Part shown: positions 1-64,000 of the stretch, one piece after another
How the letters are laid out: the number at the start of each line of letters is the position of its first letter
Position numbering within the stretch: the stretch's first letter is position 1
DNA from: Nitrospira sp.
GTDB taxonomy: Bacteria; Nitrospirota; Nitrospiria; Nitrospirales; Nitrospiraceae
Reading direction: 5' to 3'
NCBI GenBank assembly: GCA_016873435.1
Contig: VGXF01000001.1
Span: 186,001 to 250,000 of the forward strand
DNA length: 64,000 nt
The notes under the pieces: generated by a model
What the model was told of the DNA's origin: nothing
What the model saw: the letters and a program-made list of their open reading frames with translations, nothing else
Databases searched by the model: none
Made by a program: the position numbers and the translations under genes

Positions 1-1
1 G

Positions 2-145
2 CATGAGTCCGAACATCGCCATGGCCCGAACTGCGGACATCAAGCGGTGCCGCACGGAGACCATATTGATTATCTGGTCGCCGGCCATTTGCACTTCGCC
101 CATGGCGCGCATTGTGACGACCATGGGGCCCTACGACTCGCGTAG
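2..145 (+). CDS. Histidine-rich small protein, 5' end outside window
   Basis: An open frame enters from the left edge and ends at TAG (143-145), giving 47 visible residues. It is strikingly rich in histidine, with repeated H-x(2-4)-H and short pieces such as HGPNCGH, PHGDHIDYL and HCDDHG. Similar His/Asp-rich small proteins are known near zinc and heavy-metal genes and are thought to bind metal; this is from memory of the family, not a search. The stop lies inside the last codons of the convergent Tpx-like gene. Composition and the neighbouring ZIP and COG0523 genes suggest a metal-binding or metal-buffering role. The start codon and full length cannot be seen. Confidence 0.6.
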   Translation, partial: HESEHRHGPNCGHQAVPHGDHIDYLVAGHLHFAHGAHCDDHGALRLA

Positions 146-718
146 GAACGATTCGTCACTATCGGTGCGGGACGCCTGACTCAACGACGTCCCGCGCTTT
201 GCGCTCAGCCGTTCTAGAAACCCGCTTACCTCTGCTGGTCGCATCTGATCGAGCGGTATATCGACTTCTAGAAACACACCATCCCGTAGCGCAAACAGCC
301 CGTGCGCGATGCGCTGATGATCCTCCACGCCGACTCCAAACGCCGACACAAAGGCCTCTCGACTCGCCGGATCCGCACAGCAGAGGGAATAGCCTGCGGC
401 GCGAACATTCGGATGAAACCGGTCGACTTCTTGCCAGTGCGCCTCATGATCCGCTGAGACATGGACAATCTTGAGATCCAGCAACTGCCCACGACCACGC
501 TCTTCCAGATCCACGATCTGTGCAAGGCACGCGTGTTTCTGGATGTTCGGCAATGTGGAAACCACGACCAGCCCACGGCAAAGTTCATCCGCCGTAAGCG
601 GTGTATCCGCCAACCTTGCAGCCGGAATGGTGAACTCGACGGTCAGGCGCTCTCCAGGAGATGGAGTCCGTCCCTGTAAATTAATGACCCGCTCTCCCAA
701 CTGTGCTTCCCTGCTCAT
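131..718 (-). CDS. Tpx-like thiol peroxidase / peroxiredoxin-family protein
   Basis: The 195-aa protein follows the atypical 2-Cys peroxiredoxin (Tpx) layout: an N-terminal beta hairpin with GRTPSPGE, a hydrophobic strand GLVVVSTLPNI followed by a Cys in KHAC at the peroxidatic position, a strand LKIVHVSAD, then AFGVGVED and a final strand. Tpx enzymes reduce alkyl hydroperoxides using thioredoxin. Canonical Tpx has T-x-x-C before the reactive Cys; here the Thr is replaced by Lys, and a CC pair (SLCCAD) sits about where the resolving Cys would be. It is the last gene of the metal operon, 17 bp after the ZIP gene. It may be a diverged peroxiredoxin with altered activity. Confidence 0.6.
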   Translation of the reverse strand: MSREAQLGERVINLQGRTPSPGERLTVEFTIPAARLADTPLTADELCRGLVVVSTLPNIQKHACLAQIVDLEERGRGQLLDLKIVHVSADHEAHWQEVDRFHPNVRAAGYSLCCADPASREAFVSAFGVGVEDHQRIAHGLFALRDGVFLEVDIPLDQMRPAEVSGFLERLSAKRGTSLSQASRTDSDESFLRES

Positions 719-735
719 CCCCCAAACTTCCTTCG

Positions 736-1542
736 TTAATGCGCGAGCATCGTCAGCATTGCGATCGTCACCATGCCGGCGATCATCATGGCGAACTGCA
801 ACACCCCCTTGGCCGCCCCCATGCGCCCGTGCAGACCAGGGACCAAGTCTGCCAGGCCAATGTAGAGAAAACTTGCGGCTGCCACGCTGAGGGCATAGGG
901 CACGATCGCCTCCGCGTAGCCGAGGCCGCCATAGGCGGCAACGGCCCCGACCAGCGTCCCCAGCCCCGAGAGCGTGTTCCAGAAAAAAGCCTTCCAGCGA
1001 GAAAACCCACTCGACAGGAGGATGGTGAAATCGCTGAATTCTTGCGGGACTTCATGGCCCAACACCGCGAGCGTCGTGACGAGACCGAGTCCCGGTGAGG
1101 CTACGCAGGCCGCACCGATGGCAATGCCGTCAGCGGTGTTGTGGACGGCATCGCCGATCAGCACCAGCATGCCTGTGTGCGTTCCTCCGACCGGCGCATG
1201 ATCATGAGCCTGGCCGGTGCCACGAGGGCCCTCAGCAGGTTCCTCCCCGTGCGCATGTCGCCAGATCACCGTCCACTCCAGCACGAAAAACAGAACAAGC
1301 CCACCCAGAATCGACAGTCCTACTTCGTAGCTAGGAATATGCTCCAAGGCCTCGGGGATCAGCCCAATGATTGCGGTGGCCAACATCGTGCCTGTGGCAT
1401 AACTCAGCAGATACGGCATCGCCCGATGCCGCCAGCCGTCGGGAACGAATAAGATGACGGCAGCAGGCAGCAGCGCCCCCAGGCTCCCAAGCAGCCCCAT
1501 CAGAACGACGAATTCCCAGGACGATTCGGCAGGAAGCGTCAT
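736..1542 (-). CDS. ZIP-family divalent metal (zinc) transporter
   Basis: A 268-aa integral membrane protein with about eight hydrophobic segments, a loop rich in His (HAHGEE, AHDHAP) between the third and fourth, and the two ZIP signature helices: HNTADGIAIGAA and GHEVPQEFSD, which supply the His/Asn/Asp/Glu metal ligands of the transport path. ZIP proteins import Zn or Fe into the cytoplasm. Its start ATG overlaps the stop of the preceding 99-aa gene by 4 bp, so the two are translationally coupled within the metal operon. Zinc is favoured as substrate because of the Fur/Zur-type regulator and COG0523 proteins upstream, but the sequence alone does not fix the metal. Confidence 0.85.
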   Translation of the reverse strand: MTLPAESSWEFVVLMGLLGSLGALLPAAVILFVPDGWRHRAMPYLLSYATGTMLATAIIGLIPEALEHIPSYEVGLSILGGLVLFFVLEWTVIWRHAHGEEPAEGPRGTGQAHDHAPVGGTHTGMLVLIGDAVHNTADGIAIGAACVASPGLGLVTTLAVLGHEVPQEFSDFTILLSSGFSRWKAFFWNTLSGLGTLVGAVAAYGGLGYAEAIVPYALSVAAASFLYIGLADLVPGLHGRMGAAKGVLQFAMMIAGMVTIAMLTMLAH

Positions 1543-1838
1543 GATAGGCGTTTCTTCTCTCGATAATCGGCATATCGCTGTTCACAGGGGGCAATCGACG
1601 AATCTCCCAAGAATCGTGACCACTCACTATGGGTGGAGACATCGACACCCTCGGCCCGAGCTTCCCGCTGGAGGACAACCTGAAGGTCAAGGAGCAGGTC
1701 TGACTCGTCGATATCGGCCTCCGAGTCGGCCCGCAACTGGGCAAACATTGCTCGGTAGATGCGCTTGAGTTCGTCGAGCGAACAATCAAGTACAAAGCGG
1801 TTCTGCTGTTTCGTGATACGTGATTCTAAAGGAGACAT
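1539..1838 (-). CDS. Small conserved hypothetical protein in metal operon
   Basis: A 99-aa acidic, probably helical cytoplasmic protein with no signal peptide, membrane segment or recognisable motif. The start ATG follows a good GAGGAG ribosome-binding site. It starts 45 bp after the third COG0523 gene and overlaps the ZIP gene by 4 bp, so it is certainly within the operon. Its single Cys and few His give no obvious metal site. I do not recognise the family. Confidence 0.65.
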   Translation of the reverse strand: MSPLESRITKQQNRFVLDCSLDELKRIYRAMFAQLRADSEADIDESDLLLDLQVVLQREARAEGVDVSTHSEWSRFLGDSSIAPCEQRYADYREKKRLS

Positions 1839-1883
1839 GGCACTCCTCGATCTCTCTGTCCGTTCGTGCGCGATCCTGACCTG

Positions 1884-2825
1884 TCAAGCTGGCATCAGAC
1901 AGGTCAGGAGTGTTTGATGACAGGACGCGGGATTGTAATTTCGACCGATCAACACCAGAGCGGGATCCGGTTCCTGCGAAAATCGAACCACGCCGACCCA
2001 CCGCGTGACCGGGGAGGCATACTGAATCTCATACAGCTCCTGCTCACCGGAAAACCGGCAGACCCCTTTGACCCGATCAAGACCAACCGGAAGATGGTCG
2101 AACCACTCGACAAATCGACCTCGATGCAGCGGACCGGTCAGGGGAATCGTCGTCACCATCGGATGCGCAGGAGTCGATCCAAACGCCACATTTCCAACTC
2201 GTCGTTTAGGCCGCTGTGCGTGCGGCTGAAGCACCACCACAGGGTCCACAGCAGCCTGCGACACCTGCCACAGTCTGGCATGCCCTCCATCACGAATCAG
2301 CGCCGTTCGAAACCGTTCCCGTTCGACGGGGGAGTAGAGATCTTGCTTGTTCACGATCACTTCGTCTGCATATTGCATCAGCGTCGTATATCGACAACCG
2401 ATGGGACGCCCGGCAGGTGGAACGCTCGGTTCGATGACTGCGATCACTTTCTCTAACCGCACGAACGCGAGACAAGCGGGGTCGGTCACGGCCTCGATGA
2501 CGTCTTCGATGGTAGCAATCCCCGAGCACTCCAGCACCACCACATCGACCCGCTGTTGCCCAACAAGCTCGGCCAAGCCCTCGGTAATCCCGTCACGGGC
2601 ATCACAGCAAACACAGCCTTTGGTAATGTTCCAAACGGCAGCGGCTGAGCCGCCAGCATGAGCGCCATCCAGACTGATCGCACCGGCTTCGTTCATTAGC
2701 ACGCCGACTCGTTTGCCGGCATCGCACCAGAACGCGAGCAGCTGCATCAGCAACGTCGTCTTGCCAGCGCCCAGCGGACCCGCCAGAACATATAGCGGCA
2801 CCCGACTGGATTCAGTCATCGGCAT
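1884..2825 (-). CDS. COG0523 / CobW-family metallochaperone GTPase (divergent)
   Basis: A 313-aa G3E P-loop GTPase: Walker A GPLGAGKTT at the N-terminus, the metal-binding C-x-C-C motif (GCVCC) near residue 75, NKQD for guanine recognition, and a C-terminal CobW_C-like domain. The usual ETTGLA switch II region is altered to ECSGIA. COG0523 proteins bind zinc through CxCC and are proposed to hand it to client enzymes. The gene overlaps the end of moaB by 14 bp; a second in-frame ATG at 2819 is equally possible. It is the most diverged of the three paralogs in this operon, which suggests a distinct client. Confidence 0.85.
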   Translation of the reverse strand: MPMTESSRVPLYVLAGPLGAGKTTLLMQLLAFWCDAGKRVGVLMNEAGAISLDGAHAGGSAAAVWNITKGCVCCDARDGITEGLAELVGQQRVDVVVLECSGIATIEDVIEAVTDPACLAFVRLEKVIAVIEPSVPPAGRPIGCRYTTLMQYADEVIVNKQDLYSPVERERFRTALIRDGGHARLWQVSQAAVDPVVVLQPHAQRPKRRVGNVAFGSTPAHPMVTTIPLTGPLHRGRFVEWFDHLPVGLDRVKGVCRFSGEQELYEIQYASPVTRWVGVVRFSQEPDPALVLIGRNYNPASCHQTLLTCLMPA

Positions 2826-3357
2826 GAGGCGGATGCTCCTGTTTGACCCGAGGCAGGAGCTCCGTCAGATTGCATGGCTTGTGAGTGATATCGAGTTGCG
2901 GAAGAATGATTTTCTCCATCCCCAGACGGCAGGCGCCCGTGCTGCCGGGTAGGAGAAACACGATCGTATCGCCACAAACGCCGGCATCCGCTCTCGACTG
3001 GATCGTTGACGTACCGATCTCGCTGAAACTCATCCAGCGAAACAGTTCGCCGAACCCCGGAATCGGCTTGGTGTAGAGAGACCGGACCGCATCCGGCGTG
3101 ACATCGCGCTGCGTCACGCCAGTTCCACCCGTCACGATAACAAACTCCACTGTCGGATCGGCAATCCAACCGGCGATGATGCCCCGAATGGTTTCATGGT
3201 CGTCCTTGCACAATTTGCGATCCGCCAACCGGTGCCCGGCCTTGGTGAGCCGCTCGACGATCAGACTCCCACTCGAATCAGTTTCGGCGGTCCGCGAGTC
3301 GGACACCGTCAAGACAGCGACCCCCACAGAAACTCGCTCCTGAACCCTGGCATTCAT
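2812..3357 (-). CDS. moaB: Molybdenum cofactor biosynthesis protein MoaB
   Basis: The 181-aa protein has the MoaB/MogA fold: LTVSDSRT at the N-terminus, VTGGTG in the middle, [14 protein letters not shown] and a conserved C-terminal helix. MoaB/MogA proteins adenylylate molybdopterin before metal insertion. An AAGAAGGA ribosome-binding site just upstream of 3357 sets the start; the frame is open 22 codons further but without a better signal. It sits between two COG0523 genes with a 40-bp gap upstream and a 14-bp overlap downstream. Its presence in a zinc-type operon is unexpected; a link to molybdopterin enzymes such as nitrite oxidoreductase is only an inference. Confidence 0.85.
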
Positions 3358-3397
3358 AGATATCCTTCTTTCAGTTTGAACTTCCCGCCTTCTTGCA

Positions 3398-4432
3398 TCA
3401 TGACGTCCTCCTTGTCGCACCACTCCATTGTGTCGTTTGACGTTTCCTCCGGCGGACCGGCTTCACCAGACAGGTCTCCAGGCCTTCAAGAAATCGTTGC
3501 CATGGCGCACGTCGTCCGATGACCACGAGTCTGGCTTGTGATTGCCTCACCCCTCTATAGGGAGTCAGTGCCAACGACCCCATGATCCATTGAAGCTCTT
3601 GATACCCAGTTCGGCCGTGCACTTTCACGAAGCCCTTCATGCGGATCACGGATCGCTCGAACCGCTTTAACCACGCTTCGAGACGAACGGGATCAAACGG
3701 TTTAAGAATCTTGAAACTCCCGCTCTGATACCCGGTCGCTGAATCCTTCACCGTGCCCTGTTGAATCGATGGGGTCTTCATCATTGCCGCTCCCGCAAAC
3801 AGCCGGTCCACCTCAACCTCGGCATGTACCGCCCGGACGATTGTGGCCGTTGAATTGACGGCCTTGATGCCCCGTTCCACGAGATCAGCCTGGTGCCTGT
3901 TGATTTGATCGAGCTTATTCAATACCACCACATCGGCCTGCTTGAGATGGTCTTTGGCTGCAGACCAGTAGGCCCCGAGCTTCAAAAACCGAGGCCCGTC
4001 GACCATGACGATTACTGACGCCAAGGCCCCTCTGGTTCTTGCATTTGACTGGGCCAGCGCCTTCTCAACTCCCACAATCACTTGCCTGGTATCCGCCAAC
4101 CCCGTCGTCTCAATAAAGAGCGGTGCCCCCTGTGTCCGTTTCACCAAATGTCCCACTTTTTTGCTGAACTCTCCCGACAGATCGCAGCAGATACAGCCGC
4201 TGAGCAGTGCCTGGAGTTCGATATCGTTCGAGCGAGGATGGTCATGGAGCAAGGCCCCATCCACATCGACTTCCCCAAACTCGTTCATGAGCACGGCCGG
4301 TTTTGCCCCCCTGTCCAGTTCATGGGCCAGTACCCGCTTGAGCAGAGTGGTTTTTCCGCTCCCCAGAAATCCAGCGATCACATAGATCGGTGTCACCTTG
4401 CTGCGTCGGCGGGCCTGATCAGTGCCGGTCAT
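3398..4432 (-). CDS. COG0523 / CobW-family metallochaperone GTPase
   Basis: A 344-aa G3E GTPase with all family motifs: GFLGSGKTT (Walker A), NEFGEVDVDG, GCICCD (metal CxCC), ETTGLAD (switch II) and NKLD. A C-terminal CobW_C domain follows from about residue 235, with IRMKGFVKVHGR and ending in a basic tail. The start at 4432 has GGAG at suitable spacing (a CAGGAG nine bases upstream); an ATG eleven codons upstream lacks this. It overlaps the preceding 93-aa gene by 14 bp. The role is inferred as GTP-driven zinc delivery to an unidentified client protein. Confidence 0.9.
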   Translation of the reverse strand: MTGTDQARRRSKVTPIYVIAGFLGSGKTTLLKRVLAHELDRGAKPAVLMNEFGEVDVDGALLHDHPRSNDIELQALLSGCICCDLSGEFSKKVGHLVKRTQGAPLFIETTGLADTRQVIVGVEKALAQSNARTRGALASVIVMVDGPRFLKLGAYWSAAKDHLKQADVVVLNKLDQINRHQADLVERGIKAVNSTATIVRAVHAEVEVDRLFAGAAMMKTPSIQQGTVKDSATGYQSGSFKILKPFDPVRLEAWLKRFERSVIRMKGFVKVHGRTGYQELQWIMGSLALTPYRGVRQSQARLVVIGRRAPWQRFLEGLETCLVKPVRRRKRQTTQWSGATRRTS

Positions 4433-4700
4433 GATGTGACTCCTGCTTGCCGGCCGCCGCTTCAATATCAGATAGCCCGACCTCCGTAGCCGTCTTATGG
4501 ATCTTGTACTGATGCGTATCGCCCGGTCCTTTAAGAACGGCGATCACGGTTTCAATTGGCGGACAGCCTGGCTCACGACACTCCAATTCCGTGACCAGGA
4601 CCGTCGTCTCATCGTTCAGTTGAAACACGTCCCGCGCCCAGGCTTTAATTCGATCGGTCTGATCCACCGGGATTGTCCGTTTCCCACCGAACAGGTTCAT
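4419..4700 (-). CDS. Conserved small protein with CREPGCPPIET motif
   Basis: A 93-aa cytoplasmic protein with a clear conserved core: a helix (DRIKAWARDVF), a strand (TVLVTELECREPGCPPIET) and a second strand (VIAVLKG..HQYKIHK). I recall related small proteins beside COG0523 GTPases and assign it to that uncharacterised group without a search. The two Cys (C-x4-C) and the His residues at the C-terminus (HHDRH) could bind metal. It overlaps both neighbours (4 bp with the WD40 gene, 14 bp with the COG0523 gene), so it is firmly translated as part of the operon. It may be a partner or client of the GTPase. Confidence 0.75.
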   Translation of the reverse strand: MNLFGGKRTIPVDQTDRIKAWARDVFQLNDETTVLVTELECREPGCPPIETVIAVLKGPGDTHQYKIHKTATEVGLSDIEAAAGKQESHHDRH

Positions 4701-5764
4701 GCCCGATCCTCAATGCCGTGCACGGAAAAGAGCGACACCGCACCGTCACTGGCGCCGGTTGCTAACAAGGCATCGGTGGAACTCCAGGCCACGCAGGACA
4801 ATCCACACGTCGTGTTCACTTCCTGGCTGAGCAGCGGCTTGGGCGTCTGCGGTTCCCAGATGCAGAGCAAACCCTCTTCTCCCACCGTCGCCACAAGCGA
4901 TCGGGTGGGATGGCAGGCAATTTCCTGAATCCATCCTCGATGTCCCTTGAAGAGCCGACCACCAGTCCCTTCGAACTTCTTCATATCCCACGAGACCAAG
5001 GACGGGCCGGAAGCAGTGAACAGGTTGAGCCCGTGATGGTCGAATCGCACCGAGGTGACCTTCACGGGGTAGCCGGACATGTGCCAGTTTTGCTCACTGT
5101 CCGTTCGGAACAAATGGACTGACCCGTCGAGGTTGCCCGAGGCCAGATATTCCCCGTTTGGACTTACGGCAATCGTCAGTAACGCTCCGTCATACGGGAA
5201 GGAACGAATCGGCTGCTCCTGGCCGACCCTCCACAACCAGGCCCCGCCGTAGGCAGAAGCGACGACACCGCCTCCACGCGGCATCCAGGTCAGGGCTGAA
5301 ATCGTGGTCTTTTGCACTGGAACTTTTGCGGCGAGTTGAGGCGTCGACGCAGGGTCAATATTCCAAATAGAAAGCTCTTTTCCTGCCGATGCGGCCAGGG
5401 ACTGGCCGTCTGGCGACCAAGCCAGGTGTTCCACCCACGCCCCCTGCCCGCCAACGGGAAGCGCTGCCCGCTCTGCCCCTGTGTCCGCATTCCAGACTCG
5501 GACGACGCCATCTTGGCCCCCTGTCGCCAGATCCTGCCGCGTTGGATGCCAGGCCAGCGTGAGGGCTGACGGCTGATGCCCCTTCAGCTCACAGATAGGG
5601 GTGAGCGACGCCGCTTTCCACACTACCACCTGGCCCGACGCAGAACACGCAGCAAATCTGGCCCCATCGGATGCGAATGCCACGCGATGGACATAGTCCC
5701 CAAGCATGGCTTGCCCGATCGAACTGAGCCTAACCGCCGCTTGGCGCTTGGCTAGACGAGGCAC
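4697..5764 (-). CDS. WD40-repeat beta-propeller protein
   Basis: The 355-aa protein contains about seven to eight WD40 blades, recognisable by recurring endings such as GQVVVWK, GVVRVWN, KELSIWN, GSVHLFR, LVSWDM, GLLCIWE and GAVSLFS. No signal peptide or membrane segment is seen, so it is cytoplasmic. WD40 propellers act as protein-interaction platforms. It overlaps the upstream COG0523 gene by 13 bp and the downstream 93-aa gene by 4 bp, which argues strongly for shared function. A scaffold bringing the GTPase to its clients is a reasonable inference; nothing in the sequence proves it. Confidence 0.88.
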
Positions 5765-6729
5765 GATCGGAACCCCTTCGTCAGCGCATCCCGATCCAAG
5801 TCTTTCCCGATGAACACCAGCTGGTTATTGCGGACTTCACCGGATTTCCAGGCACGGTCCGCCTTCCCGTCGAACAGCATGTGCACGCCCTGGAACACAA
5901 ACCGATGGTCACGGCCTTTCACGTTGAGAATGCCCTTCATCCGATAGATCTTCGTCCCCATCGTACTTAGCACTTCGCGGAACCAGTCGTTCACTTTCCC
6001 CTCATCGACCAGTCCATCCTCAACGAGGGCCACGGAAAACACATTGGGATCATGCTGGTGCGCCTCTTCTCCAAGGAAGTTGGGGTCGATTTCAAGCTTA
6101 CGACTTAAGTCAAATGCGCCGATATTGAGCAACCGGGCGATCTCGATCCGGGCATCTTTCGTCCGGTGAATCTTGGCCATCACATTGATGCCCCGAATAC
6201 GTGCTTCCAACTTGTCGACTTCGCCGGACGGGACGAGATCGATCTTGTTTAACAAGATGACATCGGCAAACGCGATTTGCTCCTTGGCCTCTGGACTTGT
6301 GTCGAGATGCTCCCAAATATGTTTGGAATCGACGACGGTCACGATGCCGTCGAGCAACAGCCTCCGCTTCATCTCATCATCGACGAAGAATGTCTGTGCA
6401 ACCGGCGCAGGATCGGCCAACCCTGTTGTCTCAATCACCATGTAGTCAAATCGATCTTTTCGCTTGAGAAGATTCCCGATGATCCTGATCAAATCGCCAC
6501 GCACGGTGCAGCAAATACAGCCGTTGTTCATCTCAAAGATCTCTTCATCTGCCCCGATGACGAGCTGATTGTCGATTCCGACCTCACCAAACTCGTTGAC
6601 GATGACCGCCACACGTTTGCCGTGCTCGGTCGTCAAGATACGATTGAGTAACGTCGTCTTTCCGGCTCCCAGAAATCCCGTCAAGACCGTCACCGGCACC
6701 GGAGCCATCAGGTCAGCCGTAGTCGCCAT
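5752..6729 (-). CDS. COG0523 / CobW-family zinc metallochaperone GTPase
   Basis: A 325-aa protein and the most canonical of the three paralogs: [12 protein letters not shown] (Walker A), [20 protein letters not shown] (metal-binding CxCC), [11 protein letters not shown] (switch II), NKIDLV (guanine specificity) and a CobW_C domain with IYRMKGIL and FQGVHMLF. A short HQH in the linker (EEAHQHD) may add a metal ligand. The start follows an AGGAGG ribosome-binding site. This type resembles ZigA/YeiR-like zinc GTPases, which are induced on zinc starvation. It is the first large gene downstream of the Fur/Zur regulator and the two small ORFs. Confidence 0.92.
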
Positions 6730-6901
6730 GCGCGCCTCCTCTTAAGACTGAATTGAGAAACCACTTTGGCACCTTCGTTGGGAGAAGATCGGATGCCGTT
6801 CTTCTGGATAGAGAAGAACGTCCGCCCTCTTGAGTGTCGGATTCCGAGTGGCGGAACGCGACATCAACCCGATCTTCCCCGCACAAGGTGCAGAAAGACA
6901 C
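6713..6901 (-). CDS. Possible small protein with CxxC (unconfirmed)
   Basis: A 62-codon frame starting with GTG and containing CTLCGED near its N-terminus. It fills the gap between the 49-aa ORF and the COG0523 gene, overlapping the latter by 17 bp, in the direction of the operon. The spacing fits a real operon member, but the ribosome-binding site is weak and only one CxxC is present, so it cannot form a zinc ribbon alone. I do not recognise it. Confidence 0.3.
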
Positions 6902-6919
6902 ACTCTAGGTACAGACGTC

Positions 6920-7069
6920 CTACTCCGAGTGTTCGCGGGACGTGTCGGCCGCGAAGGTGTGTTCCAGCAGCAATGGCTGGAGCGCCAACACCAACAACAC
7001 GTAGCCGACGACGAGAGCCCACCGGCTCACCGTCCTGAGGCAGGCCGTTACCGGCATTGGGGGCACCAT
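6920..7069 (-). CDS. Possible small membrane or secreted peptide (unconfirmed)
   Basis: A 49-codon frame beginning inside the last codons of the Fur/Zur gene (an alternative ATG is at 7057). It encodes a basic N-terminus, a hydrophobic stretch of about 17 residues (VVGYVLLVLALQPLLL) and a short tail HTFAADTSREHSE. It could be a single-pass membrane peptide, or a secreted peptide cut after the AA in TFAADT. Position immediately downstream of the regulator suggests translational coupling. No family is recognised and the ribosome-binding site is poor. Confidence 0.35.
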   Translation of the reverse strand: MVPPMPVTACLRTVSRWALVVGYVLLVLALQPLLLEHTFAADTSREHSE

Positions 7070-7464
7070 CCAAAAAACTCTAAGGCATGTCCATCTACGG
7101 AGAACCGAGTTTGTTCTTCTACGAGCTTTGTCAGCTTCTCCAATGGGCAGAGCATCAGATCGACGATCTTGCCGCAACTACGGCACTGAATATGATGGTG
7201 GTGCGCTCGGCCATGAACCACCTCATACCGCATCTGCCCTTCATGAAACCCGACGGGATTCACCAAACCAAGCTCTTGGAGCATGGCCAGGTTACGGTAA
7301 ACCGTCACAAGATCGACACTGGTTTTGGCCTTAACCACACCCGCGTGCACCTCGGCCACTGTAACAGGGAATGCATTGCGCTCGAGAACGGCGAGAATGG
7401 CCTTTCTGGCCTTCGTCAGCTTCTTCCCGCCAGCCTTGAGACTCTTCGCGATCGCAGCTTCCAC
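7048..7464 (-). CDS. Fur-family metal-responsive repressor (Zur-like)
   Basis: A 138-aa Fur-family protein: winged helix (LTKARKAILAVLE to VTVYRNLAMLQELGLV), the hinge HHHHIQC with histidines of the regulatory metal site, and two structural-zinc CxxC pairs (CRSC, CPQC). The start is GTG with GAGGT upstream; an upstream ATG is out of frame. Fur-family members repress transcription when loaded with metal. Zur is favoured over Fur or PerR because the following operon carries ZIP and three COG0523 genes. A palindrome over its promoter (7478-7492) suggests autoregulation, and read-through into the operon would place all these genes under it. Confidence 0.85.
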   Translation of the reverse strand: MEAAIAKSLKAGGKKLTKARKAILAVLERNAFPVTVAEVHAGVVKAKTSVDLVTVYRNLAMLQELGLVNPVGFHEGQMRYEVVHGRAHHHHIQCRSCGKIVDLMLCPLEKLTKLVEEQTRFSVDGHALEFFGWCPQCR

Positions 7465-7477
7465 GGGACCTCATATA

Positions 7478-7520
7478 TGCAACTAAATTGCAATTACCAG
7501 TTCGGGCCGTCACATGTCAA
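7478..7520 (-). promoter_or_regulatory. Promoter with candidate Fur/Zur operator
   Basis: On the minus strand TTGACA (7515-7520) is followed after 18 bases by TAATTG (7491-7496) as a weak -10. A perfect palindrome TGCAA-N5-TTGCA (7478-7492) overlaps the -10 region just upstream of the regulator's GTG codon. Position and symmetry suit a Fur-family operator. I saw no second copy elsewhere in the island. Confidence 0.5.
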
Positions 7521-7643
7521 GCCACGGCCCCTGCACCTACTACGAACAAGAAAAGGTTACACTTTCGGTTACACTAGCGGAGTAAAGTTGGCAGCGGGGC
7601 GGTTCTATCAACCTCGAACCTGTTGAAAAAACAGCATGTTTTC

Positions 7644-7719
7644 TGGAGCCGGCGACTGGAATCGAACCAGCGACCTGCGGTTTACGAAACCGCTGCTCTG
7701 CCAACTGAGCTACGCCGGC
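7644..7719 (-). tRNA. tRNA-Thr (anticodon CGT)
   Basis: Seventy-six bases fold as a cloverleaf on the minus strand: acceptor GCCGGCG paired with CGCCGGC, D-arm AGCTCAGTTGGCAGAGC, anticodon stem GCGGT/ACCGC with loop TTCGTAA (anticodon CGT, reading ACG), T-arm GGTTCGATTCC, discriminator T and an encoded CCA. Confidence 0.95.
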
Positions 7720-7805
7720 ATGCACAAGGACGGTAGCGGCAGGTAAAGTGCGGCCATCATACGCAGGATACGCGCAACCTGTCAACGAGAGCCGCCCGTA
7801 GACTA

Positions 7806-8423
7806 TCAGCGCCTCGCCGCATTCCGCTGGCTGGCATATTCACGGATTTTGATCGAGGTGCCCAGTTGACTCTTCACACCCTGCGCGAGCACCAGGGCCG
7901 CTTCGTTGACGATCTCCGCCAGACCCCGGACATCGCAATTCTGACGTGAGGAGTCGACGCTTCCCTTCCATTCCGTCTTGATGCCTTTTGTATAGATCAC
8001 CGCTCCGGCAGCATCCTGAAACGTCACGGTCGCTCCCAACTCAATAGTCACGTCATGACTCTTATCCGCCTGACGGGGAATCAGAAGTCTCACATTCTGC
8101 AATCCTATGGTGACCGAAACCGTGCCGTCCGTCTTTCCCTTGAGCTGCTCCGGATCAATCCGCACACGTTCAAATGCCAGCCCAATTTGACGAAGCAATG
8201 CATAGGTAAGCTGCTCACCGTAGGCAATCGTCCGCAACTGCTGACACGCATCGTTGTAGCTGAGCGTCGCGTCCGTTACGCTTCGATCGACAGTCAGAAC
8301 AACAGCCAACGGCAGCCAGTATCCCTGGGTATCGCCGGAGCTGCGCAATGGAGACCAGCCGCACCCGGTAGCCCCGCTCAGAAGAGCCAGCATCAATCCA
8401 GTGACAGCTATTTGCTTCTTCAT
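7806..8423 (-). CDS. Putative lipoprotein of unknown function
   Basis: A 205-aa protein with a lipoprotein signal peptide: KK, a hydrophobic core and lipobox LLSGATGC, so the mature protein begins with Cys about residue 21 and is membrane anchored. The rest is predicted mixed alpha/beta with no recognised domain; it includes a conserved-looking segment on hydrophobic strands (VSVTIGLQNVRLL) reminiscent of outer-membrane-facing lipoproteins. It lies between tRNA-Thr and the divergent ubiA gene and appears to be transcribed alone. The upstream ATG five codons earlier is less likely. Confidence 0.65.
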   Translation of the reverse strand: MKKQIAVTGLMLALLSGATGCGWSPLRSSGDTQGYWLPLAVVLTVDRSVTDATLSYNDACQQLRTIAYGEQLTYALLRQIGLAFERVRIDPEQLKGKTDGTVSVTIGLQNVRLLIPRQADKSHDVTIELGATVTFQDAAGAVIYTKGIKTEWKGSVDSSRQNCDVRGLAEIVNEAALVLAQGVKSQLGTSIKIREYASQRNAARR

Positions 8424-8571
8424 CGTCTCTTTTCTCAAGACGTCCGCCTGCGCGCTGGCTCAGATATAACTGGATCGGCCAGAAAAGACAATCAGCGGGC
8501 AGTCCCTACCCCTCGATCCTGCGCTTGGTCGAAGGATTGACAGGCCCACCGACCGCCGCTATGGTCGGGGC

Positions 8572-9438
8572 ATGGATACGGCCGTGACGGTCCGTCTTCG
8601 ACTCATCGCTCAGTTGATTCGACTGCCCAGCCAGACTGGCACACTGCTGCTGATGGTACCTACCCTCTGGGCGTTGATACTGGCCTCCCATGGCCGTCCC
8701 GATCCAATGTTGATCGCCCTCTTCGCATTCGGCTCCTTCCTAATGCGGAGCGCCGGCGTCATTTTGAACGACGCAGCCGATCGTCGCTTTGACAGCCAAG
8801 TGGAGCGGACCAAAACCCGTCCGCTGGCCAGTGGCGCGCTAGCACTGCCCGAGGCGGCGATCATCCTCCTTGTACTGCTGGTGTGCGCCAGTGGACTGCT
8901 TCTGTTGCTCAACCAGCTGGCACTGAGATTGAGCCCGGTTGCCTTGCTCTTGGCCATCCTGTATCCCTTTGCCAAGCGCATTTTTCCACTCCCGCAGGCC
9001 GTGCTGGGAATCGCCTTCGGATGGGGCGTGGTAATGGCGTGGGCGGCAGCGGCCAATGCGCTCGCCCCCGAGGCCTGGCTGCTGTTTGCGGGCACCATCG
9101 CCTGGGCCGTGGCCTACGACACCATCTATGCCCTGCAGGATCGCACCGACGACGAGCGTCTCGGAATCAAATCATCCGCCATCCTGTTTGGGAAAAATAC
9201 CTGGCTGGCCGTTGCCATCAGCTTCGGCACGATGGCGGCCTGCCTGGCGCTGGCCGGATGGCTGTCCGGAATCGGCGTGGTGTTCTACGGCGTGCTGGCG
9301 GCCTGTTGTGGATTCGTGAGCCAACAGGCTTGGACGATCAGAAACAACGTGTCCGCCCAAGCGGCTTTTGCCATGTTCCGGCAACATGTCTGGATCGGTT
9401 GGGCGATCCTAGCCGGGTTTTGGATTGGATTCCTCTAA
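8572..9438 (+). CDS. ubiA: UbiA-family prenyltransferase
   Basis: A 288-aa, roughly nine-helix membrane protein with both aspartate motifs of the UbiA superfamily: NDAADRRFD (residues about 66-74) and YDTIYALQDRTDD (about 183-195), which bind Mg-diphosphate of the isoprenoid donor. UbiA attaches a polyprenyl chain to 4-hydroxybenzoate in ubiquinone synthesis; related enzymes make other quinones or hemes. The second motif matches the 4-hydroxybenzoate type closely. Whether this organism uses ubiquinone or only menaquinone cannot be decided here, so the substrate is open. Transcribed alone, ending at a strong terminator shared with the convergent cytochrome operon. Confidence 0.85.
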   Translation: MDTAVTVRLRLIAQLIRLPSQTGTLLLMVPTLWALILASHGRPDPMLIALFAFGSFLMRSAGVILNDAADRRFDSQVERTKTRPLASGALALPEAAIILLVLLVCASGLLLLLNQLALRLSPVALLLAILYPFAKRIFPLPQAVLGIAFGWGVVMAWAAAANALAPEAWLLFAGTIAWAVAYDTIYALQDRTDDERLGIKSSAILFGKNTWLAVAISFGTMAACLALAGWLSGIGVVFYGVLAACCGFVSQQAWTIRNNVSAQAAFAMFRQHVWIGWAILAGFWIGFL

Positions 9439-9456
9439 AAGGCGTGGACAGAAATG

Positions 9457-9483
9457 AGGCGGGGCCTATTGCCCCGCCTTTTG
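9457..9483. terminator. Bidirectional rho-independent terminator
   Basis: A 9-bp perfect GC-rich stem AGGCGGGGC / GCCCCGCCT (9457-9465 and 9471-9479) with loop CTATT is followed by TTTT on the plus strand and preceded by an A-tract region for the minus strand. It separates convergent ubiA and the cytochrome operon. The stop codon TAG of the diheme cytochrome lies in the loop, so one stem arm is coding sequence. Confidence 0.85.
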
Positions 9484-10485
9484 AATCGGGTTTTCGGGCT
9501 TCGGCGCGCGCAGCGTCGCGACATACAGGGTGACCGCCTTGGCATCCTCGTCGCTCAAACCAAGATTCGGCATGCGCGTAGTCGGCTTCATGGCCTGCGG
9601 ATACTTAATCCATCGGTAGACCCACGTCGGATTCAGGCGGAACCCCGCGCGGTCCAGAGCCGGCCCCACGGCCCCTCCCGCCTCACCTACCCGGTGACAG
9701 GCATTGCAACCATATTTATTCGTGTACAACTGCTTGCCATGCTCGACCAGTTTGTCAACCTGTTCCGGCTTCATGGTTAGATCAGGTCTTGGCACCGCCG
9801 CGAACTTGGGCCGCTCCTTGAAATTGGTCACGGCGGCCTGCGCGACATCAAGCACCTTCTTGGCTTTCACAAAGGCATCCTGCTCCTTTGCATAGACCGC
9901 CTCGTCCGTATCCTTCCCGCTCTTTTCGGCCTCGTCGTCAGCTTTTTTTTGGGCAGCTTCAAATGTTTGCTTAACCTGATCGAATTGCTGTTGCGCCGTC
10001 ACCTTCTCGCTTTCGAGCTTCTTCATCCGCCCAGCGATGTCGAACTCAGACTTCATGCCGTGGAGCGTCCGGACATACGCCACGATCGACCAAACTTCCT
10101 CTTCAGACAACGTGTATTTCAACGTCGGCATGGTCGGCACGGCGAATTCGTCGTCGCCGATCTTGTCGCCCTTGTCTGGCGTCGTGTCTTTCATGTCGCG
10201 CCAAATCGTATTAAAGATTTCCTCGTCCTTGTACGTAGACATTTCGCTCTTATTGGACAAATCTTTTGGGCGCGGGTCCGGCATCTTTGCCCAGTTATAG
10301 CCCTCGTTCTGGCGTCCGTGCTCGCCGTGGCAGTGCATGCAATAGTGCGCGTACAGATTTTTCCCCTTGGCCACCTGTTCGTTCTGGAACAGGGCGCACC
10401 CGGCCACACCGGCTCCGGCGGCAATCGTCGCCAGCACGCCTACGACCGCAAGTTTGTGGATTGCCATTCCCCTGTTCATGTTCAT
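9466..10485 (-). CDS. Diheme c-type cytochrome lipoprotein
   Basis: A 339-aa protein with a lipoprotein-like signal (GVAGC) and two class I cytochrome c domains: CMHCH at about residue 49 and CNACH at about residue 262. Between them lies a charged, Ala/Lys/Glu-rich region (about 155-235) likely to form a coiled coil or long helix. Methionines in the TMPTL and TRMPN regions are candidate distal ligands. It is the last gene of the respiratory operon and overlaps the preceding gene by 4 bp. It would act as a periplasmic electron carrier or subunit for complex III. Its final codons form the terminator stem. Confidence 0.85.
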   Translation of the reverse strand: MNMNRGMAIHKLAVVGVLATIAAGAGVAGCALFQNEQVAKGKNLYAHYCMHCHGEHGRQNEGYNWAKMPDPRPKDLSNKSEMSTYKDEEIFNTIWRDMKDTTPDKGDKIGDDEFAVPTMPTLKYTLSEEEVWSIVAYVRTLHGMKSEFDIAGRMKKLESEKVTAQQQFDQVKQTFEAAQKKADDEAEKSGKDTDEAVYAKEQDAFVKAKKVLDVAQAAVTNFKERPKFAAVPRPDLTMKPEQVDKLVEHGKQLYTNKYGCNACHRVGEAGGAVGPALDRAGFRLNPTWVYRWIKYPQAMKPTTRMPNLGLSDEDAKAVTLYVATLRAPKPENPIQKAGQ

Positions 10486-11303
10486 GCCGCCGGCCCTTTC
10501 TTCAGCTTTCGGATCACCACGAACTCAAATCCGGCGGCAAGCCCGATTGCCAGCACGGCATAGAGAGCGGGCGAATAGTCTGCCGGCGGATCGACCCTGA
10601 AATACCACCAGGACGACACCGCCTTCTGCCCACCCTTTTCCCTTAGCTCGCCGCTGGCAGGGTCCTTCTGACCGTCCCAAATGGCAAAAGCGATATTGCT
10701 AAACGTGCCTGGCTGGAATTGGGTATCGTGCTCCTTGTCGTCGGTGATGACCGCTCGCTTAAAGACCACCTTCCACTTGCCATTCTCATAGACGCTCTTG
10801 CCCGTGACATCCTGGGAATCCTGGACCTTCAACGTCCCGAAACCCTTGGCCGTCATATCGAGCGCCTTGCCATCCTTGTTCTTCCAATACCAGATGTTAA
10901 CTGGTCCGCCTTCCACCTGTCCCATCGGCTGCCCGTGCGCAAAATGCGCCTTCTTGTCGCCGACCATGAATTCAATTGCGGCAGCATCGTCCGCATCCTG
11001 CGTCGGATCCTCATACTCCAGCAGGATCGCAACCTGCTTACCGTCGCTAAGCCCGCGGACCTTGACGTCTTTCACCGTCGCTTCCTGAATCCGCGGCTGC
11101 CAGTGTACCTGGGGAGACATAGGGAACTGCGCCGCCACGGCGGAATTCCACGCTGCGGCCGTGGGATCATCGGGCACCGAGCTGACCAGCGCCGCCCGCA
11201 CCGCCACGCTCTCCTGCGCCCACGCGGAGCCCACCCCCGCCGTGCTAGCCAGCAGCGCCGCGCCTGCGAGTCCCGCTCTCCAGAGTGCCGTCTGATTCGT
11301 CAT
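10482..11303 (-). CDS. Ethylbenzene-dehydrogenase-type heme b protein, membrane anchored
   Basis: A 273-aa protein: Sec signal (cut near SAWAQ), an EB_dh-type beta-sandwich with the family hallmark PVNIWYWKNKDG and GKWKVVFKRA, and one C-terminal transmembrane helix (about 243-262). In this family (gamma subunits of DMSO-reductase type II enzymes, e.g. EbdC and proposed NxrC) a single heme b is held by Met and Lys. The Met in HGQPMGQV is a candidate ligand. Start follows AAGGGG. It is embedded between c-type cytochromes of the complex III operon, not beside a molybdoenzyme, so it may serve as an extra electron input or output site. Confidence 0.8.
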   Translation of the reverse strand: MTNQTALWRAGLAGAALLASTAGVGSAWAQESVAVRAALVSSVPDDPTAAAWNSAVAAQFPMSPQVHWQPRIQEATVKDVKVRGLSDGKQVAILLEYEDPTQDADDAAAIEFMVGDKKAHFAHGQPMGQVEGGPVNIWYWKNKDGKALDMTAKGFGTLKVQDSQDVTGKSVYENGKWKVVFKRAVITDDKEHDTQFQPGTFSNIAFAIWDGQKDPASGELREKGGQKAVSSWWYFRVDPPADYSPALYAVLAIGLAAGFEFVVIRKLKKGPAA

Positions 11304-11310
11304 GATCCCC

Positions 11311-12030
11311 TTACTCCCACGTCCGGGGCTTCTGACCCGCCCCGTCGTACTCGCCCATGATGATCTTCCATATTTGCTCGTCTTTTAACTCGACCTCCCA
11401 CCGCGGCATGGCGGACTTCCACGGCATGCCCTCGACAGAAAGGCCAACGCCGCCCTTCTTGATGCGCCAGAACAGATAGCTTTCCTGCAACATCGCGATC
11501 GTCGTGGGGTCCTTGAAATTAGCCGGGGGAGGATTGAAGCCGCGCGCGGCTGGCCCCTTGCCGTCAAACTGGCCATGACAGGGAGAGCAATAGGCCGCGT
11601 ACAATCCCTTCCCCTGCATAATGTTCTCCGGCGTATTCGGCACGGGATTCGACAGCCCCGTAAACTCACCCGGCGGCGCCGGGTGGATGGTCCGATTTTC
11701 GGCCGGCGGCAACGCGCTGGGTGCCGTGCTCGCGTAGGTCTCATAGCCGATGAACAGCGGAAAGAGCGCCAGCACGACGAAACGAGCCGTTTGCATAGCC
11801 CCGGCCTGCCGTTCTCCGCTAATAAACCGGAACACTGGGCCAAGAAACTCTTCCATGGAGCCGCCGGTCAGGGTCTTAAAAATCATAATCCCGGCGATGG
11901 TCAGTGCGATGTACAGCGTGATGAGACTCGCCGGCAGCGGAGCCGAACCAGGCAGATTCGGCACGACCAGCTTTAGAAATAGATAGATGACCGCGATGAG
12001 GATTGCCGGCTTGATCAACGCTCCGCCCAT
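11311..12030 (-). CDS. Membrane-anchored monoheme cytochrome c
   Basis: A 239-aa protein with about three N-terminal transmembrane helices (residues about 8-25, 33-52, 80-100) and a C-terminal class I cytochrome c domain with CSPCH near residue 148, followed by MPRWEVELKDEQIWKI as the distal-ligand region. The heme domain should face the periplasm. It sits 23 bp after another membrane cytochrome c and 7 bp before the EB_dh gene. Similar to quinol-oxidising complex-associated cytochromes; likely a fixed subunit of the complex III assembly. Confidence 0.85.
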   Translation of the reverse strand: MGGALIKPAILIAVIYLFLKLVVPNLPGSAPLPASLITLYIALTIAGIMIFKTLTGGSMEEFLGPVFRFISGERQAGAMQTARFVVLALFPLFIGYETYASTAPSALPPAENRTIHPAPPGEFTGLSNPVPNTPENIMQGKGLYAAYCSPCHGQFDGKGPAARGFNPPPANFKDPTTIAMLQESYLFWRIKKGGVGLSVEGMPWKSAMPRWEVELKDEQIWKIIMGEYDGAGQKPRTWE

Positions 12031-12053
12031 GAGTGTGCCCTCCCCGCTTCCCG

Positions 12054-12734
12054 TTACTGCCCGTGAACCATGGCCACCAGGCCTGCGTCCGCCTTCATGT
12101 TCTTCTGCTTCGCCTTGTCCGTGACCGGCGTCTTGCCTGGAACCGCAGGTGCTGCTGGAACTGCAGCGGGCGCGCCGCCGGGCACTTCGATTTCAGACGG
12201 GCTGACCGTGATCGGCTCGCCGCTCATCTGCTGCAGGAATGCGATCACCGACAGAATTTCGTTCTTGGTCAGACCGATCGGGTTCTTGTTGATATACGGC
12301 ATACGGGCCGGATATTCCTTGGGAACCCCCTCGTGCCGGTAATCCAGATAAATGTACGCCTGCGGCTGCGTCAGACTTTCGTACATGAACTCGCGGCTCA
12401 GCTTGGCCCCGATGCCCTTGAGATCTGGGCACCGCGCCGCTTCACTGGGCCCGATTGAATGACACAGCGCGCACTGGCCTTTGCTGAAGAAAATTTTCTG
12501 GCCGATCACCGCCATGTCATTGGCCGTCTTGATGCTAGCCACATCGAACTTTTCCTCCACCGGCGGCAGCGAGGCCATCTGCGGCACGCTCAGGGCCACC
12601 AGCGAGAAGAGCCCCAGGACGATCATCACGAACCCAATCACGCGCGGAAAGCGCGATTGGATAAAGAGCAGGATCGCGACGCCCGTTCCGACGACGCCCA
12701 GCCCGATTAACTGCAGCATTGCAACTTCGCTCAT
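12054..12734 (-). CDS. Membrane-anchored monoheme cytochrome c
   Basis: A 226-aa protein with two N-terminal transmembrane helices (about 5-25 and 32-52), a cytochrome c domain with CALCH near residue 88 and a Met ligand candidate in ARMPYIN, then an Ala/Pro-rich tail. It is 31 bp downstream of the first CydA-like gene and 23 bp upstream of the next cytochrome gene. Likely passes electrons within the complex encoded by the operon. Confidence 0.85.
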   Translation of the reverse strand: MSEVAMLQLIGLGVVGTGVAILLFIQSRFPRVIGFVMIVLGLFSLVALSVPQMASLPPVEEKFDVASIKTANDMAVIGQKIFFSKGQCALCHSIGPSEAARCPDLKGIGAKLSREFMYESLTQPQAYIYLDYRHEGVPKEYPARMPYINKNPIGLTKNEILSVIAFLQQMSGEPITVSPSEIEVPGGAPAAVPAAPAVPGKTPVTDKAKQKNMKADAGLVAMVHGQ

Positions 12735-12765
12735 ATGCCCCCGCTAGTCAGATCGAAGGTTCAAA

Positions 12766-14547
12766 TTAATGTCCGCCACCCGCCTTCGCCTTGTCCCCCA
12801 TCGTGGCCACCCAAAAGATGAAAGCGACGAGCATGCAGAACGCGAAGGTGTTTAGCGACATGAAGGCCGCCGCATATCCCAATGCTGGCGAATAGGCGTA
12901 GGGTGACGAGTCACGCATCACACCATAGATGTGCCAGTGCACGCGGGACGATGACCGCGCGTAGCCCATCAGCGTCATGAGCAGGATGACCATGATCGCG
13001 TTGAGCACCAGCGCGTAGCCGGCCCGAGGCGGCATACGCCCCCAGATCATTTCCGTGGTCGTCTTGGCGCTCTTGAGAAGCAACGCGGTCAGTGGCGTGA
13101 TGGTGACCATGACGAAGAGGACGATCAGCACCTGCGCCACCGAGAAGTAGTTAATGCGGACAATGGCCGGCACAAAATAACCCCAGACGCCAAGCACAAT
13201 CACAACTAGTGCTGCCACGACTAACACACCGCTCATGACCGACTTGGCCATCTTGGCCCAGGTAGCGGTTTCCTCCTTGCCCGCGCGCCAGTACATGATG
13301 AAACTCATGAACGTAACCAGAATCATGAGATTGGCGACCGTCATTTTGGCCGACATAACACCGAAAGCACCGAGCAGCGGGTGATGTGTACCGCCCAGCT
13401 TGCGTGCCTCCTCTAAGCTCGCCACGAGTGAGTGTGGCGTCATCCACACACCCAGGCACAACAAGAGAATCACCAGCATCGCCATGATCGGCTTCTTGTA
13501 TTGCTGCTCCGATCCGGGAATGCGGTGCGTAATACCTAGCCAGAAATAGTAGTTTGAACCGAGGAATAGCACGCCGATGAGCATGGCTTGCAGGATGAAC
13601 AGCCAGGAGAGGAATCCGCCCATCAGCGTAATGCCCATCTGCTGATTGTACTGATAGACTTCCCGCATCAACCAGTAGCCTGCGAAGGGCAGCGGCAGCA
13701 GGCCGAAGACGCCGATAAAGTTCCCGACATAGCCCATCCAGTCGTAGTGCTCACGCTCCTCCGGCGTCTTCGCCGACAGGTAGCGCACCCCGGCGTAGGC
13801 GCCACAGATGTACCCTCCCAGGACAACGTTGGCGATCAGGCGGTGGATGTTAACGGGCCACCACGTCGGATTCCACGTGGCCGCCCAGGCACGCTGCAGG
13901 TCCGTGCCTTCCGAAATGACGACGGGGCTCGCCTGAAAGGTCGCCCAGGAGTTCGGCACGACCATGATGAAGAACGCAAAGACGTTTAGCAGGAAACCCA
14001 GAAAAATATGGAACGTCTTCTTGCCGCCATCCTGCATGACATCCCAGCCGTACCAATAGAGATAGAGCGTCGCCGTTTCCAGCAGGAACAGCAGGCAGTA
14101 GACAACGAAGGACGGGAAGAAGATATCCGACAGATAGGCCATTAGCTTAGGGTAAAAGCCGATCAGCAAAAACAGGAGGATGCCGCCAAACAGGGCCGTC
14201 GTTGCATAAGAAGAGGTCAGGAGCTTGGTGAACTCCTTGGCCAGCTTGTCGTACCGCTTTTCGCCGGTCTTCCAGCCCACGACTTCGCAGAGCCAGGCAA
14301 AAATCGGCACACCCAGCACGAAACCAGCCAGCAACAGATGGAGCTGGGCAACGACCCAGACGATATTCCGACTGCCGCCTAACTGCGGAAGGTCTCGGTA
14401 GGCCGTCGCCGCCTGAGGAGCCGCCTCCTCTGCCCAGCCCGCCACGGGAAACCCCAGCGCGCCAGCCAGCAACGCCAATCCGGCGATGGACAGCATCCAC
14501 CAGCCCCGGCGCGAACCCTGCTCTCCTGACAACCTGTCATGCCTCAT
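12766..14547 (-). CDS. Cytochrome bd-like (CydA-type) membrane subunit
   Basis: A 593-aa polytopic protein (about 14 helices, the first a probable signal/anchor). It retains CydA-like heme ligand positions: His in QLH (about 70), Glu in FLLET (about 157) and His in NIHR (about 235). The CydA GRQPW region reads WMTPH (about 368-372), and SNYYFWL is shared with the second copy in the operon. The start at 14547 has AAGGAG six bases away; the GTG five codons earlier overlaps that site. No CydB is present in the window. Nitrospira genomes are known to carry several bd-like proteins of debated function; here the context suggests a subunit of complex III rather than a stand-alone oxidase. Confidence 0.8.
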   Translation of the reverse strand: MRHDRLSGEQGSRRGWWMLSIAGLALLAGALGFPVAGWAEEAAPQAATAYRDLPQLGGSRNIVWVVAQLHLLLAGFVLGVPIFAWLCEVVGWKTGEKRYDKLAKEFTKLLTSSYATTALFGGILLFLLIGFYPKLMAYLSDIFFPSFVVYCLLFLLETATLYLYWYGWDVMQDGGKKTFHIFLGFLLNVFAFFIMVVPNSWATFQASPVVISEGTDLQRAWAATWNPTWWPVNIHRLIANVVLGGYICGAYAGVRYLSAKTPEEREHYDWMGYVGNFIGVFGLLPLPFAGYWLMREVYQYNQQMGITLMGGFLSWLFILQAMLIGVLFLGSNYYFWLGITHRIPGSEQQYKKPIMAMLVILLLCLGVWMTPHSLVASLEEARKLGGTHHPLLGAFGVMSAKMTVANLMILVTFMSFIMYWRAGKEETATWAKMAKSVMSGVLVVAALVVIVLGVWGYFVPAIVRINYFSVAQVLIVLFVMVTITPLTALLLKSAKTTTEMIWGRMPPRAGYALVLNAIMVILLMTLMGYARSSSRVHWHIYGVMRDSSPYAYSPALGYAAAFMSLNTFAFCMLVAFIFWVATMGDKAKAGGGH

Positions 14548-14573
14548 GAACAACTCCTTCACGCCAGTGCTGG

Positions 14574-15581
14574 TCAGGCCTTCGACTTGCCGGCGGCCAG
14601 CTTCTTTTCAGGGGCCCTGGTCTTTTTGTTATTCTTCGCCTGTTCTTCCAGCGCCTGCACGGAGGCTTCAGCCTGCGTCAGGATACGATCGGCTTTTTGC
14701 AAGGCGTCGGCAGGCTTGAATGGAGGCGGCGCCTTTTGCTCATCTTTTTTGTACGATTCGTGCGGATGCGGCGTGGTGACGGGAATCGTCGCCCACAGCA
14801 GAAATACCAGCATCGCTCCGGCGGCTGAAAACGCGATCAGCATCAACGGCTGATCAGCCGGGACGCGCATCAAATCCCAACGGGTGATGAGTTCCGAATA
14901 GGCAGCTCCGGTAGGACGGTTGCCATCTGCCACGCGCTGCACCATCCACCCAACTACAGAACATCCGATCACGAGTAACGCCAGCAACACGGACGCCGCC
15001 GCACTGCCCCAGAGGGTGAACTCCACACTGATCCGCTCGGCAACCGGCAGCGCCTTGAGCGGGCCGAACTCCAGGACCGCCTGCGTGACCGCCTTGGCAA
15101 TGCCCACCGCTCCACCGGTGACCACAGTTGCAACGATTTCTGGCGCGCTGTCGACACTGCCTTTGAGGACCGGCATGCCGGCCAGCACGATGCAGAGCAA
15201 TGGGAAAAACACCAGCCCAAAGCCCGCAATGCGCCCCCAGAGCGCCGCGCCCAGACCATCCGTCGGCTCCACACGGAGTTTTTCAAGGAAGAACGTTTTA
15301 CCTGTTACGCCCAACGCCCAGATGTCGATCGGGATGGCCAGGAGAAACAGCAGGCCCAATCCGACACCTTCGCTCAGATGCAGATCCAGTGCAGCCTGCG
15401 CAAACGGCAATCCCAGCACCGTCACCGGACTGGCAAAAAGTAGCAGCAGCGCCAGACCCGCCTTGGCCTCCAGTTGCAAGGAGCCCATCATCATCAACAC
15501 CAAGGCCAGTGCGAGCTTGATGGGAATGCCCGTCCAGCAGGCATCCCAGAGAAGCGAAAGTCCGGTCCTGAATGAGGCCAT
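14574..15581 (-). CDS. Polytopic membrane protein of unknown function in complex III operon
   Basis: A 335-aa protein with about seven hydrophobic helices over residues 15-270 and a charged cytoplasmic or periplasmic tail with Lys/Glu/Ala repeats (about 285-335), likely helical. It has no heme motif and few conserved polar residues in the membrane. It lies 6 bp after cytochrome b and 26 bp before the first CydA-like gene. I do not recognise the family; by position it is a structural or assembly subunit of the respiratory complex. Confidence 0.65.
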   Translation of the reverse strand: MASFRTGLSLLWDACWTGIPIKLALALVLMMMGSLQLEAKAGLALLLLFASPVTVLGLPFAQAALDLHLSEGVGLGLLFLLAIPIDIWALGVTGKTFFLEKLRVEPTDGLGAALWGRIAGFGLVFFPLLCIVLAGMPVLKGSVDSAPEIVATVVTGGAVGIAKAVTQAVLEFGPLKALPVAERISVEFTLWGSAAASVLLALLVIGCSVVGWMVQRVADGNRPTGAAYSELITRWDLMRVPADQPLMLIAFSAAGAMLVFLLWATIPVTTPHPHESYKKDEQKAPPPFKPADALQKADRILTQAEASVQALEEQAKNNKKTRAPEKKLAAGKSKA

Positions 15582-15587
15582 GCGACC

Positions 15588-16682
15588 CTAGTCTAAAAAT
15601 TCACGATTAATGATCGCGGACACGGTAAAGATCAAAATGCTGGCCATGACAACGATCCAGCCGATTAGCGCGAGGGGCCGCTTAAAAATATTGCGTTCTG
15701 GGCTACGGTCGATAAACGGCAACGCCGCCAGCAGGGCCATGAAAGCGCCAGGCAGCGCAATGGCGCCCAGGAACTGTCCGAACTCACCGGCAAAAACCTT
15801 CAAGCGCAGCAATTGGAATAGGAACAGGAAGTACCACTCCGGCTCCGGATGGTAGTCACCAGGGTCGGGGGTCGCCTCTTCCAGCAACACTACCGGCTCC
15901 CACCGAGCTAGCGCGCAAATCGTGAGGAACACAGCGGCCATTGCCACCATGTCCTTCCAGATCTGTCGCGGGAAGAAGTAGTCGGTCTTGGCGTTGATCT
16001 CCTCAGGTGTGCCGCGGAACGGACCAGCCGGCCCCGCCGACCGGAACAGGAACAGGTGTAGCCCCGCCAAGCCCATCAGCGCCGCCGGCAGGATCATGAC
16101 GTGAATGACGAAAAACCGCGTCAGTGTCATCTGCCCCGGCGTGGCCCCGCCTTTGAGAAACCGCGCCATAAAATCGCCGACGAGCGGCGTTTTGTCCATG
16201 ATCTCAACTCCGACAGTCGTGGCCCAATAGGCGCGCTGGTCCCACGGCAGCAAATAGCCGGTGAACCCGAAGCCCATGACGATGCCGAATAGAGCTAATC
16301 CAACCAGCCAGATCATCTCGCGTGGTTTCTTATACGCGCCCCAGAGAAAGACCTGTGACATGTGTGCAAAAACCATCACCACCATCGCCGAGGAGCCCCA
16401 GAAGTGATAGCTGAGGATAAACCAGCCGTAATCCACCTCGTGAATGATGAACTGCGTGCTGGCGTAAGCATGGTCGGCACTGGGTACGTAGTAGAACATC
16501 AGCAGCATGCCCGTGAGCGCCTGCATGATGAAGATGAACAGGAGGCAGGAGCCCATGACATAAGCCCAGCGCGACCCGCCAGGAACGGGCTCGTTGAGCA
16601 TCTTGGCCTGGAGAGTCTTCAGACCCACCCGCTCATCGACAAAGGCGATCACTTTTTCAAGCAGCTTGGGTTCGGCGCTCAT
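15588..16682 (-). CDS. Cytochrome b of quinol:cytochrome c reductase (complex III)
   Basis: A 364-aa, about eight-helix protein with the four axial histidines of the two b hemes: His93/His107 (13 residues between) and His194/His209 (14 residues between, the b6f/Bacillus-type spacing). The Qo-site motif is PEWYF. N- and C-terminal halves that are separate in b6f are in one chain. The b6f Cys that binds the extra c-type heme appears replaced by Val at the aligned position. The ATG directly abuts the stop of the Rieske gene. It oxidises quinol and works with the Rieske and c-type cytochromes around it. Confidence 0.93.
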   Translation of the reverse strand: MSAEPKLLEKVIAFVDERVGLKTLQAKMLNEPVPGGSRWAYVMGSCLLFIFIMQALTGMLLMFYYVPSADHAYASTQFIIHEVDYGWFILSYHFWGSSAMVVMVFAHMSQVFLWGAYKKPREMIWLVGLALFGIVMGFGFTGYLLPWDQRAYWATTVGVEIMDKTPLVGDFMARFLKGGATPGQMTLTRFFVIHVMILPAALMGLAGLHLFLFRSAGPAGPFRGTPEEINAKTDYFFPRQIWKDMVAMAAVFLTICALARWEPVVLLEEATPDPGDYHPEPEWYFLFLFQLLRLKVFAGEFGQFLGAIALPGAFMALLAALPFIDRSPERNIFKRPLALIGWIVVMASILIFTVSAIINREFLD

Positions 16683-17621
16683 TTAGACAATCCGAATCTG
16701 AGCCTTGGTGCCGGCCTTGAATTCCATGTCGATGATTTCGATGTTGCCGCCTGCGTCCACGCGGATCGGCAGCGTGTCCAGCGCCCGCGGGGCCGGCCCA
16801 TCCAGCACCTTGCCCGCCGGGTCATAGATGCTCAGATGGCAGGGGCAAAGAAAGATTTCCTTGCCCAGCTTCGGCACCTTGCGCCACTTGTAGCCGCACC
16901 CCAGATGTGGGCATTTACCGGAGAACACCACGTAGGGCACGTTTTTCTTATTGGTCCAGACCACCCTGCCCGACGAGTCCCGAAACTCTATGTCCTTGCC
17001 TTGATAAACGTCCTCGAGCACGCTCGATGACGCCTTGAGAATCCAGACGTTCTTGTCGATCTCGGCCTCGGGCATGAACGCTTCCTTGACCTTCTTCTTG
17101 TACTTAAACTGGATGCCCACATCATCCGCCTTGATCTTACTGACGTTGCCGATCTTGAGCCATCCGTTGTCGAACGGCGCGTACATCGGCTTCATCAGGT
17201 AGCGGAGCACCGGGAAAGCCATGAGCAGGCCGATCAGCCCACCGATTGCATGCGTAAAATTCGCGAAGAACATGCGCCGCGGCACGCTCCGCTCGAGTGG
17301 CGGCAGCGGCACCAGTACCTCGCCTGGCTGCACATGAAGATGGTCCTCGAGATGGGCAATCTCGACTTCGTGGGTCGTCACGTAGTCGTCGCGTTTGAGC
17401 GCGGGGAACTGCATTAGCGCGCTGGCAGCTGACCGCAACTGGACCAAATCGCCGGCCACCGACTGCACCTCCGCCATGGGAATCTGGCGGGGCGGTGCGC
17501 CGTTACCCCCGACGACGATGTGGCTCAGCTCGTGCGTAAGCGGATCGACGATGACGTGCGTGACCTCGCCAACCTCGCGATCGCTGCACCGCACCTTTGA
17601 TTTCAGCTTCGGCTGCTGCAT
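16683..17621 (-). CDS. Rieske iron-sulfur protein with N-terminal PRC-barrel-like domain
   Basis: A 312-aa protein. The C-terminal half has the Rieske [2Fe-2S] motifs CPHLGC (237-242) and CPCHLS (259-264), giving the two Cys and two His ligands plus the disulfide pair. A membrane helix lies at about 122-142. Unusually, residues 1-90 form a PRC-barrel-like domain (DREVGEVTHVIVDPLTHELSH split by family pattern), which must be on the cytoplasmic side before the helix. It is one base downstream of a cytochrome c gene and abuts cytochrome b. It transfers electrons from the Qo site to cytochrome c. The PRC part could anchor the complex to a cytoplasmic partner. Confidence 0.9.
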   Translation of the reverse strand: MQQPKLKSKVRCSDREVGEVTHVIVDPLTHELSHIVVGGNGAPPRQIPMAEVQSVAGDLVQLRSAASALMQFPALKRDDYVTTHEVEIAHLEDHLHVQPGEVLVPLPPLERSVPRRMFFANFTHAIGGLIGLLMAFPVLRYLMKPMYAPFDNGWLKIGNVSKIKADDVGIQFKYKKKVKEAFMPEAEIDKNVWILKASSSVLEDVYQGKDIEFRDSSGRVVWTNKKNVPYVVFSGKCPHLGCGYKWRKVPKLGKEIFLCPCHLSIYDPAGKVLDGPAPRALDTLPIRVDAGGNIEIIDMEFKAGTKAQIRIV

Positions 17622-17622
17622 G

Positions 17623-18441
17623 CTACTTTTTCTTGATTGGCTTCGGCGTATTCACCGAAGGATTTTTCAGCGTGGCGAGGAAGGCCACCAGGGCGTCGAT
17701 GTCCTTCTCCTCCATTAGTTCCTTATATTTATCTGGCATCTTCTTTTTCTCGTATTCCTTCTCGAAGCCTTCGGCCATCCAGCTCTGCGGATCGACGATC
17801 TTCTGTTTGAGCTCGTCCAGCTTGAGCAGATTGCCGATGTTATCTAGTTCCGGACCGCGCTTCTTCCCGCCCTCGCCGAAAAGCTTGTGGCAGTTGTAGC
17901 ACTCTTGCAGTTGCCACTGTTCCTTGCCCAGTGCAATGACGTCGCCGGCTACGAGCCCGACCCCGCCCGACTTGCCCCCACTGCCTGCCGGCGCCACTTC
18001 CGTCGGTCCGCCCAGCGTCTGAATGCGCGCCATGATGCCCGTCGCTTTTTCATCGAGTGCCTTGGCCCGCGCCAGCAATTCTTCGGCTTTACCTTGCTCG
18101 GACGCCCGCTTCTTGGCCTCCAGCAGCTTGGCAATCTTCCCCTTTTCGTCCTCCGGGTCGTACTGCGGCCAGAGCGACGCGCCGCCGATGTAGACCACCG
18201 AGAGCACCAGATAGAAGGCTAGCAGCGCCACAACGGCCTTGAACCCGCTCAAGGCCGGCACCGGCGGCGCATCCAGCAGGATGAATACCGCCGTGCCCAG
18301 CATGGTATAGGCCACGAACATGTAGCGGAAGATTAGCGGAAACCCAAGTACTGTGGCGGCGCCGAAGAACGCACCGCCGATGATCGCTCCGACGATTCCC
18401 TTCTTGATCACACTGCTGAGAAAACTTGGCTGCTCGCTCAT
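17623..18441 (-). CDS. Membrane-anchored monoheme cytochrome c of complex III
   Basis: A 272-aa protein with about three N-terminal transmembrane helices (about 10-30, 36-55, 65-85), a Lys/Glu/Ala-rich helical linker (about 98-140) and a C-terminal cytochrome c domain with CYNCH near 190 and a Met ligand candidate in KKMPDK. The start at 18441 is chosen because it begins the natural MSEQP sequence just before the first helix; the frame upstream is open but lacks membrane character. It is immediately followed by the Rieske and cytochrome b genes, so it is the likely cytochrome c1 counterpart. Confidence 0.85.
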   Translation of the reverse strand: MSEQPSFLSSVIKKGIVGAIIGGAFFGAATVLGFPLIFRYMFVAYTMLGTAVFILLDAPPVPALSGFKAVVALLAFYLVLSVVYIGGASLWPQYDPEDEKGKIAKLLEAKKRASEQGKAEELLARAKALDEKATGIMARIQTLGGPTEVAPAGSGGKSGGVGLVAGDVIALGKEQWQLQECYNCHKLFGEGGKKRGPELDNIGNLLKLDELKQKIVDPQSWMAEGFEKEYEKKKMPDKYKELMEEKDIDALVAFLATLKNPSVNTPKPIKKK

Positions 18442-18475
18442 ACCACCCTCTATCAAAAATGAAGTGCGGCTCGCG

Positions 18476-20179
18476 CTACTTGGCGCCGGCCGGAACCGGG
18501 CTGCCCTCGTGAACATGCCCCTTCGGCTGGGCCACACGCAGCGTCAGGATGATCGCAAAACTGACGACCAGATAAAACACCAGTGTAATGCCCGTGATCC
18601 ACCAAGCCGAATAGGCCAGTGTGGGCGTAAACGATTCCACCGTGAAGTCAGGCACCAGATTGTACGTGTGAAAGTACTTACGCAGCAGGGACCGGACCGC
18701 TCCCATCAACCCCATAGTCCAGATCGCGCTGAACGCCAGGAAGATCAGCACGAACTGGGAGGCGAAGTCGATCTTCCCCCACACGATTGTGCCTTGCGTA
18801 ATAGCCCGGTTATAAATGATGTAGCTGACGACGGTCACAAACACCAGCGTGATCGCCGCGGAGTTCTTCGCTGGCATCAGCGCCAGGAAATTCCACGCGC
18901 TGGGCAGTTCCAGTTCCTCAACTAATTTGGCCCCTGTCGCCACGAATCCGTGGGGCGTCATCCAGATGGCATTCCCCACGATCACCATCAAAAACGACAC
19001 CTTGATCGCGGTGAGGGATGACACCGTGAACGGAATAAACCGCCCCAGTACAACCGGGATGAGCACCAGCGGCACCAGCACGGCCATCGACCTGGGGTCA
19101 GGTACTGGGAACAGCGTCCACGTGTAGGTCATGACAAAGGGCAGCGCCACCATGACCAGCACGGCGAGCACGGTAATCCGTACCCGCTCCACCCCCTCGA
19201 TGCGCTTCATGCTCAACCATATATAATAGTTGCTTGCGAGGAAGATCAGACCGATCATGGCTCCCTGCATCTCGAAGAACATCGAGAGCTGATCGGCCAT
19301 CATGTAGGGGCAGATCGACGCGTCATAGTCGCAGAGTTCGTAGGCCAAGAGGTAGCCCATGAACGGCAGGAACAGCAACGCGCCCACGCCGATCATGTTA
19401 CCGACAAAGCCCATCCAATCGTAATAGGCCCGCTCCTCGTCGGACTTCGAGAACATATAGAGGTACGCCGCGATCAACCCGGTGATAAACCCCCCGAACG
19501 TTACGTTCCCTACCAGGCGATGGAGGTTGAGTGGCATCCAGCTGTAGTTGAAAATCTTGTCCCACAGCGTGGCCGTCTGAATGAATTCAACGACCGAGAC
19601 GCCCTCGGCCTTGACCGGCGTGTTCATAAACGAGGTCGGTCCATCGATCACAAAAAGCGTGACCGTGCCGATGATGTTCAGCAGGACGCCCAACGCGATG
19701 TGCCGCGCCTTCTTGTCCCCCTTCCACGAATCCCACGTATAGAAATACATGTAGAGGACGATCGTCTCCGCGATGAACAATAACGGGTAGACAACGGCGA
19801 AGATCAGGAAGAAGTGATTGATGAGCCACGTTGTGAACTGGGGATAAGTGGCTAGCAGCACGAAGATGAACAGGCCGCCGGTCAGCGCGGTCATGCTGTA
19901 GAGAATGACCGTGACCTTGATCACTTCCTTGGCGAGCCGGTCGTATCGAGGGTCCTGCTTGCGATATCCCAGCCACTCCGAGATCACCACAAAGATCGGC
20001 GCGCCAAGAATGAACCCGGCGAACAGGATGTGGAGTTGGGCGACGATCCAGACCGCCGTGCGGTTACCAGTATATGGAAACTCTGCCACCGGCGCGCTTG
20101 GCACCTGGGCGTAGGCCGTGGCGCCACAGACCGCCAGTAGGCCAACGAGCATCAGAAGACTCCGCTGCCACGTTTTCAT
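18476..20179 (-). CDS. Cytochrome bd-like (CydA-type) membrane subunit, second copy
   Basis: A 567-aa polytopic protein with a signal-like first helix and about 13 further helices. As in the paralog at 12766-14547 it keeps His in QLH (about 50), Glu in IAET (about 138), His in NLHR (about 220), WMTPH (about 406-410) and SNYYIWL. The two are clearly related but diverged. The start at MKTW is favoured over an ATG nine codons upstream because it begins directly at the signal sequence. It is the third gene of the operon, 33 bp after the lipoprotein cytochrome. Likely quinone-interacting; oxygen reduction activity is unproven. Confidence 0.8.
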   Translation of the reverse strand: MKTWQRSLLMLVGLLAVCGATAYAQVPSAPVAEFPYTGNRTAVWIVAQLHILFAGFILGAPIFVVISEWLGYRKQDPRYDRLAKEVIKVTVILYSMTALTGGLFIFVLLATYPQFTTWLINHFFLIFAVVYPLLFIAETIVLYMYFYTWDSWKGDKKARHIALGVLLNIIGTVTLFVIDGPTSFMNTPVKAEGVSVVEFIQTATLWDKIFNYSWMPLNLHRLVGNVTFGGFITGLIAAYLYMFSKSDEERAYYDWMGFVGNMIGVGALLFLPFMGYLLAYELCDYDASICPYMMADQLSMFFEMQGAMIGLIFLASNYYIWLSMKRIEGVERVRITVLAVLVMVALPFVMTYTWTLFPVPDPRSMAVLVPLVLIPVVLGRFIPFTVSSLTAIKVSFLMVIVGNAIWMTPHGFVATGAKLVEELELPSAWNFLALMPAKNSAAITLVFVTVVSYIIYNRAITQGTIVWGKIDFASQFVLIFLAFSAIWTMGLMGAVRSLLRKYFHTYNLVPDFTVESFTPTLAYSAWWITGITLVFYLVVSFAIILTLRVAQPKGHVHEGSPVPAGAK

Positions 20180-20212
20180 GGTATCCGTCGCCCTCCTCTC
20201 CTGCACCTCAAC

Positions 20213-20779
20213 CTACTTCTTTGTGTCCGCAGCCGGGGCTGCGCCCTTCGCATCCTTGGCGTCGGCCGTCGGAGCCGCTCCGGCCTCGTAGTGCACCGGC
20301 TCCCACGCCTTCTTGCTCGCATTCCACTGTTGGCCCTTCAGACCAAAACTGCGCTCGAAGGCGACCAGCTTCCACCGGTCCTCTTCGGAAAGCTTACTCT
20401 TCCAGGCCTTCATCTTGGTGTTTGGAACACCCTCGGCAACGCGCCAGAACCAAACCGAGTCTGAATAGAGTTTCATACGTTCCGTGACGCGGAAATCGCG
20501 CGCGCCCGCCTTGACCGGCTTGCCGTCCTTGCCGTGGCAACTGGCGCAATTCACGTCCGGGTTGGTTTCCCCAATGAACAGCTTGCGGCCCTCTTCCACG
20601 ATCTTATCGTCAGCCCACCACTCCGCCGGCATATGCTTGTCGGCGTACTCGGCCGGAGGATCGGGCGGCGCCACGATCGGCCCCTCACCCCCGCCTTCGC
20701 CCCCGCAGCCTGAGAGGAGCGCGCCGGCCCCAACCACTCCGAAAAACATCACCGTATGAAGCCATGTCTTAGAAGTCAT
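20213..20779 (-). CDS. Monoheme cytochrome c lipoprotein
   Basis: A 188-aa protein with lipobox LLSGC, a short Gly/Pro linker, and a cytochrome c domain with CASCH near residue 80; TKMKAW offers a distal Met. The C-terminus is an Ala/Lys/Asp-rich tail. The second ATG (MTSK) is chosen as start. It is an outer-face, lipid-anchored electron carrier, second gene of the operon. Confidence 0.82.
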   Translation of the reverse strand: MTSKTWLHTVMFFGVVGAGALLSGCGGEGGGEGPIVAPPDPPAEYADKHMPAEWWADDKIVEEGRKLFIGETNPDVNCASCHGKDGKPVKAGARDFRVTERMKLYSDSVWFWRVAEGVPNTKMKAWKSKLSEEDRWKLVAFERSFGLKGQQWNASKKAWEPVHYEAGAAPTADAKDAKGAAPAADTKK

Positions 20780-20827
20780 ACAATCCACCTTCCCCTTTCT
20801 AAACTGATTCTGCTGCTCGCTGAATTG

Positions 20828-21343
20828 CTACCGATTTTTTCCCTTACCGCCCCTTGGATGCTTTTTACGCTTTCCCATCAGTGCGAAGCCGACGCCCGCT
20901 ACTACCACCGCACCCGCTCCATAATAAAACCAGGCCGGCGGCTTATCGGATGCCGTTTCGCACCCGGTGCCGAAATTGACTGCCACTTTGCGCTCGCTTT
21001 GGATATCCTTGACATCAAACTGCGCCGTGATCCGCTGTTCCACACCCTGGGCGGTGACCAGGATTGGATCGCCTTTGTTGTCGTTGTGGAGGTGTAGCGT
21101 GACTTTGTAGTAGCCGCGGTCGTCCGTCAGCACGTTCGCGCCGACCGACACCCGCGTATCTTTGGCCATGACCTGCGTGCCGGCAACCGGCTGGCGATTG
21201 TCTCGGCAAACAAACCCCTCGATAGTGAAGCGATGGTCCACCTCATGCGTCGCCCACACTACCGAAGCACTGGCGAACAGCACGCTGAGCAAGCCCGCTG
21301 CCAGCTTCCGCGTGATCTGCCCGTATGTCGCGCTTCCTATCAC
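20828..21343 (-). CDS. Anchored protein with carboxypeptidase-regulatory-like domain
   Basis: A 171-aa protein: signal peptide (cut near VWATH), a CarboxypepD_reg-like beta-sandwich (FTIEGFVCRDNRQPVAGTQ, YYKVTLHLH), and a C-terminal transmembrane helix (about 137-155) followed by a basic KRKKHPRGGKG tail. It is the promoter-proximal gene of the respiratory operon and starts with GTG after AAGGGAG. It carries no heme motif. It may stabilise or assemble the periplasmic face of the complex. Confidence 0.7.
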   Translation of the reverse strand: MIGSATYGQITRKLAAGLLSVLFASASVVWATHEVDHRFTIEGFVCRDNRQPVAGTQVMAKDTRVSVGANVLTDDRGYYKVTLHLHNDNKGDPILVTAQGVEQRITAQFDVKDIQSERKVAVNFGTGCETASDKPPAWFYYGAGAVVVAGVGFALMGKRKKHPRGGKGKNR

Positions 21344-21358
21344 TACGTCTCCCTTATC

Positions 21359-21387
21359 GATTTAGCATAGCTACCAAATCAAGTCAA
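21359..21387 (-). promoter_or_regulatory. Promoter of the respiratory operon
   Basis: TTGACT (21382-21387) and TAAATC (21359-21364) are separated by exactly 17 bp on the minus strand, 15 bp upstream of the GTG start of the first gene. All twelve genes down to the terminator at 9457 run the same way with gaps under 50 bp. Confidence 0.6.
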
Positions 21388-21545
21388 TGAGCCACGGGAC
21401 CAAACTGCTCCCGTGAATCGACAGTGCTGTTTCAGGGTTTATGCATTTTGTAGGATCACTGCCCTGCGCGGGACCGCTCCGAAGTCAGCCGTAGGAGCAA
21501 GAGACAAATTGGGAGCGGCCAGTACGAGCGAGGAAGGAATGCGCC

Positions 21546-21932
21546 TTACAAATGTCCGCGTGCCCTGGCTTCAGCCTCAACGCGCTGCGATTCGGCACGC
21601 CGATCCGATTCCTTCTTGGTTGCCCAGGCCTCCCAGGATTTTCCCGAAGCCGTATCCTCGCCCGTGAAGGCAATGGCGGTGACATTGGCATAGGAAATTG
21701 TCCTAGTTCCACCCGATGAAGGGAACATGTGGAGTACCGGACAGGACCCAGCAGACTCGCGGTTATAGATGTAGCCGACTACTGTTTCGCCCGACACCAG
21801 CGTCAGTGTCACGTCGCCACGATAGTCAAAGGCCTGCTCGATTGCCTTGGCGGTTTCCGCAGGGGATGCCGGGCGAAACGTCCGCCCTTCGGGCGACTGG
21901 CCGGCCGCCGTGTGGTTTTTGGTGTCGGTCAT
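21546..21932 (-). CDS. Conserved hypothetical protein downstream of hpnH
   Basis: A 128-aa cytoplasmic protein with a beta-rich core (DVTLTLVSGETVVGYIYN; TRTISYANVTAIAFTGED) that resembles small SH3- or Sm-like folds, followed by a charged helical tail (ESDRRAESQRVEAEARARG). It begins 20 bp after hpnH and has no clear ribosome-binding site, fitting translational coupling. I do not recognise a family; location suggests a link to hopanoid biosynthesis. Confidence 0.6.
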   Translation of the reverse strand: MTDTKNHTAAGQSPEGRTFRPASPAETAKAIEQAFDYRGDVTLTLVSGETVVGYIYNRESAGSCPVLHMFPSSGGTRTISYANVTAIAFTGEDTASGKSWEAWATKKESDRRAESQRVEAEARARGHL

Positions 21933-21952
21933 GAGAGGGGGAGCCCGCCCTA

Positions 21953-22969
21953 CTAGCGCGCGGTCGGAATCAGCGTGAGCTTTGCGGTGCGCGCAAACCC
22001 TGACACGGTACCGAACGTATCATTGACGGCCGAGGCTTCATAGCCGCAATGGACCATGCACTCGGCGCACTTTTCATTGTTCCCGGTGCCGTAGTGATCC
22101 CACTCCGTTGTATCCATCAACTCGCGGAAGGTCTTCGCGTAGCCGTCCTGCAACAGATAGCAGGGCCGCTGCCAGCCGAACACGTTGTAGGTGGGATTGC
22201 CCCAAGGCGTACACGCGTACTCCTTCTTTCCCATTAGGAAGTCCAGAAAAAGCGGCGACTGATTGAACTTCCAACCCCACTTAGGCCGACTAAGGATCTT
22301 GGCAAAAAGCTCTCGGGTCCGAGCGCGCTTGAGGAAGTGCTGTTGGTCCGGTGCCTTCTGATAGCTGTAGCCGGGCGAGATCATCATCCCTTCCACGCCC
22401 AGATCCATCATCTCGTCGAAAAACTTCCGGACGCGATCCGGGCTGGCATCGTCAAACAGCGTCGTGTTCGTCGTCACGCGATGCCCGCGCTTCAGGGCCT
22501 CCTTGATCGCCTTGACGGCAATCTCGTAGACGCCGTCACGGCAGACAGCCAGGTCATGCTCGCTTTTCAACCCGTCCATATGAACGCTGAAGGTTAAATA
22601 CTTGGACGGCGTAAACTCCTTGAGCTTGCGCTCCAGCAAAATTGCGTTGGTGCAGACGTAGAGATACCTCTTCTGTTTCAGCAACCCCTCAACGATCCGC
22701 CCGATTTCCGGATGAATTAGGGGTTCCCCACCGGGAATGGCCACGATCGGCGCCCCGCATTCCTCGGCCGCCGCCCAGCACTGTTCCGGCGACAGGTGTT
22801 TGTCGAGCACATAATCTGGATACTGGATCTTCCCACACCCCGCGCAAGCCAGATTGCAGCGGAAGAGCGGCTCCAGCATTAGCACGAGCGGGTAGCGCTT
22901 CACGCCCTTCACCTTCTGCGTCAGCACATAGGACGCAACCGTATACATCTGGGACACGGGAACGGCCAT
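21953..22969 (-). CDS. hpnH: Radical SAM protein HpnH (adenosylhopane synthase)
   Basis: A 338-aa radical SAM enzyme with the cluster motif in FRCNLACAGC (about residues 36-45), IPGGEPL, and a C-terminal Cys-rich segment (KCAECMVHCGYE) typical of the SPASM-like HpnH tail. HpnH joins the 5'-deoxyadenosyl radical to diploptene to make adenosylhopane, the first step toward C35 hopanoids. The start at 22969 follows AAGGAG. It has its own promoter-like sequence (23035-23064). shc and hpnG lie about 8 kb upstream in the same orientation, and metK/ahcY elsewhere in the window supply and recycle SAM. Confidence 0.93.
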   Translation of the reverse strand: MAVPVSQMYTVASYVLTQKVKGVKRYPLVLMLEPLFRCNLACAGCGKIQYPDYVLDKHLSPEQCWAAAEECGAPIVAIPGGEPLIHPEIGRIVEGLLKQKRYLYVCTNAILLERKLKEFTPSKYLTFSVHMDGLKSEHDLAVCRDGVYEIAVKAIKEALKRGHRVTTNTTLFDDASPDRVRKFFDEMMDLGVEGMMISPGYSYQKAPDQQHFLKRARTRELFAKILSRPKWGWKFNQSPLFLDFLMGKKEYACTPWGNPTYNVFGWQRPCYLLQDGYAKTFRELMDTTEWDHYGTGNNEKCAECMVHCGYEASAVNDTFGTVSGFARTAKLTLIPTAR

Positions 22970-23034
22970 GAAACTCCTTGATTGTCGTTGAGGACTGCCC
23001 GTTGGGCGGCCCAGCCCTGCTACAGACGGGAGGA

Positions 23035-23064
23035 ATAGTATCACCCGCCTTTTTGATTCGTCAA
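23035..23064 (-). promoter_or_regulatory. Candidate promoter of hpnH
   Basis: TTGACG (23059-23064) and TACTAT (23035-23040) with an 18-bp spacer on the minus strand, about 65 bp upstream of the hpnH start. The rest of the 360-bp stretch 22970-23330 shows no gene. Confidence 0.5.
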
Positions 23065-23330
23065 TGAACGGGCGGCGATCCTGCCTCCAACGTAGCCTGA
23101 GCGCCTTCTTATTATCGCGCGCTCCCTCGGCTTGACCGCCGCGCGAGCGCGGCACCGCTTCCGGTGCTAGGTTCGTTGGAACAACTGGCGCGGTACTGCC
23201 GGCGGGATTGCCACCTGAGTATTTTGTGTCGCGCCCAATACTCGCGTACGATAATAATCCCGAGGCGACACGCTTCGTAGCGCCTCAGTTCCTGGATATC
23301 GCAAATGAACACTTGCGCGGGCGCGCGGAG

Positions 23331-23405
23331 TGGAGGCGCCGGGCGGGTTCGAACCGCCGCATCGCAGTTTTGCAGACTGCTCCCTTACCACTTGGGTACG
23401 GCGCC
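23331..23405 (-). tRNA. tRNA-Cys (anticodon GCA)
   Basis: Seventy-five bases fold as a cloverleaf on the minus strand: acceptor GGCGCCG/CGGCGCC, anticodon stem GCAGT/ACTGC with loop CTGCAAA (anticodon GCA), T-arm GGTTCGAACCC, discriminator T and encoded CCA. It lies between ispG and hpnH. Confidence 0.95.
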
Positions 23406-23474
23406 TTCGGCGGGCATTATAACAGAGTTGCGCAGTGAGAATGGAGAGCTCCCGAAGCAGACCGGCGATAATGG

Positions 23475-24680
23475 CTACCGTTTATTGGGCAGGACGGGAA
23501 TCTCGCGGCGCGCTGAAGAAGAATCCGGACCCTGCTGCGCCTGCATCCACTCAGTCAGGCCATTGTCATCCTGATGATGCGGTGCCGGCGCGACCTCCCC
23601 GCCGGCCTCTTCCGTTTCTTTTTCCTTTGCCATGATCTCGACTTCCGGAATCAGCACGTCCAGCAACTGGTCCATCGGCACCTTGCGAACCAGCTTGCCC
23701 TTCTTGAAGAGAATCCCAACGCCCTGACCGCCCGCAATGCCGATGTCGGCTTCCTTGCCTTCGCCAATGCCGTTGACCACACAACCCAGCACCGAGACAT
23801 TGAGCGGTGCCTTGATATGTGCCAGTTTCTTCTCCAGCTCGTTGGCCATGCGGATCACATCGATTTCGACGCGGCCGCAGGTCGGGCAGGCGATCACGTT
23901 GATGCCGCGGTGGCGTAGTTCGAGCGATTTGAGAATTTCGAAGCCGACCTTGACTTCCTCGACCGGATCCGCCGCCAGCGATACGCGTAACGTATCCCCG
24001 ATGCCCTGCGAAAGTAGCCAGCCTAATCCAATGGCCGACTTCACGGCGCCGGTCATGGCCGTCCCAGCTTCTGTAATGCCGATGTGAAGTGGATAGTCCG
24101 ACTGCATGGCGAACATCCAATAGGCATCGATCGCGTGCCTGACGTCGGACGCCTTGAGCGATACCTTCATGTTGGTGAAGCCCTCGTCCTCAAGCGCGTG
24201 CACCGCATTCAAGGCCGATTCAGCCAGCGCTTCCGGACTCGGCCAACCGTATTTATCCAGCAGCGGACGTTCCAGCGATCCCCCGTTGACGCCGATGCGG
24301 AGTGGAATCCCGCGCTCAGTCACCACCTTAATCACTTCCTGCACCTTCCACCAGGCCCCGATGTTACCAGGATTGATGCGGACGCAATCCACGGTCTTGG
24401 CCGCTTCCAACGCCAGCTTGTGGTCGAAGTGAATGTCGGCGATCAGCGGCACGGTCATCTGCGCCTTGATCTTGGGCAGTGCCGCCGCGGCTTCCATATC
24501 GGGCACGGCCACGCGGATGAGTTCACAGCCGACCGCTTCGAGCTGCTGGATCTGCTCGACAGTCGCCCGCACGTCGCGGGTGTCAGTCGAACACATAGAC
24601 TGGACGGCGATCGGTGCGTCGCCGCCGATCTTTACCTTCCCAACCTTGACCTGTTTTGTTTTTCGCCGCGTGATCTGCAT
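23475..24680 (-). CDS. ispG: 4-hydroxy-3-methylbut-2-enyl diphosphate synthase (flavodoxin/ferredoxin)
   Basis: A 401-aa IspG/GcpE of the MEP isoprenoid pathway. The N-terminal TIM barrel (PIAVQSMCSTDTRD, VPLIADIHFD, CVRINPGN) and the C-terminal [4Fe-4S] domain with ACPTCGR and LGCVVNGIGE (the three cluster cysteines) are intact. The last 40 residues are an extra acidic/Gln-rich tail beyond the usual bacterial length. It follows dxs by 51 bp, giving a dxs-ispG unit; ispH is at 37650-38594. Confidence 0.96.
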   Translation of the reverse strand: MQITRRKTKQVKVGKVKIGGDAPIAVQSMCSTDTRDVRATVEQIQQLEAVGCELIRVAVPDMEAAAALPKIKAQMTVPLIADIHFDHKLALEAAKTVDCVRINPGNIGAWWKVQEVIKVVTERGIPLRIGVNGGSLERPLLDKYGWPSPEALAESALNAVHALEDEGFTNMKVSLKASDVRHAIDAYWMFAMQSDYPLHIGITEAGTAMTGAVKSAIGLGWLLSQGIGDTLRVSLAADPVEEVKVGFEILKSLELRHRGINVIACPTCGRVEIDVIRMANELEKKLAHIKAPLNVSVLGCVVNGIGEGKEADIGIAGGQGVGILFKKGKLVRKVPMDQLLDVLIPEVEIMAKEKETEEAGGEVAPAPHHQDDNGLTEWMQAQQGPDSSSARREIPVLPNKR

Positions 24681-24731
24681 ATCGTTAAACCGTATCGCGT
24701 CGTTCGTGAAGCGTGCCGTGTGTGACGAGGT

Positions 24732-26723
24732 CTAACTTCCCTGCTCGTCTCCGTCCGCGCCCTTCAAGCCAGGAAACGACACGCCCTTGCCGCCTTGCAC
24801 GGCGCGTAGACGGTTGGACGCTGCCGAAGACACCGCCCCGGGGGCTGTGGTCATACGGGTCCACAGAGCCTTCGCTTCCTTATAGATACCGTCTTCCGTC
24901 AAGCCGTACTTTTCACGGAGCATCTCCTGCGGCCCCTGCTCGATGTACCAGTCGGGTAGTCCCAAGAGTTTCGTCGAGATGTTGGTGATGCCCTGCTCGG
25001 ACAGAGACTCCAACACCGCAGACCCGAACCCGCCCATTGTGGAGCCTTCCTCAACCGTGACCAGACACCGCACACGCCTGGCCAGCGCTCCGATCAAGTC
25101 GTGATCTAGGGGCTTGACGAATCGCGCGTTCACCACCGCCACCGACAGCCCCTCTTTCTCCAGCCGCTCGGCCGCATGCACTGCGTGCCACACGGTGACA
25201 CCGACCGCCACGATGGCGAGATCGGTCCCGTCTTTCAGCAGTTCGCCCTTGCCAATCGGCAGCGTCTTCATCTCCTGGTCCATCGGCACGCCAAGACAGG
25301 TCCCACGCGGATAGCGCACAGAGATCGGTCCGTTATGCGTCAGGCTGGTTTTCACCATATGCTGCAATTCGTTTTCGTCTTTTGGCGCCATGACGACCAT
25401 GTTCGGCACGTGCCGTAGAAAGGCATAGTCGAATGCGCCGTGGTGCGTCGTGCCGTCTTCGGCGACGAGCCCCCCGCGGTCGATCAGAAATGCCACCGGC
25501 AGGTTCTGCGTTGCCACGTCGTGCACAACCTGGTCGTAGGCGCGCTGGAGAAACGTCGCGTACATGCACACAGCCGGCCTGATGCCCTGCGTGGCCAGAC
25601 CCGCGGCAAAGGTGACTGCATGCTGCTCGGCGATGCCGACGTCATAGAGCCGGTCCGGAAATGCTTTTTCGAACGCCGTCAGACCCGTGCCTTCGCACAT
25701 GGCCGCGGTGATCGCCACAACCTGCTTGTCCTCGCGCGCCATCTTTGTCAGCGCCTCGACTGCATGCGCCGTGTAGCTGAGTCGTGACGGCTTTTTCGCC
25801 GGCGCCCCAGTTTCGCGTACAAAGGCCGGGCAGGCATGGAACCAGACGGGGTTCTTTTCCGCCGGCTCGTAACCGAGGCCCTTCTTGGTGATCACGTGCA
25901 GCAGGACGGGCCCCTTGAGCTTCTTCACATGGTCGAGAATCGGCAACAGATGCTCGAAGTTGTGTCCGTCGATCGGGCCGACATACTGAAAGCCCAATTC
26001 TTCAAACAGCAGCCCCGGCAGAATCATGCCCTTGGCCAATTCCTCGGCACGATACACCATCTTCTGCACGTCCCGACCGATGTGGGGGATTGCCTGAAGC
26101 AAATGCCGCGCCTCTTCCTTGATCTTGGTGTAGAACTCACCGGTAAAAGTGCGGTTGAGATAGGCTGAAATGGCGCCGACGTTCTTCGAAATCGACATCT
26201 GGTTGTCGTTGAGAATCACCAGGAAGTCGCGCTTGGAACCGCCTGCGTGGTGCATGCCCTCAAGCGTCATGCCGGAGGTCATCGCACCGTCGCCGACCAC
26301 GCAGACGACCTTATGGTGCTCATTCTTCTGGTCGCGCGCCTCGGCCATGCCGAAGGCGGCCGATACGCCAGTGCCCGCATGGCCCGCGTTGAACGTGTCA
26401 TAGCCGCTCTCTTCGCGCTTGCAGAATCCGCTCAACCCGCCCGACTGGCGGAGCGTGCGAAATTGCTCGCGGCGACCGGTCAACAGTTTGTGAGTGTAGG
26501 CCTGGTTGCTGGTATCCCAAACGATCCGGTCTTCGGGCGCCTCGAACACGTAGTGCATCGCCACCGTCAATTCGACGACGCCGAGATTCGAGGCGAGATG
26601 CCCGCCGACGCTGGAGACGGCGGAGATAATCTCCTCGCGAATTTCCTGGCACAGGGCCGGAAACTCCCCGGGGGTCATCCGCTTCAGGTCGGACGGACCG
26701 TTGATCTTCTTAAGCGATGACAT
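24732..26723 (-). CDS. dxs: 1-deoxy-D-xylulose-5-phosphate synthase
   Basis: A 663-aa thiamine-diphosphate enzyme catalysing pyruvate plus glyceraldehyde-3-phosphate to DXP, first step of the MEP pathway. Visible are the N-terminal HLASNLG, the ThDP-binding VVGDGAMTSGMTLEG...NDNQMSIS, the pyrimidine domain DVGIAEQHAVTFAAG and the transketolase C-terminal domain. Length is slightly above the typical 620-640 due to a 35-residue tail. The ATG at 26723 (AAAGGAG seven bases away) is preferred to the GTG just before it. It supplies isoprenoid precursors for hopanoids and quinones. Confidence 0.96.
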   Translation of the reverse strand: MSSLKKINGPSDLKRMTPGEFPALCQEIREEIISAVSSVGGHLASNLGVVELTVAMHYVFEAPEDRIVWDTSNQAYTHKLLTGRREQFRTLRQSGGLSGFCKREESGYDTFNAGHAGTGVSAAFGMAEARDQKNEHHKVVCVVGDGAMTSGMTLEGMHHAGGSKRDFLVILNDNQMSISKNVGAISAYLNRTFTGEFYTKIKEEARHLLQAIPHIGRDVQKMVYRAEELAKGMILPGLLFEELGFQYVGPIDGHNFEHLLPILDHVKKLKGPVLLHVITKKGLGYEPAEKNPVWFHACPAFVRETGAPAKKPSRLSYTAHAVEALTKMAREDKQVVAITAAMCEGTGLTAFEKAFPDRLYDVGIAEQHAVTFAAGLATQGIRPAVCMYATFLQRAYDQVVHDVATQNLPVAFLIDRGGLVAEDGTTHHGAFDYAFLRHVPNMVVMAPKDENELQHMVKTSLTHNGPISVRYPRGTCLGVPMDQEMKTLPIGKGELLKDGTDLAIVAVGVTVWHAVHAAERLEKEGLSVAVVNARFVKPLDHDLIGALARRVRCLVTVEEGSTMGGFGSAVLESLSEQGITNISTKLLGLPDWYIEQGPQEMLREKYGLTEDGIYKEAKALWTRMTTAPGAVSSAASNRLRAVQGGKGVSFPGLKGADGDEQGS

Positions 26724-26726
26724 CAC

Positions 26727-26954
26727 CAGACTCCTTTAGTCCCGCGACACGTGGGGGGGGGATCATTAATGGTAAGGACACACCGGAAGCGTGCCCAGGA
26801 CCTGCGTGTAGCGGTCGTTTTGAGAAATTTGTAGAGACAATTTGTCACAGAAATCCTTTTTCTGTCAAGGCCTTAGGCTTTTCGAGCCTTAGAGGGCACG
26901 GTCAAAACCGATAGGTGACAGTTGAAAAACCTCATCACCCCGCATGACGACACA
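26727..26954 (-). promoter_or_regulatory. Upstream region of dxs: weak promoter, palindrome, hairpin, G9 tract
   Basis: This 228-bp gap holds TTGACA (26863-26868, minus) with a weak -10 CAAATT (26839-26844), whose spacer contains the palindrome CAGAAA-N5-TTTCTG (26848-26864). An 8-bp hairpin with one mismatch (26872-26892) lies just upstream and may end transcription from the barrel gene. A run of nine G on the plus strand (26753-26761) sits in the likely leader. No gene is seen. Confidence 0.4.
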
Positions 26955-28160
26955 CTAAAAAGGATAATCCAGCCCCGCGAACACCGCCCCACCCTCCTTG
27001 CTGTACCCCCAGTCAATTCGGCCGACCGTACCGGGACGGACGATGCCCCGGAACCCGATCCCCGGCGTCACCTCATAGTCCTTGAGCAGACGCTTGTGGA
27101 ACGTATTGAACGTCTTGCCCATGTCTACGAATGGCGCCACTTCGAACTCAGCCATGACGTTCGTTACCCGCGCGCGCATGATGTGAATGCGCTGTTCAAT
27201 GTTGAGCACGGCCAGGTGATTGTCAATGAACCGGTCCGTGCCGTACCCGCGCAGATTGTTCTGGCCGCCGAGCGAACTCCGTTCGTAAAACGGCACCTGG
27301 AAGCCGTGTGTCGTCTGAAAATCAGCCCGCACGACCAAAATCATTTTTTTCGTTTCGCTCGGGAACAGTTTCTTGATCTCCAGCTCGGTCCGGGTGTACA
27401 CCGGATGCGTCCCATTGCGAAAATTCTGGTTCAACTCGGCAAAGCCGGTGACCTGCGTCCCGACGGTCGGCGATATGAGGTTGTCCCGCGTATCGTAGTG
27501 AAAGGTCATCCGGTGCCCGTAGATGGCCGCCCCCTGCATCCCGTCGACGTTGGCGAAGCGCTCCATCGAGTAGGGCAGTTCCGTGGCGCCGCCCCGCTGG
27601 ATACGGACCTCTCGATAACGTTGCCCAATGGCCACCTGCGTGACTTCGTTTAGGTACGCGCCGAACTTCCAGTTGGCGCGGACTTCGCGCGCCGTATAGT
27701 TGGTCTCGTTCTCATCGACCGTCTGCTGGCTGATGCCAAAAAAACGGGACGTCGCATTCTTAAAAAATGACCCGCCGAAGGCCAGGGCGTACCGCCCGTC
27801 GCTCAGCGCCGGATCTAGGTAACTGTAGACCAGTTTGCGTTCGATCCGCTCTGTGAGCGAGGCCTGAAACCGCGTCTGCCGCCCACCATCGTCGTATTTG
27901 AACAGATTGTAGGTGCCGCGCACGCCCACGATTGAATTGCGGATGAGCATCGGGGCATGAATGTATTTGAGCTCCCCGCTCTCGTCCGCCACCAGGATCG
28001 GTACGATCAGTCCGGCGTCGTTGCCATCGTTACGCGTGGTGGACGCGGTGGGAACAGGAAAATAGGAGGTGTCGGCCCGCGCCGTCTCGGCGGACCACGG
28101 CGCGGTGGCCACCAGCACGGCCACCAGAATCAGGGCCCGCCCGAACATCACGCTTGCCAT
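26955..28160 (-). CDS. Outer-membrane beta-barrel of the Omp85/BamA-type surface antigen family, no POTRA
   Basis: A 401-aa protein with a signal peptide (cut near TARAD) and a 16-strand-like barrel of about 365 residues, ending in the outer-membrane signature aromatic residue (DYPF). GGQNNLRGYGTDRF matches the L/VRGY lid-loop motif of Omp85 barrels. There is no room for a POTRA domain, unlike BamA or TamA. It is 25 bp after mlaC and so belongs to the lipid-transport operon. It may form the outer-membrane exit for lipids moved by the Mla proteins; this is inference. Confidence 0.8.
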   Translation of the reverse strand: MASVMFGRALILVAVLVATAPWSAETARADTSYFPVPTASTTRNDGNDAGLIVPILVADESGELKYIHAPMLIRNSIVGVRGTYNLFKYDDGGRQTRFQASLTERIERKLVYSYLDPALSDGRYALAFGGSFFKNATSRFFGISQQTVDENETNYTAREVRANWKFGAYLNEVTQVAIGQRYREVRIQRGGATELPYSMERFANVDGMQGAAIYGHRMTFHYDTRDNLISPTVGTQVTGFAELNQNFRNGTHPVYTRTELEIKKLFPSETKKMILVVRADFQTTHGFQVPFYERSSLGGQNNLRGYGTDRFIDNHLAVLNIEQRIHIMRARVTNVMAEFEVAPFVDMGKTFNTFHKRLLKDYEVTPGIGFRGIVRPGTVGRIDWGYSKEGGAVFAGLDYPF

Positions 28161-28185
28161 GAAAGGGAACGTCCGTACGGATGCG

Positions 28186-28803
28186 TTACGGCTTGTCCGC
28201 TTTGATCTTCACGAACTGATCAGACTTCTCGCGGAGCTTCTTGACGAGATCGTCGTAGCCGGACGTGCGGATGATCTTCTCAAACTGGCTGCGATAGTTC
28301 TTCACGAGGCTGATGCCGTCGACCACCACATCATAAATGCGCCAGTCGCCGGATTTGTTGAGCAGACGGTAGTCCAGGGGGATGTCCGCCTTGCCCGAGG
28401 AAACCCTGGTGCGAACCTCGGCGTAGTCCGCTTCCTTGCGCTCATTGAGATAGTGAACCTGCTCGCCTGAGTAGCCCTCGATCCGGTCAGCATAGGAATT
28501 CGTCAGCAGCTGCCTGAACAGATCCGCAAATTCTGTCCGTTGCTGTTCGTCCAGCTTGGCCCACTGCGCCCCCAGCGCCCGCTTTGCCATGTCCTCGTAG
28601 CTGAACCGCTCGCTGATAATCTTCTCCATCTGCCGGTGCCGTTCCGCCACCCGATCGGGCTTCTTCAGCGCCTCGTCGGACAGCACTTGAATCAGCGTGT
28701 CGATGCTGCGCTTGATGGCCTCCGTCGCTGTCTCACCCGACCAGACCGCCCCTGGCCACGCCAACGCGCATCCGATGATCATACTCACGATGAATCGCTT
28801 CAT
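28186..28803 (-). CDS. mlaC: MlaC-type periplasmic lipid-binding protein
   Basis: A 205-aa protein: Sec signal (cut near VWSGE) and the Tol_tol_Ttg2/MlaC domain, with the typical FSYEDMAKRALG and YADRIEGYSGE, LLNKSGDWRIYDVVVDGISLVKNYR split across mid to C-terminal half. MlaC ferries phospholipid or other lipid across the periplasm between MlaFEDB and the outer membrane. The start follows GGAAGG. Neighbours are mlaD upstream and an outer-membrane barrel downstream. Confidence 0.9.
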   Translation of the reverse strand: MKRFIVSMIIGCALAWPGAVWSGETATEAIKRSIDTLIQVLSDEALKKPDRVAERHRQMEKIISERFSYEDMAKRALGAQWAKLDEQQRTEFADLFRQLLTNSYADRIEGYSGEQVHYLNERKEADYAEVRTRVSSGKADIPLDYRLLNKSGDWRIYDVVVDGISLVKNYRSQFEKIIRTSGYDDLVKKLREKSDQFVKIKADKP

Positions 28804-28836
28804 GGTCCGCCTTCCTTACGCTTACCCTTCTTAGGA

Positions 28837-29280
28837 TTACTTCACCTTGCCATGCACGTACTGACTAACCAGTTCCTCCAGATCCAGCCCAGACTCCGTG
28901 TCACGGATCCGCCCGCCCGGCTTCAACTCGGACCCGCCGCCACCCAACGACAACGATACGAATTTCTCCCCGATGATCCCCCGTGTCTTGACCGACGCAA
29001 TCGTATCGTCATAGAGCGTGATACCTTGGTTGACCGCGAAGGTCGCCACCGCGCGGTCCTGCTTGAGCCGAATCGACTGCACCCGCCCGACCTCCACACC
29101 GGCGATTTCAATCGTCGCGCCCGGCCGCAGACCGGACACCGTGTCGAATTCGGCTTCGATGTGGTAACGGTCCCCGCCGATCACCTCGAGCTTGCCGAGC
29201 TTGATCGACAGGTAGCCGAGGCACCCGATGCCGATTAGCACGAAGACACCGACCACCAGTTCGAGTTTGGCTTTTTCCAT
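28837..29280 (-). CDS. mlaD: MlaD-type MCE-domain protein
   Basis: A 147-aa protein: one N-terminal transmembrane helix (LVVGVFVLIGIGCLGYLSI) and an MCE domain with YHIEAEFDTVSGLRPGATIEIAGVEVG by family pattern, ending FVSLSLGGGG and a helical tail. MlaD hexamers form the periplasmic lipid channel on the MlaFE transporter. The start at 29280 follows GAGGAT; upstream in-frame codons belong to non-coding spacer overlap with mlaF. Length is close to the usual 150-180 aa. Confidence 0.92.
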   Translation of the reverse strand: MEKAKLELVVGVFVLIGIGCLGYLSIKLGKLEVIGGDRYHIEAEFDTVSGLRPGATIEIAGVEVGRVQSIRLKQDRAVATFAVNQGITLYDDTIASVKTRGIIGEKFVSLSLGGGGSELKPGGRIRDTESGLDLEELVSQYVHGKVK

Positions 29281-29302
29281 GTTTATCCTCAGACTCCGTC
29301 CG

Positions 29303-30046
29303 TTAACGTTTCGAGGGCACCGTCCCGCCGACGGTGATGAATTCTTGAATTGAGGCATTGTCGATGCGCTGGAACTCGGCCGAAGGGGCCATTGCGGCGA
29401 TCCGCCCCTGCTCCAGCATCGCCACCCAATCGGAAATGCCAAAGATCTCCGGAATCTCATGGCTGACCATGATCGCCGTGAAGCCGAACATCCGGTGCAT
29501 CGCCAGGATCAGCTCGTGAATCGTGTTCGCCATGAGCGGATCGAGCCCGGTGGTAGGCTCATCAAACAGGATGATTTCCGGCTCCATTACCAGCGCACGC
29601 GCTAAGCCCGCCCGTTTCTTCATGCCGCCGGAGAGTTCCGCTGGAAACTTGTGTCCCATGCCCGCCAGCCCCACCTGATCGAGCTTTTCTTCCACACGCC
29701 GCGCGACCTCCGGCTCCGGCGCCCGCAGCTTCTCGCGAAGCGGAAATGCCACGTTGTCGAAGACGCTCAACGAATCAAAGAGCGCGGCCCCCTGGAAGAG
29801 CATCGCGAAGCGCTTCCGCACATCATTGAGCGCCTTGCTATGCAGCCGGGAGATTTCCGTGCCTTCCACCCACACTTCGCCGCGATCCGGCTGCAGCAGG
29901 CCAATCATGTGCTTGAGCAGCACGCTCTTGCCCTCGCCGCTGCGGCCGATGATCGTCGTGAGCTTCCCCTTAGGAATCTCCAGCGTCACGCCGCGCAGCA
30001 CGGGCTGTTTGCCGAACGTCTTGTGGACATTGACCAGCTTGATCAT
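29303..30046 (-). CDS. mlaF: MlaF-type ABC transporter ATP-binding protein
   Basis: A 247-aa ATPase with Walker A GRSGEGKS, Q-loop FQGAALFDSL, signature LSGGMKKRAGLARAL, Walker B IILFDEPTTGLD and the switch His in VSHEIPE. This is the MlaF/Ttg2A subgroup. It powers lipid movement with the MlaE permease encoded just upstream. The start at 30046 fits the family N-terminus MIKLVNVHKTFG. Confidence 0.95.
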   Translation of the reverse strand: MIKLVNVHKTFGKQPVLRGVTLEIPKGKLTTIIGRSGEGKSVLLKHMIGLLQPDRGEVWVEGTEISRLHSKALNDVRKRFAMLFQGAALFDSLSVFDNVAFPLREKLRAPEPEVARRVEEKLDQVGLAGMGHKFPAELSGGMKKRAGLARALVMEPEIILFDEPTTGLDPLMANTIHELILAMHRMFGFTAIMVSHEIPEIFGISDWVAMLEQGRIAAMAPSAEFQRIDNASIQEFITVGGTVPSKR

Positions 30047-30128
30047 AAATCGCCCCCGGTCAGAGTGCGCCTGCGGGGTCCGACATTTTCTTTCCAAAAC
30101 TCAACCGCACCCCTGGCCTCACCCGTCC

Positions 30129-30899
30129 TCACAAGAGCACCGACGTCAGGAAATAATCCCACACGAGAATCAACACCGAGGACAGCACCACCGCCCGCGT
30201 GGTCGCCGTACCCAGCCCCTCCGCGCTCATCTCCGTGTAATAGCCCTTGTAGCAGCAGACCCAGCTCAAGATGAGCCCGAAGCTGATCGATTTCCAGATG
30301 CCGCCGTAGACGTCCTTCCATTCCACCGCCGTCTCAACGGAATTCCAGTATACCCCCGCGTTGACACCAAGCAGATCCACGCCTACCACGTAACCACCGT
30401 AGATGCCGACGACGTCGAAGAGCGCCACTAACAGCGGCACGCCGATCAGGCTGGCCAGGATCTTGGGTGCGATCAGATACTGCAGCGGATTGACCGCCAT
30501 CGTATCCAGCGCATCGATCTGCTCGGTGATACGCATGATGCCAATCTCGGCCGTCATGGCCGAGCCTGCCCGCGCCGTTACCATCAGCGCCGCCAGCACC
30601 GGCCCCAATTCACGGATGATACTCAATGCCACCGCCGTACCCAGTGCCGCATCCGAACCGTATTTTCTCAGCGTGTAATAACCCTGGAGCCCCAGCACCA
30701 TGCCGGTGAACACCGCGGTCAGCACGATGACGAAGGTGGATTTGAAACCGATGAAATGCAGCTGCCTGACGGCCTGAAAAAACCGGAACGGCGGGCGCGT
30801 CATCCAGCCGAACGTCGAGAGCAGAAACAGAAGCATTCGCCCCATTTCCTGAATGATGGCAAGCCCCGTGGCGCCCAGTCGTTGAATCACCGTTGTCAC
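30129..30899 (-). CDS. mlaE: MlaE-type lipid ABC transporter permease
   Basis: A 256-aa permease of the MlaE family with five to six helices and the conserved GLQGYYTLRKYG, LGPVLAALMVTARAGSAMTAEIG by segments, and MRITEQIDAL. The chosen start is GTG at 30899 because GGAAGGG lies seven bases before it and it lies one base past the hpnG stop. It forms the transmembrane part of the transporter with MlaF and MlaD. Confidence 0.93.
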   Translation of the reverse strand: MTTVIQRLGATGLAIIQEMGRMLLFLLSTFGWMTRPPFRFFQAVRQLHFIGFKSTFVIVLTAVFTGMVLGLQGYYTLRKYGSDAALGTAVALSIIRELGPVLAALMVTARAGSAMTAEIGIMRITEQIDALDTMAVNPLQYLIAPKILASLIGVPLLVALFDVVGIYGGYVVGVDLLGVNAGVYWNSVETAVEWKDVYGGIWKSISFGLILSWVCCYKGYYTEMSAEGLGTATTRAVVLSSVLILVWDYFLTSVLL

Positions 30900-30900
30900 A

Positions 30901-31665
30901 TCAACCCTTCCCGCTCTCCGACAGCTCGTCAAGCCACCGGGAATAAAACAGGCTCATCGCCTCTGTCGCCGCGTGCATCTGCCTCCGCAACCGCCACAAC
31001 CCCGCCAAGCACGATGGGTTGGCGACGCAGGCGACCACACCGGTGAGCCGGTCGGCCGGCCGTGTGAACAGATTTAAGTCCACCGGCAGGCTTTCGTCCC
31101 GCAGATCGGAGACGTGCCGCACGATCGCAAACGGAATCGCCAGCCCGGCCGCCCCCGCCCCCAGCATCGCGCTTTCCATGTCCACGGCGATGGCGCCCGT
31201 CCGTTCCGCCACTGCCTGCTTTTCCGCTGCATGCCACAAGATACGCAGCGACGTCACGAACGAGCCGATGTGCGTCGGCATTGCCATACGCGCCGCCGTT
31301 TGCTGCACCGACGTCACGGCTTCGCTCGAGCAGGTGTGACGCATGCGCTCGCACGCGGCGCGGTCGTCCGCTTCGATCCGGACATCCGTCCCGATCAGGA
31401 GCTCGCCGATCCGAGCCGGCGTCAGTGCCCCCGCCAAACCAGCCGAGACAACCAGCCCGATCTCATACTTCTGCAACACCGAATGGCAGGCGGCGGCCGC
31501 CTTGTCGAGCCCCACGCCGGTCTGCACCAGCACAATCTCCTGACGGCCCCGACGTCCCAGCCAACAGCGCGTGCCGTCATGGTCATTCCGCCGAACATCG
31601 TCCAGCACCCGCCTGATCGCGGCACACTCCCACCGCGTCGCTGTAAAAATTCCGACCTGCTTCAT
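30901..31665 (-). CDS. hpnG: Adenosylhopane nucleosidase/phosphorylase HpnG
   Basis: A 254-aa protein of the purine nucleoside phosphorylase/MTAN fold: IFTATRWECAAIRR at the N-terminus, LVVSAGLAGALTP, IAVDMESAMLG (substrate-ribose binding) and VRHVSDLRDE near the active site. In hopanoid clusters HpnG removes adenine from adenosylhopane to give ribosylhopane, the step after HpnH. It lies 30 bp after shc and one base before mlaE. A start three codons upstream is also possible. Confidence 0.85.
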   Translation of the reverse strand: MKQVGIFTATRWECAAIRRVLDDVRRNDHDGTRCWLGRRGRQEIVLVQTGVGLDKAAAACHSVLQKYEIGLVVSAGLAGALTPARIGELLIGTDVRIEADDRAACERMRHTCSSEAVTSVQQTAARMAMPTHIGSFVTSLRILWHAAEKQAVAERTGAIAVDMESAMLGAGAAGLAIPFAIVRHVSDLRDESLPVDLNLFTRPADRLTGVVACVANPSCLAGLWRLRRQMHAATEAMSLFYSRWLDELSESGKG

Positions 31666-31695
31666 GCAGTGCACGGACGTTGGCGGGAGGCGGGC

Positions 31696-33873
31696 TCAGA
31701 GTCTAGGCCCAAACGTGCCCGCTGCGCGCACGGCCTGCCGCAATTCGTCCGCCCGCGTGGTCCCGCGCGCCCGAATATTCCGATACATCGACAGCGCCCA
31801 CAACGGGAAATACTGGCAGTACCAGTGGTAGCGGAGATAGAACACTCGCGGGAAGCCGGTGCCCGTGTGCTGAATCTCCTTCCACGAGCCATCCTCCCGT
31901 TGATGGCGCAGCAGATAATTGATCCCGCGGACCACGCTGATGGAATCCGCCACGCCCGCCGACAGCATCGACAGGAGCGCCCAGGCCGTCTGCGACGGCG
32001 TGCTCTCGCCGCGGCCAGCCAGGCTCTGATCAGCATAGGAGAGGCATGACTCACCCCAGCCACCGTCGGGATTCTGCTTCAACTCCAGCCATTGCACGGC
32101 GCGGCGAACGTAGGGCGAGGACATGTCCTCGCCGATTCCCCGCAAACCGGCCAGCACCGACCAGGTGCCATAGATATAATTCACGCCCCAGCGCCCGTAC
32201 CAGCTGCCGTCCGCCTCCTGTTTCTTCTTGATGAACGCCAGCGCCTTTTTTGCGGCCGGATGCGTGCGGTCATAGCCCAGCACGCCCAGCATTTCCAGGC
32301 AGCGCCCGGCCAAATCCTCCGTCGGCGGATCGAGCAGCGCTCGGTGGTCGGCAAAGGGGATGACGTTGAAGATCATGTGATTGTTGTCCACATCGTAGGC
32401 GCCCCAGCCGCCCTCGGCGCTCTGCATAGCGAGCACCCACCGGTAGCCGCGGCGGAGGGACTCCACCTGCGCCTCCCGGTTGGTCATCTTGAGCTTGGCC
32501 AACGCCATGATCACGACGGCCGAGTCGTCCACGTCCGGAAAGCGTTCGTTCTCGAACTGAAAATACCAGCCGCCAGGCTCGGCGTCCGGAGCGGAGGATT
32601 CCTTCCAGTCGCCGTCCGTCGTCGTCTGCTTGGAGATCATCCATTCGCCGGCTTTGAGTAGCGCGGGATGGGTCTGCGGTAGCCCCGATTCGATCAGCGC
32701 GTTCACAGACAGCGACGTGTCCCAGATCGGTGAGAAGCAGGGCTGCAGATGCAGCGTCTCGATCTGCACCTTTCCTTCACGAACCGTTTCATAGACTTCG
32801 AGATCCTCGATTTCATTAAGCGCCTTGGCTAGTAGCGGATGGTCCGCGCTGTAGCCCAGACAATGCAGCGCCATGGCGGAATTCGCCATGGCCGGATAGA
32901 TGGCGCCGAGCCCCCCGCTGCCGCGCATGTGGTCCAGCATCCAGACGATCGCCTTCTGGACCGCTGTCTCACGGAACGCCTGGTAGCGCAGCCGCTCGTA
33001 GAACTTGAGCACCTTGTCGAGCGAGATAAAGAAATTCTTCCACGTGAACCAGGCCGCGTCCTTCCGGAACGGTGGCACGCGGTCATAGCACACCTTTTCG
33101 CGCGGGATAGCGTAGAGCTCCGCAATGCCCTGTTCCTCAGGAATCCGGCAGACCGGCCGGTGCGCAAAGATCACCAGCAGGGGGATCAGCACCACCCGCG
33201 TCCAGTAGGACACTTGGTAGAGGCTAAAATAAAACTTTTTGGGCAGCAGCATGATCTCGGGCGGCATACTGGGGACACCACGCCAATCATACTGATCGAA
33301 CAGTGCCAGAGTGATCTTGGTGAAGACGTTGGCTTCCGTCACCCCACCCTTAGCCAGAATGCCGTCGCGCGCGCGCAGCATGAAGGCTTCTGCCGGCGAG
33401 ACGCCCGAAAGCTTCAACGCGAAGTAGGCCTTCACGGAGGCGCTGATTTCTGACGGCCCGCCCGAATAGATCGGCCAGCCGCCGTCCTGTAACTGCGTGG
33501 CTTTGAGATAGCGAACCGCTTTTCGTTCGCGCTCCGGATCCGAGACGTTGAGGAATCGGCGGAGCATGAGGTATTCCGACGTGAGCGTCGTGTCCGCCTC
33601 GAGTTCGGCGACCCAGAAACCCTCTACCGGATGCTGGCGATCCAGAATCCACCGTTGGCTACGACGAATGGCCTCGTCCACCGCCTCGTGCGAAGCCGCG
33701 TGAGCCATCCGCCGCATGGACGTGTCAGGCGGATGCACGGGATGCGGATTGTGTGAGACGATCTTTAGGACGGCCTTCGGCGCATAGGCCTCGACCCTTT
33801 CCCGGACTGTGTCGGGAACGGAGGCAAAGAAACGATCCGAAAGCCGCGCAAGTAAGCGCTTCCACTGCTGCAT
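31696..33873 (-). CDS. shc: Squalene-hopene cyclase
   Basis: A 725-aa cyclase converting squalene to hopene/hopanol. The catalytic DxDD motif is present as DVDDSAV (Ser replaces the usual Thr). Several QW repeats are visible (QDGGWPIY, SAEGGWGAY, NPDGGWGES, EDGSWKE), along with the WYFQFEN and GRWGVNYIYGTW active-site segments. Length matches bacterial SHCs plus a short N-terminal extension. The start MQQW has AAGGGA upstream. It is the first gene of the hopanoid/lipid transport operon and has a strong promoter at 33983-34011. Confidence 0.96.
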   Translation of the reverse strand: MQQWKRLLARLSDRFFASVPDTVRERVEAYAPKAVLKIVSHNPHPVHPPDTSMRRMAHAASHEAVDEAIRRSQRWILDRQHPVEGFWVAELEADTTLTSEYLMLRRFLNVSDPERERKAVRYLKATQLQDGGWPIYSGGPSEISASVKAYFALKLSGVSPAEAFMLRARDGILAKGGVTEANVFTKITLALFDQYDWRGVPSMPPEIMLLPKKFYFSLYQVSYWTRVVLIPLLVIFAHRPVCRIPEEQGIAELYAIPREKVCYDRVPPFRKDAAWFTWKNFFISLDKVLKFYERLRYQAFRETAVQKAIVWMLDHMRGSGGLGAIYPAMANSAMALHCLGYSADHPLLAKALNEIEDLEVYETVREGKVQIETLHLQPCFSPIWDTSLSVNALIESGLPQTHPALLKAGEWMISKQTTTDGDWKESSAPDAEPGGWYFQFENERFPDVDDSAVVIMALAKLKMTNREAQVESLRRGYRWVLAMQSAEGGWGAYDVDNNHMIFNVIPFADHRALLDPPTEDLAGRCLEMLGVLGYDRTHPAAKKALAFIKKKQEADGSWYGRWGVNYIYGTWSVLAGLRGIGEDMSSPYVRRAVQWLELKQNPDGGWGESCLSYADQSLAGRGESTPSQTAWALLSMLSAGVADSISVVRGINYLLRHQREDGSWKEIQHTGTGFPRVFYLRYHWYCQYFPLWALSMYRNIRARGTTRADELRQAVRAAGTFGPRL

Positions 33874-33982
33874 TGGGATCCCTTGGAAATCCTGACGCCG
33901 CGGGGCACCCATGGACAGAAACAGCGCCCGCCTTTAGCCGGAACGCAGGCACCCGCCAGGAATTTATTACTTACAGGGCAGG

Positions 33983-34011
33983 TTTATAACAAAGGCGTTA
34001 CCGGCAGTCAA
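33983..34011 (-). promoter_or_regulatory. Strong promoter of the hopanoid/Mla operon
   Basis: TTGACT (34006-34011) and TATAAA (33983-33988) separated by exactly 17 bp on the minus strand, about 110 bp upstream of shc and directly after the smc stop. This is the best sigma70-type match in the window. Confidence 0.7.
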
Positions 34012-34057
34012 GGAATAGCAGGCACAACCCGTTGAAGTGTTTCGGGTTTCGGTCAGT

Positions 34058-37000
34058 TTACGCAGGCTGAAGGTCGGCGAGCTTGACCGAAATGGTTTTG
34101 GATACGCCCGGCTCTTCCATGGTGACCCCGAACAGCGAATCGGCCACCGCCATTGTGCGCTTGTTGTGGGTGATGACGAGAAACTGCGCATCGGCCGCTA
34201 GCTCGCGGAGCACGGTCGTGAACCGGCCGATATTTTCCTCGTCCAGCGGCGCATCGATTTCGTCCAGAATGCAGAAGGGTGTGGGCCGGATCAGGAAGCT
34301 GGCGAAGATCAGCGCCATGGCGGTCAGTGTCTTCTCGCCGCCCGAGAGCATTGTGAGCCCCTTGAGCCGCTTACCCGGCGGCTGCGCGGCGATGTCCACC
34401 CCCTGTTCCTCGTCCTTCGGTTTACCTGTTTCGGGATCGAGTTCCGGCTCGACCATCACCAGTTCAGCCCGGCCGCCCGGGAACAGGCGCCCGAACACTT
34501 CCCCGAACTTGGTCTGCAACTGATTGAACGTGTCGTCGAACATCTGTTTCGTGGTGCGGTTGATCTTCACAATGATTTCCTTCAGCGACTGCACGGACTG
34601 TGACAGATCAGCTTCCTGCGTCGTGAGAAATTTGTACCGTTCCTCTAGCTCGCGGTGCTCCTCAATCGAGGCCAGATTGATCGGTCCCATTCGTTCCAAT
34701 CGTGTCCGGATCTTCTGTAACTCCTCGCGGAGCGAAGCCATGGCCGCCGCCTTCTCGTCGTTCGTCGGTGCCGCAGCCTGCTCCGGCTCGCGTCCCTGTG
34801 CATCCTCAACAGACACCTGATAGGTGCCGGTCAATGTCCCCTCAACCGTCGCCAACTGTGTGCGGATTTCCGCGCGGCGGACCTCGACGCCCACGCGGGC
34901 TTCGCGGCTGGCTGTCAGCGCCTGTCGCGCGACATCAAGCTGCTGTTCAATCTGCCGCGCCACCTGCTGGTCCAGCGCGTGCGTCTCCTGCGCCTTGACC
35001 AGGTCCTGCCTCAAGGCCGCCACATGCATGTTCAATTCTTGGAACAAGGCCTCGTGCGTCGCGCGCTCGGAGTGACTAACCGTGATAGACGTGCCCAGCG
35101 ACGCCAGCTGGTCCTGGAGCGATTGCCGGCGCGCCTGGCCATCCTGCTGCGCCTGTTGCAGCCTCGCCATATCGGTCCGGACATGCTCACAACGGACCCG
35201 CACGCCCTCTGCCGCCACACGCGCTTCCGTCAGCATTCGCTGCACAGCCAGATACTCACCTTCCATTGTCTTTAAGATGTTGTCCAGTTCGGCAAGGCTC
35301 GCCTCCCGCGCCTCGCGTTCTTTCACGAGCGATGCCATGCGGGCCTGCTCGGCTTCGCCGATTTGCACTTCCAACTGTTGCCGCTGGACAATGAGCACTT
35401 CCCGCTCAGACGTTAATTGAGCAATCGAGGCAGCCTGCTGCTCCCTGGCGTGCACCAACTTGGCCTGCTGCTGCTCCAGTTCCTGAATTTCGCGGCGGCG
35501 CTGCAACAGCCCGCCGGTGGTGCCGCCGGTCATCACGCCGGCCGCATCCAGCACGTCCCCGTCAAGCGTCACAAAGGTGGGGCCGTCCGGCGCCGTCCAG
35601 TTACCGGCTTCCCACAAGGCCACGGCGCGCTCCAAGGATTCCACCACCACAACGCCATCGAACAGAGTGGCGCAGATGTCCTGCGAATGAGTCGTCGCCT
35701 TGACGAGCTCAGCGGCCAGCCCCAGCACGCCCACCTGCCCCTTGAGGCCATCCCACCAGGCCTGCGCCCGACCACTCATCGACCAGCGGGGATTGACCGG
35801 CACAAACGTTCCGCGTCCAAGCCCTTGCTGTTTCAAGAACGCGATGGCCTGCCGCGCATCAGCGGGCCGCTCCACCATCCACGCGCGTAACCGTTCGCCC
35901 AGCGCCGCCTCCATGGCGCGCTCGAATCGCGCAGGCACCTCCAGCCATTCGGCCACGGCATCCTTCACACCGGCGCAGGACTTGCGCAGCGAGGCCACGC
36001 TGGCATCGCCCTCACGGCCATAGCCCATCTCCTCGCGCACGACGCTCGACAGCGCCTGCGTCCGCGATTCGACGGAGGCTAGTTGCTCCTGCTGTTTGTG
36101 CCGCTGCTGCTCAGCCTCTCGCATCTGCCCGTCGAGCTGGCGCAGGCGCTGTTCGGCTGCGTCCCGCTCCTGCTTTAACTTGACGACACGCTGCTCTGCC
36201 TGCTGCCGTTGCGCAAAACAATTTTCGATCCGGGCCTTGGCCTCGCCCGACAGAGCCTTGGGCGCGAGCGACGCGCCCGACAGATCGCCTTCGGGCAGAG
36301 CAAGCGACAGCAAGCTGCGGCGCGACTGCTCTGCCTGATCGAGCGTGGCGGCACGACGCTCGGACGCCGCCTGCGCCAGCCGTTCCTGCTCGGCCAGTTT
36401 CTCAGTGCCTGCCGATAATTCGGCCTCGGCTCGCGTGAGCCGCTCACGGCAGTCCACCAAATTCGCCGCCGCCCGTTCCCGTTCGGCATCCAACCGGGCA
36501 ATTTGCTCCTTTGCCTGTTCCCGCTGTTGCTCGAACAGCTCGGCACGGCTCCGTTCGACTTCAACCGTGCGCAGGGCCTGGGCCTGCTGCTGTTCAATTC
36601 GACCGACATCCTCCCGACGGCGCATGAGCGCATCGTCGCCGTGCGTTAGGCGAACGCGGACTTCTTCGAGTTGCATCACGAAGCGGCCCTGCTCGGCTGC
36701 CTGGGCGGACTCCCGTTCAGCCAGTACGGCGAGCTCGGATTCGACGGCTTGGTTCCGTTCCGTGAGCCCGCGATGTTCGTGAACCAGCAAACGGATCTCC
36801 AGCGTCCTCGCCTCGTCCTGCAATACCTGATACTGCTTGGCCTGCCTCGCCTGGCGATCCAGCGCGTTGAGCCGCTGCCTCACCTCCGCGACAATGTCCT
36901 TCACGCGGCTGAGATTCTGCGTGGTCGACTCCATCTTGCGGAGCGCCTCAGCCTTTTGCTTTTTGTACCGAACGATGCCGGCCGTCTCCTCGATCAGTTC

Positions 37001-37504
37001 GCGACGCTGCAACGGCGAGGCGTTGAGAATCTCCTCGATCCGCCCCTGCTCGATGACCGTGTGCCCTTTTGTGCCCGCGATCGTGTCCATCAGCAAGCTG
37101 CGGACGTCTTTCAGACGGCAGGGGACTTTATTGATGAGATATTCACTATCGCCGTTGCGATAGAGGCGACGCGCGACCATGATTTCGTGGTAGTTGCCGA
37201 ATTCGGCTGGTAGTAGCGGCGACTCGCCCGGCTGAGGCTCCGTGAGACCGCTCATCACCAACGCTACTTCCGCCATACCGAGCGGCTTGCGCGTTTCGGT
37301 ACCGTTGAAGATGACGTCCTCCATCTTCTCGCAGCGCAGGGCGGATTTTGGACTCTGCTCCCCCAGTACCCAGAGGATTGCGTCGACGATATTGCTTTTA
37401 CCGGTGCCGTTGGGGCCCACAATGGCGGTGACGCCAGTGGGGAAATTGATCCTGGCTTCCGCGAAGGATTTAAACCCGGTCAGCTCCAAGGTCTTGAGAT
37501 ACAT
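34058..37504 (-). CDS. smc: Chromosome partition protein SMC
   Basis: A 1148-aa SMC ATPase: Walker A GPNGTGKSN near residue 32, a long coiled coil, a hinge domain around residues 465-640 (GDVLDAAGVMTGG marks its end), a second coiled coil, and the C-terminal head with signature LSGGEK and Walker B FCILDEIDAPLD. It organises and segregates the chromosome with ScpA/ScpB. The start is set by GAGGAG upstream of MYLKTLELTGFKSF; the frame upstream is open for 67 codons but has no SMC homology. It seems to be transcribed alone, ahead of the shc promoter. Confidence 0.97.
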   Translation of the reverse strand: MYLKTLELTGFKSFAEARINFPTGVTAIVGPNGTGKSNIVDAILWVLGEQSPKSALRCEKMEDVIFNGTETRKPLGMAEVALVMSGLTEPQPGESPLLPAEFGNYHEIMVARRLYRNGDSEYLINKVPCRLKDVRSLLMDTIAGTKGHTVIEQGRIEEILNASPLQRRELIEETAGIVRYKKQKAEALRKMESTTQNLSRVKDIVAEVRQRLNALDRQARQAKQYQVLQDEARTLEIRLLVHEHRGLTERNQAVESELAVLAERESAQAAEQGRFVMQLEEVRVRLTHGDDALMRRREDVGRIEQQQAQALRTVEVERSRAELFEQQREQAKEQIARLDAERERAAANLVDCRERLTRAEAELSAGTEKLAEQERLAQAASERRAATLDQAEQSRRSLLSLALPEGDLSGASLAPKALSGEAKARIENCFAQRQQAEQRVVKLKQERDAAEQRLRQLDGQMREAEQQRHKQQEQLASVESRTQALSSVVREEMGYGREGDASVASLRKSCAGVKDAVAEWLEVPARFERAMEAALGERLRAWMVERPADARQAIAFLKQQGLGRGTFVPVNPRWSMSGRAQAWWDGLKGQVGVLGLAAELVKATTHSQDICATLFDGVVVVESLERAVALWEAGNWTAPDGPTFVTLDGDVLDAAGVMTGGTTGGLLQRRREIQELEQQQAKLVHAREQQAASIAQLTSEREVLIVQRQQLEVQIGEAEQARMASLVKEREAREASLAELDNILKTMEGEYLAVQRMLTEARVAAEGVRVRCEHVRTDMARLQQAQQDGQARRQSLQDQLASLGTSITVSHSERATHEALFQELNMHVAALRQDLVKAQETHALDQQVARQIEQQLDVARQALTASREARVGVEVRRAEIRTQLATVEGTLTGTYQVSVEDAQGREPEQAAAPTNDEKAAAMASLREELQKIRTRLERMGPINLASIEEHRELEERYKFLTTQEADLSQSVQSLKEIIVKINRTTKQMFDDTFNQLQTKFGEVFGRLFPGGRAELVMVEPELDPETGKPKDEEQGVDIAAQPPGKRLKGLTMLSGGEKTLTAMALIFASFLIRPTPFCILDEIDAPLDEENIGRFTTVLRELAADAQFLVITHNKRTMAVADSLFGVTMEEPGVSKTISVKLADLQPA

Positions 37505-37649
37505 GCACTCCTCGTCTGATGTTCGCAGCGATGGCGCGGAGCACAAAAATTTGACGCGTTGTAGCATGGCTTGCGGGCAAAAGCAAAGAGAAAATACAGG
37601 ATACTGTGGGGAACCTGTGGACGACCTACCAGATGTAGTAGGGGCCCAG

Positions 37650-38594
37650 CTAGGACTTAGCGAGCGGTTGAATCGAAACCAGTTCCTTGGGAAGCGAAAA
37701 CTCAACGTCCTCTTCGATCACTGTGAGTTCCTCAAACTCGTTGGCACCATGGCTCTTCAGATAATTCACCACCTCGGTCACCAGCACTTCCGGCGCCGAC
37801 GCCCCGGCAGAAATCCCGACTGCCTTGGCATGCTTAATCCAGTCCGGATTGATGTCGGAGGAGGCATCGATCAGGTACGACGGAATGCCGTAATTCTCCG
37901 CCAGCTCGCGCAGCCGGTTGGAGTTAGAACTGTTGGGCGAACCGATGACAAGAATCACGTCCACCCGCTTAGTCAGCTCCTTCACGGCGTTCTGGCGATT
38001 CTGTGTCGCATAGCAAATGTCTTCCTGGTGCGGCCCCTTGATGTGGGCAAACCGGCGATGCAGCGCGCTGACGATGTCCCGACACTCGTCCACGCTGAGC
38101 GTGGTTTGCGTCACATAGGACAGCTGTGTCGCATTGCTGACCTGCAATTTGTCAACGTCGGCCACCGACGAAACCAAGTGAAACTTGTCCGGAATCTGCC
38201 CCAGTGTCCCAATCACTTCCGGGTGGCCCGCGTGGCCAATTAGAATCAATTCATAGCCCTGGCTGTAGTCCCGGTTCACTTCATTGTGCACCTTAATCAC
38301 CAGCGGGCAGGTCGCGTCGATCACTTTCAGTCCGCGACGATTGGCTTCCGCCCAAACTTCCTTGGCCACCCCGTGCGCGCTGAAAATCACGATGGCGCCA
38401 TCCGGCACCTCGCTCAGCTCCTCTACGAACACCGCACCCTTCTGACGCAGGCTGTTGACCACATGGCGGCTGTGCACGATTTCGTGCCGCACATAGATCG
38501 GCGCCCCGTAGGCCTTGAGCGACAACTCGACGATGTCGATCGCCCGGTCTACACCGGCGCAGAACCCTCTGGGACTCGCAAGGTAAATCTTCAT
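37650..38594 (-). CDS. ispH: 4-hydroxy-3-methylbut-2-enyl diphosphate reductase
   Basis: A 314-aa IspH/LytB, last enzyme of the MEP pathway, making IPP and DMAPP. The three [4Fe-4S] cysteines are in RGFCAGV (about 12), DATCPLV (about 96) and [10 protein letters not shown] (about 193); IFSAHGV and [11 protein letters not shown] are the substrate-binding segments. It is transcribed leftwards, divergent from phoB, 145 bp upstream of smc. A partial repeat element (38608-38660) lies in its upstream region. Confidence 0.96.
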
Positions 38595-38619
38595 AGGCTC
38601 GTGCTGCGTCCATCTCAGT

Positions 38620-38660
38620 GAAGCACGGGGTGAGACGGGCGTATCTCGTGAAGCAAGACG
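38620..38660 (+). repeat. Partial copy E of the palindromic repeat
   Basis: In the ispH-phoB gap. The core GAGACGGGCGTATCTCGTG matches copies A and B; ATCTC-A/G-TGAAGCA occurs twice. Only part of the element is recognisable. Confidence 0.4.
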
Positions 38661-38736
38661 CGCAAAAACTGGCGGCTACCTTACGGCAGCGGGGACCATT
38701 TCGTCAATCGAATTGATGCGTATTTCAACTCGTTCC

Positions 38737-38765
38737 TTGACACTTTTCAGCCAGACCGATAGTCT
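38737..38765 (+). promoter_or_regulatory. Promoter of phoB-phoR
   Basis: TTGACA (38737-38742) and TAGTCT (38760-38765) have a 17-bp spacer. The ATG of phoB at 38775 is only nine bases past the -10 box, so the transcript would be leaderless or nearly so. No Pho box was identified by eye. Confidence 0.55.
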
Positions 38766-38774
38766 GCCCTCAGG

Positions 38775-39473
38775 ATGGCATCCGCCTCCACCAAAAAAAT
38801 CCTCATCGTCGAAGACGAGCGGGATATTCTTCAACTCGTCAAACTCTACCTCGAAAAAGAAGGCTACCGCACTCTGACCGCAGCCAATGGCAAGGATGGC
38901 CTGGCCACGGCCCTGTCCGATCACCCGGATCTGGTTGTGCTCGATTTGATGCTCCCCGAAATGGACGGACTGGAAGTCTGCAAAAGGTTGCGGGCCGAAC
39001 CGAAGACCGCCGCCCTGCCCATCCTCATGCTGACAGCCAAGGCGGAGGAATCGGACACGGTCATAGGCCTCGAGCTGGGCGCCGATGATTACGTCACTAA
39101 ACCCTTTAGCCCCAAAACGCTCGTCTCCCGCGTCAAGGCCCTGTTCCGCCGCGTGGACCGCGCGCACGACGAAGCGCCGACCCGCTCCACTTACGGCTCG
39201 CTGGTGCTCGACCGTGCGCGCCACGAAGTCACCGACAAGGGCCGCGAGATCACGCTCACGGCCAAGGAGTTCGGCCTGCTTGATTATCTGCTCCAGCACC
39301 CCGGCCGCGTCCTAACCCGCGAGGTCTTGCTCAACGCCGTCTGGGGCTACGAATACTACGGGACCACCCGAACGATCGACGTCCATGTGCGCCGACTCAA
39401 GCAAAAGATTCCCCTGCTCGACGAGGCGATCGCCTCGGTCAAATCGCTGGGCTATAAGCTACGGGACCTATGA
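38775..39473 (+). CDS. phoB: OmpR/PhoB-family response regulator
   Basis: A 232-aa regulator. Receiver domain residues 7-120: acidic pocket VEDE, phosphoacceptor Asp in LVVLDLMLPEMDG (about 56), Thr in LMLTAKAEE and Lys in VTKPFSP. C-terminal winged helix from about 135 (LTAKEFGLLDYLLQHPGRVLTRE ... RTIDVHVRRLKQK by family pattern). Paired with the histidine kinase 80 bp downstream; the pit phosphate transporter converges on the pair, supporting a phosphate-regulating PhoBR system. The start has only a short CAGG upstream, consistent with leaderless translation. Confidence 0.9.
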   Translation: MASASTKKILIVEDERDILQLVKLYLEKEGYRTLTAANGKDGLATALSDHPDLVVLDLMLPEMDGLEVCKRLRAEPKTAALPILMLTAKAEESDTVIGLELGADDYVTKPFSPKTLVSRVKALFRRVDRAHDEAPTRSTYGSLVLDRARHEVTDKGREITLTAKEFGLLDYLLQHPGRVLTREVLLNAVWGYEYYGTTRTIDVHVRRLKQKIPLLDEAIASVKSLGYKLRDL

Positions 39474-39553
39474 ATGAGGACCTCTGAGCGATGAACGAAA
39501 CTGCACTCCGAACGTTCTAACTTTAGCGGACACCGTTCATCGTTGCACCAGTT

Positions 39554-41038
39554 ATGACGCTCTCCATCCGCTGGAAAGTCGCCCTCGGCATTCTCCTCGC
39601 CCTCACCGTGGGCATGGCCGTGGCGGGCCTGCTGGCCTTCCGCTCGATCGAACAAATGGAACTGGTGCGCGCCAGGGAGGCGTTGACCGCGCGCACCGGC
39701 CTCGCGGCCCTCTCACTCCGACCATTCTTGAACGATTTGAAGACGCCTCCCGCCCGGTTACAGGCCATGGCGAAGGACCTCGGCCATCACGCGAGCGCGC
39801 GTGTGACGGTCATCGACGACACGGGCCGCGTGCTGGCCGATAGCAGCATGGCGGACGACGCCGTGGCCGGCATCGAAAATCACCGCGCGCGGCCGGAAGT
39901 CGCGGAGGCCTTTGCCGCTGGTCACGGTATGCACATTCGTACCAGCGAGACCACCGGACAGCGGCTCTTCTACATGGCCATGAAGATCGAGCGCGACGGA
40001 TCGCCCATGATCGTCCGGCTTGCCCTGCCGCTGACGGCCCTGGAAAGCCGGGTTGCCGATTTCCAGCGGGCCCTCGCGATCGCTTTCGGCGCAGCCTTTG
40101 TCATCGCCGTGCTGGTCGGCGTCCTCATCGCCCGCAGCCTGACGCATCCGCTGCTGGAAATTGCCGGGGTCGCCAGACAGCTCGCGCAGGGCACCTTTGG
40201 CCAGCGCATCCAGACCGCCTCCCGCGACGAGGTGGGCCAGTTGGCCGCCACGCTCAACCAGATGGCGGACCGCGTGGACCAGGATTTCGCCGCTCTGCGG
40301 CGGCTTGAAAGCATCCGCAAGGACTTCGTCGCTAACGTCTCGCACGAACTGCGCACGCCGCTCACGTCCATTAAAGGCTATGTCGAAGCACTGCTCGACG
40401 GCGCCAAGGACAATCCCGAAGAGGCCGCACGATTTCTTCACATCATTCTCAAACAGAGCGACCGGCTGAATCTGATTCTGGAGGATCTGCTGCAGCTCTC
40501 GCAGATCGAATCCGGCCGCGTGCAGTTCAAACAGGAACCGGTCTCGCTCCGCGTCATCGCGGAGCGGACGCTGGCCTCGCTCAAACCCCAGGTGGAGCGC
40601 AAGGGGCACACGGTTACGATGGTGCTGCCTGCCGACCTGCCGCCAGCCACGGGGGACGAAGGCCGACTGGTGCAGGTGATGATCAACCTGCTCGATAATG
40701 CGATTAAATACACACCGGACCGCGGCACGATTCGGATCGATGGCCGCCGCGTAGACGAGGGCTGGATCGAGGTGAGCGTGACCGACACCGGCCTCGGCAT
40801 TCCCGAGACAGACCGCCCGCGCGTCTTCGAGCGGTTTTACCGGGTGGACAAGGCCCGCTCCCGCGAGCTAGGCGGCACCGGCCTCGGCCTCTCGATCGTG
40901 AAGCATATCATTGAAGGGCACGGGGGGCAGGTCTGGGTAGAAGGCAACCCGCCCGCGGGTAGCCGTTTCGTCTTCCGCCTGCCGGTCGCCGCGGGCGCGC
41001 CTGCGTCCGCTCAACTGAATTTGGAAATACCGACGTAG
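39554..41038 (+). CDS. phoR: PhoR-like sensor histidine kinase
   Basis: A 494-aa kinase: transmembrane helix (about 8-30), a periplasmic sensor domain (about 31-180) of CHASE/dCache-like size, second helix (about 180-205), HAMP (about 206-258, LTHPLLEIAGVAR), HisKA with H-box FVANVSHELRTPLTS, and HATPase with N-box (NLLDNAIKYTP), DTGLGIP and GTGLGLSIVKH. It phosphorylates the PhoB-like partner. Between the two genes is an inverted repeat GATGAACG/CGTTCATC. Its 3' end overlaps pit by 28 bp on opposite strands. Confidence 0.9.
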   Translation: MTLSIRWKVALGILLALTVGMAVAGLLAFRSIEQMELVRAREALTARTGLAALSLRPFLNDLKTPPARLQAMAKDLGHHASARVTVIDDTGRVLADSSMADDAVAGIENHRARPEVAEAFAAGHGMHIRTSETTGQRLFYMAMKIERDGSPMIVRLALPLTALESRVADFQRALAIAFGAAFVIAVLVGVLIARSLTHPLLEIAGVARQLAQGTFGQRIQTASRDEVGQLAATLNQMADRVDQDFAALRRLESIRKDFVANVSHELRTPLTSIKGYVEALLDGAKDNPEEAARFLHIILKQSDRLNLILEDLLQLSQIESGRVQFKQEPVSLRVIAERTLASLKPQVERKGHTVTMVLPADLPPATGDEGRLVQVMINLLDNAIKYTPDRGTIRIDGRRVDEGWIEVSVTDTGLGIPETDRPRVFERFYRVDKARSRELGGTGLGLSIVKHIIEGHGGQVWVEGNPPAGSRFVFRLPVAAGAPASAQLNLEIPT

Positions 41039-42003
41039 AGCAGGCTTGCCATCAGCGCCGCCCCGGGCAGCGTAAAGAGCCAGGCGTACAGAATCCGGCC
41101 CGTCACGCCCCACCGCACGGCCGAGAGTCGCTTCACCGCGCCCACGCCCATAACGGAGGACGTGATCGTATGCGTCGTACTGACCGGCAGGCCGATGTGC
41201 GCTGTGGCCAACAGGACAGCCGACGCGCCGGTTTCTGCCGCGAAGCCGTGCACCGGCTCCAGCTTAGCGATCCGCATGCCCAGCGTGCGGACGATCCTCC
41301 AGCCGCCCGACGCCGTGCCGAGTCCCATCGCCAGCGCGCAGGCCAGCACCACCCAGCCCGGGACCTCCGCCGTCTGAATCTGTCCGGCCGAGAGCAGCGC
41401 CAGCGTGATGATGCCCATGGCCTTCTGCGCATCGTTAGCGCCGTGGCTGAAGGCCATGAAGCTAGCTGAGAGCAGTTGCAGTCGCGCGAACAGACGCGTC
41501 CCTATGTTGCGCTGCGTGCGAAAAAACAACCACGTCACGCCGACCATCAGCAGAAAACCAACCAGAAATCCACAAAACGGTGACAGCACCATTGCCTCCA
41601 GCACGGAGCGGAGCCCGGAGAATTTCACGGTCGCCCAGCCGCCGTGCAGGACGGAGGCGCCAACCAGCCCGCCGATCAGCGCATGCGACGAACTGGTTGG
41701 CAGACCCAATAAGAGAGTGCAGAGGTTCCAGAGGATCGCGCCGCCCAGCGCGGCGGCAACAACGGCCTGCGTGACGGAGGACGGCTCCACAATCCCAGTG
41801 CCGATCATCTTTGCCACCGACGTGGACATAAACGCCCCTGCGACGTTGAGCACCCCGGCCAACAACACGGCAGTCACGGGACTCAGTACGCGAGTCGAAA
41901 CTACAGTGGCGATGGCGTTGGCGCTGTCGTGCCAGCCGTTCGAAAAATCGAACAGCAGCGCGAGCACGACGACGAGCAGGAGCAGGCCGGAAAGCTCAGG
42001 CAT
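41011..42003 (-). CDS. pit: PiT-family inorganic phosphate transporter
   Basis: A 330-aa, about ten-helix transporter with both PiT signatures: FSNGWHDSANAIATVVSTR-type motif near the N-terminus and GANDAQKAMG in the second half, with internal repeat symmetry. It imports phosphate driven by proton or cation gradient. The ATG at 42003 begins the family N-terminus; upstream in-frame codons lie in a repeat element (42035-42102). A DUF47/PhoU-like protein gene precedes it and is the usual partner. Confidence 0.92.
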   Translation of the reverse strand: MPELSGLLLLVVVLALLFDFSNGWHDSANAIATVVSTRVLSPVTAVLLAGVLNVAGAFMSTSVAKMIGTGIVEPSSVTQAVVAAALGGAILWNLCTLLLGLPTSSSHALIGGLVGASVLHGGWATVKFSGLRSVLEAMVLSPFCGFLVGFLLMVGVTWLFFRTQRNIGTRLFARLQLLSASFMAFSHGANDAQKAMGIITLALLSAGQIQTAEVPGWVVLACALAMGLGTASGGWRIVRTLGMRIAKLEPVHGFAAETGASAVLLATAHIGLPVSTTHTITSSVMGVGAVKRLSAVRWGVTGRILYAWLFTLPGAALMASLLYVGISKFS

Positions 42004-42034
42004 GCGGAACCCGTACGGTGTGGCGCGTGCCGCA

Positions 42035-42102
42035 TGACGCGTCCGCATCCGAAAACGCGCTGCGCTCGGCTTGCCTGGCGGCTCGCCGAGTCGGACGCAT
42101 CA
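42035..42102 (-). repeat. Palindromic dispersed repeat, copy D (reverse orientation)
   Basis: Between DUF47 and pit. Ends TGACGCGTCCG / CGGACGCATCA are inverted with one mismatch; internal CTTGCCTGGCGGCTCGCC matches copies A and B in reverse. Confidence 0.5.
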
Positions 42103-42123
42103 TCAGATACGTTTCAGAATTTC

Positions 42124-42741
42124 CTAGTGGTGTTTTAATGCGATGCGCTCCAGGATGTTGGCCACGTCTTCACAGCGGTCCGCACCGTCCTCAAAAGCCT
42201 CGTAGATTTCCTTCCACTTGATGACGGCGATTGGATCCTTCTCGTTTTCGAAGAGGCCCGAGATGGCGTCGCGCGAGAGCCGGTCCGCCTCGTTCTCGAG
42301 GCTATTTACCCGCACGTTGCAGTCGTTCATATCGGCATGCGGTTTGCCCAGCATGTCTACGCCTGCGCCCACCGCAACGGTCGCCTGATAGAGAATGTTG
42401 GCGAGCTTCGCTGCCGTCGGCGTCGGTTTCGTCACCTTGAACACGACGAATCGGTCAGCAATCGCCTCGGCCAGATCCAGGATGTCGTCCAGCCCGCCGG
42501 CCAGCGCATGGATATCCTCGCGGTCGATCGGCGTGATGAAAGTCTGGTTTAGCTTACGGGCGATGTCGTATGTGATACCGTCACCGATGTGCTCCACGTC
42601 CTTGATACGCTTCGCCTGCTCCAGCGGATTTTCATAGCGCTCCATCATGTCCTTGAGCAGCCGGCTGCCCTCGATGGCATTGCGCGCTGCCTGCTTGAAC
42701 ATCTCGAAAAAGGCCTCTTCCCGTGGAATCAGACTGAACAT
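42124..42741 (-). CDS. DUF47 PhoU-like phosphate transport regulator
   Basis: A 205-aa all-helical protein of the DUF47/PhoU-like family: PREEAFFEMFKQ, acidic helices with D-x3-D/E metal-binding patterns (DREDIHALAGGLDDILDLAE split over one helix pair) and IKWKEIYEAFEDGADRCEDVAN at the C-terminus. These proteins occur with PiT transporters and modulate them. The start follows GAGGAG. It is 120 bp upstream of pit, with a repeat copy in between. Confidence 0.9.
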   Translation of the reverse strand: MFSLIPREEAFFEMFKQAARNAIEGSRLLKDMMERYENPLEQAKRIKDVEHIGDGITYDIARKLNQTFITPIDREDIHALAGGLDDILDLAEAIADRFVVFKVTKPTPTAAKLANILYQATVAVGAGVDMLGKPHADMNDCNVRVNSLENEADRLSRDAISGLFENEKDPIAVIKWKEIYEAFEDGADRCEDVANILERIALKHH

Positions 42742-42781
42742 ACTCTTGGCTCCTCTTCCCTCATTCGTTCCCTTCCTTGGC

Positions 42782-42854
42782 TTCGTGACGCGCCCGACTT
42801 GGCGAGTCGCCAGGCATGACGCAAGCATCTCGTTTCGGGCCCGCGCTTCACGAA
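42782..42854 (+). repeat. Palindromic dispersed repeat, copy C
   Basis: Upstream of the DUF47 gene. Ends TTCGTGACGCGC / GCGCTTCACGAA are inverted with one mismatch; the core GAGTCGCCAGGCATGACG and CATCTCGTTTCGGG follows copies A and B. Confidence 0.55.
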
Positions 42855-42874
42855 ATACGAGATGCGAGCGACGC

Positions 42875-43870
42875 TCACCCCCATCTCACTAGCGCCGTCC
42901 CCCAGGTCAATCCGCCGCCGAAGGTGCCCAGCAGCACCAGATCGCCTCGCGAGACGTGTCCTTCCCGCACCGCATAGTCCAGCGCGATGGGGAGCGACGC
43001 CGACGAGGCATTGCCGAACCGGTCCAGCACCGCGTACATCTTCTCCGGCGGAATCTGCAAGCGCTCCAGCACCGTGGCCAGCAGCCGCCCGTTAGCCTGA
43101 TGAAAGACGACCCGGCCCAGATCGCGCACCCCGACGCCGAATTCCTTGAGCGTGCCCGTCACCGCCTCCGCCAGCCGCTTTACGGCCACGCGATAGAGCG
43201 GCACACCCTGGATACGGATCGCATGCTCGCGCGCCTGCACCGTCTTCGCGCTGGCCGGATTCCGCGAGCCGCCCGCCGCCATGCCGATCATGCTGTAGCG
43301 GCTGCCATCCGCGTGCAGCCGCACGCCGAGAATGCCGGGCGCCGCTGGCCCCGCCATCTCGCAGCCCTCGACTACCGCCGCGCCAGCCCCATCGCCGAAC
43401 AATATGGCTGTGGCTTCATCCGTCGGGTCGATAAACCGCGATTTGATCTCGGCCGCCGCTACAAGACAGCGCCGGGCCTGTCCGCTTGCGATCAGCGCAT
43501 TTGCCATGGAGAGACCGTAGAGAAAGCCCGAGCAGGAGGCCGCCACGTCGAAGGCCGCCGCGCGCCGGGCCTGGAGCCGGGCCTGGATGAGACAGGCCGT
43601 TGATGGAAATGTCATGTCGGGGGACGTCGTCGAAACAAGAATGGCATCGAGAGAATCCGGAGACACGCCCGCCGCCTCGCAGGCCGTACGAGCCGCTCGT
43701 TCAGCTAGATCGGAGGCGGCGTCCTCATCGGCTGCCCGCCGCCGGGCCTTGATCCCCGTGCGCCGCTCGATCGCAGCGGCATCAAGCGCCAACGACCGGC
43801 TGACCTCCTCATTGCCGACAATGCGGCTAGGCAGATAGGATCCGGTCCCGATGATTCTGCTCCCCCGCAC
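42875..43870 (-). CDS. fabH: 3-oxoacyl-ACP synthase III
   Basis: A 331-aa KAS III that condenses acetyl-CoA with malonyl-ACP to start fatty acid synthesis. The catalytic triad is present: Cys in DVAASCSGFLYG (about 113), His in VVFHQAN (about 248) and Asn in DRFGNASSAS (about 278). The start is GTG at 43870 with a strong GGGAGGAG site; upstream codons lack homology. It is divergent from bamD. It works with FabI at 57151-57930 in the same pathway. Confidence 0.94.
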   Translation of the reverse strand: MRGSRIIGTGSYLPSRIVGNEEVSRSLALDAAAIERRTGIKARRRAADEDAASDLAERAARTACEAAGVSPDSLDAILVSTTSPDMTFPSTACLIQARLQARRAAAFDVAASCSGFLYGLSMANALIASGQARRCLVAAAEIKSRFIDPTDEATAILFGDGAGAAVVEGCEMAGPAAPGILGVRLHADGSRYSMIGMAAGGSRNPASAKTVQAREHAIRIQGVPLYRVAVKRLAEAVTGTLKEFGVGVRDLGRVVFHQANGRLLATVLERLQIPPEKMYAVLDRFGNASSASLPIALDYAVREGHVSRGDLVLLGTFGGGLTWGTALVRWG

Positions 43871-44041
43871 GTCTCCTCCCGATACCAGACACGCACTCCG
43901 CGAACCATCGCGCGCGACGCGGCAAATTATAGGGGCCCTTTGAGGGAGCGTCAATGGCGTTGCACGGTCTGCACGGTTAATTGTAGGTTAAATCCACCTC
44001 GCAATTTGCTATTGCTGGAACGATTTGTTAGGGTCACGTCC

Positions 44042-44911
44042 ATGACGTTGTCTGCGCAGTTACTAACTTCACCTCGGCTTGCCGTGGCGCTCTGCGCCAC
44101 CCTAGCGCTGGTCTCGGCTGCCGGCTGCTCCAGCAAACCAAAGCCGGCTCCGGGCGATCAGGCCGCCGTCGGCAGTGCGACCGACGAGCAGATTTTCATT
44201 GGCGACACGGTCGAAAAGAACTACGATCCCAACGTCATCATCAAACGGGCCGAGTCCTTCTTCGACAAGGAGGAGTACGCGGAAGCCGTCATCGAATACC
44301 AACACTTTCTGGACCTGCATAAGGTCCACCAGCTCGCGCCTTACGCGCAGTACCGGCTAGGCGAAAGCCACTTCAAGATGATCAAGACTCATGACCGGGA
44401 CGGTAGCCCTGTTGCGCAAGCACTGGCCGCCTTCGAACGGCTGCTGCGGGACTTTCCGGGCAGCCGGTGGGAAGCGGACGCACAGGAAAAAATCCGCGCC
44501 TGCCACAACACGCAGGCGCAGACCGCGCTATTCGTCGGCAAGTTCTACCACCGGCGGGAAGCCTACCTGGCTGCGACGCACCGGTTCGAAGCCATCCTCA
44601 GGGACTTTCCGGACCACGACGTGACCGAGGAAGCCCTCTACTACCTGGCCAGCTCCTATTACGAACTGGGCCTGGGCGACTGGGCACGGAGCGCGCTCGT
44701 CGCTTTTGAGGCCCGCTTTCCCAGCAGCAAATTGGCGGAGGCGAGTCGGAAAATGATGGCCCAGGTCAACACCAAGCCCGGCGAGCCGCTGACACTCGCC
44801 TCCCCCATCGCGAGCTTCATCACTAATGCCCCGGCCGTGAGCGTCTTCCGGCAACCGGAGGCTACCTCAGGCCCGGCTCCTGTCGGCATGAGCCCCTCCT
44901 CGCTACGTTAA
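44042..44911 (+). CDS. bamD: BamD/YfiO-like outer membrane assembly lipoprotein
   Basis: A 289-aa protein with lipobox LVSAAGC and five TPR-like helical repeats (FFDKEEYAEAVIEYQHFL, QYRLGESHFKM, ALAAFERLLRDFPGS, ATHRFEAILRDFPDH, LYYLASSYYELG). BamD is the essential lipoprotein of the Bam complex, inserting beta-barrels in the outer membrane. The ATG at 44042 is chosen because the lipoprotein signal starts there. The C-terminal Pro/Ser-rich tail is longer than usual. It has its own transcription, divergent from fabH. Confidence 0.88.
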   Translation: MTLSAQLLTSPRLAVALCATLALVSAAGCSSKPKPAPGDQAAVGSATDEQIFIGDTVEKNYDPNVIIKRAESFFDKEEYAEAVIEYQHFLDLHKVHQLAPYAQYRLGESHFKMIKTHDRDGSPVAQALAAFERLLRDFPGSRWEADAQEKIRACHNTQAQTALFVGKFYHRREAYLAATHRFEAILRDFPDHDVTEEALYYLASSYYELGLGDWARSALVAFEARFPSSKLAEASRKMMAQVNTKPGEPLTLASPIASFITNAPAVSVFRQPEATSGPAPVGMSPSSLR

Positions 44912-45068
44912 CATTGGGGGCTGCGGGCGGACCTTTCTCTGTGCTCACCCAGAGCGCAGAACTTCTTGCACGGCCGCCCTGGATGATCCGTGGTGCGCGC
45001 TGTTTCTCGCCCGCTCACCCCACGCGTGCCAAGACAAGGGCGTTTTCCGAGGCAAGCACGTTCTGATC

Positions 45069-45095
45069 CTGCCCCTTCTGTACGCACAGGGGCAG
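45069..45095. repeat. 8-bp stem hairpin between bamD and ccdA
   Basis: CTGCCCCT (45069-45076) pairs perfectly with AGGGGCAG (45088-45095) around an 11-base loop. It lies 16 bp past the ccdA stop. There is no T-run on either strand, so it is at best a weak terminator or an RNA-stabilising hairpin. The rest of 44912-45110 has no gene. Confidence 0.4.
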
Positions 45096-45110
45096 TCCGG
45101 TGCGACGCCT

Positions 45111-45854
45111 CTACTGTCCCACGTACCAGCCGATACCGTGTTGCTCGAGAAAGCTCGTGATGATGGTGAGCGAGTTGAGGTAGATGAGCGAGCCGACGAC
45201 AATCAGCAGCACGCCGCAGACCGCCGACACGCCCCACAGGTAAGCCCGCACATGCTTGAAGGCGGCCAGGAACCGATCCACGCCCAGCGCCGTCGCGAAG
45301 AGCGGCAGGGCGAGGCCCATCGAATAGGACGCCAGCAGCGCCACGCCATTGAGCAATGAGTCTGTCGTGCTGGCATAGAGCAGAATCGTTCCCAGCACCG
45401 GCCCCACGCAGGGCGTCCAGCCGGCGGCGAAAGCTACGCCCACCAGCACCGAGCCGGCATAGCCAGCCGGCCGACTCTTGAAATGGAACCGTTTTTCCGA
45501 GGCGAGAAACTTCAGATTAAGCACGCCTAGCAGATAGAAACCGAAGATGATGATCAGGACACCGCCCAGCTTGCGCACGAAATCCTGATAGGTGATCAGC
45601 CACTGGCCAATCAGGCTGGCCGAGGCGCCGAAGGAGATGAAGACGATCGAAAAGCCGGCGATAAACAGGAGCGCGTTGACAATGATTTCGCGCTTGTGTC
45701 GGCTGCGCTCCTCTGCGCTCGACAACTGCTCGATCGAGAGCCCGCTGATATAGGAGATGTACGAGGGCACCAGCGGCAGCACGCAGGGCGACACGAAGGA
45801 CAGCAGTCCCGCGCTGAAGGCGGCAAAGAGCGAAATCTGGCTGAGTGAATTCAT
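45111..45854 (-). CDS. ccdA: Cytochrome c biogenesis protein CcdA
   Basis: A 247-aa, six-helix protein with the two CcdA/DsbD-beta cysteines in FVSPCVLPLVPSY and GWTPCVGPVLG. It passes electrons from cytoplasmic thioredoxin across the membrane to ResA-type thioredoxins that reduce apocytochrome c. The start follows a GGAG. It lies downstream of two TlpA/ResA genes and ccsA/resB, completing a system II operon. Confidence 0.95.
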   Translation of the reverse strand: MNSLSQISLFAAFSAGLLSFVSPCVLPLVPSYISYISGLSIEQLSSAEERSRHKREIIVNALLFIAGFSIVFISFGASASLIGQWLITYQDFVRKLGGVLIIIFGFYLLGVLNLKFLASEKRFHFKSRPAGYAGSVLVGVAFAAGWTPCVGPVLGTILLYASTTDSLLNGVALLASYSMGLALPLFATALGVDRFLAAFKHVRAYLWGVSAVCGVLLIVVGSLIYLNSLTIITSFLEQHGIGWYVGQ

Positions 45855-45875
45855 GCCTGGCTCCGTCAAGCGGAT

Positions 45876-45958
45876 CTCGTGAAGTGTCTCCCTAGGCGAG
45901 CTACCAGGCGAGACGGGCACATCTCGCTTCCGGATGCGGCTGCGTCACGCTTCACGAG
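45876..45958 (+). repeat. Palindromic dispersed repeat, copy A
   Basis: Between ccdA and the TlpA gene. Perfect 9-bp inverted ends CTCGTGAAG / CTTCACGAG, 83 bp overall. Core: GAGCTACCAGGCGAGACG, then CATCTCGCTTCCGGATGCGG. Confidence 0.65.
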
Positions 45959-45980
45959 GTACGACATGCGCATTCTGCCC

Positions 45981-46586
45981 CTACCGTGCGATCAACGCGG
46001 TTTTGATCATTTGCTTGGCTTCCGGACTCTCCCAATCCCGGGCGCCGAAGATGCGGTGCATGATCGCACCGCGCCGGTCGATCACAAAGGTCATCGGCAG
46101 GCTGCGCGCCCCGTAAGCCAGCCCCACACGGTAATCCGTGTCGTGCAGGATCGGGAAGGTCAGGCCCAACTGATTTTGAAACGGCCGTGTCACCGCCACG
46201 CCCTGCTGATCGGTAGAGACCGCCAGGATTTCGAAATCCTTCCGGTCGAATTCACGGTAGAGCGCCTCCATCGCCGGCATTTCCACGCGGCAGGGGCCAC
46301 ACCAAGTAGCCCAAAAATTCAAAAACACGATGGAGCCGCGGTATTCAGCCAGCGTCACAACATTGCCGGCAAGGTCGTACAACTCAAAATTCGGCGCGAC
46401 GTCGCCGACTTTCAGCACGCCGCGCTTGAAGCGCGGCACCGGTGCCGGCTCCGCCTGTGCTGACTGTGGAGTGGCTGCTGCCTCCGGAACTACCTCGGGC
46501 TTCGGCGCATTGTCGCAGCCGGCCAACAACAACAGCGCTAGGGTCAGTGACGCATACCACGTGAAGCCATCGCCTCGACGAGCCAC
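45981..46586 (-). CDS. TlpA/ResA-type thiol-disulfide oxidoreductase lipoprotein
   Basis: A 201-aa thioredoxin-fold protein with lipobox LLLLAGC, the redox motif WCGPC in FLNFWATWCGPCRVEMP by family pattern, and cis-Pro in LPMTFVID. It reduces apocytochrome c cysteines. The GTG at 46586 gives a good lipoprotein signal, but it lies inside a dispersed repeat element (46561-46637). The only other start is ATG at 46658, just beyond that repeat; no start exists after it, so the repeat must contribute the N-terminus. Confidence 0.88.
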   Translation of the reverse strand: MARRGDGFTWYASLTLALLLLAGCDNAPKPEVVPEAAATPQSAQAEPAPVPRFKRGVLKVGDVAPNFELYDLAGNVVTLAEYRGSIVFLNFWATWCGPCRVEMPAMEALYREFDRKDFEILAVSTDQQGVAVTRPFQNQLGLTFPILHDTDYRVGLAYGARSLPMTFVIDRRGAIMHRIFGARDWESPEAKQMIKTALIAR

Positions 46587-46637
46587 CAGGCAAGACGGGC
46601 GGATCTCGTTTCCGAATGCGGCCGCTTCACGCTTCAC
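46561..46637 (+). repeat. Palindromic dispersed repeat, copy B, inside a gene start
   Basis: Inverted ends GTGAAGC / GCTTCAC, 77 bp. The core matches copy A over most of its length (GAGCCACCAGGCAAGACG, GATCTCGTTTCCGAATGCGG). It overlaps the N-terminal codons of the TlpA/ResA gene at 45981-46586. Confidence 0.65.
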
Positions 46638-46667
46638 AAGAGATGCGCAATGTGGCATGACATGAAC

Positions 46668-47282
46668 TCACGTGGAGGCTGGGACTTTCACCGTTTTGGG
46701 TGTGACGCCTAAGAGACCGGTGAGTACGGTCAGACTATCGAGCCGGGTCCAGTCGCGCGGGCCGATGACGATCTCACGGATCACGCCCTCGCGGTCAATA
46801 ATGAAGGTCTCCGGCACGCCAGTCCGCTTGTAGGGCATGTCCGTCCTACCCCAGGAATCCACCAGCACCGGAAAGGTCAGGTTCATGCTCTTAAGGAAGG
46901 GCGGAATATCCTTCGTCGTCGTCACGCGGTCGATGCTCACGGCCAGCACCACCAACCCGTCCTTCTCGAAACTCTTGTACAGCACCTGCATGGAGGGCAT
47001 TTCCTCTTTGCAGGGCTTGCACCAGGTGGCCCAGAAATTTAGAAAGACGACCTTGCCACGCAGATCGGACAGTTTAACGGATTTGTCGTTCAGATCGACG
47101 AGCGCAAAATCCGGCGCCTGCTTCCCCACCGCCAGCGGCTCGTACTTGGAACTCTGCATCCAGACGAGACCGAGCACCGCCGCGAACACGCCGATTGCGC
47201 TCAACGTAACGACCAGCCGGTTGCCCTTTGCAGGCACTTCCGACTTCTGGGGCGAGTGTGTGGCGATAAGATTGTCAGCCAT
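46668..47282 (-). CDS. TlpA/ResA-type thiol-disulfide oxidoreductase
   Basis: A 204-aa protein with one N-terminal membrane anchor (about 22-42) and a periplasmic thioredoxin domain carrying WCKPC in the FLNFWATWCKPC strand and cis-Pro in GVPETFIIDREG. Likely ResA, reducing CXXCH thiols for heme attachment, with electrons from CcdA. No obvious ribosome-binding site was seen. It is followed by a second TlpA protein. Confidence 0.92.
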   Translation of the reverse strand: MADNLIATHSPQKSEVPAKGNRLVVTLSAIGVFAAVLGLVWMQSSKYEPLAVGKQAPDFALVDLNDKSVKLSDLRGKVVFLNFWATWCKPCKEEMPSMQVLYKSFEKDGLVVLAVSIDRVTTTKDIPPFLKSMNLTFPVLVDSWGRTDMPYKRTGVPETFIIDREGVIREIVIGPRDWTRLDSLTVLTGLLGVTPKTVKVPAST

Positions 47283-47352
47283 TTGTCAAATCAAGGTTGA
47301 GGCTAACGGAAAAGGGGCGCACTTAGTCCGAACCTCAACCAGCCTGTCGGGA

Positions 47353-48267
47353 TTAGGCATATGCATGCAACCCCGACAGGAGGAAATTCACGCCCCAGAA
47401 GCAGAAGATCACCATCAGGAAGCCGAACACGGCGTAGATCGCCGCGCGCCGCCCCTCCCACCCGCGGGTCATTCGCGCGTGGATGTAGGCCCCGTAGATC
47501 AGCCATACGATCAGCGACCAGGTTTCTTTCGGGTCCCAGCTCCAGTAGCCGCCCCACGCATAGTTGGCCCACATAGCGCCGAGGATGATCCCGAAGGCCA
47601 GCAGCGGAAAGCCGATCATGATCGCCTTGTAGCCCAGTTCGTCGATCGTCTCCAGATCGGGCAGCACGCTCAGCAGCCGCGACCCCGTTCCCTTGCGTTC
47701 GGCCCGCTCGCGCATGAGGTACATGACGCCCAGCCCCCCGGCCATCGCGAAAGCCGCATAGCTCGTCAGGGTCACTGACACGTGGATGTAGATCCAGTAG
47801 CTGTTGAGCGCCGGCACCAGCGGGTCCGCCGTTTGGTAGCGATAGGGCAGCAGTGAGGCCGCACCCATCGCGATGAAGCCGATCCCGACCACAAAGGCAC
47901 CGATCGTCCGGATGCGGTAGCGGAACTCCAGCAGCACGTAGCCGAGGATGATTGCCCAGGACACATAGGCCATTGCTTCGAATTGATTCGACCAGGGCGC
48001 AAAGGTTCCGGAGTGTTTCATGCGCTCATAGGCCCGCGCTAAGAGCGCCGCCGTATTTACCATCCAGCCGAACACCGTGATGATGGTAGCTACCTGCCCG
48101 ATCTGCACGGCCCAGCCGCTGTCGGACTCGGTCGTCATGCCATCCGGGCCGCCCGCGGTCGCCAGTTGCATGACTGGCTTCCGCACGAACACGTAGGCGA
48201 CGTAGAGCGTAAAAGCCGCCAGGTAGAGCCAGAAGGTCATATCAAAAAGAAATAGCGACCGTAACAT
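47353..48267 (-). CDS. ccsA: Cytochrome c heme lyase component CcsA/ResC
   Basis: A 304-aa, about eight-helix protein with the WWD heme-handling signature WGGYWSWDPKETW and flanking conserved His residues (HVSVTLTSYAAF; YIHAR). With ResB it exports heme and attaches it to apocytochromes. GGAGGA precedes the start. It is between resB and the ResA thioredoxin gene. Confidence 0.95.
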   Translation of the reverse strand: MLRSLFLFDMTFWLYLAAFTLYVAYVFVRKPVMQLATAGGPDGMTTESDSGWAVQIGQVATIITVFGWMVNTAALLARAYERMKHSGTFAPWSNQFEAMAYVSWAIILGYVLLEFRYRIRTIGAFVVGIGFIAMGAASLLPYRYQTADPLVPALNSYWIYIHVSVTLTSYAAFAMAGGLGVMYLMRERAERKGTGSRLLSVLPDLETIDELGYKAIMIGFPLLAFGIILGAMWANYAWGGYWSWDPKETWSLIVWLIYGAYIHARMTRGWEGRRAAIYAVFGFLMVIFCFWGVNFLLSGLHAYA

Positions 48268-48322
48268 AAGTCCTCCACGATTCAGGCTATAGGCTACAGG
48301 AAAACCGTTCCGCCCAAAAGCC

Positions 48323-49771
48323 TCAGGCGGTTAACGTTTTGATCCTCTCCGTCAATCTCCGAAATTCTTTATTGAAATCAATCTGGTTCTTGTGCGTCGT
48401 GCCGCCCATGTGTACGGTCACACCCTGACTGCTAGTCTTGTCCGGAATCACCTTGAACCACAGCCGTCGGTGATAGATGAACGACGAGAGCGTGATCCCC
48501 ACCACGATCATCGTCGAGCCAATCCAGACGATGTTCACGCCAGGATCCCGGGTAATCTGCAGCCCCGTGAACTTCCGCGGCTGGTAGCCGACCAGTTCGA
48601 ACCGGTACTTTGAGCCCGGAATGTCGAACAAGTCCGGGTAATGATAGAAAATCCAAGGCGTCGCTTCCAAGTTGCTCGTCTTCGTCCGTTCGGCCAGATC
48701 CAGCTTAATCGCTGGATTCTCGTGGTCCGCCGTCTTGGAGAAGACTTTCTTTTCCGCCGAATTGAAGCCGAAGTCCGCCACGAAATCAGAGAGCGTCAGC
48801 GTCACGCCCAGCGTGTCCAGCGTCGCCGCCTGCTTCCACTTCAAATCCACCGCCTGGAGCACCTTGCCCGTATTCTTGTCCTTCACCTGCACGCGCGCTA
48901 CGTCCACCTGGTCCCAAGCGTCCCCATAGCTGGACTGATAGAACCAGATGCCCTTGTACACCAGCGGATCGTTGACCGTGATGGTCTTGTGCGCCTTATC
49001 CTGGCCCTGCTCCAGCACGGTCAGCGTGCTGTTGTAGGATTTCACCGAGCCGTTTTCATGGTAATCAATCCAAAATTTATCGATGCGTAAATCAAAGCTG
49101 CCCTTGGGGATGTGATAGGTCTGGCCTTCAAGGCACACGCCAAACTCCTGAAACCCATACAGGCTCCCGATCAGCCCGCCCAGCACGATCACCGTCGCGC
49201 TCAGATGCGCCATATGCGCGCCCACGCGGCCCATGATGCCTTTGGTCGCGTAGAGCGTTACTTCGTGCGGCTCGTTCTTGGCCAGCACCATGTAGCCCTT
49301 CTGGGCGAGGTGTTGCACGAGATCCTTCGCTACGTGTTCCTTTGTGCCGCCCGCGGATACTTCCATTGTGTTCTTGAGATTCTTGATAAACGGCAACTGC
49401 ACACTTACTTTGTCCTGGTGCATGGACCGCCAGATACTGGGGAACCGCTGATAGAAGCAGGTCAGCGAGTTGATGCAGAGCAGCGCGAGCAGGCTGGTGA
49501 AGTACCAGGTGTGATAGATGTCCGTCCAGCCCAGCCGCACGAACCAACGGTAGGCCTCCTCGCCGTATTCCTTAATGTAGACGTCGGCACGCTCATTCTG
49601 CTGGATCACGGTGCCGATCGTCGCGGCTACCGCAATGATTAGGAACAGGAACATAGCCAGCTTGATCGAGGCGAAAAACTCGATCAGCTCGGCCTTGACC
49701 TCGCTCCAGTCAGGTCCGGATGCCGGCTTGGGAGCCGACTGTCCGTTTAACGCTTCGGTGTTACTGCTCAT
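48323..49771 (-). CDS. resB: Cytochrome c biogenesis protein ResB/Ccs1
   Basis: A 482-aa membrane protein: three N-terminal helices (LAMFLFLIIAVAATIGTVIQQ and YFTSLLALLCINSLTCF with the usual Ccs1 pattern), a large periplasmic domain from about 215 to 420, and a final helix (IVWIGSTMIVVGITLSSF) followed by HRRLWFKV. ResB chaperones apocytochrome c to CcsA. It is the first gene of the system II operon, divergent from metK. Confidence 0.93.
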   Translation of the reverse strand: MSSNTEALNGQSAPKPASGPDWSEVKAELIEFFASIKLAMFLFLIIAVAATIGTVIQQNERADVYIKEYGEEAYRWFVRLGWTDIYHTWYFTSLLALLCINSLTCFYQRFPSIWRSMHQDKVSVQLPFIKNLKNTMEVSAGGTKEHVAKDLVQHLAQKGYMVLAKNEPHEVTLYATKGIMGRVGAHMAHLSATVIVLGGLIGSLYGFQEFGVCLEGQTYHIPKGSFDLRIDKFWIDYHENGSVKSYNSTLTVLEQGQDKAHKTITVNDPLVYKGIWFYQSSYGDAWDQVDVARVQVKDKNTGKVLQAVDLKWKQAATLDTLGVTLTLSDFVADFGFNSAEKKVFSKTADHENPAIKLDLAERTKTSNLEATPWIFYHYPDLFDIPGSKYRFELVGYQPRKFTGLQITRDPGVNIVWIGSTMIVVGITLSSFIYHRRLWFKVIPDKTSSQGVTVHMGGTTHKNQIDFNKEFRRLTERIKTLTA

Positions 49772-49951
49772 TCAGCAAGCACCCTTACTGCTTGAGGTTC
49801 GACATCCCTGGTTTTGAGACCAGCAGACACGCCCACAGTAGGTTCAAAATACGTCCAACCTATTGAAAGCCCATGGAAATACCATCGCATCCTACACGCC
49901 GCCTTGAAAGACTGTCAATCCTTCTGGCCGCCATCGAAAAAAGCTTGTTTA

Positions 49952-49984
49952 TGCTTGACAAATCAAGCACTTGAGTGAGATAGT
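49952..49984 (+). promoter_or_regulatory. metK promoter with overlapping palindrome
   Basis: TTGACA (49955-49960) and GATAGT (49979-49984) have an 18-bp spacer. A perfect palindrome TGCTTGA-CAAA-TCAAGCA (49952-49969) covers the -35 box and is a likely operator site. The metK leader to 50077 is about 85 bases. Confidence 0.55.
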
Positions 49985-50076
49985 TCCGCGCACGTTGCTT
50001 GCAGTTGGCCCCGACGCCCTTCTGCCACAAAGCACGCACCACCAGACAAGAGACACGCAGCAAGGAGTACTTGGAA

Positions 50077-52598
<2,522 letters not shown>

Positions 52599-52623
52599 AA
52601 AAATAGTTTCAAGAAAGTTCAAG

Positions 52624-52656
52624 GGCCCGCGGGCTTACCCCTCAGCGGGCCTTTTT
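52624..52656 (+). terminator. Rho-independent terminator after ahcY
   Basis: Stem GGCCCGC (52624-52630) with GCGGGCC (52645-52651), 14-base loop, then TTTTTATTTT. It ends the metK-ahcY transcript 25 bp after the ahcY stop. Confidence 0.88.
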
Positions 52657-52816
52657 ATTTTCGGAAAGAAATAAAAGCCGGCTCTGGCTGGCAGGCCCCG
52701 TGCTCTCTGAACGCGCACGCAAGATCCATCCGGTTTCCAAATAGCGGCAGCTCAGTTGCAAGTTCCGCTATAACTATCTCGAGAGGGAGCGTTTCTATAC
52801 GTTACAGGAGGGACCG

Positions 52817-52926
52817 GTGTTGAGCGAACGCGGGCGCCATCACTACACAACGCCGCGCCCGCACCGCTCACGGGGGTATCGCCCCCCAGTCACGGGATGA
52901 TCACCCCACAGCCGGTGCGTGCATGA
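52817..52926 (+). other. Two overlapping micro-ORFs leading into a small membrane protein
   Basis: AGGAGG is followed by a GTG-started 27-codon frame (52817-52900, Arg/Pro/His-rich), whose TGA overlaps the ATG of a 9-codon frame (52897-52926), whose TGA in turn overlaps an ATG (52923) in frame with the 68-aa protein below. Both junctions are ATGA. Coding status is unproven. The remainder of 52660-52816 shows no gene. Confidence 0.25.
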
Positions 52927-52964
52927 CTATCTGGGCCAGCGACCTAACATCTAGAGAGGAATCA

Positions 52965-53171
52965 ATGATGCGAAAGCTCCTGTGGTGGTATCTCGTCAGC
53001 CTGCCCCTACTGGGACTGCGGACGGTCCTGCAAGTTCTCGCGGTAGCGTTCCTCCTTCAGTGGGCGGGGGACTCTCTAAGCAACGCGGTGGCGGTCGCCA
53101 CCGTAATCGTCTGGATCGTCGAGAGACCGCTGTACTTCTACGCGGCGAGATTTGTCGATGCCAAGGCCTGA
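52965..53171 (+). CDS. Small two-helix membrane protein of unknown function
   Basis: A 68-aa protein, beginning MMRKLLWWY, with two hydrophobic stretches (about 5-32 and 40-60) and a positively charged start. GAGAGGAA precedes the ATG at 52965; the same frame is open from 52923. It is flanked by non-coding DNA on both sides. No family is recognised. Confidence 0.5.
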   Translation: MMRKLLWWYLVSLPLLGLRTVLQVLAVAFLLQWAGDSLSNAVAVATVIVWIVERPLYFYAARFVDAKA

Positions 53172-53491
53172 GGGAAGAAAAGCGGAACCGTTTCGGCTGG
53201 TGACCAACGGTGTGCCGTCCCTGCTCCCCTGACCAGCGAATGACACCATCGCAAGAGGGGCGGGGTGCTCGTCACCAGTCAGTGATCGAACCAGGGTGTA
53301 AGGCTCGGCACCACGCCTCAGAAAAAAAGATTGCCCGCCCTTCCTCTGCCTGCCTCATACTGCTCGCAACTCCCGTTATCCGCCTGTTCTCCTAACAGTC
53401 ATCACGAGTCGGACTCGTAATATTCTAACGAGGAAAGATTTCGCTTACTCAGACCCCCGGCAGTACTCTTCTTGCTCTTCTTGTCAGGACG

Positions 53492-53819
53492 ATGGGCGCG
53501 CACCTGGTGTCGCAAAATTCGTTGGATGCGCTGATCAAATCCCTCCGTGGCACTGACGCCATGGGTCTGAACGTGCTGCTGGACGAGGCGCTCATGCCGC
53601 TGGGCCGAGTGATCCGCAAAACACGCGTGGTGGCGGTGCTCAATCGCCACGGCAACCACGTGCCCGACAAATTGTATCAATTGCACCCGGCCTAACGCAC
53701 GGCTTGAGCGAATGGGAATTCGGCGCCAGCGGGCTGGCGCCACGCACCCGGCGGAAAGAGTTCTTCGAGCTGGATGATCTGCTGGACGTCGCGCCGGTGA
53801 CAGGCGACCCCTATGACGG
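53492..53819 (+). pseudogene. Possible decayed coding remnant
   Basis: A 67-codon frame (53492-53695, protein-like: DALIKSLRGTDAMGLNVLLDE) ends at TAA; in another frame directly after it a protein-like stretch continues (HGLSEWEFGASGLAPRTRRK, then EFFELDDLLD) to about 53819. This pattern suggests a frameshifted gene fragment. I do not recognise the family. The long minus-strand frame over the same bases looks like its antisense shadow. The rest of 53172-53491 has nothing I can identify. Confidence 0.25.
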
Positions 53820-55505
53820 CGGCAGGATGCGGAATCGGACCTCATCCACCAGTGAATAGGCCGTCGCCTTTTCCCCCTCAAACAATCCGCAGCGGTAGGA
53901 CCCTGGCACCCAGCCTGTTTTGGGCGGCGTCAGCATAAAATAGCCGTACTGGTCGCTCATGGACATGGACACCCGGTCCTGCGCGAGCGTACGCTGTTCG
54001 CCTGCCGCTTCGGAGCTCTCCAGCACGCATTGCGCCGCGAGCGACACGGCATCGTAGGACGCCGAGACCAGCCCGAAGACCAGATAAATCTCCTTCTGCG
54101 CCGAGGGGAAACTGTCCCCAGGATCGATCGGGATGAAATCGTGCTCACCGGTCGGAAAGTCGTCACGCATGACTTTCCCAGCAGGAATCACAAACCGGAA
54201 CCAGCTGAAGTCCGCATCCCGCCCCATGAGCGAGACCTTGGCATCAAGTATCTTTTGCGGCTTCAGCCGTTCGAGCGCCTGCCGGTAGAATTCCTCCTCC
54301 GTGAGCGTCGCGTGAGAGGCACCGTCGGACGGCGGAGGGTTCACCGCTAGCTCGTCCTTCAATTTGTCGGCGTGCGGCACATGCGGACGGACTTCGTCGA
54401 GCCACTTCGACAGCTTCGCCTTGTCCAGTATGCGCATGCCAGCCGGCAGCGTCACGCCCTTGTAGTGCGCCTCAAACTCGACGGCCGTGTCGTAGAGCAC
54501 CTGAAAGTGGACAAAGGCATCCTCCCATTTCTGCAGTTCCACGAAGCACTGCCCCATGCGAAAGACCGTATCGGCATAGTCCTCCTCGCTCGGGTCGAGG
54601 TTGAACAGGTTACCAAAGACCGCGACGGCGTCCTTGCAGCGGCCGAGTTGCATGAGGACCAGGCCCAATTGGTGCGTGGCCGTGGGATCACGCGGATTTA
54701 ACGCTACTATCTTGCGGTACACCGGCTCGGCCTCCGCGAACTTGCCCGCAGCGAAGAGCCGCCAGGCGTCCGCGCGGATCAACGCCCATTCTTTCCGCTG
54801 CTCCGGCGACACTGACGAGGGCTGGTACGGCTCGAACCGACGGCCCCGGTCCTGACTACCGTAGATGACTGTGCGCAGGTTTCTGGCAGGCAATTCCAGC
54901 GGTGAGCCGGGCGGCAGTCGCTGCAGCACGTACTGCACTTCTTCATCAGCGCCTTGATAGTCAAGCAGGTCGAACCGCGCCCGGGCCATGCCCAGCCGCC
55001 AGCTGAGCAGGTTCGGCGCAAGCTCCACAGATTTTCGATACGGCTCCAGCGATTCCTCAAGGCGGTCGAGCTTGCGAAGCTCCTGCGCCAGTTTCAGATG
55101 GACAAGCGGATTCCCGGGATCGGCCTGCGCGATCCGCCTCAGCTCCTCGATGGCCTCGTCAGGATGGCCCGAGCGGACCAGCACACTCCATTTGGCCCAG
55201 CGGACGTCAAGCGCGCCGGATGTTTTAGCAAGCACCACCTCGTAGGCCTGCACTGCGTCGATCGGACGGCGGGAGGTAGAAAAAATATCGCCGCGCAGTT
55301 TGTGCATTCGCACTGACGTGGGATGGTCCTGCAACCACTGATCGAGCGCCTCCAACGCCCCACTGACAAATCCGCTTTCCCATTCGCTCCGGGCGCGCGC
55401 GGCCACCTGCGCTTCGGAGAGAATCAGTTCCTCTGAAAAGACGGAGAGCTCCGGCACGAGCAGGCACAGCGCAACAGCACAGACTGTCGGTCTGATCACA
55501 CTCAC
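53811..55505 (-). CDS. Secreted TPR-repeat protein of unknown function
   Basis: A 564-aa protein with a signal peptide (cut near VFSEE), about eight TPR motifs over residues 30-340 (e.g. ALEALDQWLQDHP, AIEELRRIAQADPGNP, AEPVYRKIVALNPRDP, AVAVFGNLFNLDPSEE), then a beta-rich C-terminal domain (about 420-564) ending VDEVRFRILPPS. It would act as a periplasmic protein-interaction module. It stands alone, facing the VIT1-type gene across a 465-bp gap. No closer assignment is possible. Confidence 0.85.
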   Translation of the reverse strand: MSVIRPTVCAVALCLLVPELSVFSEELILSEAQVAARARSEWESGFVSGALEALDQWLQDHPTSVRMHKLRGDIFSTSRRPIDAVQAYEVVLAKTSGALDVRWAKWSVLVRSGHPDEAIEELRRIAQADPGNPLVHLKLAQELRKLDRLEESLEPYRKSVELAPNLLSWRLGMARARFDLLDYQGADEEVQYVLQRLPPGSPLELPARNLRTVIYGSQDRGRRFEPYQPSSVSPEQRKEWALIRADAWRLFAAGKFAEAEPVYRKIVALNPRDPTATHQLGLVLMQLGRCKDAVAVFGNLFNLDPSEEDYADTVFRMGQCFVELQKWEDAFVHFQVLYDTAVEFEAHYKGVTLPAGMRILDKAKLSKWLDEVRPHVPHADKLKDELAVNPPPSDGASHATLTEEEFYRQALERLKPQKILDAKVSLMGRDADFSWFRFVIPAGKVMRDDFPTGEHDFIPIDPGDSFPSAQKEIYLVFGLVSASYDAVSLAAQCVLESSEAAGEQRTLAQDRVSMSMSDQYGYFMLTPPKTGWVPGSYRCGLFEGEKATAYSLVDEVRFRILPPS

Positions 55506-55970
55506 AGTGGCTTCATTATACCTGGACAGACCGCCTCACCGCTCGTCGTAGAACCGGTCGAGCATGGCATGGAACAGCTCGTGGCCTCAGACATCAGAAT
55601 TGTCCTTTGTGGAGTAGCTCGCAGTCGTCCTGGACCCCAAAACCTCCTTCACTGTATCCGTCATGCTCATAGGACGCCCCGCCATCGTGAACTTGAGCGC
55701 GTTACTAGCCCATCGTCCAGGCCCGCTCTTGCGCACCGCGGGAGAGCGGTGGCGTCCCGTAGAAGCGCGGCGAGGTTTTTTGACCTCATGCGTTTCGTCA
55801 TACAACACATCGGTGTGGCCGTTCATCTTCACGCAGCCGTCAGCGCCTACACCCGCAGTACTGCCACCCGTCTCGCTCTGTTCATCATCCCTCTCCGTCC
55901 GATCATGGCGAGGAGCATTCTACGTTTGTGCTATAATCCGCCGCAACGCTTCGTTCTAAAAAAACCTGAT
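55506..55970. other. Gene-poor intergenic stretch with possible coding debris
   Basis: No convincing gene is seen in these 465 bp. On the minus strand a frame ending near 55555 contains GHELFHAMLDRFYDER, which includes an HExxH-like string, and an 81-codon frame lies at 55587-55832 in another phase. These may be remnants of one gene. The right end carries the promoter of the VIT1-type gene. Confidence 0.3.
55929..55937 (+). promoter_or_regulatory. Extended -10 promoter of VIT1-type gene
   Basis: TGCTATAAT (extended -10, TGnTATAAT) lies 33 bp before the ATG at 55971. No good -35 is needed for this class and none is clear. Confidence 0.6.
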
Positions 55971-56933
55971 ATGGCGACTGTCACCTACGATCCCGCGCTG
56001 GCTCGCGCCCTGATCCTTGACGAGCTGTTTGATCTCTCACTCTACAAAACCCTGCGGGCAATTTCGCCCGACTTGCAGTCCAGACGGGTGCTCGATGAGC
56101 TGATCGTCGTCGAAACCCAGCACCTAGCCTTCTGGCAGAAGTTTTTTGACGCCCCGCGCGCGACCCTCGATATCGGACGCCGGTTCAAACTCCGGCTGTG
56201 CATCCTGATCTGCCACCTCTTTGGCTCCACCGCCGTCCATCTGATATTAGAGGCGATCGAAGTCCATGGCGTGCGAAAATACCTCTCGCTCTGGCAGGTT
56301 TATAAGGATCAGCCGCTCGGCCATGCGCTCAAGGACATCCTCATAGACAAGTTCAAACACGACGATGTGTTGGTCACGCAACTGACCGCCCGCAAGATCA
56401 ACCCTGAGAAGATCCGCAATATTTTTCTCGGCCTCAACGACGGATTGGTGGAAATTCTTGGCGCAGTGAGCGGCTTCTTTGGGGTGTTCGGCGACGCACT
56501 GACGGTCCTTATCGCCGCCTCGACCACGGCGATCGCCGGCGCCATCTCCATGGGCGCCGGTGCCTACGCGGCCCTCAACTCCGAGCAGGAGGTCAAAACC
56601 ACCGACTTCAATAAGAAGCAGTTTCTTGGCGAGACTTCTGAGTCGCTCGACATGGAGGAGACACCACTGGCCTCTGCCTTTTTCGTGGGCGGAGCCTATC
56701 TCGTGGGGGCGCTGGTCCCGGTGCTGCCGGTGCTCTTTGGCGCGACTACCGCGCTGGCCTCGGTCGTCACCGCCGGTTTTGTGGCCGCCATTCTGACCTT
56801 CATCCTCGCCTTTCTCTCCGGCATGGACGTCGGCCGGCGCATCACCATGAACCTTGGCATCATTGCCCTGGCCGTGGGCGTGACCTATGTCATCGGCCTC
56901 GCCGCTAAGCACCTCTTCGGGATCTCGGTCTGA
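55971..56933 (+). CDS. Ferritin-like/VIT1-family iron or manganese transporter
   Basis: A 320-aa protein. Residues 1-130 form a ferritin/rubrerythrin-like four-helix region with carboxylate/His motifs (LILDELFDLSLYK; DELIVVETQHLAFW, E-x2-H). Residues about 140-320 are a VIT1/CCC1 domain of five helices with the hallmark LNDGLVEILGAVSGFFG and SMGAGAYAA. The fusion resembles MbfA, a membrane ferritin that exports iron. The start is chosen at 55971 after the promoter; longer frames have no homology. It may protect the heme-rich cell from iron excess. Confidence 0.85.
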   Translation: MATVTYDPALARALILDELFDLSLYKTLRAISPDLQSRRVLDELIVVETQHLAFWQKFFDAPRATLDIGRRFKLRLCILICHLFGSTAVHLILEAIEVHGVRKYLSLWQVYKDQPLGHALKDILIDKFKHDDVLVTQLTARKINPEKIRNIFLGLNDGLVEILGAVSGFFGVFGDALTVLIAASTTAIAGAISMGAGAYAALNSEQEVKTTDFNKKQFLGETSESLDMEETPLASAFFVGGAYLVGALVPVLPVLFGATTALASVVTAGFVAAILTFILAFLSGMDVGRRITMNLGIIALAVGVTYVIGLAAKHLFGISV

Positions 56934-57013
56934 CCTCGCCCCGAACGGGTGCAGCGAAAACCTCGTTTGTGGTATCTTTGCCTCCGCTGCACCACTTTGA
57001 AGAACCGCCGGAT

Positions 57014-57150
57014 GCTCAAAAAGGCTGTCCGGCAAGGCCCCAGCAAGCAAACAGGCGCGGCGTACATTTTTTCGGTATGTTGAGCCTTTGAGCGATGCAA
57101 GGACAAAGCTGGAGGCTTTTTTTTCAGCGTCCGTAAAGGAGAGCGGTCCC
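57014..57150. repeat. Candidate dispersed repeat element upstream of fabI
   Basis: The stretch begins GCTCAAAAAGGCT (57014-57026) and has its near inverted copy AGCCTTTGAGC (57083-57093), enclosing a GC-rich segment; a Lys/Thr-coding stretch rich in GAGGCTTTTTTT follows. From memory, similar sequences recur in Nitrospira genomes, but this cannot be checked here. It lies directly before the fabI ribosome-binding site. Confidence 0.4.
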
Positions 57151-57930
57151 ATGCTGATGAAAGGCAAAAAGGGATTAATTATTGGCGTCGCCAATAAGCA
57201 CAGCATCGCTTGGGCCATCGCGGAAGCAGCCGCCCGGGAGGGTGCCCAACTGTTTTTCAATTACCAGAGCGAGCGGCTGAAAGAAAACGTAGAGGAGTTG
57301 GCCAGCACTGTACCGGGCTCCAAATGCTTCCCCTGCGATGTTGGCAACGACGCCCAGATCGACGCGCTCATGCAGCAGGCTCAGAAGGATTTCGGCGGGC
57401 TGGACTTTCTGGTTCACTCGGTCGCCTTCGCGCCGCGTGAAGAACTCACGGGCGAATTCCTTAACACGACCCGCAAGGGTTTTGCTACGGCGCTGGACAT
57501 CAGCGCCTATTCGCTGATCGCTGTCACCAAGGCGGCGCTGCCGCTGATGAGCGCCGGGGGCTCCATCGTCACCCTCACCTACCTCGGAGCCGAGCGCGTC
57601 GTGCCACACTACAACGTGATGGGCGTGGCCAAGGCCGCACTGGAAGCGAGCGTGCGCTACCTGGCACATAACCTCGGTCCTAAAAACGTCCGTGTTAACG
57701 CTATCTCGGCTGGTCCAATCCGCACGCTGGCCGCGCGTGGGGTGTCGGGCATCAGCAAGATGGTAGACCATCACCGCGAATTCGCCCCTCTGCGCCGCGC
57801 GACGGAGCAGTCGGAATGCGGCGACACGGCGCTGTTTCTTTTGAGTGATCTTGGCCGCGGCATCACCGGCGAAGTGCTCTACGTGGATGGGGGCTACCAC
57901 ATCCTCGGCACCCTGGCTAGCCTGGAGTAG
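57151..57930 (+). CDS. fabI: Enoyl-ACP reductase (NADH), FabI-type
   Basis: A 259-aa short-chain dehydrogenase of the FabI group. Cofactor motif GKKGLIIGVANKHSIAW at the start, LVHSVAFAP, and active-site Tyr/Lys spacing in YNVMGVAKAALEASVRY (Y-x6-K). It reduces enoyl-ACP in the last step of fatty-acid elongation. AAAGGAG ten bases upstream sets the start at 57151; the open frame upstream to 57088 lies in a repeat element. Confidence 0.94.
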   Translation: MLMKGKKGLIIGVANKHSIAWAIAEAAAREGAQLFFNYQSERLKENVEELASTVPGSKCFPCDVGNDAQIDALMQQAQKDFGGLDFLVHSVAFAPREELTGEFLNTTRKGFATALDISAYSLIAVTKAALPLMSAGGSIVTLTYLGAERVVPHYNVMGVAKAALEASVRYLAHNLGPKNVRVNAISAGPIRTLAARGVSGISKMVDHHREFAPLRRATEQSECGDTALFLLSDLGRGITGEVLYVDGGYHILGTLASLE

Positions 57931-58052
57931 TCGTTCCTTGACACGCATGCCCCAGCGGGAGGGCCAAAACCGTGTCGCGCGGGCATCCTCATCCCAGCTC
58001 TCTGTCGGCATGAAAAGCTGACACGAGCGATTGCAGGCCGCCTAGGGGTTGT

Positions 58053-58925
58053 TCAACGTCCGAGCGCTGCCTTGACGGTCGCACCGATTTCGGCAGGATT
58101 CTGACACACACGTACACCGGCCGCTTCGAGAACCTTCATCTTTTCGGATGCCGTGCCCTTGCCGCCAGAGATGATCGCGCCCGCATGGCCCATGCGGCGG
58201 CCCGGAGGCGCCGTAATGCCCGCAATGAAGCTCACCACCGGCTTGCGGATGTTCTTCGTGATAAATTCTGCGGCCTTCTCCTCGGCGTCGCCGCCGATCT
58301 CGCCAATCATGACAATGGCTTTGGTCTCCGGATCCTGCTCAAAGAGCGGCAGCACGTCTACGAAGCTGGTGCCGTTGACTGGATCGCCGCCGATGCCGAC
58401 GCAGGTGGTTTCGCCCAAGCCCAGTGTCGAGAGCTGGTGCACGGCCTCGTAGGTGAGGGTCCCGCTGCGGGAGACCACGCCAACAACGCCCTTCTTATGG
58501 ATGAAGCCCGGCATGATGCCGATCTTGGCCTCGTCTACCGTGATAACGCCGGGACAGTTCGGACCAATCAGGCGAACCGGACGGTTCCGGATGGCCCGCT
58601 TCACCCGCACCATGTCGTTGACCGGAATGCCCTCAGTGATGCAGATGACGAGCTTGACGCCCGCATCCGCCGCCTCGAGGATCGCATCACCGGCAAACGG
58701 CGGGGGCACGAAAATCAGCGACGTGTCGCACTGGGTTTTCTTCACCGCCTCGCGGACAGTGTTGAACACCGGAATGCCCTCGACCTCCTGCCCAGCCTTC
58801 CCCGGCGTGACGCCCGCCACGACCTGCGTGCCGTAGGCCTTACACTGGGTGGCATGGAACGACCCCTCCTTGCCGGTGATCCCCTGCACGACAACCCGTG
58901 TATTCTTATTAACCAGGATGCTCAT
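58053..58925 (-). CDS. sucD: Succinyl-CoA synthetase alpha subunit
   Basis: A 290-aa ADP/GDP-forming subunit: CoA-binding Rossmann domain ([26 protein letters not shown]), and the ligase domain with the phosphorylated His in [15 protein letters not shown]. It interconverts succinyl-CoA and succinate. The ATG overlaps the sucC stop by 4 bp. Works in oxidative or reductive TCA. Confidence 0.97.
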
Positions 58926-60133
58926 GAGTGTGCTCCTACTGAAGCCGAGGGTTTCGACCGCTTCCGCCCGGTCATGCCCACGATTTTCAGTGCCGCTTGC
59001 CAGAGGTCATCTGCCACATCCAGCTTGAGACCCGACTCCTTTAAGAGCTTGCGGCCCTCCTCAGCGTTGGTGCCCTGCAGCCGCACGACCAGCGGGACAG
59101 TGATCTTCACCTCCTTGGCGGCTTCGATCACGCCGTGGGCAATGCGCTCGCAGCGGACAATCCCACCGAAGATGTTGATGAAGATACCCTTCACGTTCTT
59201 GTCCTTGAGCAAGATGCGGAAGCCGGCCGCGACGGTTTCCTTCGTGGCGCCCCCGCCGACGTCGAGGAAATTAGCCGGCTCGCTGCCCGCAAGCTTGATA
59301 ACGTCCATCGTCGCCATGGCGAGACCCGCGCCGTTGACCATGCAGCCGATGTTGCCGTCCAGCTTCACGTAGTTGAGGTTGTTGGCCGAGGCCTCGATCT
59401 CCAGCGGCTCCTCTTCGTTCAGATCGCGCATGGCCTGCACGTCCGCGTGCTTGAAAAGGCCGTTGTCGTCGAAACCGACCTTGCCGTCGAGCGCGATGAG
59501 CTTCTTGTCCGTGGTGATGACGAGCGGATTGATCTCGACCAACGCTGCATTCTTTTCCATGAACAGCTTGTAGAGATTGCTCAACATCTGCACGAAGGGG
59601 TTGATGACGGCGGGCTCGATCGCGTTGAGTCCCAGCGCGAAAGCGACGTTGCGGCCGTTGTAGCCCTGGAAGCCAACAGCCGGATCGATCGGCTCCTTAA
59701 TGATCTTCTCTGGCGTTTTGGCGGCGACTTCCTCGATTTCCATGCCGCCCTCGGTGCTGGCGATGAAGGTCGCCCAGCCTGTGTCGCGGTCCACGAGCAG
59801 ACTGAGATAGAGTTCCTTGGCAATACCGGCGCCTTCTTCGATTAGCAGGCGGCGGACCTTGCGGCCCTTCGGCCCTGTCTGGTGCGTGATAAGCGTCTTA
59901 CCGATCAGCTCTGTGGCCAACCCCGGCACCTCGGCCTGGCTCTTGGTGATCTTCACGCCGCCCGCTTTGCCGCGGCCGCCGGCATGGATCTGTGCCTTGA
60001 CGACATAGACCGGCGTGTTCAGCTCCTTCGCCCATTTCTCGGCCTGTAACGGCGTCTTGACCTCCTTCCCGCGGGGCACGGGCACGCCGAACTGCGCGAA
60101 CAACGACTTCGCCTGAAATTCATGGATGTTCAT
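58922..60133 (-). CDS. sucC: Succinyl-CoA synthetase beta subunit
   Basis: A 403-aa ATP-grasp subunit: [16 protein letters not shown] start, [16 protein letters not shown] (nucleotide loop), [21 protein letters not shown] and the power-helix region. Length is a little above the usual 385-390 due to a short basic C-terminal tail. Followed directly by sucD. In autotrophic Nitrospirota it can run toward succinyl-CoA for the reverse TCA cycle. Confidence 0.97.
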
Positions 60134-60233
60134 TTCTTCTCCTCAACAACACGAGTACCAATAGCATGTAGCGCATCGCCGGATTTGCACATTTCGGCCC
60201 TTAAGCTATTTGCCGTTGGCTACCAGCTACCTG

Positions 60234-61811
60234 CTATTCTTTCTTTGCGTATGCAGGAAAGAGCATCGGCGAGACAACGTCGGAAGACACGCGGTGTTTT
60301 TTGGCTTCGTCCTTAAATTTCTTGACGTGATCCAGCGTGAGCTTGCCCTGCGGCATGGACTTGGCGCGCGCCGCAGCCGTGAGGCCGGAGCGCTTACCGT
60401 AGACCATGAGATCGAGCAGCGAGTTACCCATCAAACGGTTGCGGCCATGTAGCCCACCGGAAGCCTCACCTGCGACGAAGAGGTTTTTCACATCCGATTC
60501 ACCATGCGTGTCGATCTTGACGCCGCCGTTTTGGTAGTGGAGCGTGGGATAGATCAACACCGGGTCCTTGGCGATATTGATGCCAAACCGCTCATACTGC
60601 CGGACCATTGCCGGGAAATGCTTGAGCAGCGTCCCCTCGCCCTGTTCCGCCTCGAGCAACGGCGTGTCGAGCCAGATGCCGATGCGGCCAGACATGGTCC
60701 GGATGCCGCGGCCCTCCTCGCACTCGCGGATGATGGAGGAGGAAACCACGTCGCGCGTGTCAAGCTCGTTGACAAACCGCTCGCCCCTGGCGTTGACAAG
60801 ATGGCCGCCCTCGGAACGGATACCTTCGGTCACCAGCGCGCCGATCAACTGCTCTGGATAGACCGCGCCGGACGGATGGTACTGGAACGTGTCAATGTGC
60901 ATCAGCTTGGCACCCATCCGGTAGGACATCGCTAATCCATCGCCGGTCGCGCCATAGTGGTTGCTGGTCGGAAAGCCCTGGATGTGCAGCCGGCCGATGC
61001 CACCCGTGGCGAGAATGACCGTCTTGGCCGCCACGATCAAAAAGCGCTTATTGTCGAGATCGCGCAGGACCGCGCCGGTGCACCCCCCCTTGTCGCTCAG
61101 CAGTTCGACCGCGGCGGAGAATTCCAGGAGCTGAATTTTTTGGTTGAGCACCTCGTCCTTAAGTACCCGCATGATTTCGAGGCCCGTATAGTCGGAGGCG
61201 GTAACGAGGCGCGGCCTGGAGCTGCCCCCGCCCTTCTTCACATGCAGGTTGCCATCAGCATCCCGGTCGAACAGTACACCGAGCTCGAGCAGCCACTTGG
61301 CGATGGAGGGCCCCTCTTCGACCATGACCTTGAGCAGATCGTGGTCGTTCTTCATGTGACCGCCCTTGAGCGTGTCGAGGAAATGCGTGACCGGAGAGTC
61401 TTCCTTGGTGACGGCGATTTGCATGCCGCCCTGCGCCATGACCGTGTTGGAGTCGCCCAGGCGGAGCTTTGTGGCTAGAAGGACCTTCGCGCCCTGCGCG
61501 TGCGCGTGCAACGCGGCTGCACAGCCAGCGCCCCCGCCGCCCACCACGAGCACGTCGCACGTGTGCGCGGGCGTGAGGCCGAGGTCCATCGGCACCGAGC
61601 TATCGCCTTCGAGCAGCGACGCCAGTTCGCGGACAGTCTTTTCACCCTCGTTCGGACCAAACTTGATGGGACGGTAGGCGTTCTCGCGGAAATCCGGGTG
61701 GTACTTCGTGATCAGCGTGTCGCGTTCGGCTGGTGTGTACTTGGGCAACACCTGCTTGCGGCGGGCGTCGCGGGTCTTGTGGACGATTTCCTGAAGTTTA
61801 TGAATGTCCAT
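60234..61811 (-). CDS. Succinate dehydrogenase/fumarate reductase flavoprotein subunit
   Basis: A 525-aa FAD protein, shorter than typical SdhA/FrdA (570-600). FAD-binding VLVVGGGGAGCAAALHA near residue 88, GDSNTVMAQGGMQIA, ILATGGIGRLHIQGF, FQYHPSGA and the active-site HYQNGGVKIDTHG with Arg (GGLHGRNRLMGNSL). The usual FAD-attaching His region (HTLAQGG in SdhA) is replaced by NTVMAQGG, so covalent flavin is doubtful. With the adjacent two-cluster iron-sulfur protein it may run as fumarate reductase in the reverse TCA cycle. No membrane anchor gene is seen. Confidence 0.88.
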   Translation of the reverse strand: MDIHKLQEIVHKTRDARRKQVLPKYTPAERDTLITKYHPDFRENAYRPIKFGPNEGEKTVRELASLLEGDSSVPMDLGLTPAHTCDVLVVGGGGAGCAAALHAHAQGAKVLLATKLRLGDSNTVMAQGGMQIAVTKEDSPVTHFLDTLKGGHMKNDHDLLKVMVEEGPSIAKWLLELGVLFDRDADGNLHVKKGGGSSRPRLVTASDYTGLEIMRVLKDEVLNQKIQLLEFSAAVELLSDKGGCTGAVLRDLDNKRFLIVAAKTVILATGGIGRLHIQGFPTSNHYGATGDGLAMSYRMGAKLMHIDTFQYHPSGAVYPEQLIGALVTEGIRSEGGHLVNARGERFVNELDTRDVVSSSIIRECEEGRGIRTMSGRIGIWLDTPLLEAEQGEGTLLKHFPAMVRQYERFGINIAKDPVLIYPTLHYQNGGVKIDTHGESDVKNLFVAGEASGGLHGRNRLMGNSLLDLMVYGKRSGLTAAARAKSMPQGKLTLDHVKKFKDEAKKHRVSSDVVSPMLFPAYAKKE

Positions 61812-61907
61812 GGTAGGGTGCCGTTACTCGTCAATCGTAATCGCAGACCAAAGTGAACTTTTAATTGCTTCGCGAATTACAGATGATCAGTGGCGAATGC
61901 CGTCTTT

Positions 61908-62621
61908 TCACTTTAGTTCCGCGCAGGCCTTGACGAGCTCCTGCTCGTTCATCTTCATCACCTGCTCCCAGTCACCCTGGTACTTCCCGTCGGTGATCTC
62001 CTTGATGCGATGATCGAGTTGTATCGGCTTTTCGACGAAATGCGCGCCGTGCGCACGGCTGGCGTAGAGCGCGACCAGATTGGGTGCGATGTCCGCGATA
62101 CAGACCGGGGTGCAGAGGCCGCACATGACACAATCCATGAACATCTCGGAGACAGCCTGGAAATCCCCGAACACGGCGCGCCAAACCCCCTCACGCACAT
62201 CGATTGTTTGCGGGCAGGCTTCCGTGCAAGCGTTGCAGTTGCGGCAAAGCGGCGCTTCTGGATAAAGCGCGAAGAGGTCCTGCTTAGGGTCCTTGAGCTG
62301 CCGGATGTCGTAGGTTGCCTTACGGGCCGGAAACGGCGGCACCATCGTGAAGGACATACCGTCCTGCACCGTTGTTTGGCAGGCGAGACAGGTGCGGACT
62401 TTCGGATCGTCTTTTGTCCGATAGTACGTCGCGCAGGCGCCGCAGAAACCGGCAAGGCAGCCGAGGCCACGGGTGACCTCCTGCCCCGCGTACCAGAGCG
62501 CCTTCACGACGGTGATCCCCTCCGGCACTTGGTAGTTCTTGCCGGCGATTTCCACCATCACCATCTTCGGATGGAGGACTTCCTCCTGATCGATGACGTT
62601 TTCCTTATTCACATCGGCCAT
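61908..62621 (-). CDS. Fumarate reductase/succinate dehydrogenase-type iron-sulfur subunit
   Basis: A 237-aa protein. The N-terminal [2Fe-2S] domain has GCLAGFCGAC and CLAC; the C-terminal part has two clusters, CRNCNACTEACP and CVMCGLCTPVC, both complete C-x2-C-x2-C-x3-C sets. Standard SdhB has one 4Fe-4S and one 3Fe-4S plus Pro/Ile replacements, so a second full 4Fe-4S site here is unusual and closer to fumarate reductases or HdrC-like proteins. The start at 62621 fits GAGAGG spacing. It is 97 bp upstream of the flavoprotein gene. Confidence 0.87.
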   Translation of the reverse strand: MADVNKENVIDQEEVLHPKMVMVEIAGKNYQVPEGITVVKALWYAGQEVTRGLGCLAGFCGACATYYRTKDDPKVRTCLACQTTVQDGMSFTMVPPFPARKATYDIRQLKDPKQDLFALYPEAPLCRNCNACTEACPQTIDVREGVWRAVFGDFQAVSEMFMDCVMCGLCTPVCIADIAPNLVALYASRAHGAHFVEKPIQLDHRIKEITDGKYQGDWEQVMKMNEQELVKACAELK

Positions 62622-62707
62622 GCTGAACATCCTCTCGGAACGAACAGGGAGCGAGAAGTTATCATACCTTCCCGCTCCCCGTATTTCCACCGTAGAAGTA
62701 CCGACGC

Positions 62708-64000
<1,293 letters not shown>

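Follow-up and report, generated by a model that had tools for sequence, protein, structure and literature searches.

The O2-reducing enzyme of Nitrospira is still unproven, despite the large share of the world's nitrite oxidation carried by these bacteria. In a window of 64,000 nucleotides from a Nitrospira sp. genome (by the window we mean this whole stretch of DNA), the cytochrome b and Rieske genes of a complex III stand in one operon with two genes for proteins resembling CydA, raising the question of which way electrons pass through such an assembly and where they end. We consider it probable that this is a respiratory operon of the Nitrospiria encoding complex III together with a bd-like complex IV, with the electron routes proposed below. 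The operon and the central idea of a supercomplex have already been published, and the locus is ordinary as a discovery and correct as an observation. Added here are a minimal genome, the modular structure of the operon and its occurrence in relatives without NxrA.

Layout of the operon

The ORF list places twelve closely packed genes on the minus strand between 21343 and 9466; with the start of gene 04 reset to 18441, no more than about 40 bases separate neighbouring genes. The listed frame of gene 04 begins at 18537 and overlaps the gene for CydA1; because its homologues are mostly 266–277 amino acids long, the start is probably 18441.

21361..21387, minus strand: promoter-like footprint TTGACT-N12-TATGCTAAA, from the upstream alignment of nine genomes
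20828..21343, minus strand: gene 01, accessory protein with a periplasmic CarboxypepD_reg-like domain (PF13620, below cut-off) and a C-terminal transmembrane segment
20213..20788, minus strand: gene 02, monoheme cytochrome c with an N-terminal anchor (PF13442, one CxxCH)
18476..20179, minus strand: gene 03, CydA1, bd-like subunit (PF01654, 7e-22)
17623..18441, minus strand: gene 04, membrane-bound monoheme cytochrome c (PF00034)
16683..17621, minus strand: gene 05, Rieske protein with an N-terminal PRC-like domain and one transmembrane segment (PF00355)
15588..16682, minus strand: gene 06, unsplit cytochrome b with b6-type ligand spacing (PF00033, 2.6e-48)
14574..15581, minus strand: gene 07, polytopic orphan, VTTPHPH conserved after the last transmembrane segment
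12766..14547, minus strand: gene 08, CydA2, bd-like subunit (PF01654, 1.6e-20)
12054..12734, minus strand: gene 09, membrane-bound monoheme cytochrome c (PF00034, one CxxCH)
11311..12030, minus strand: gene 10, monoheme cytochrome c with an estimated three or so transmembrane segments (PF13442)
10482..11303, minus strand: gene 11, EB_dh heme-b-type periplasmic domain with a C-terminal transmembrane segment, alt_NxrC_1 type (PF09459, 2e-19)
9466..10485, minus strand: gene 12, diheme cytochrome c, CxxCH at residues 49 and 260
9457..9479, minus strand: terminator-like hairpin, 9-pair GC-rich stem, poor T tail

The ORFs and Pfam bear out the gene content of the original prediction: cytochrome b, the Rieske protein, five c-type cytochromes, the EB_dh protein and two Cyt_bd_oxida_I proteins were identified by Pfam, and a polytopic orphan and a small accessory protein complete the operon. 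The predicted six c-hemes are matched by as many CxxCH motifs: gene 12 has two, and genes 02, 04, 09 and 10 have one apiece. Pfam domains of ActB/ActC-type subunits (alternative complex III) were absent from the operon. The orphan, gene 07, has no Pfam match, is 35–52% identical among relatives and gave an AlphaFold model (pLDDT 72) without a fold match in the PDB.

That a single promoter and a single terminator enclose the operon, as had been predicted, is likely from the DNA, with unequal support at the two ends. A sigma-70 scan found no promoter ahead of gene 01, but comparison of upstream regions then located a footprint, TTGACW-N12-TATGYTA, whose position is shared by nearly all of nine aligned genomes (window 21387–21361). 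At the other end, the hairpin has a weak T tail, and the terminator scan returned 19 such sites against 12.9 ± 3.5 in shuffled sequence, only somewhat more. Downstream of the operon lies a convergent UbiA gene.

A minimal host and its complex III

The host is a streamlined Nitrospira-type nitrite oxidiser with a genome of 1.72 Mb in 33 contigs (98.5% complete); the named loci closest to its own come from RIFCSPLOWO2_02_FULL_62_14 and a MAG from Lake Baikal, and Nitrospira with small genomes are known to occur in the Great Lakes (PMC9239080). The expected nitrite-oxidising context is present: NxrA (1145 amino acids) adjoins an NxrB-like iron–sulfur protein, which PF14711 missed and which was read as NxrB by eye. 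Searches of this genome detected neither a heme-copper subunit I (COX1) nor, anywhere, a CydB, in keeping with the prediction of CydA-like proteins without CydB. Gene 06 is the sole cytochrome b detected, and the CydA-like genes number four, two in this operon and two on a second contig, C7. The absences hold for the recovered sequence, a small fraction of the genome possibly being missing. The host is thus a natural minimal case, in which one complex III and four CydA-like proteins were detected but neither a heme-copper oxidase nor CydAB; N. moscoviensis, by contrast, possesses two CydAB and a further complex III (PMC6606698).

The core resembles bc1 and b6f complexes in its cytochrome b, with two heme-b histidine pairs (H93/H107 and H194/H209) and PEWY in all homologues, and in its Rieske protein, whose motif CPHLGC...CPCH occurs in 16/16 homologues. 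It differs from them in that cytochrome b is unsplit, with 14 residues separating H194 from H209 as in the b6 type, the c cytochromes are several and separate, and the Rieske protein has an N-terminal PRC-like domain. Unlike in b6f, valine occupies the position aligned with the heme ci cysteine, Cys35, and a cysteine follows three residues further on.

Heme and quinol sites of the CydA-like proteins

To place the ligands, 33 bd-like proteins were aligned by profile with E. coli CydA, an alignment that is reliable for the N-terminal half. The equivalents of E. coli H19, E107 and H186 are H59, E147 and H229 in CydA1 and H75, E162 and H240 in CydA2, and they are present in nearly all of the 33 proteins. 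The quinol-site residues are not conserved, K252 being replaced by a hydrophobic residue and E257 by methionine, and a hydrophobic residue also takes the position of E99. In the unreliable C-terminal half, E445 and M393 could not be placed, and two conserved histidines (in TPH and RSxxRxxxH) are mere candidates. A low-confidence AlphaFold model of CydA2 (pLDDT 55) matched, at E ≤ 0.001, bd-oxidase CydA chains exclusively; it is too uncertain for the C-terminal heme ligands and was used for the family-level fold match alone.

Both proteins share with canonical cytochrome bd (CydAB) the CydA homology and the H19, E107 and H186 ligands, whereas CydB is missing, K252 and E257 are lost, E99 is replaced and the CydA-like protein is longer, with at least 12 TM-like segments. 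The absence of K252 and E257 from both CydAs fits enzymes fed by cytochrome c rather than by quinol, as the residue pattern would suggest. Two CydA-type subunits, no CydB and no quinol-site residues are likewise features of the OR-N CydAA′ enzymes. Murali et al. reportedly described OR-N type CydAA′ bd-like oxygen reductases in 2021, and we know of no biochemistry demonstrating O2 reduction by any OR-N enzyme. Murali et al. 2021 is cited for OR-N enzymes in PMC12342949 and PMC10839748, and OR-N1 and OR-N2 are regarded as the likely CydAA′ terminal oxidase in most Nitrospirales (PMC12342949). Retention of heme ligands and loss of quinol residues have been described for bd-like proteins (PMC3578206), and the pattern here agrees. 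By position and literature, rather than by clade placement, CydA1 and CydA2 would be OR-N1 and OR-N2, and CydA2 would be of the NIDE0901 type; they probably correspond to bd-like_1 and bd-like_2 of N. moscoviensis, matched by gene order and not by accession.

Conserved order and modular structure

A CydA-like match was obtained in 61/61 genomes searched, and an orthologue of CydA1 in nearly all of 61 relatives. Among 54 sufficiently long Nitrospirales loci, which were picked by CydA1 similarity so that the counts measure order and not prevalence, genes 02–05 are present in 54, genes 06–10 in 53, gene 11 in 52, gene 12 in 51 and gene 01 in 36. The same order of genes 02–12 in 51–54 of the 54 loci excludes chance and upholds the prediction that complex III and bd-like proteins form one operon. 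N. moscoviensis and Ca. N. defluvii (L066 and L110) hold all twelve genes in identical order, and the CIII_1/bd-like_1/bd-like_2/alt_nxrC_1 cluster of the former agrees with the present one in gene set and order (identities of 86% for CydA1, 91% for cytochrome b and 89% for CydA2). That cluster is strongly transcribed in N. moscoviensis, in which a III+IV supercomplex, possibly contacting NXR through alt_NxrC_1, was proposed in 2019 (PMC6606698). Correlated distances among the operon genes (0.46–0.95) were dropped as evidence for a complex, their range overlapping with that of flanking genes.

The operon looks modular from its gene order, and its CydA2 part appears paralogous to a second cluster, on contig C7 (L043, bd-like/alt_NxrC_2), with which it shares the order CydA, cytochrome c, membrane cytochrome c, EB_dh. 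The CydA of that cluster is 43% identical to CydA2; its diheme cytochrome c and EB_dh domain are fused as one alt_NxrC protein, whereas here they are the separate genes 12 and 11, and the cluster contains no cytochrome b or Rieske match. A groundwater genome (L058/L107) has, in place of genes 11 and 12, a single fused alt_NxrC like that of C7. Outside the class, three Nitrospirota loci encode CydA1-like proteins with c cytochromes and with no cytochrome b or Rieske protein recognised by similarity; iron–sulfur proteins adjoin all three and a molybdopterin oxidoreductase two of them.

These loci bear on whether the products form one complex at all. Complex III and a CydA oxidase might instead be separate complexes that are merely co-regulated and linked by a diffusible cytochrome c, a reading that we hold possible but doubt: the unit of gene 02, CydA1 and gene 04 and that of CydA2, genes 09 and 10 and alt_NxrC are each found elsewhere without a recognised cytochrome b or Rieske protein, so each can stand alone, yet co-regulation needs less than a strict class-wide order of three units with dedicated membrane-anchored c cytochromes. 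From that order we infer physical assembly of complex III with the bd-like complex IV.

Proposed electron routes

In the combined complex III and IV that we favour, the Rieske/cytochrome b core would let the (methyl-plasto)quinone pool and the c-type cytochromes exchange electrons. Together with the EB_dh protein, these cytochromes would relay electrons in the periplasm, derived from nitrite oxidation or, given lower-potential donors, from quinol, to the pair of CydA1 and CydA2, most likely a CydAA′-type cytochrome c:O2 oxidoreductase. On nitrite, the same cytochrome b would probably also run in reverse, reducing quinone for biosynthesis. Gene content, conserved order, heme ligands, quinol-site loss and a genome with no other detected cytochrome b or oxidase of the searched classes are observed in the sequence; the direction of flow and the choice of CydA that would reduce O2 are inferred. 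Reverse flow through complex III is physiologically likely in this host, judged from its gene complement, because gene 06 is the only cytochrome b found. Methyl-plastoquinones have potentials of about 50–60 mV, and reverse operation of complex III has been described (PMC12324825); such a potential fits both directions. The label of a hybrid complex III in the original prediction is too narrow, the second CydA being read in the literature as complex IV, which makes this a III+IV cluster (PMC6606698).

Are the CydA-like proteins oxygen reductases? One or both could instead transfer electrons within the membrane or reduce quinone, linking periplasmic donors to the quinone pool, an option close to the earlier idea of reverse flow and, in our judgement, unlikely. 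In the anaerobic anammox bacteria, NXR is found together with related bd-like proteins (PMC3578206), and molybdoenzyme-type genes stand beside CydA1-like proteins in the other Nitrospirota above; given these neighbourhoods, oxygen use cannot be read from the fold by itself. The operon of family f4 (four genomes of one genus, counted once; two examined) lacks CydA2 and genes 10 and 11; the missing CydA2 would also suit such a role. Against it stand the lost K252 and E257 and the many genomes without another oxidase of the classes searched: COX1 and CydB both fall below cut-off in 20 of 45 good genomes, two of which (G041 and G054) are single contigs. Also counted against the complex IV reading were the lack of conservation of E99, the unplaced E445 and M393, and the result that f4, searched for COX1 and CydB, yielded neither although its operon lacks CydA2. 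From manganese-oxidising Nitrospirota, bd-like oxidase complexes have been reported, part of them including components similar to complex III (PMC9040806).

Relation to nitrite oxidation

No NxrA was found by search in the four f4 genomes, and no full NxrA match in the five genomes (95–99% complete) of families f8 and f9, whose complete loci L166, L167 and L169 carry genes 01–06 and 08–12 in the same order. Single absences are weak, because NxrA is missing also from a few nitrite-oxidiser assemblies; five together are better. The complete operon thus occurs in members of the class in which no NxrA was detected; its layout lends no support to a role restricted to nitrite, and the operon, on this distribution of genes, is not specific to nitrite. 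The prediction that the layout itself signals nitrite-driven reverse flow is accordingly not supported, and these relatives allow a general role in respiration to be told apart from nitrite oxidation.

It is improbable that the complex is nitrite-specific, with NXR docked straight onto complex III/IV by gene 11 (alt_NxrC_1), since L166, L167 and L169 retain genes 08–12 without a full NxrA match. Such docking was put forward for N. moscoviensis (PMC6606698) and is in line with the absence of CydA2, gene 10 and gene 11 from the f4 operon. Taken by itself, f4 would tie these three genes to NXR; the f8 and f9 loci speak against this. It is possible that gene 11 docks another enzyme or gained a later role in nitrite oxidisers.

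More speculatively, and with little confidence, the respiratory operon could be an ancestral Nitrospiria unit, assembled from three modules that also occur separately (c–CydA1–c, Rieske–cytochrome b–orphan and CydA2–c–c–EB_dh), that predated nitrite oxidation in this lineage and forms one III+IV complex sending periplasmic electrons to oxygen or back to quinone. The O2-reducing subunit would then be CydA1, which f4 keeps where its operon lacks CydA2. Such an assignment runs contrary to the usual one, which gives this role to the NIDE0901-type CydA2.

Conserved flanks of the operon

The twelve-gene operon is bordered in the window by the following genes:

8572-9438, plus strand: UbiA-type prenyltransferase gene, convergent with the operon end
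21953-24680, minus strand, upstream of the operon: the GcpE (IspG) gene and a gene whose radical SAM product carries a DUF3463 domain

The UbiA-type gene, whose product possibly acts on a quinone precursor as its putative substrate, holds its position at the operon end in 48 of the 54 Nitrospirales loci long enough to judge, which were picked by CydA1 similarity, and the radical SAM gene adjoins the operon in most relatives, as in the window.

Variation among relatives

The orphan gene 07 (window 14574-15581, minus strand) occurs in two length forms: some relatives share the long form of the window, and the short form is missing a stretch near the N terminus. The orphan had no match among solved structures. 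At loci L058 and L107 (groundwater genome), genes 11 and 12 are replaced by a single fused diheme c-EB_dh protein, and L058 carries an additional CydA2-like cluster shortly downstream of this operon variant. CydA1 matches are broken by in-frame stops in seven genomes (G006, G008, G184, G242, G255, G308 and G310), reflecting either sequencing error or real decay.

Bd-like proteins in other settings

The TPH-motif histidine conserved in Nitrospirales is aligned with arginine in the CydA1-like proteins of all three Nitrospirota loci outside the class (L171, L172 and L173). Iron-sulfur genes adjoin the CydA1-like genes at each of these loci, with molybdopterin oxidoreductase genes beside them at two. 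In the second bd-like cluster of the window's own genome (L043, contig C7), two proteins encoded between the two CydA-like genes (L043 9709-11596) resemble formylglycine-generating-enzyme-like proteins, as judged by eye.
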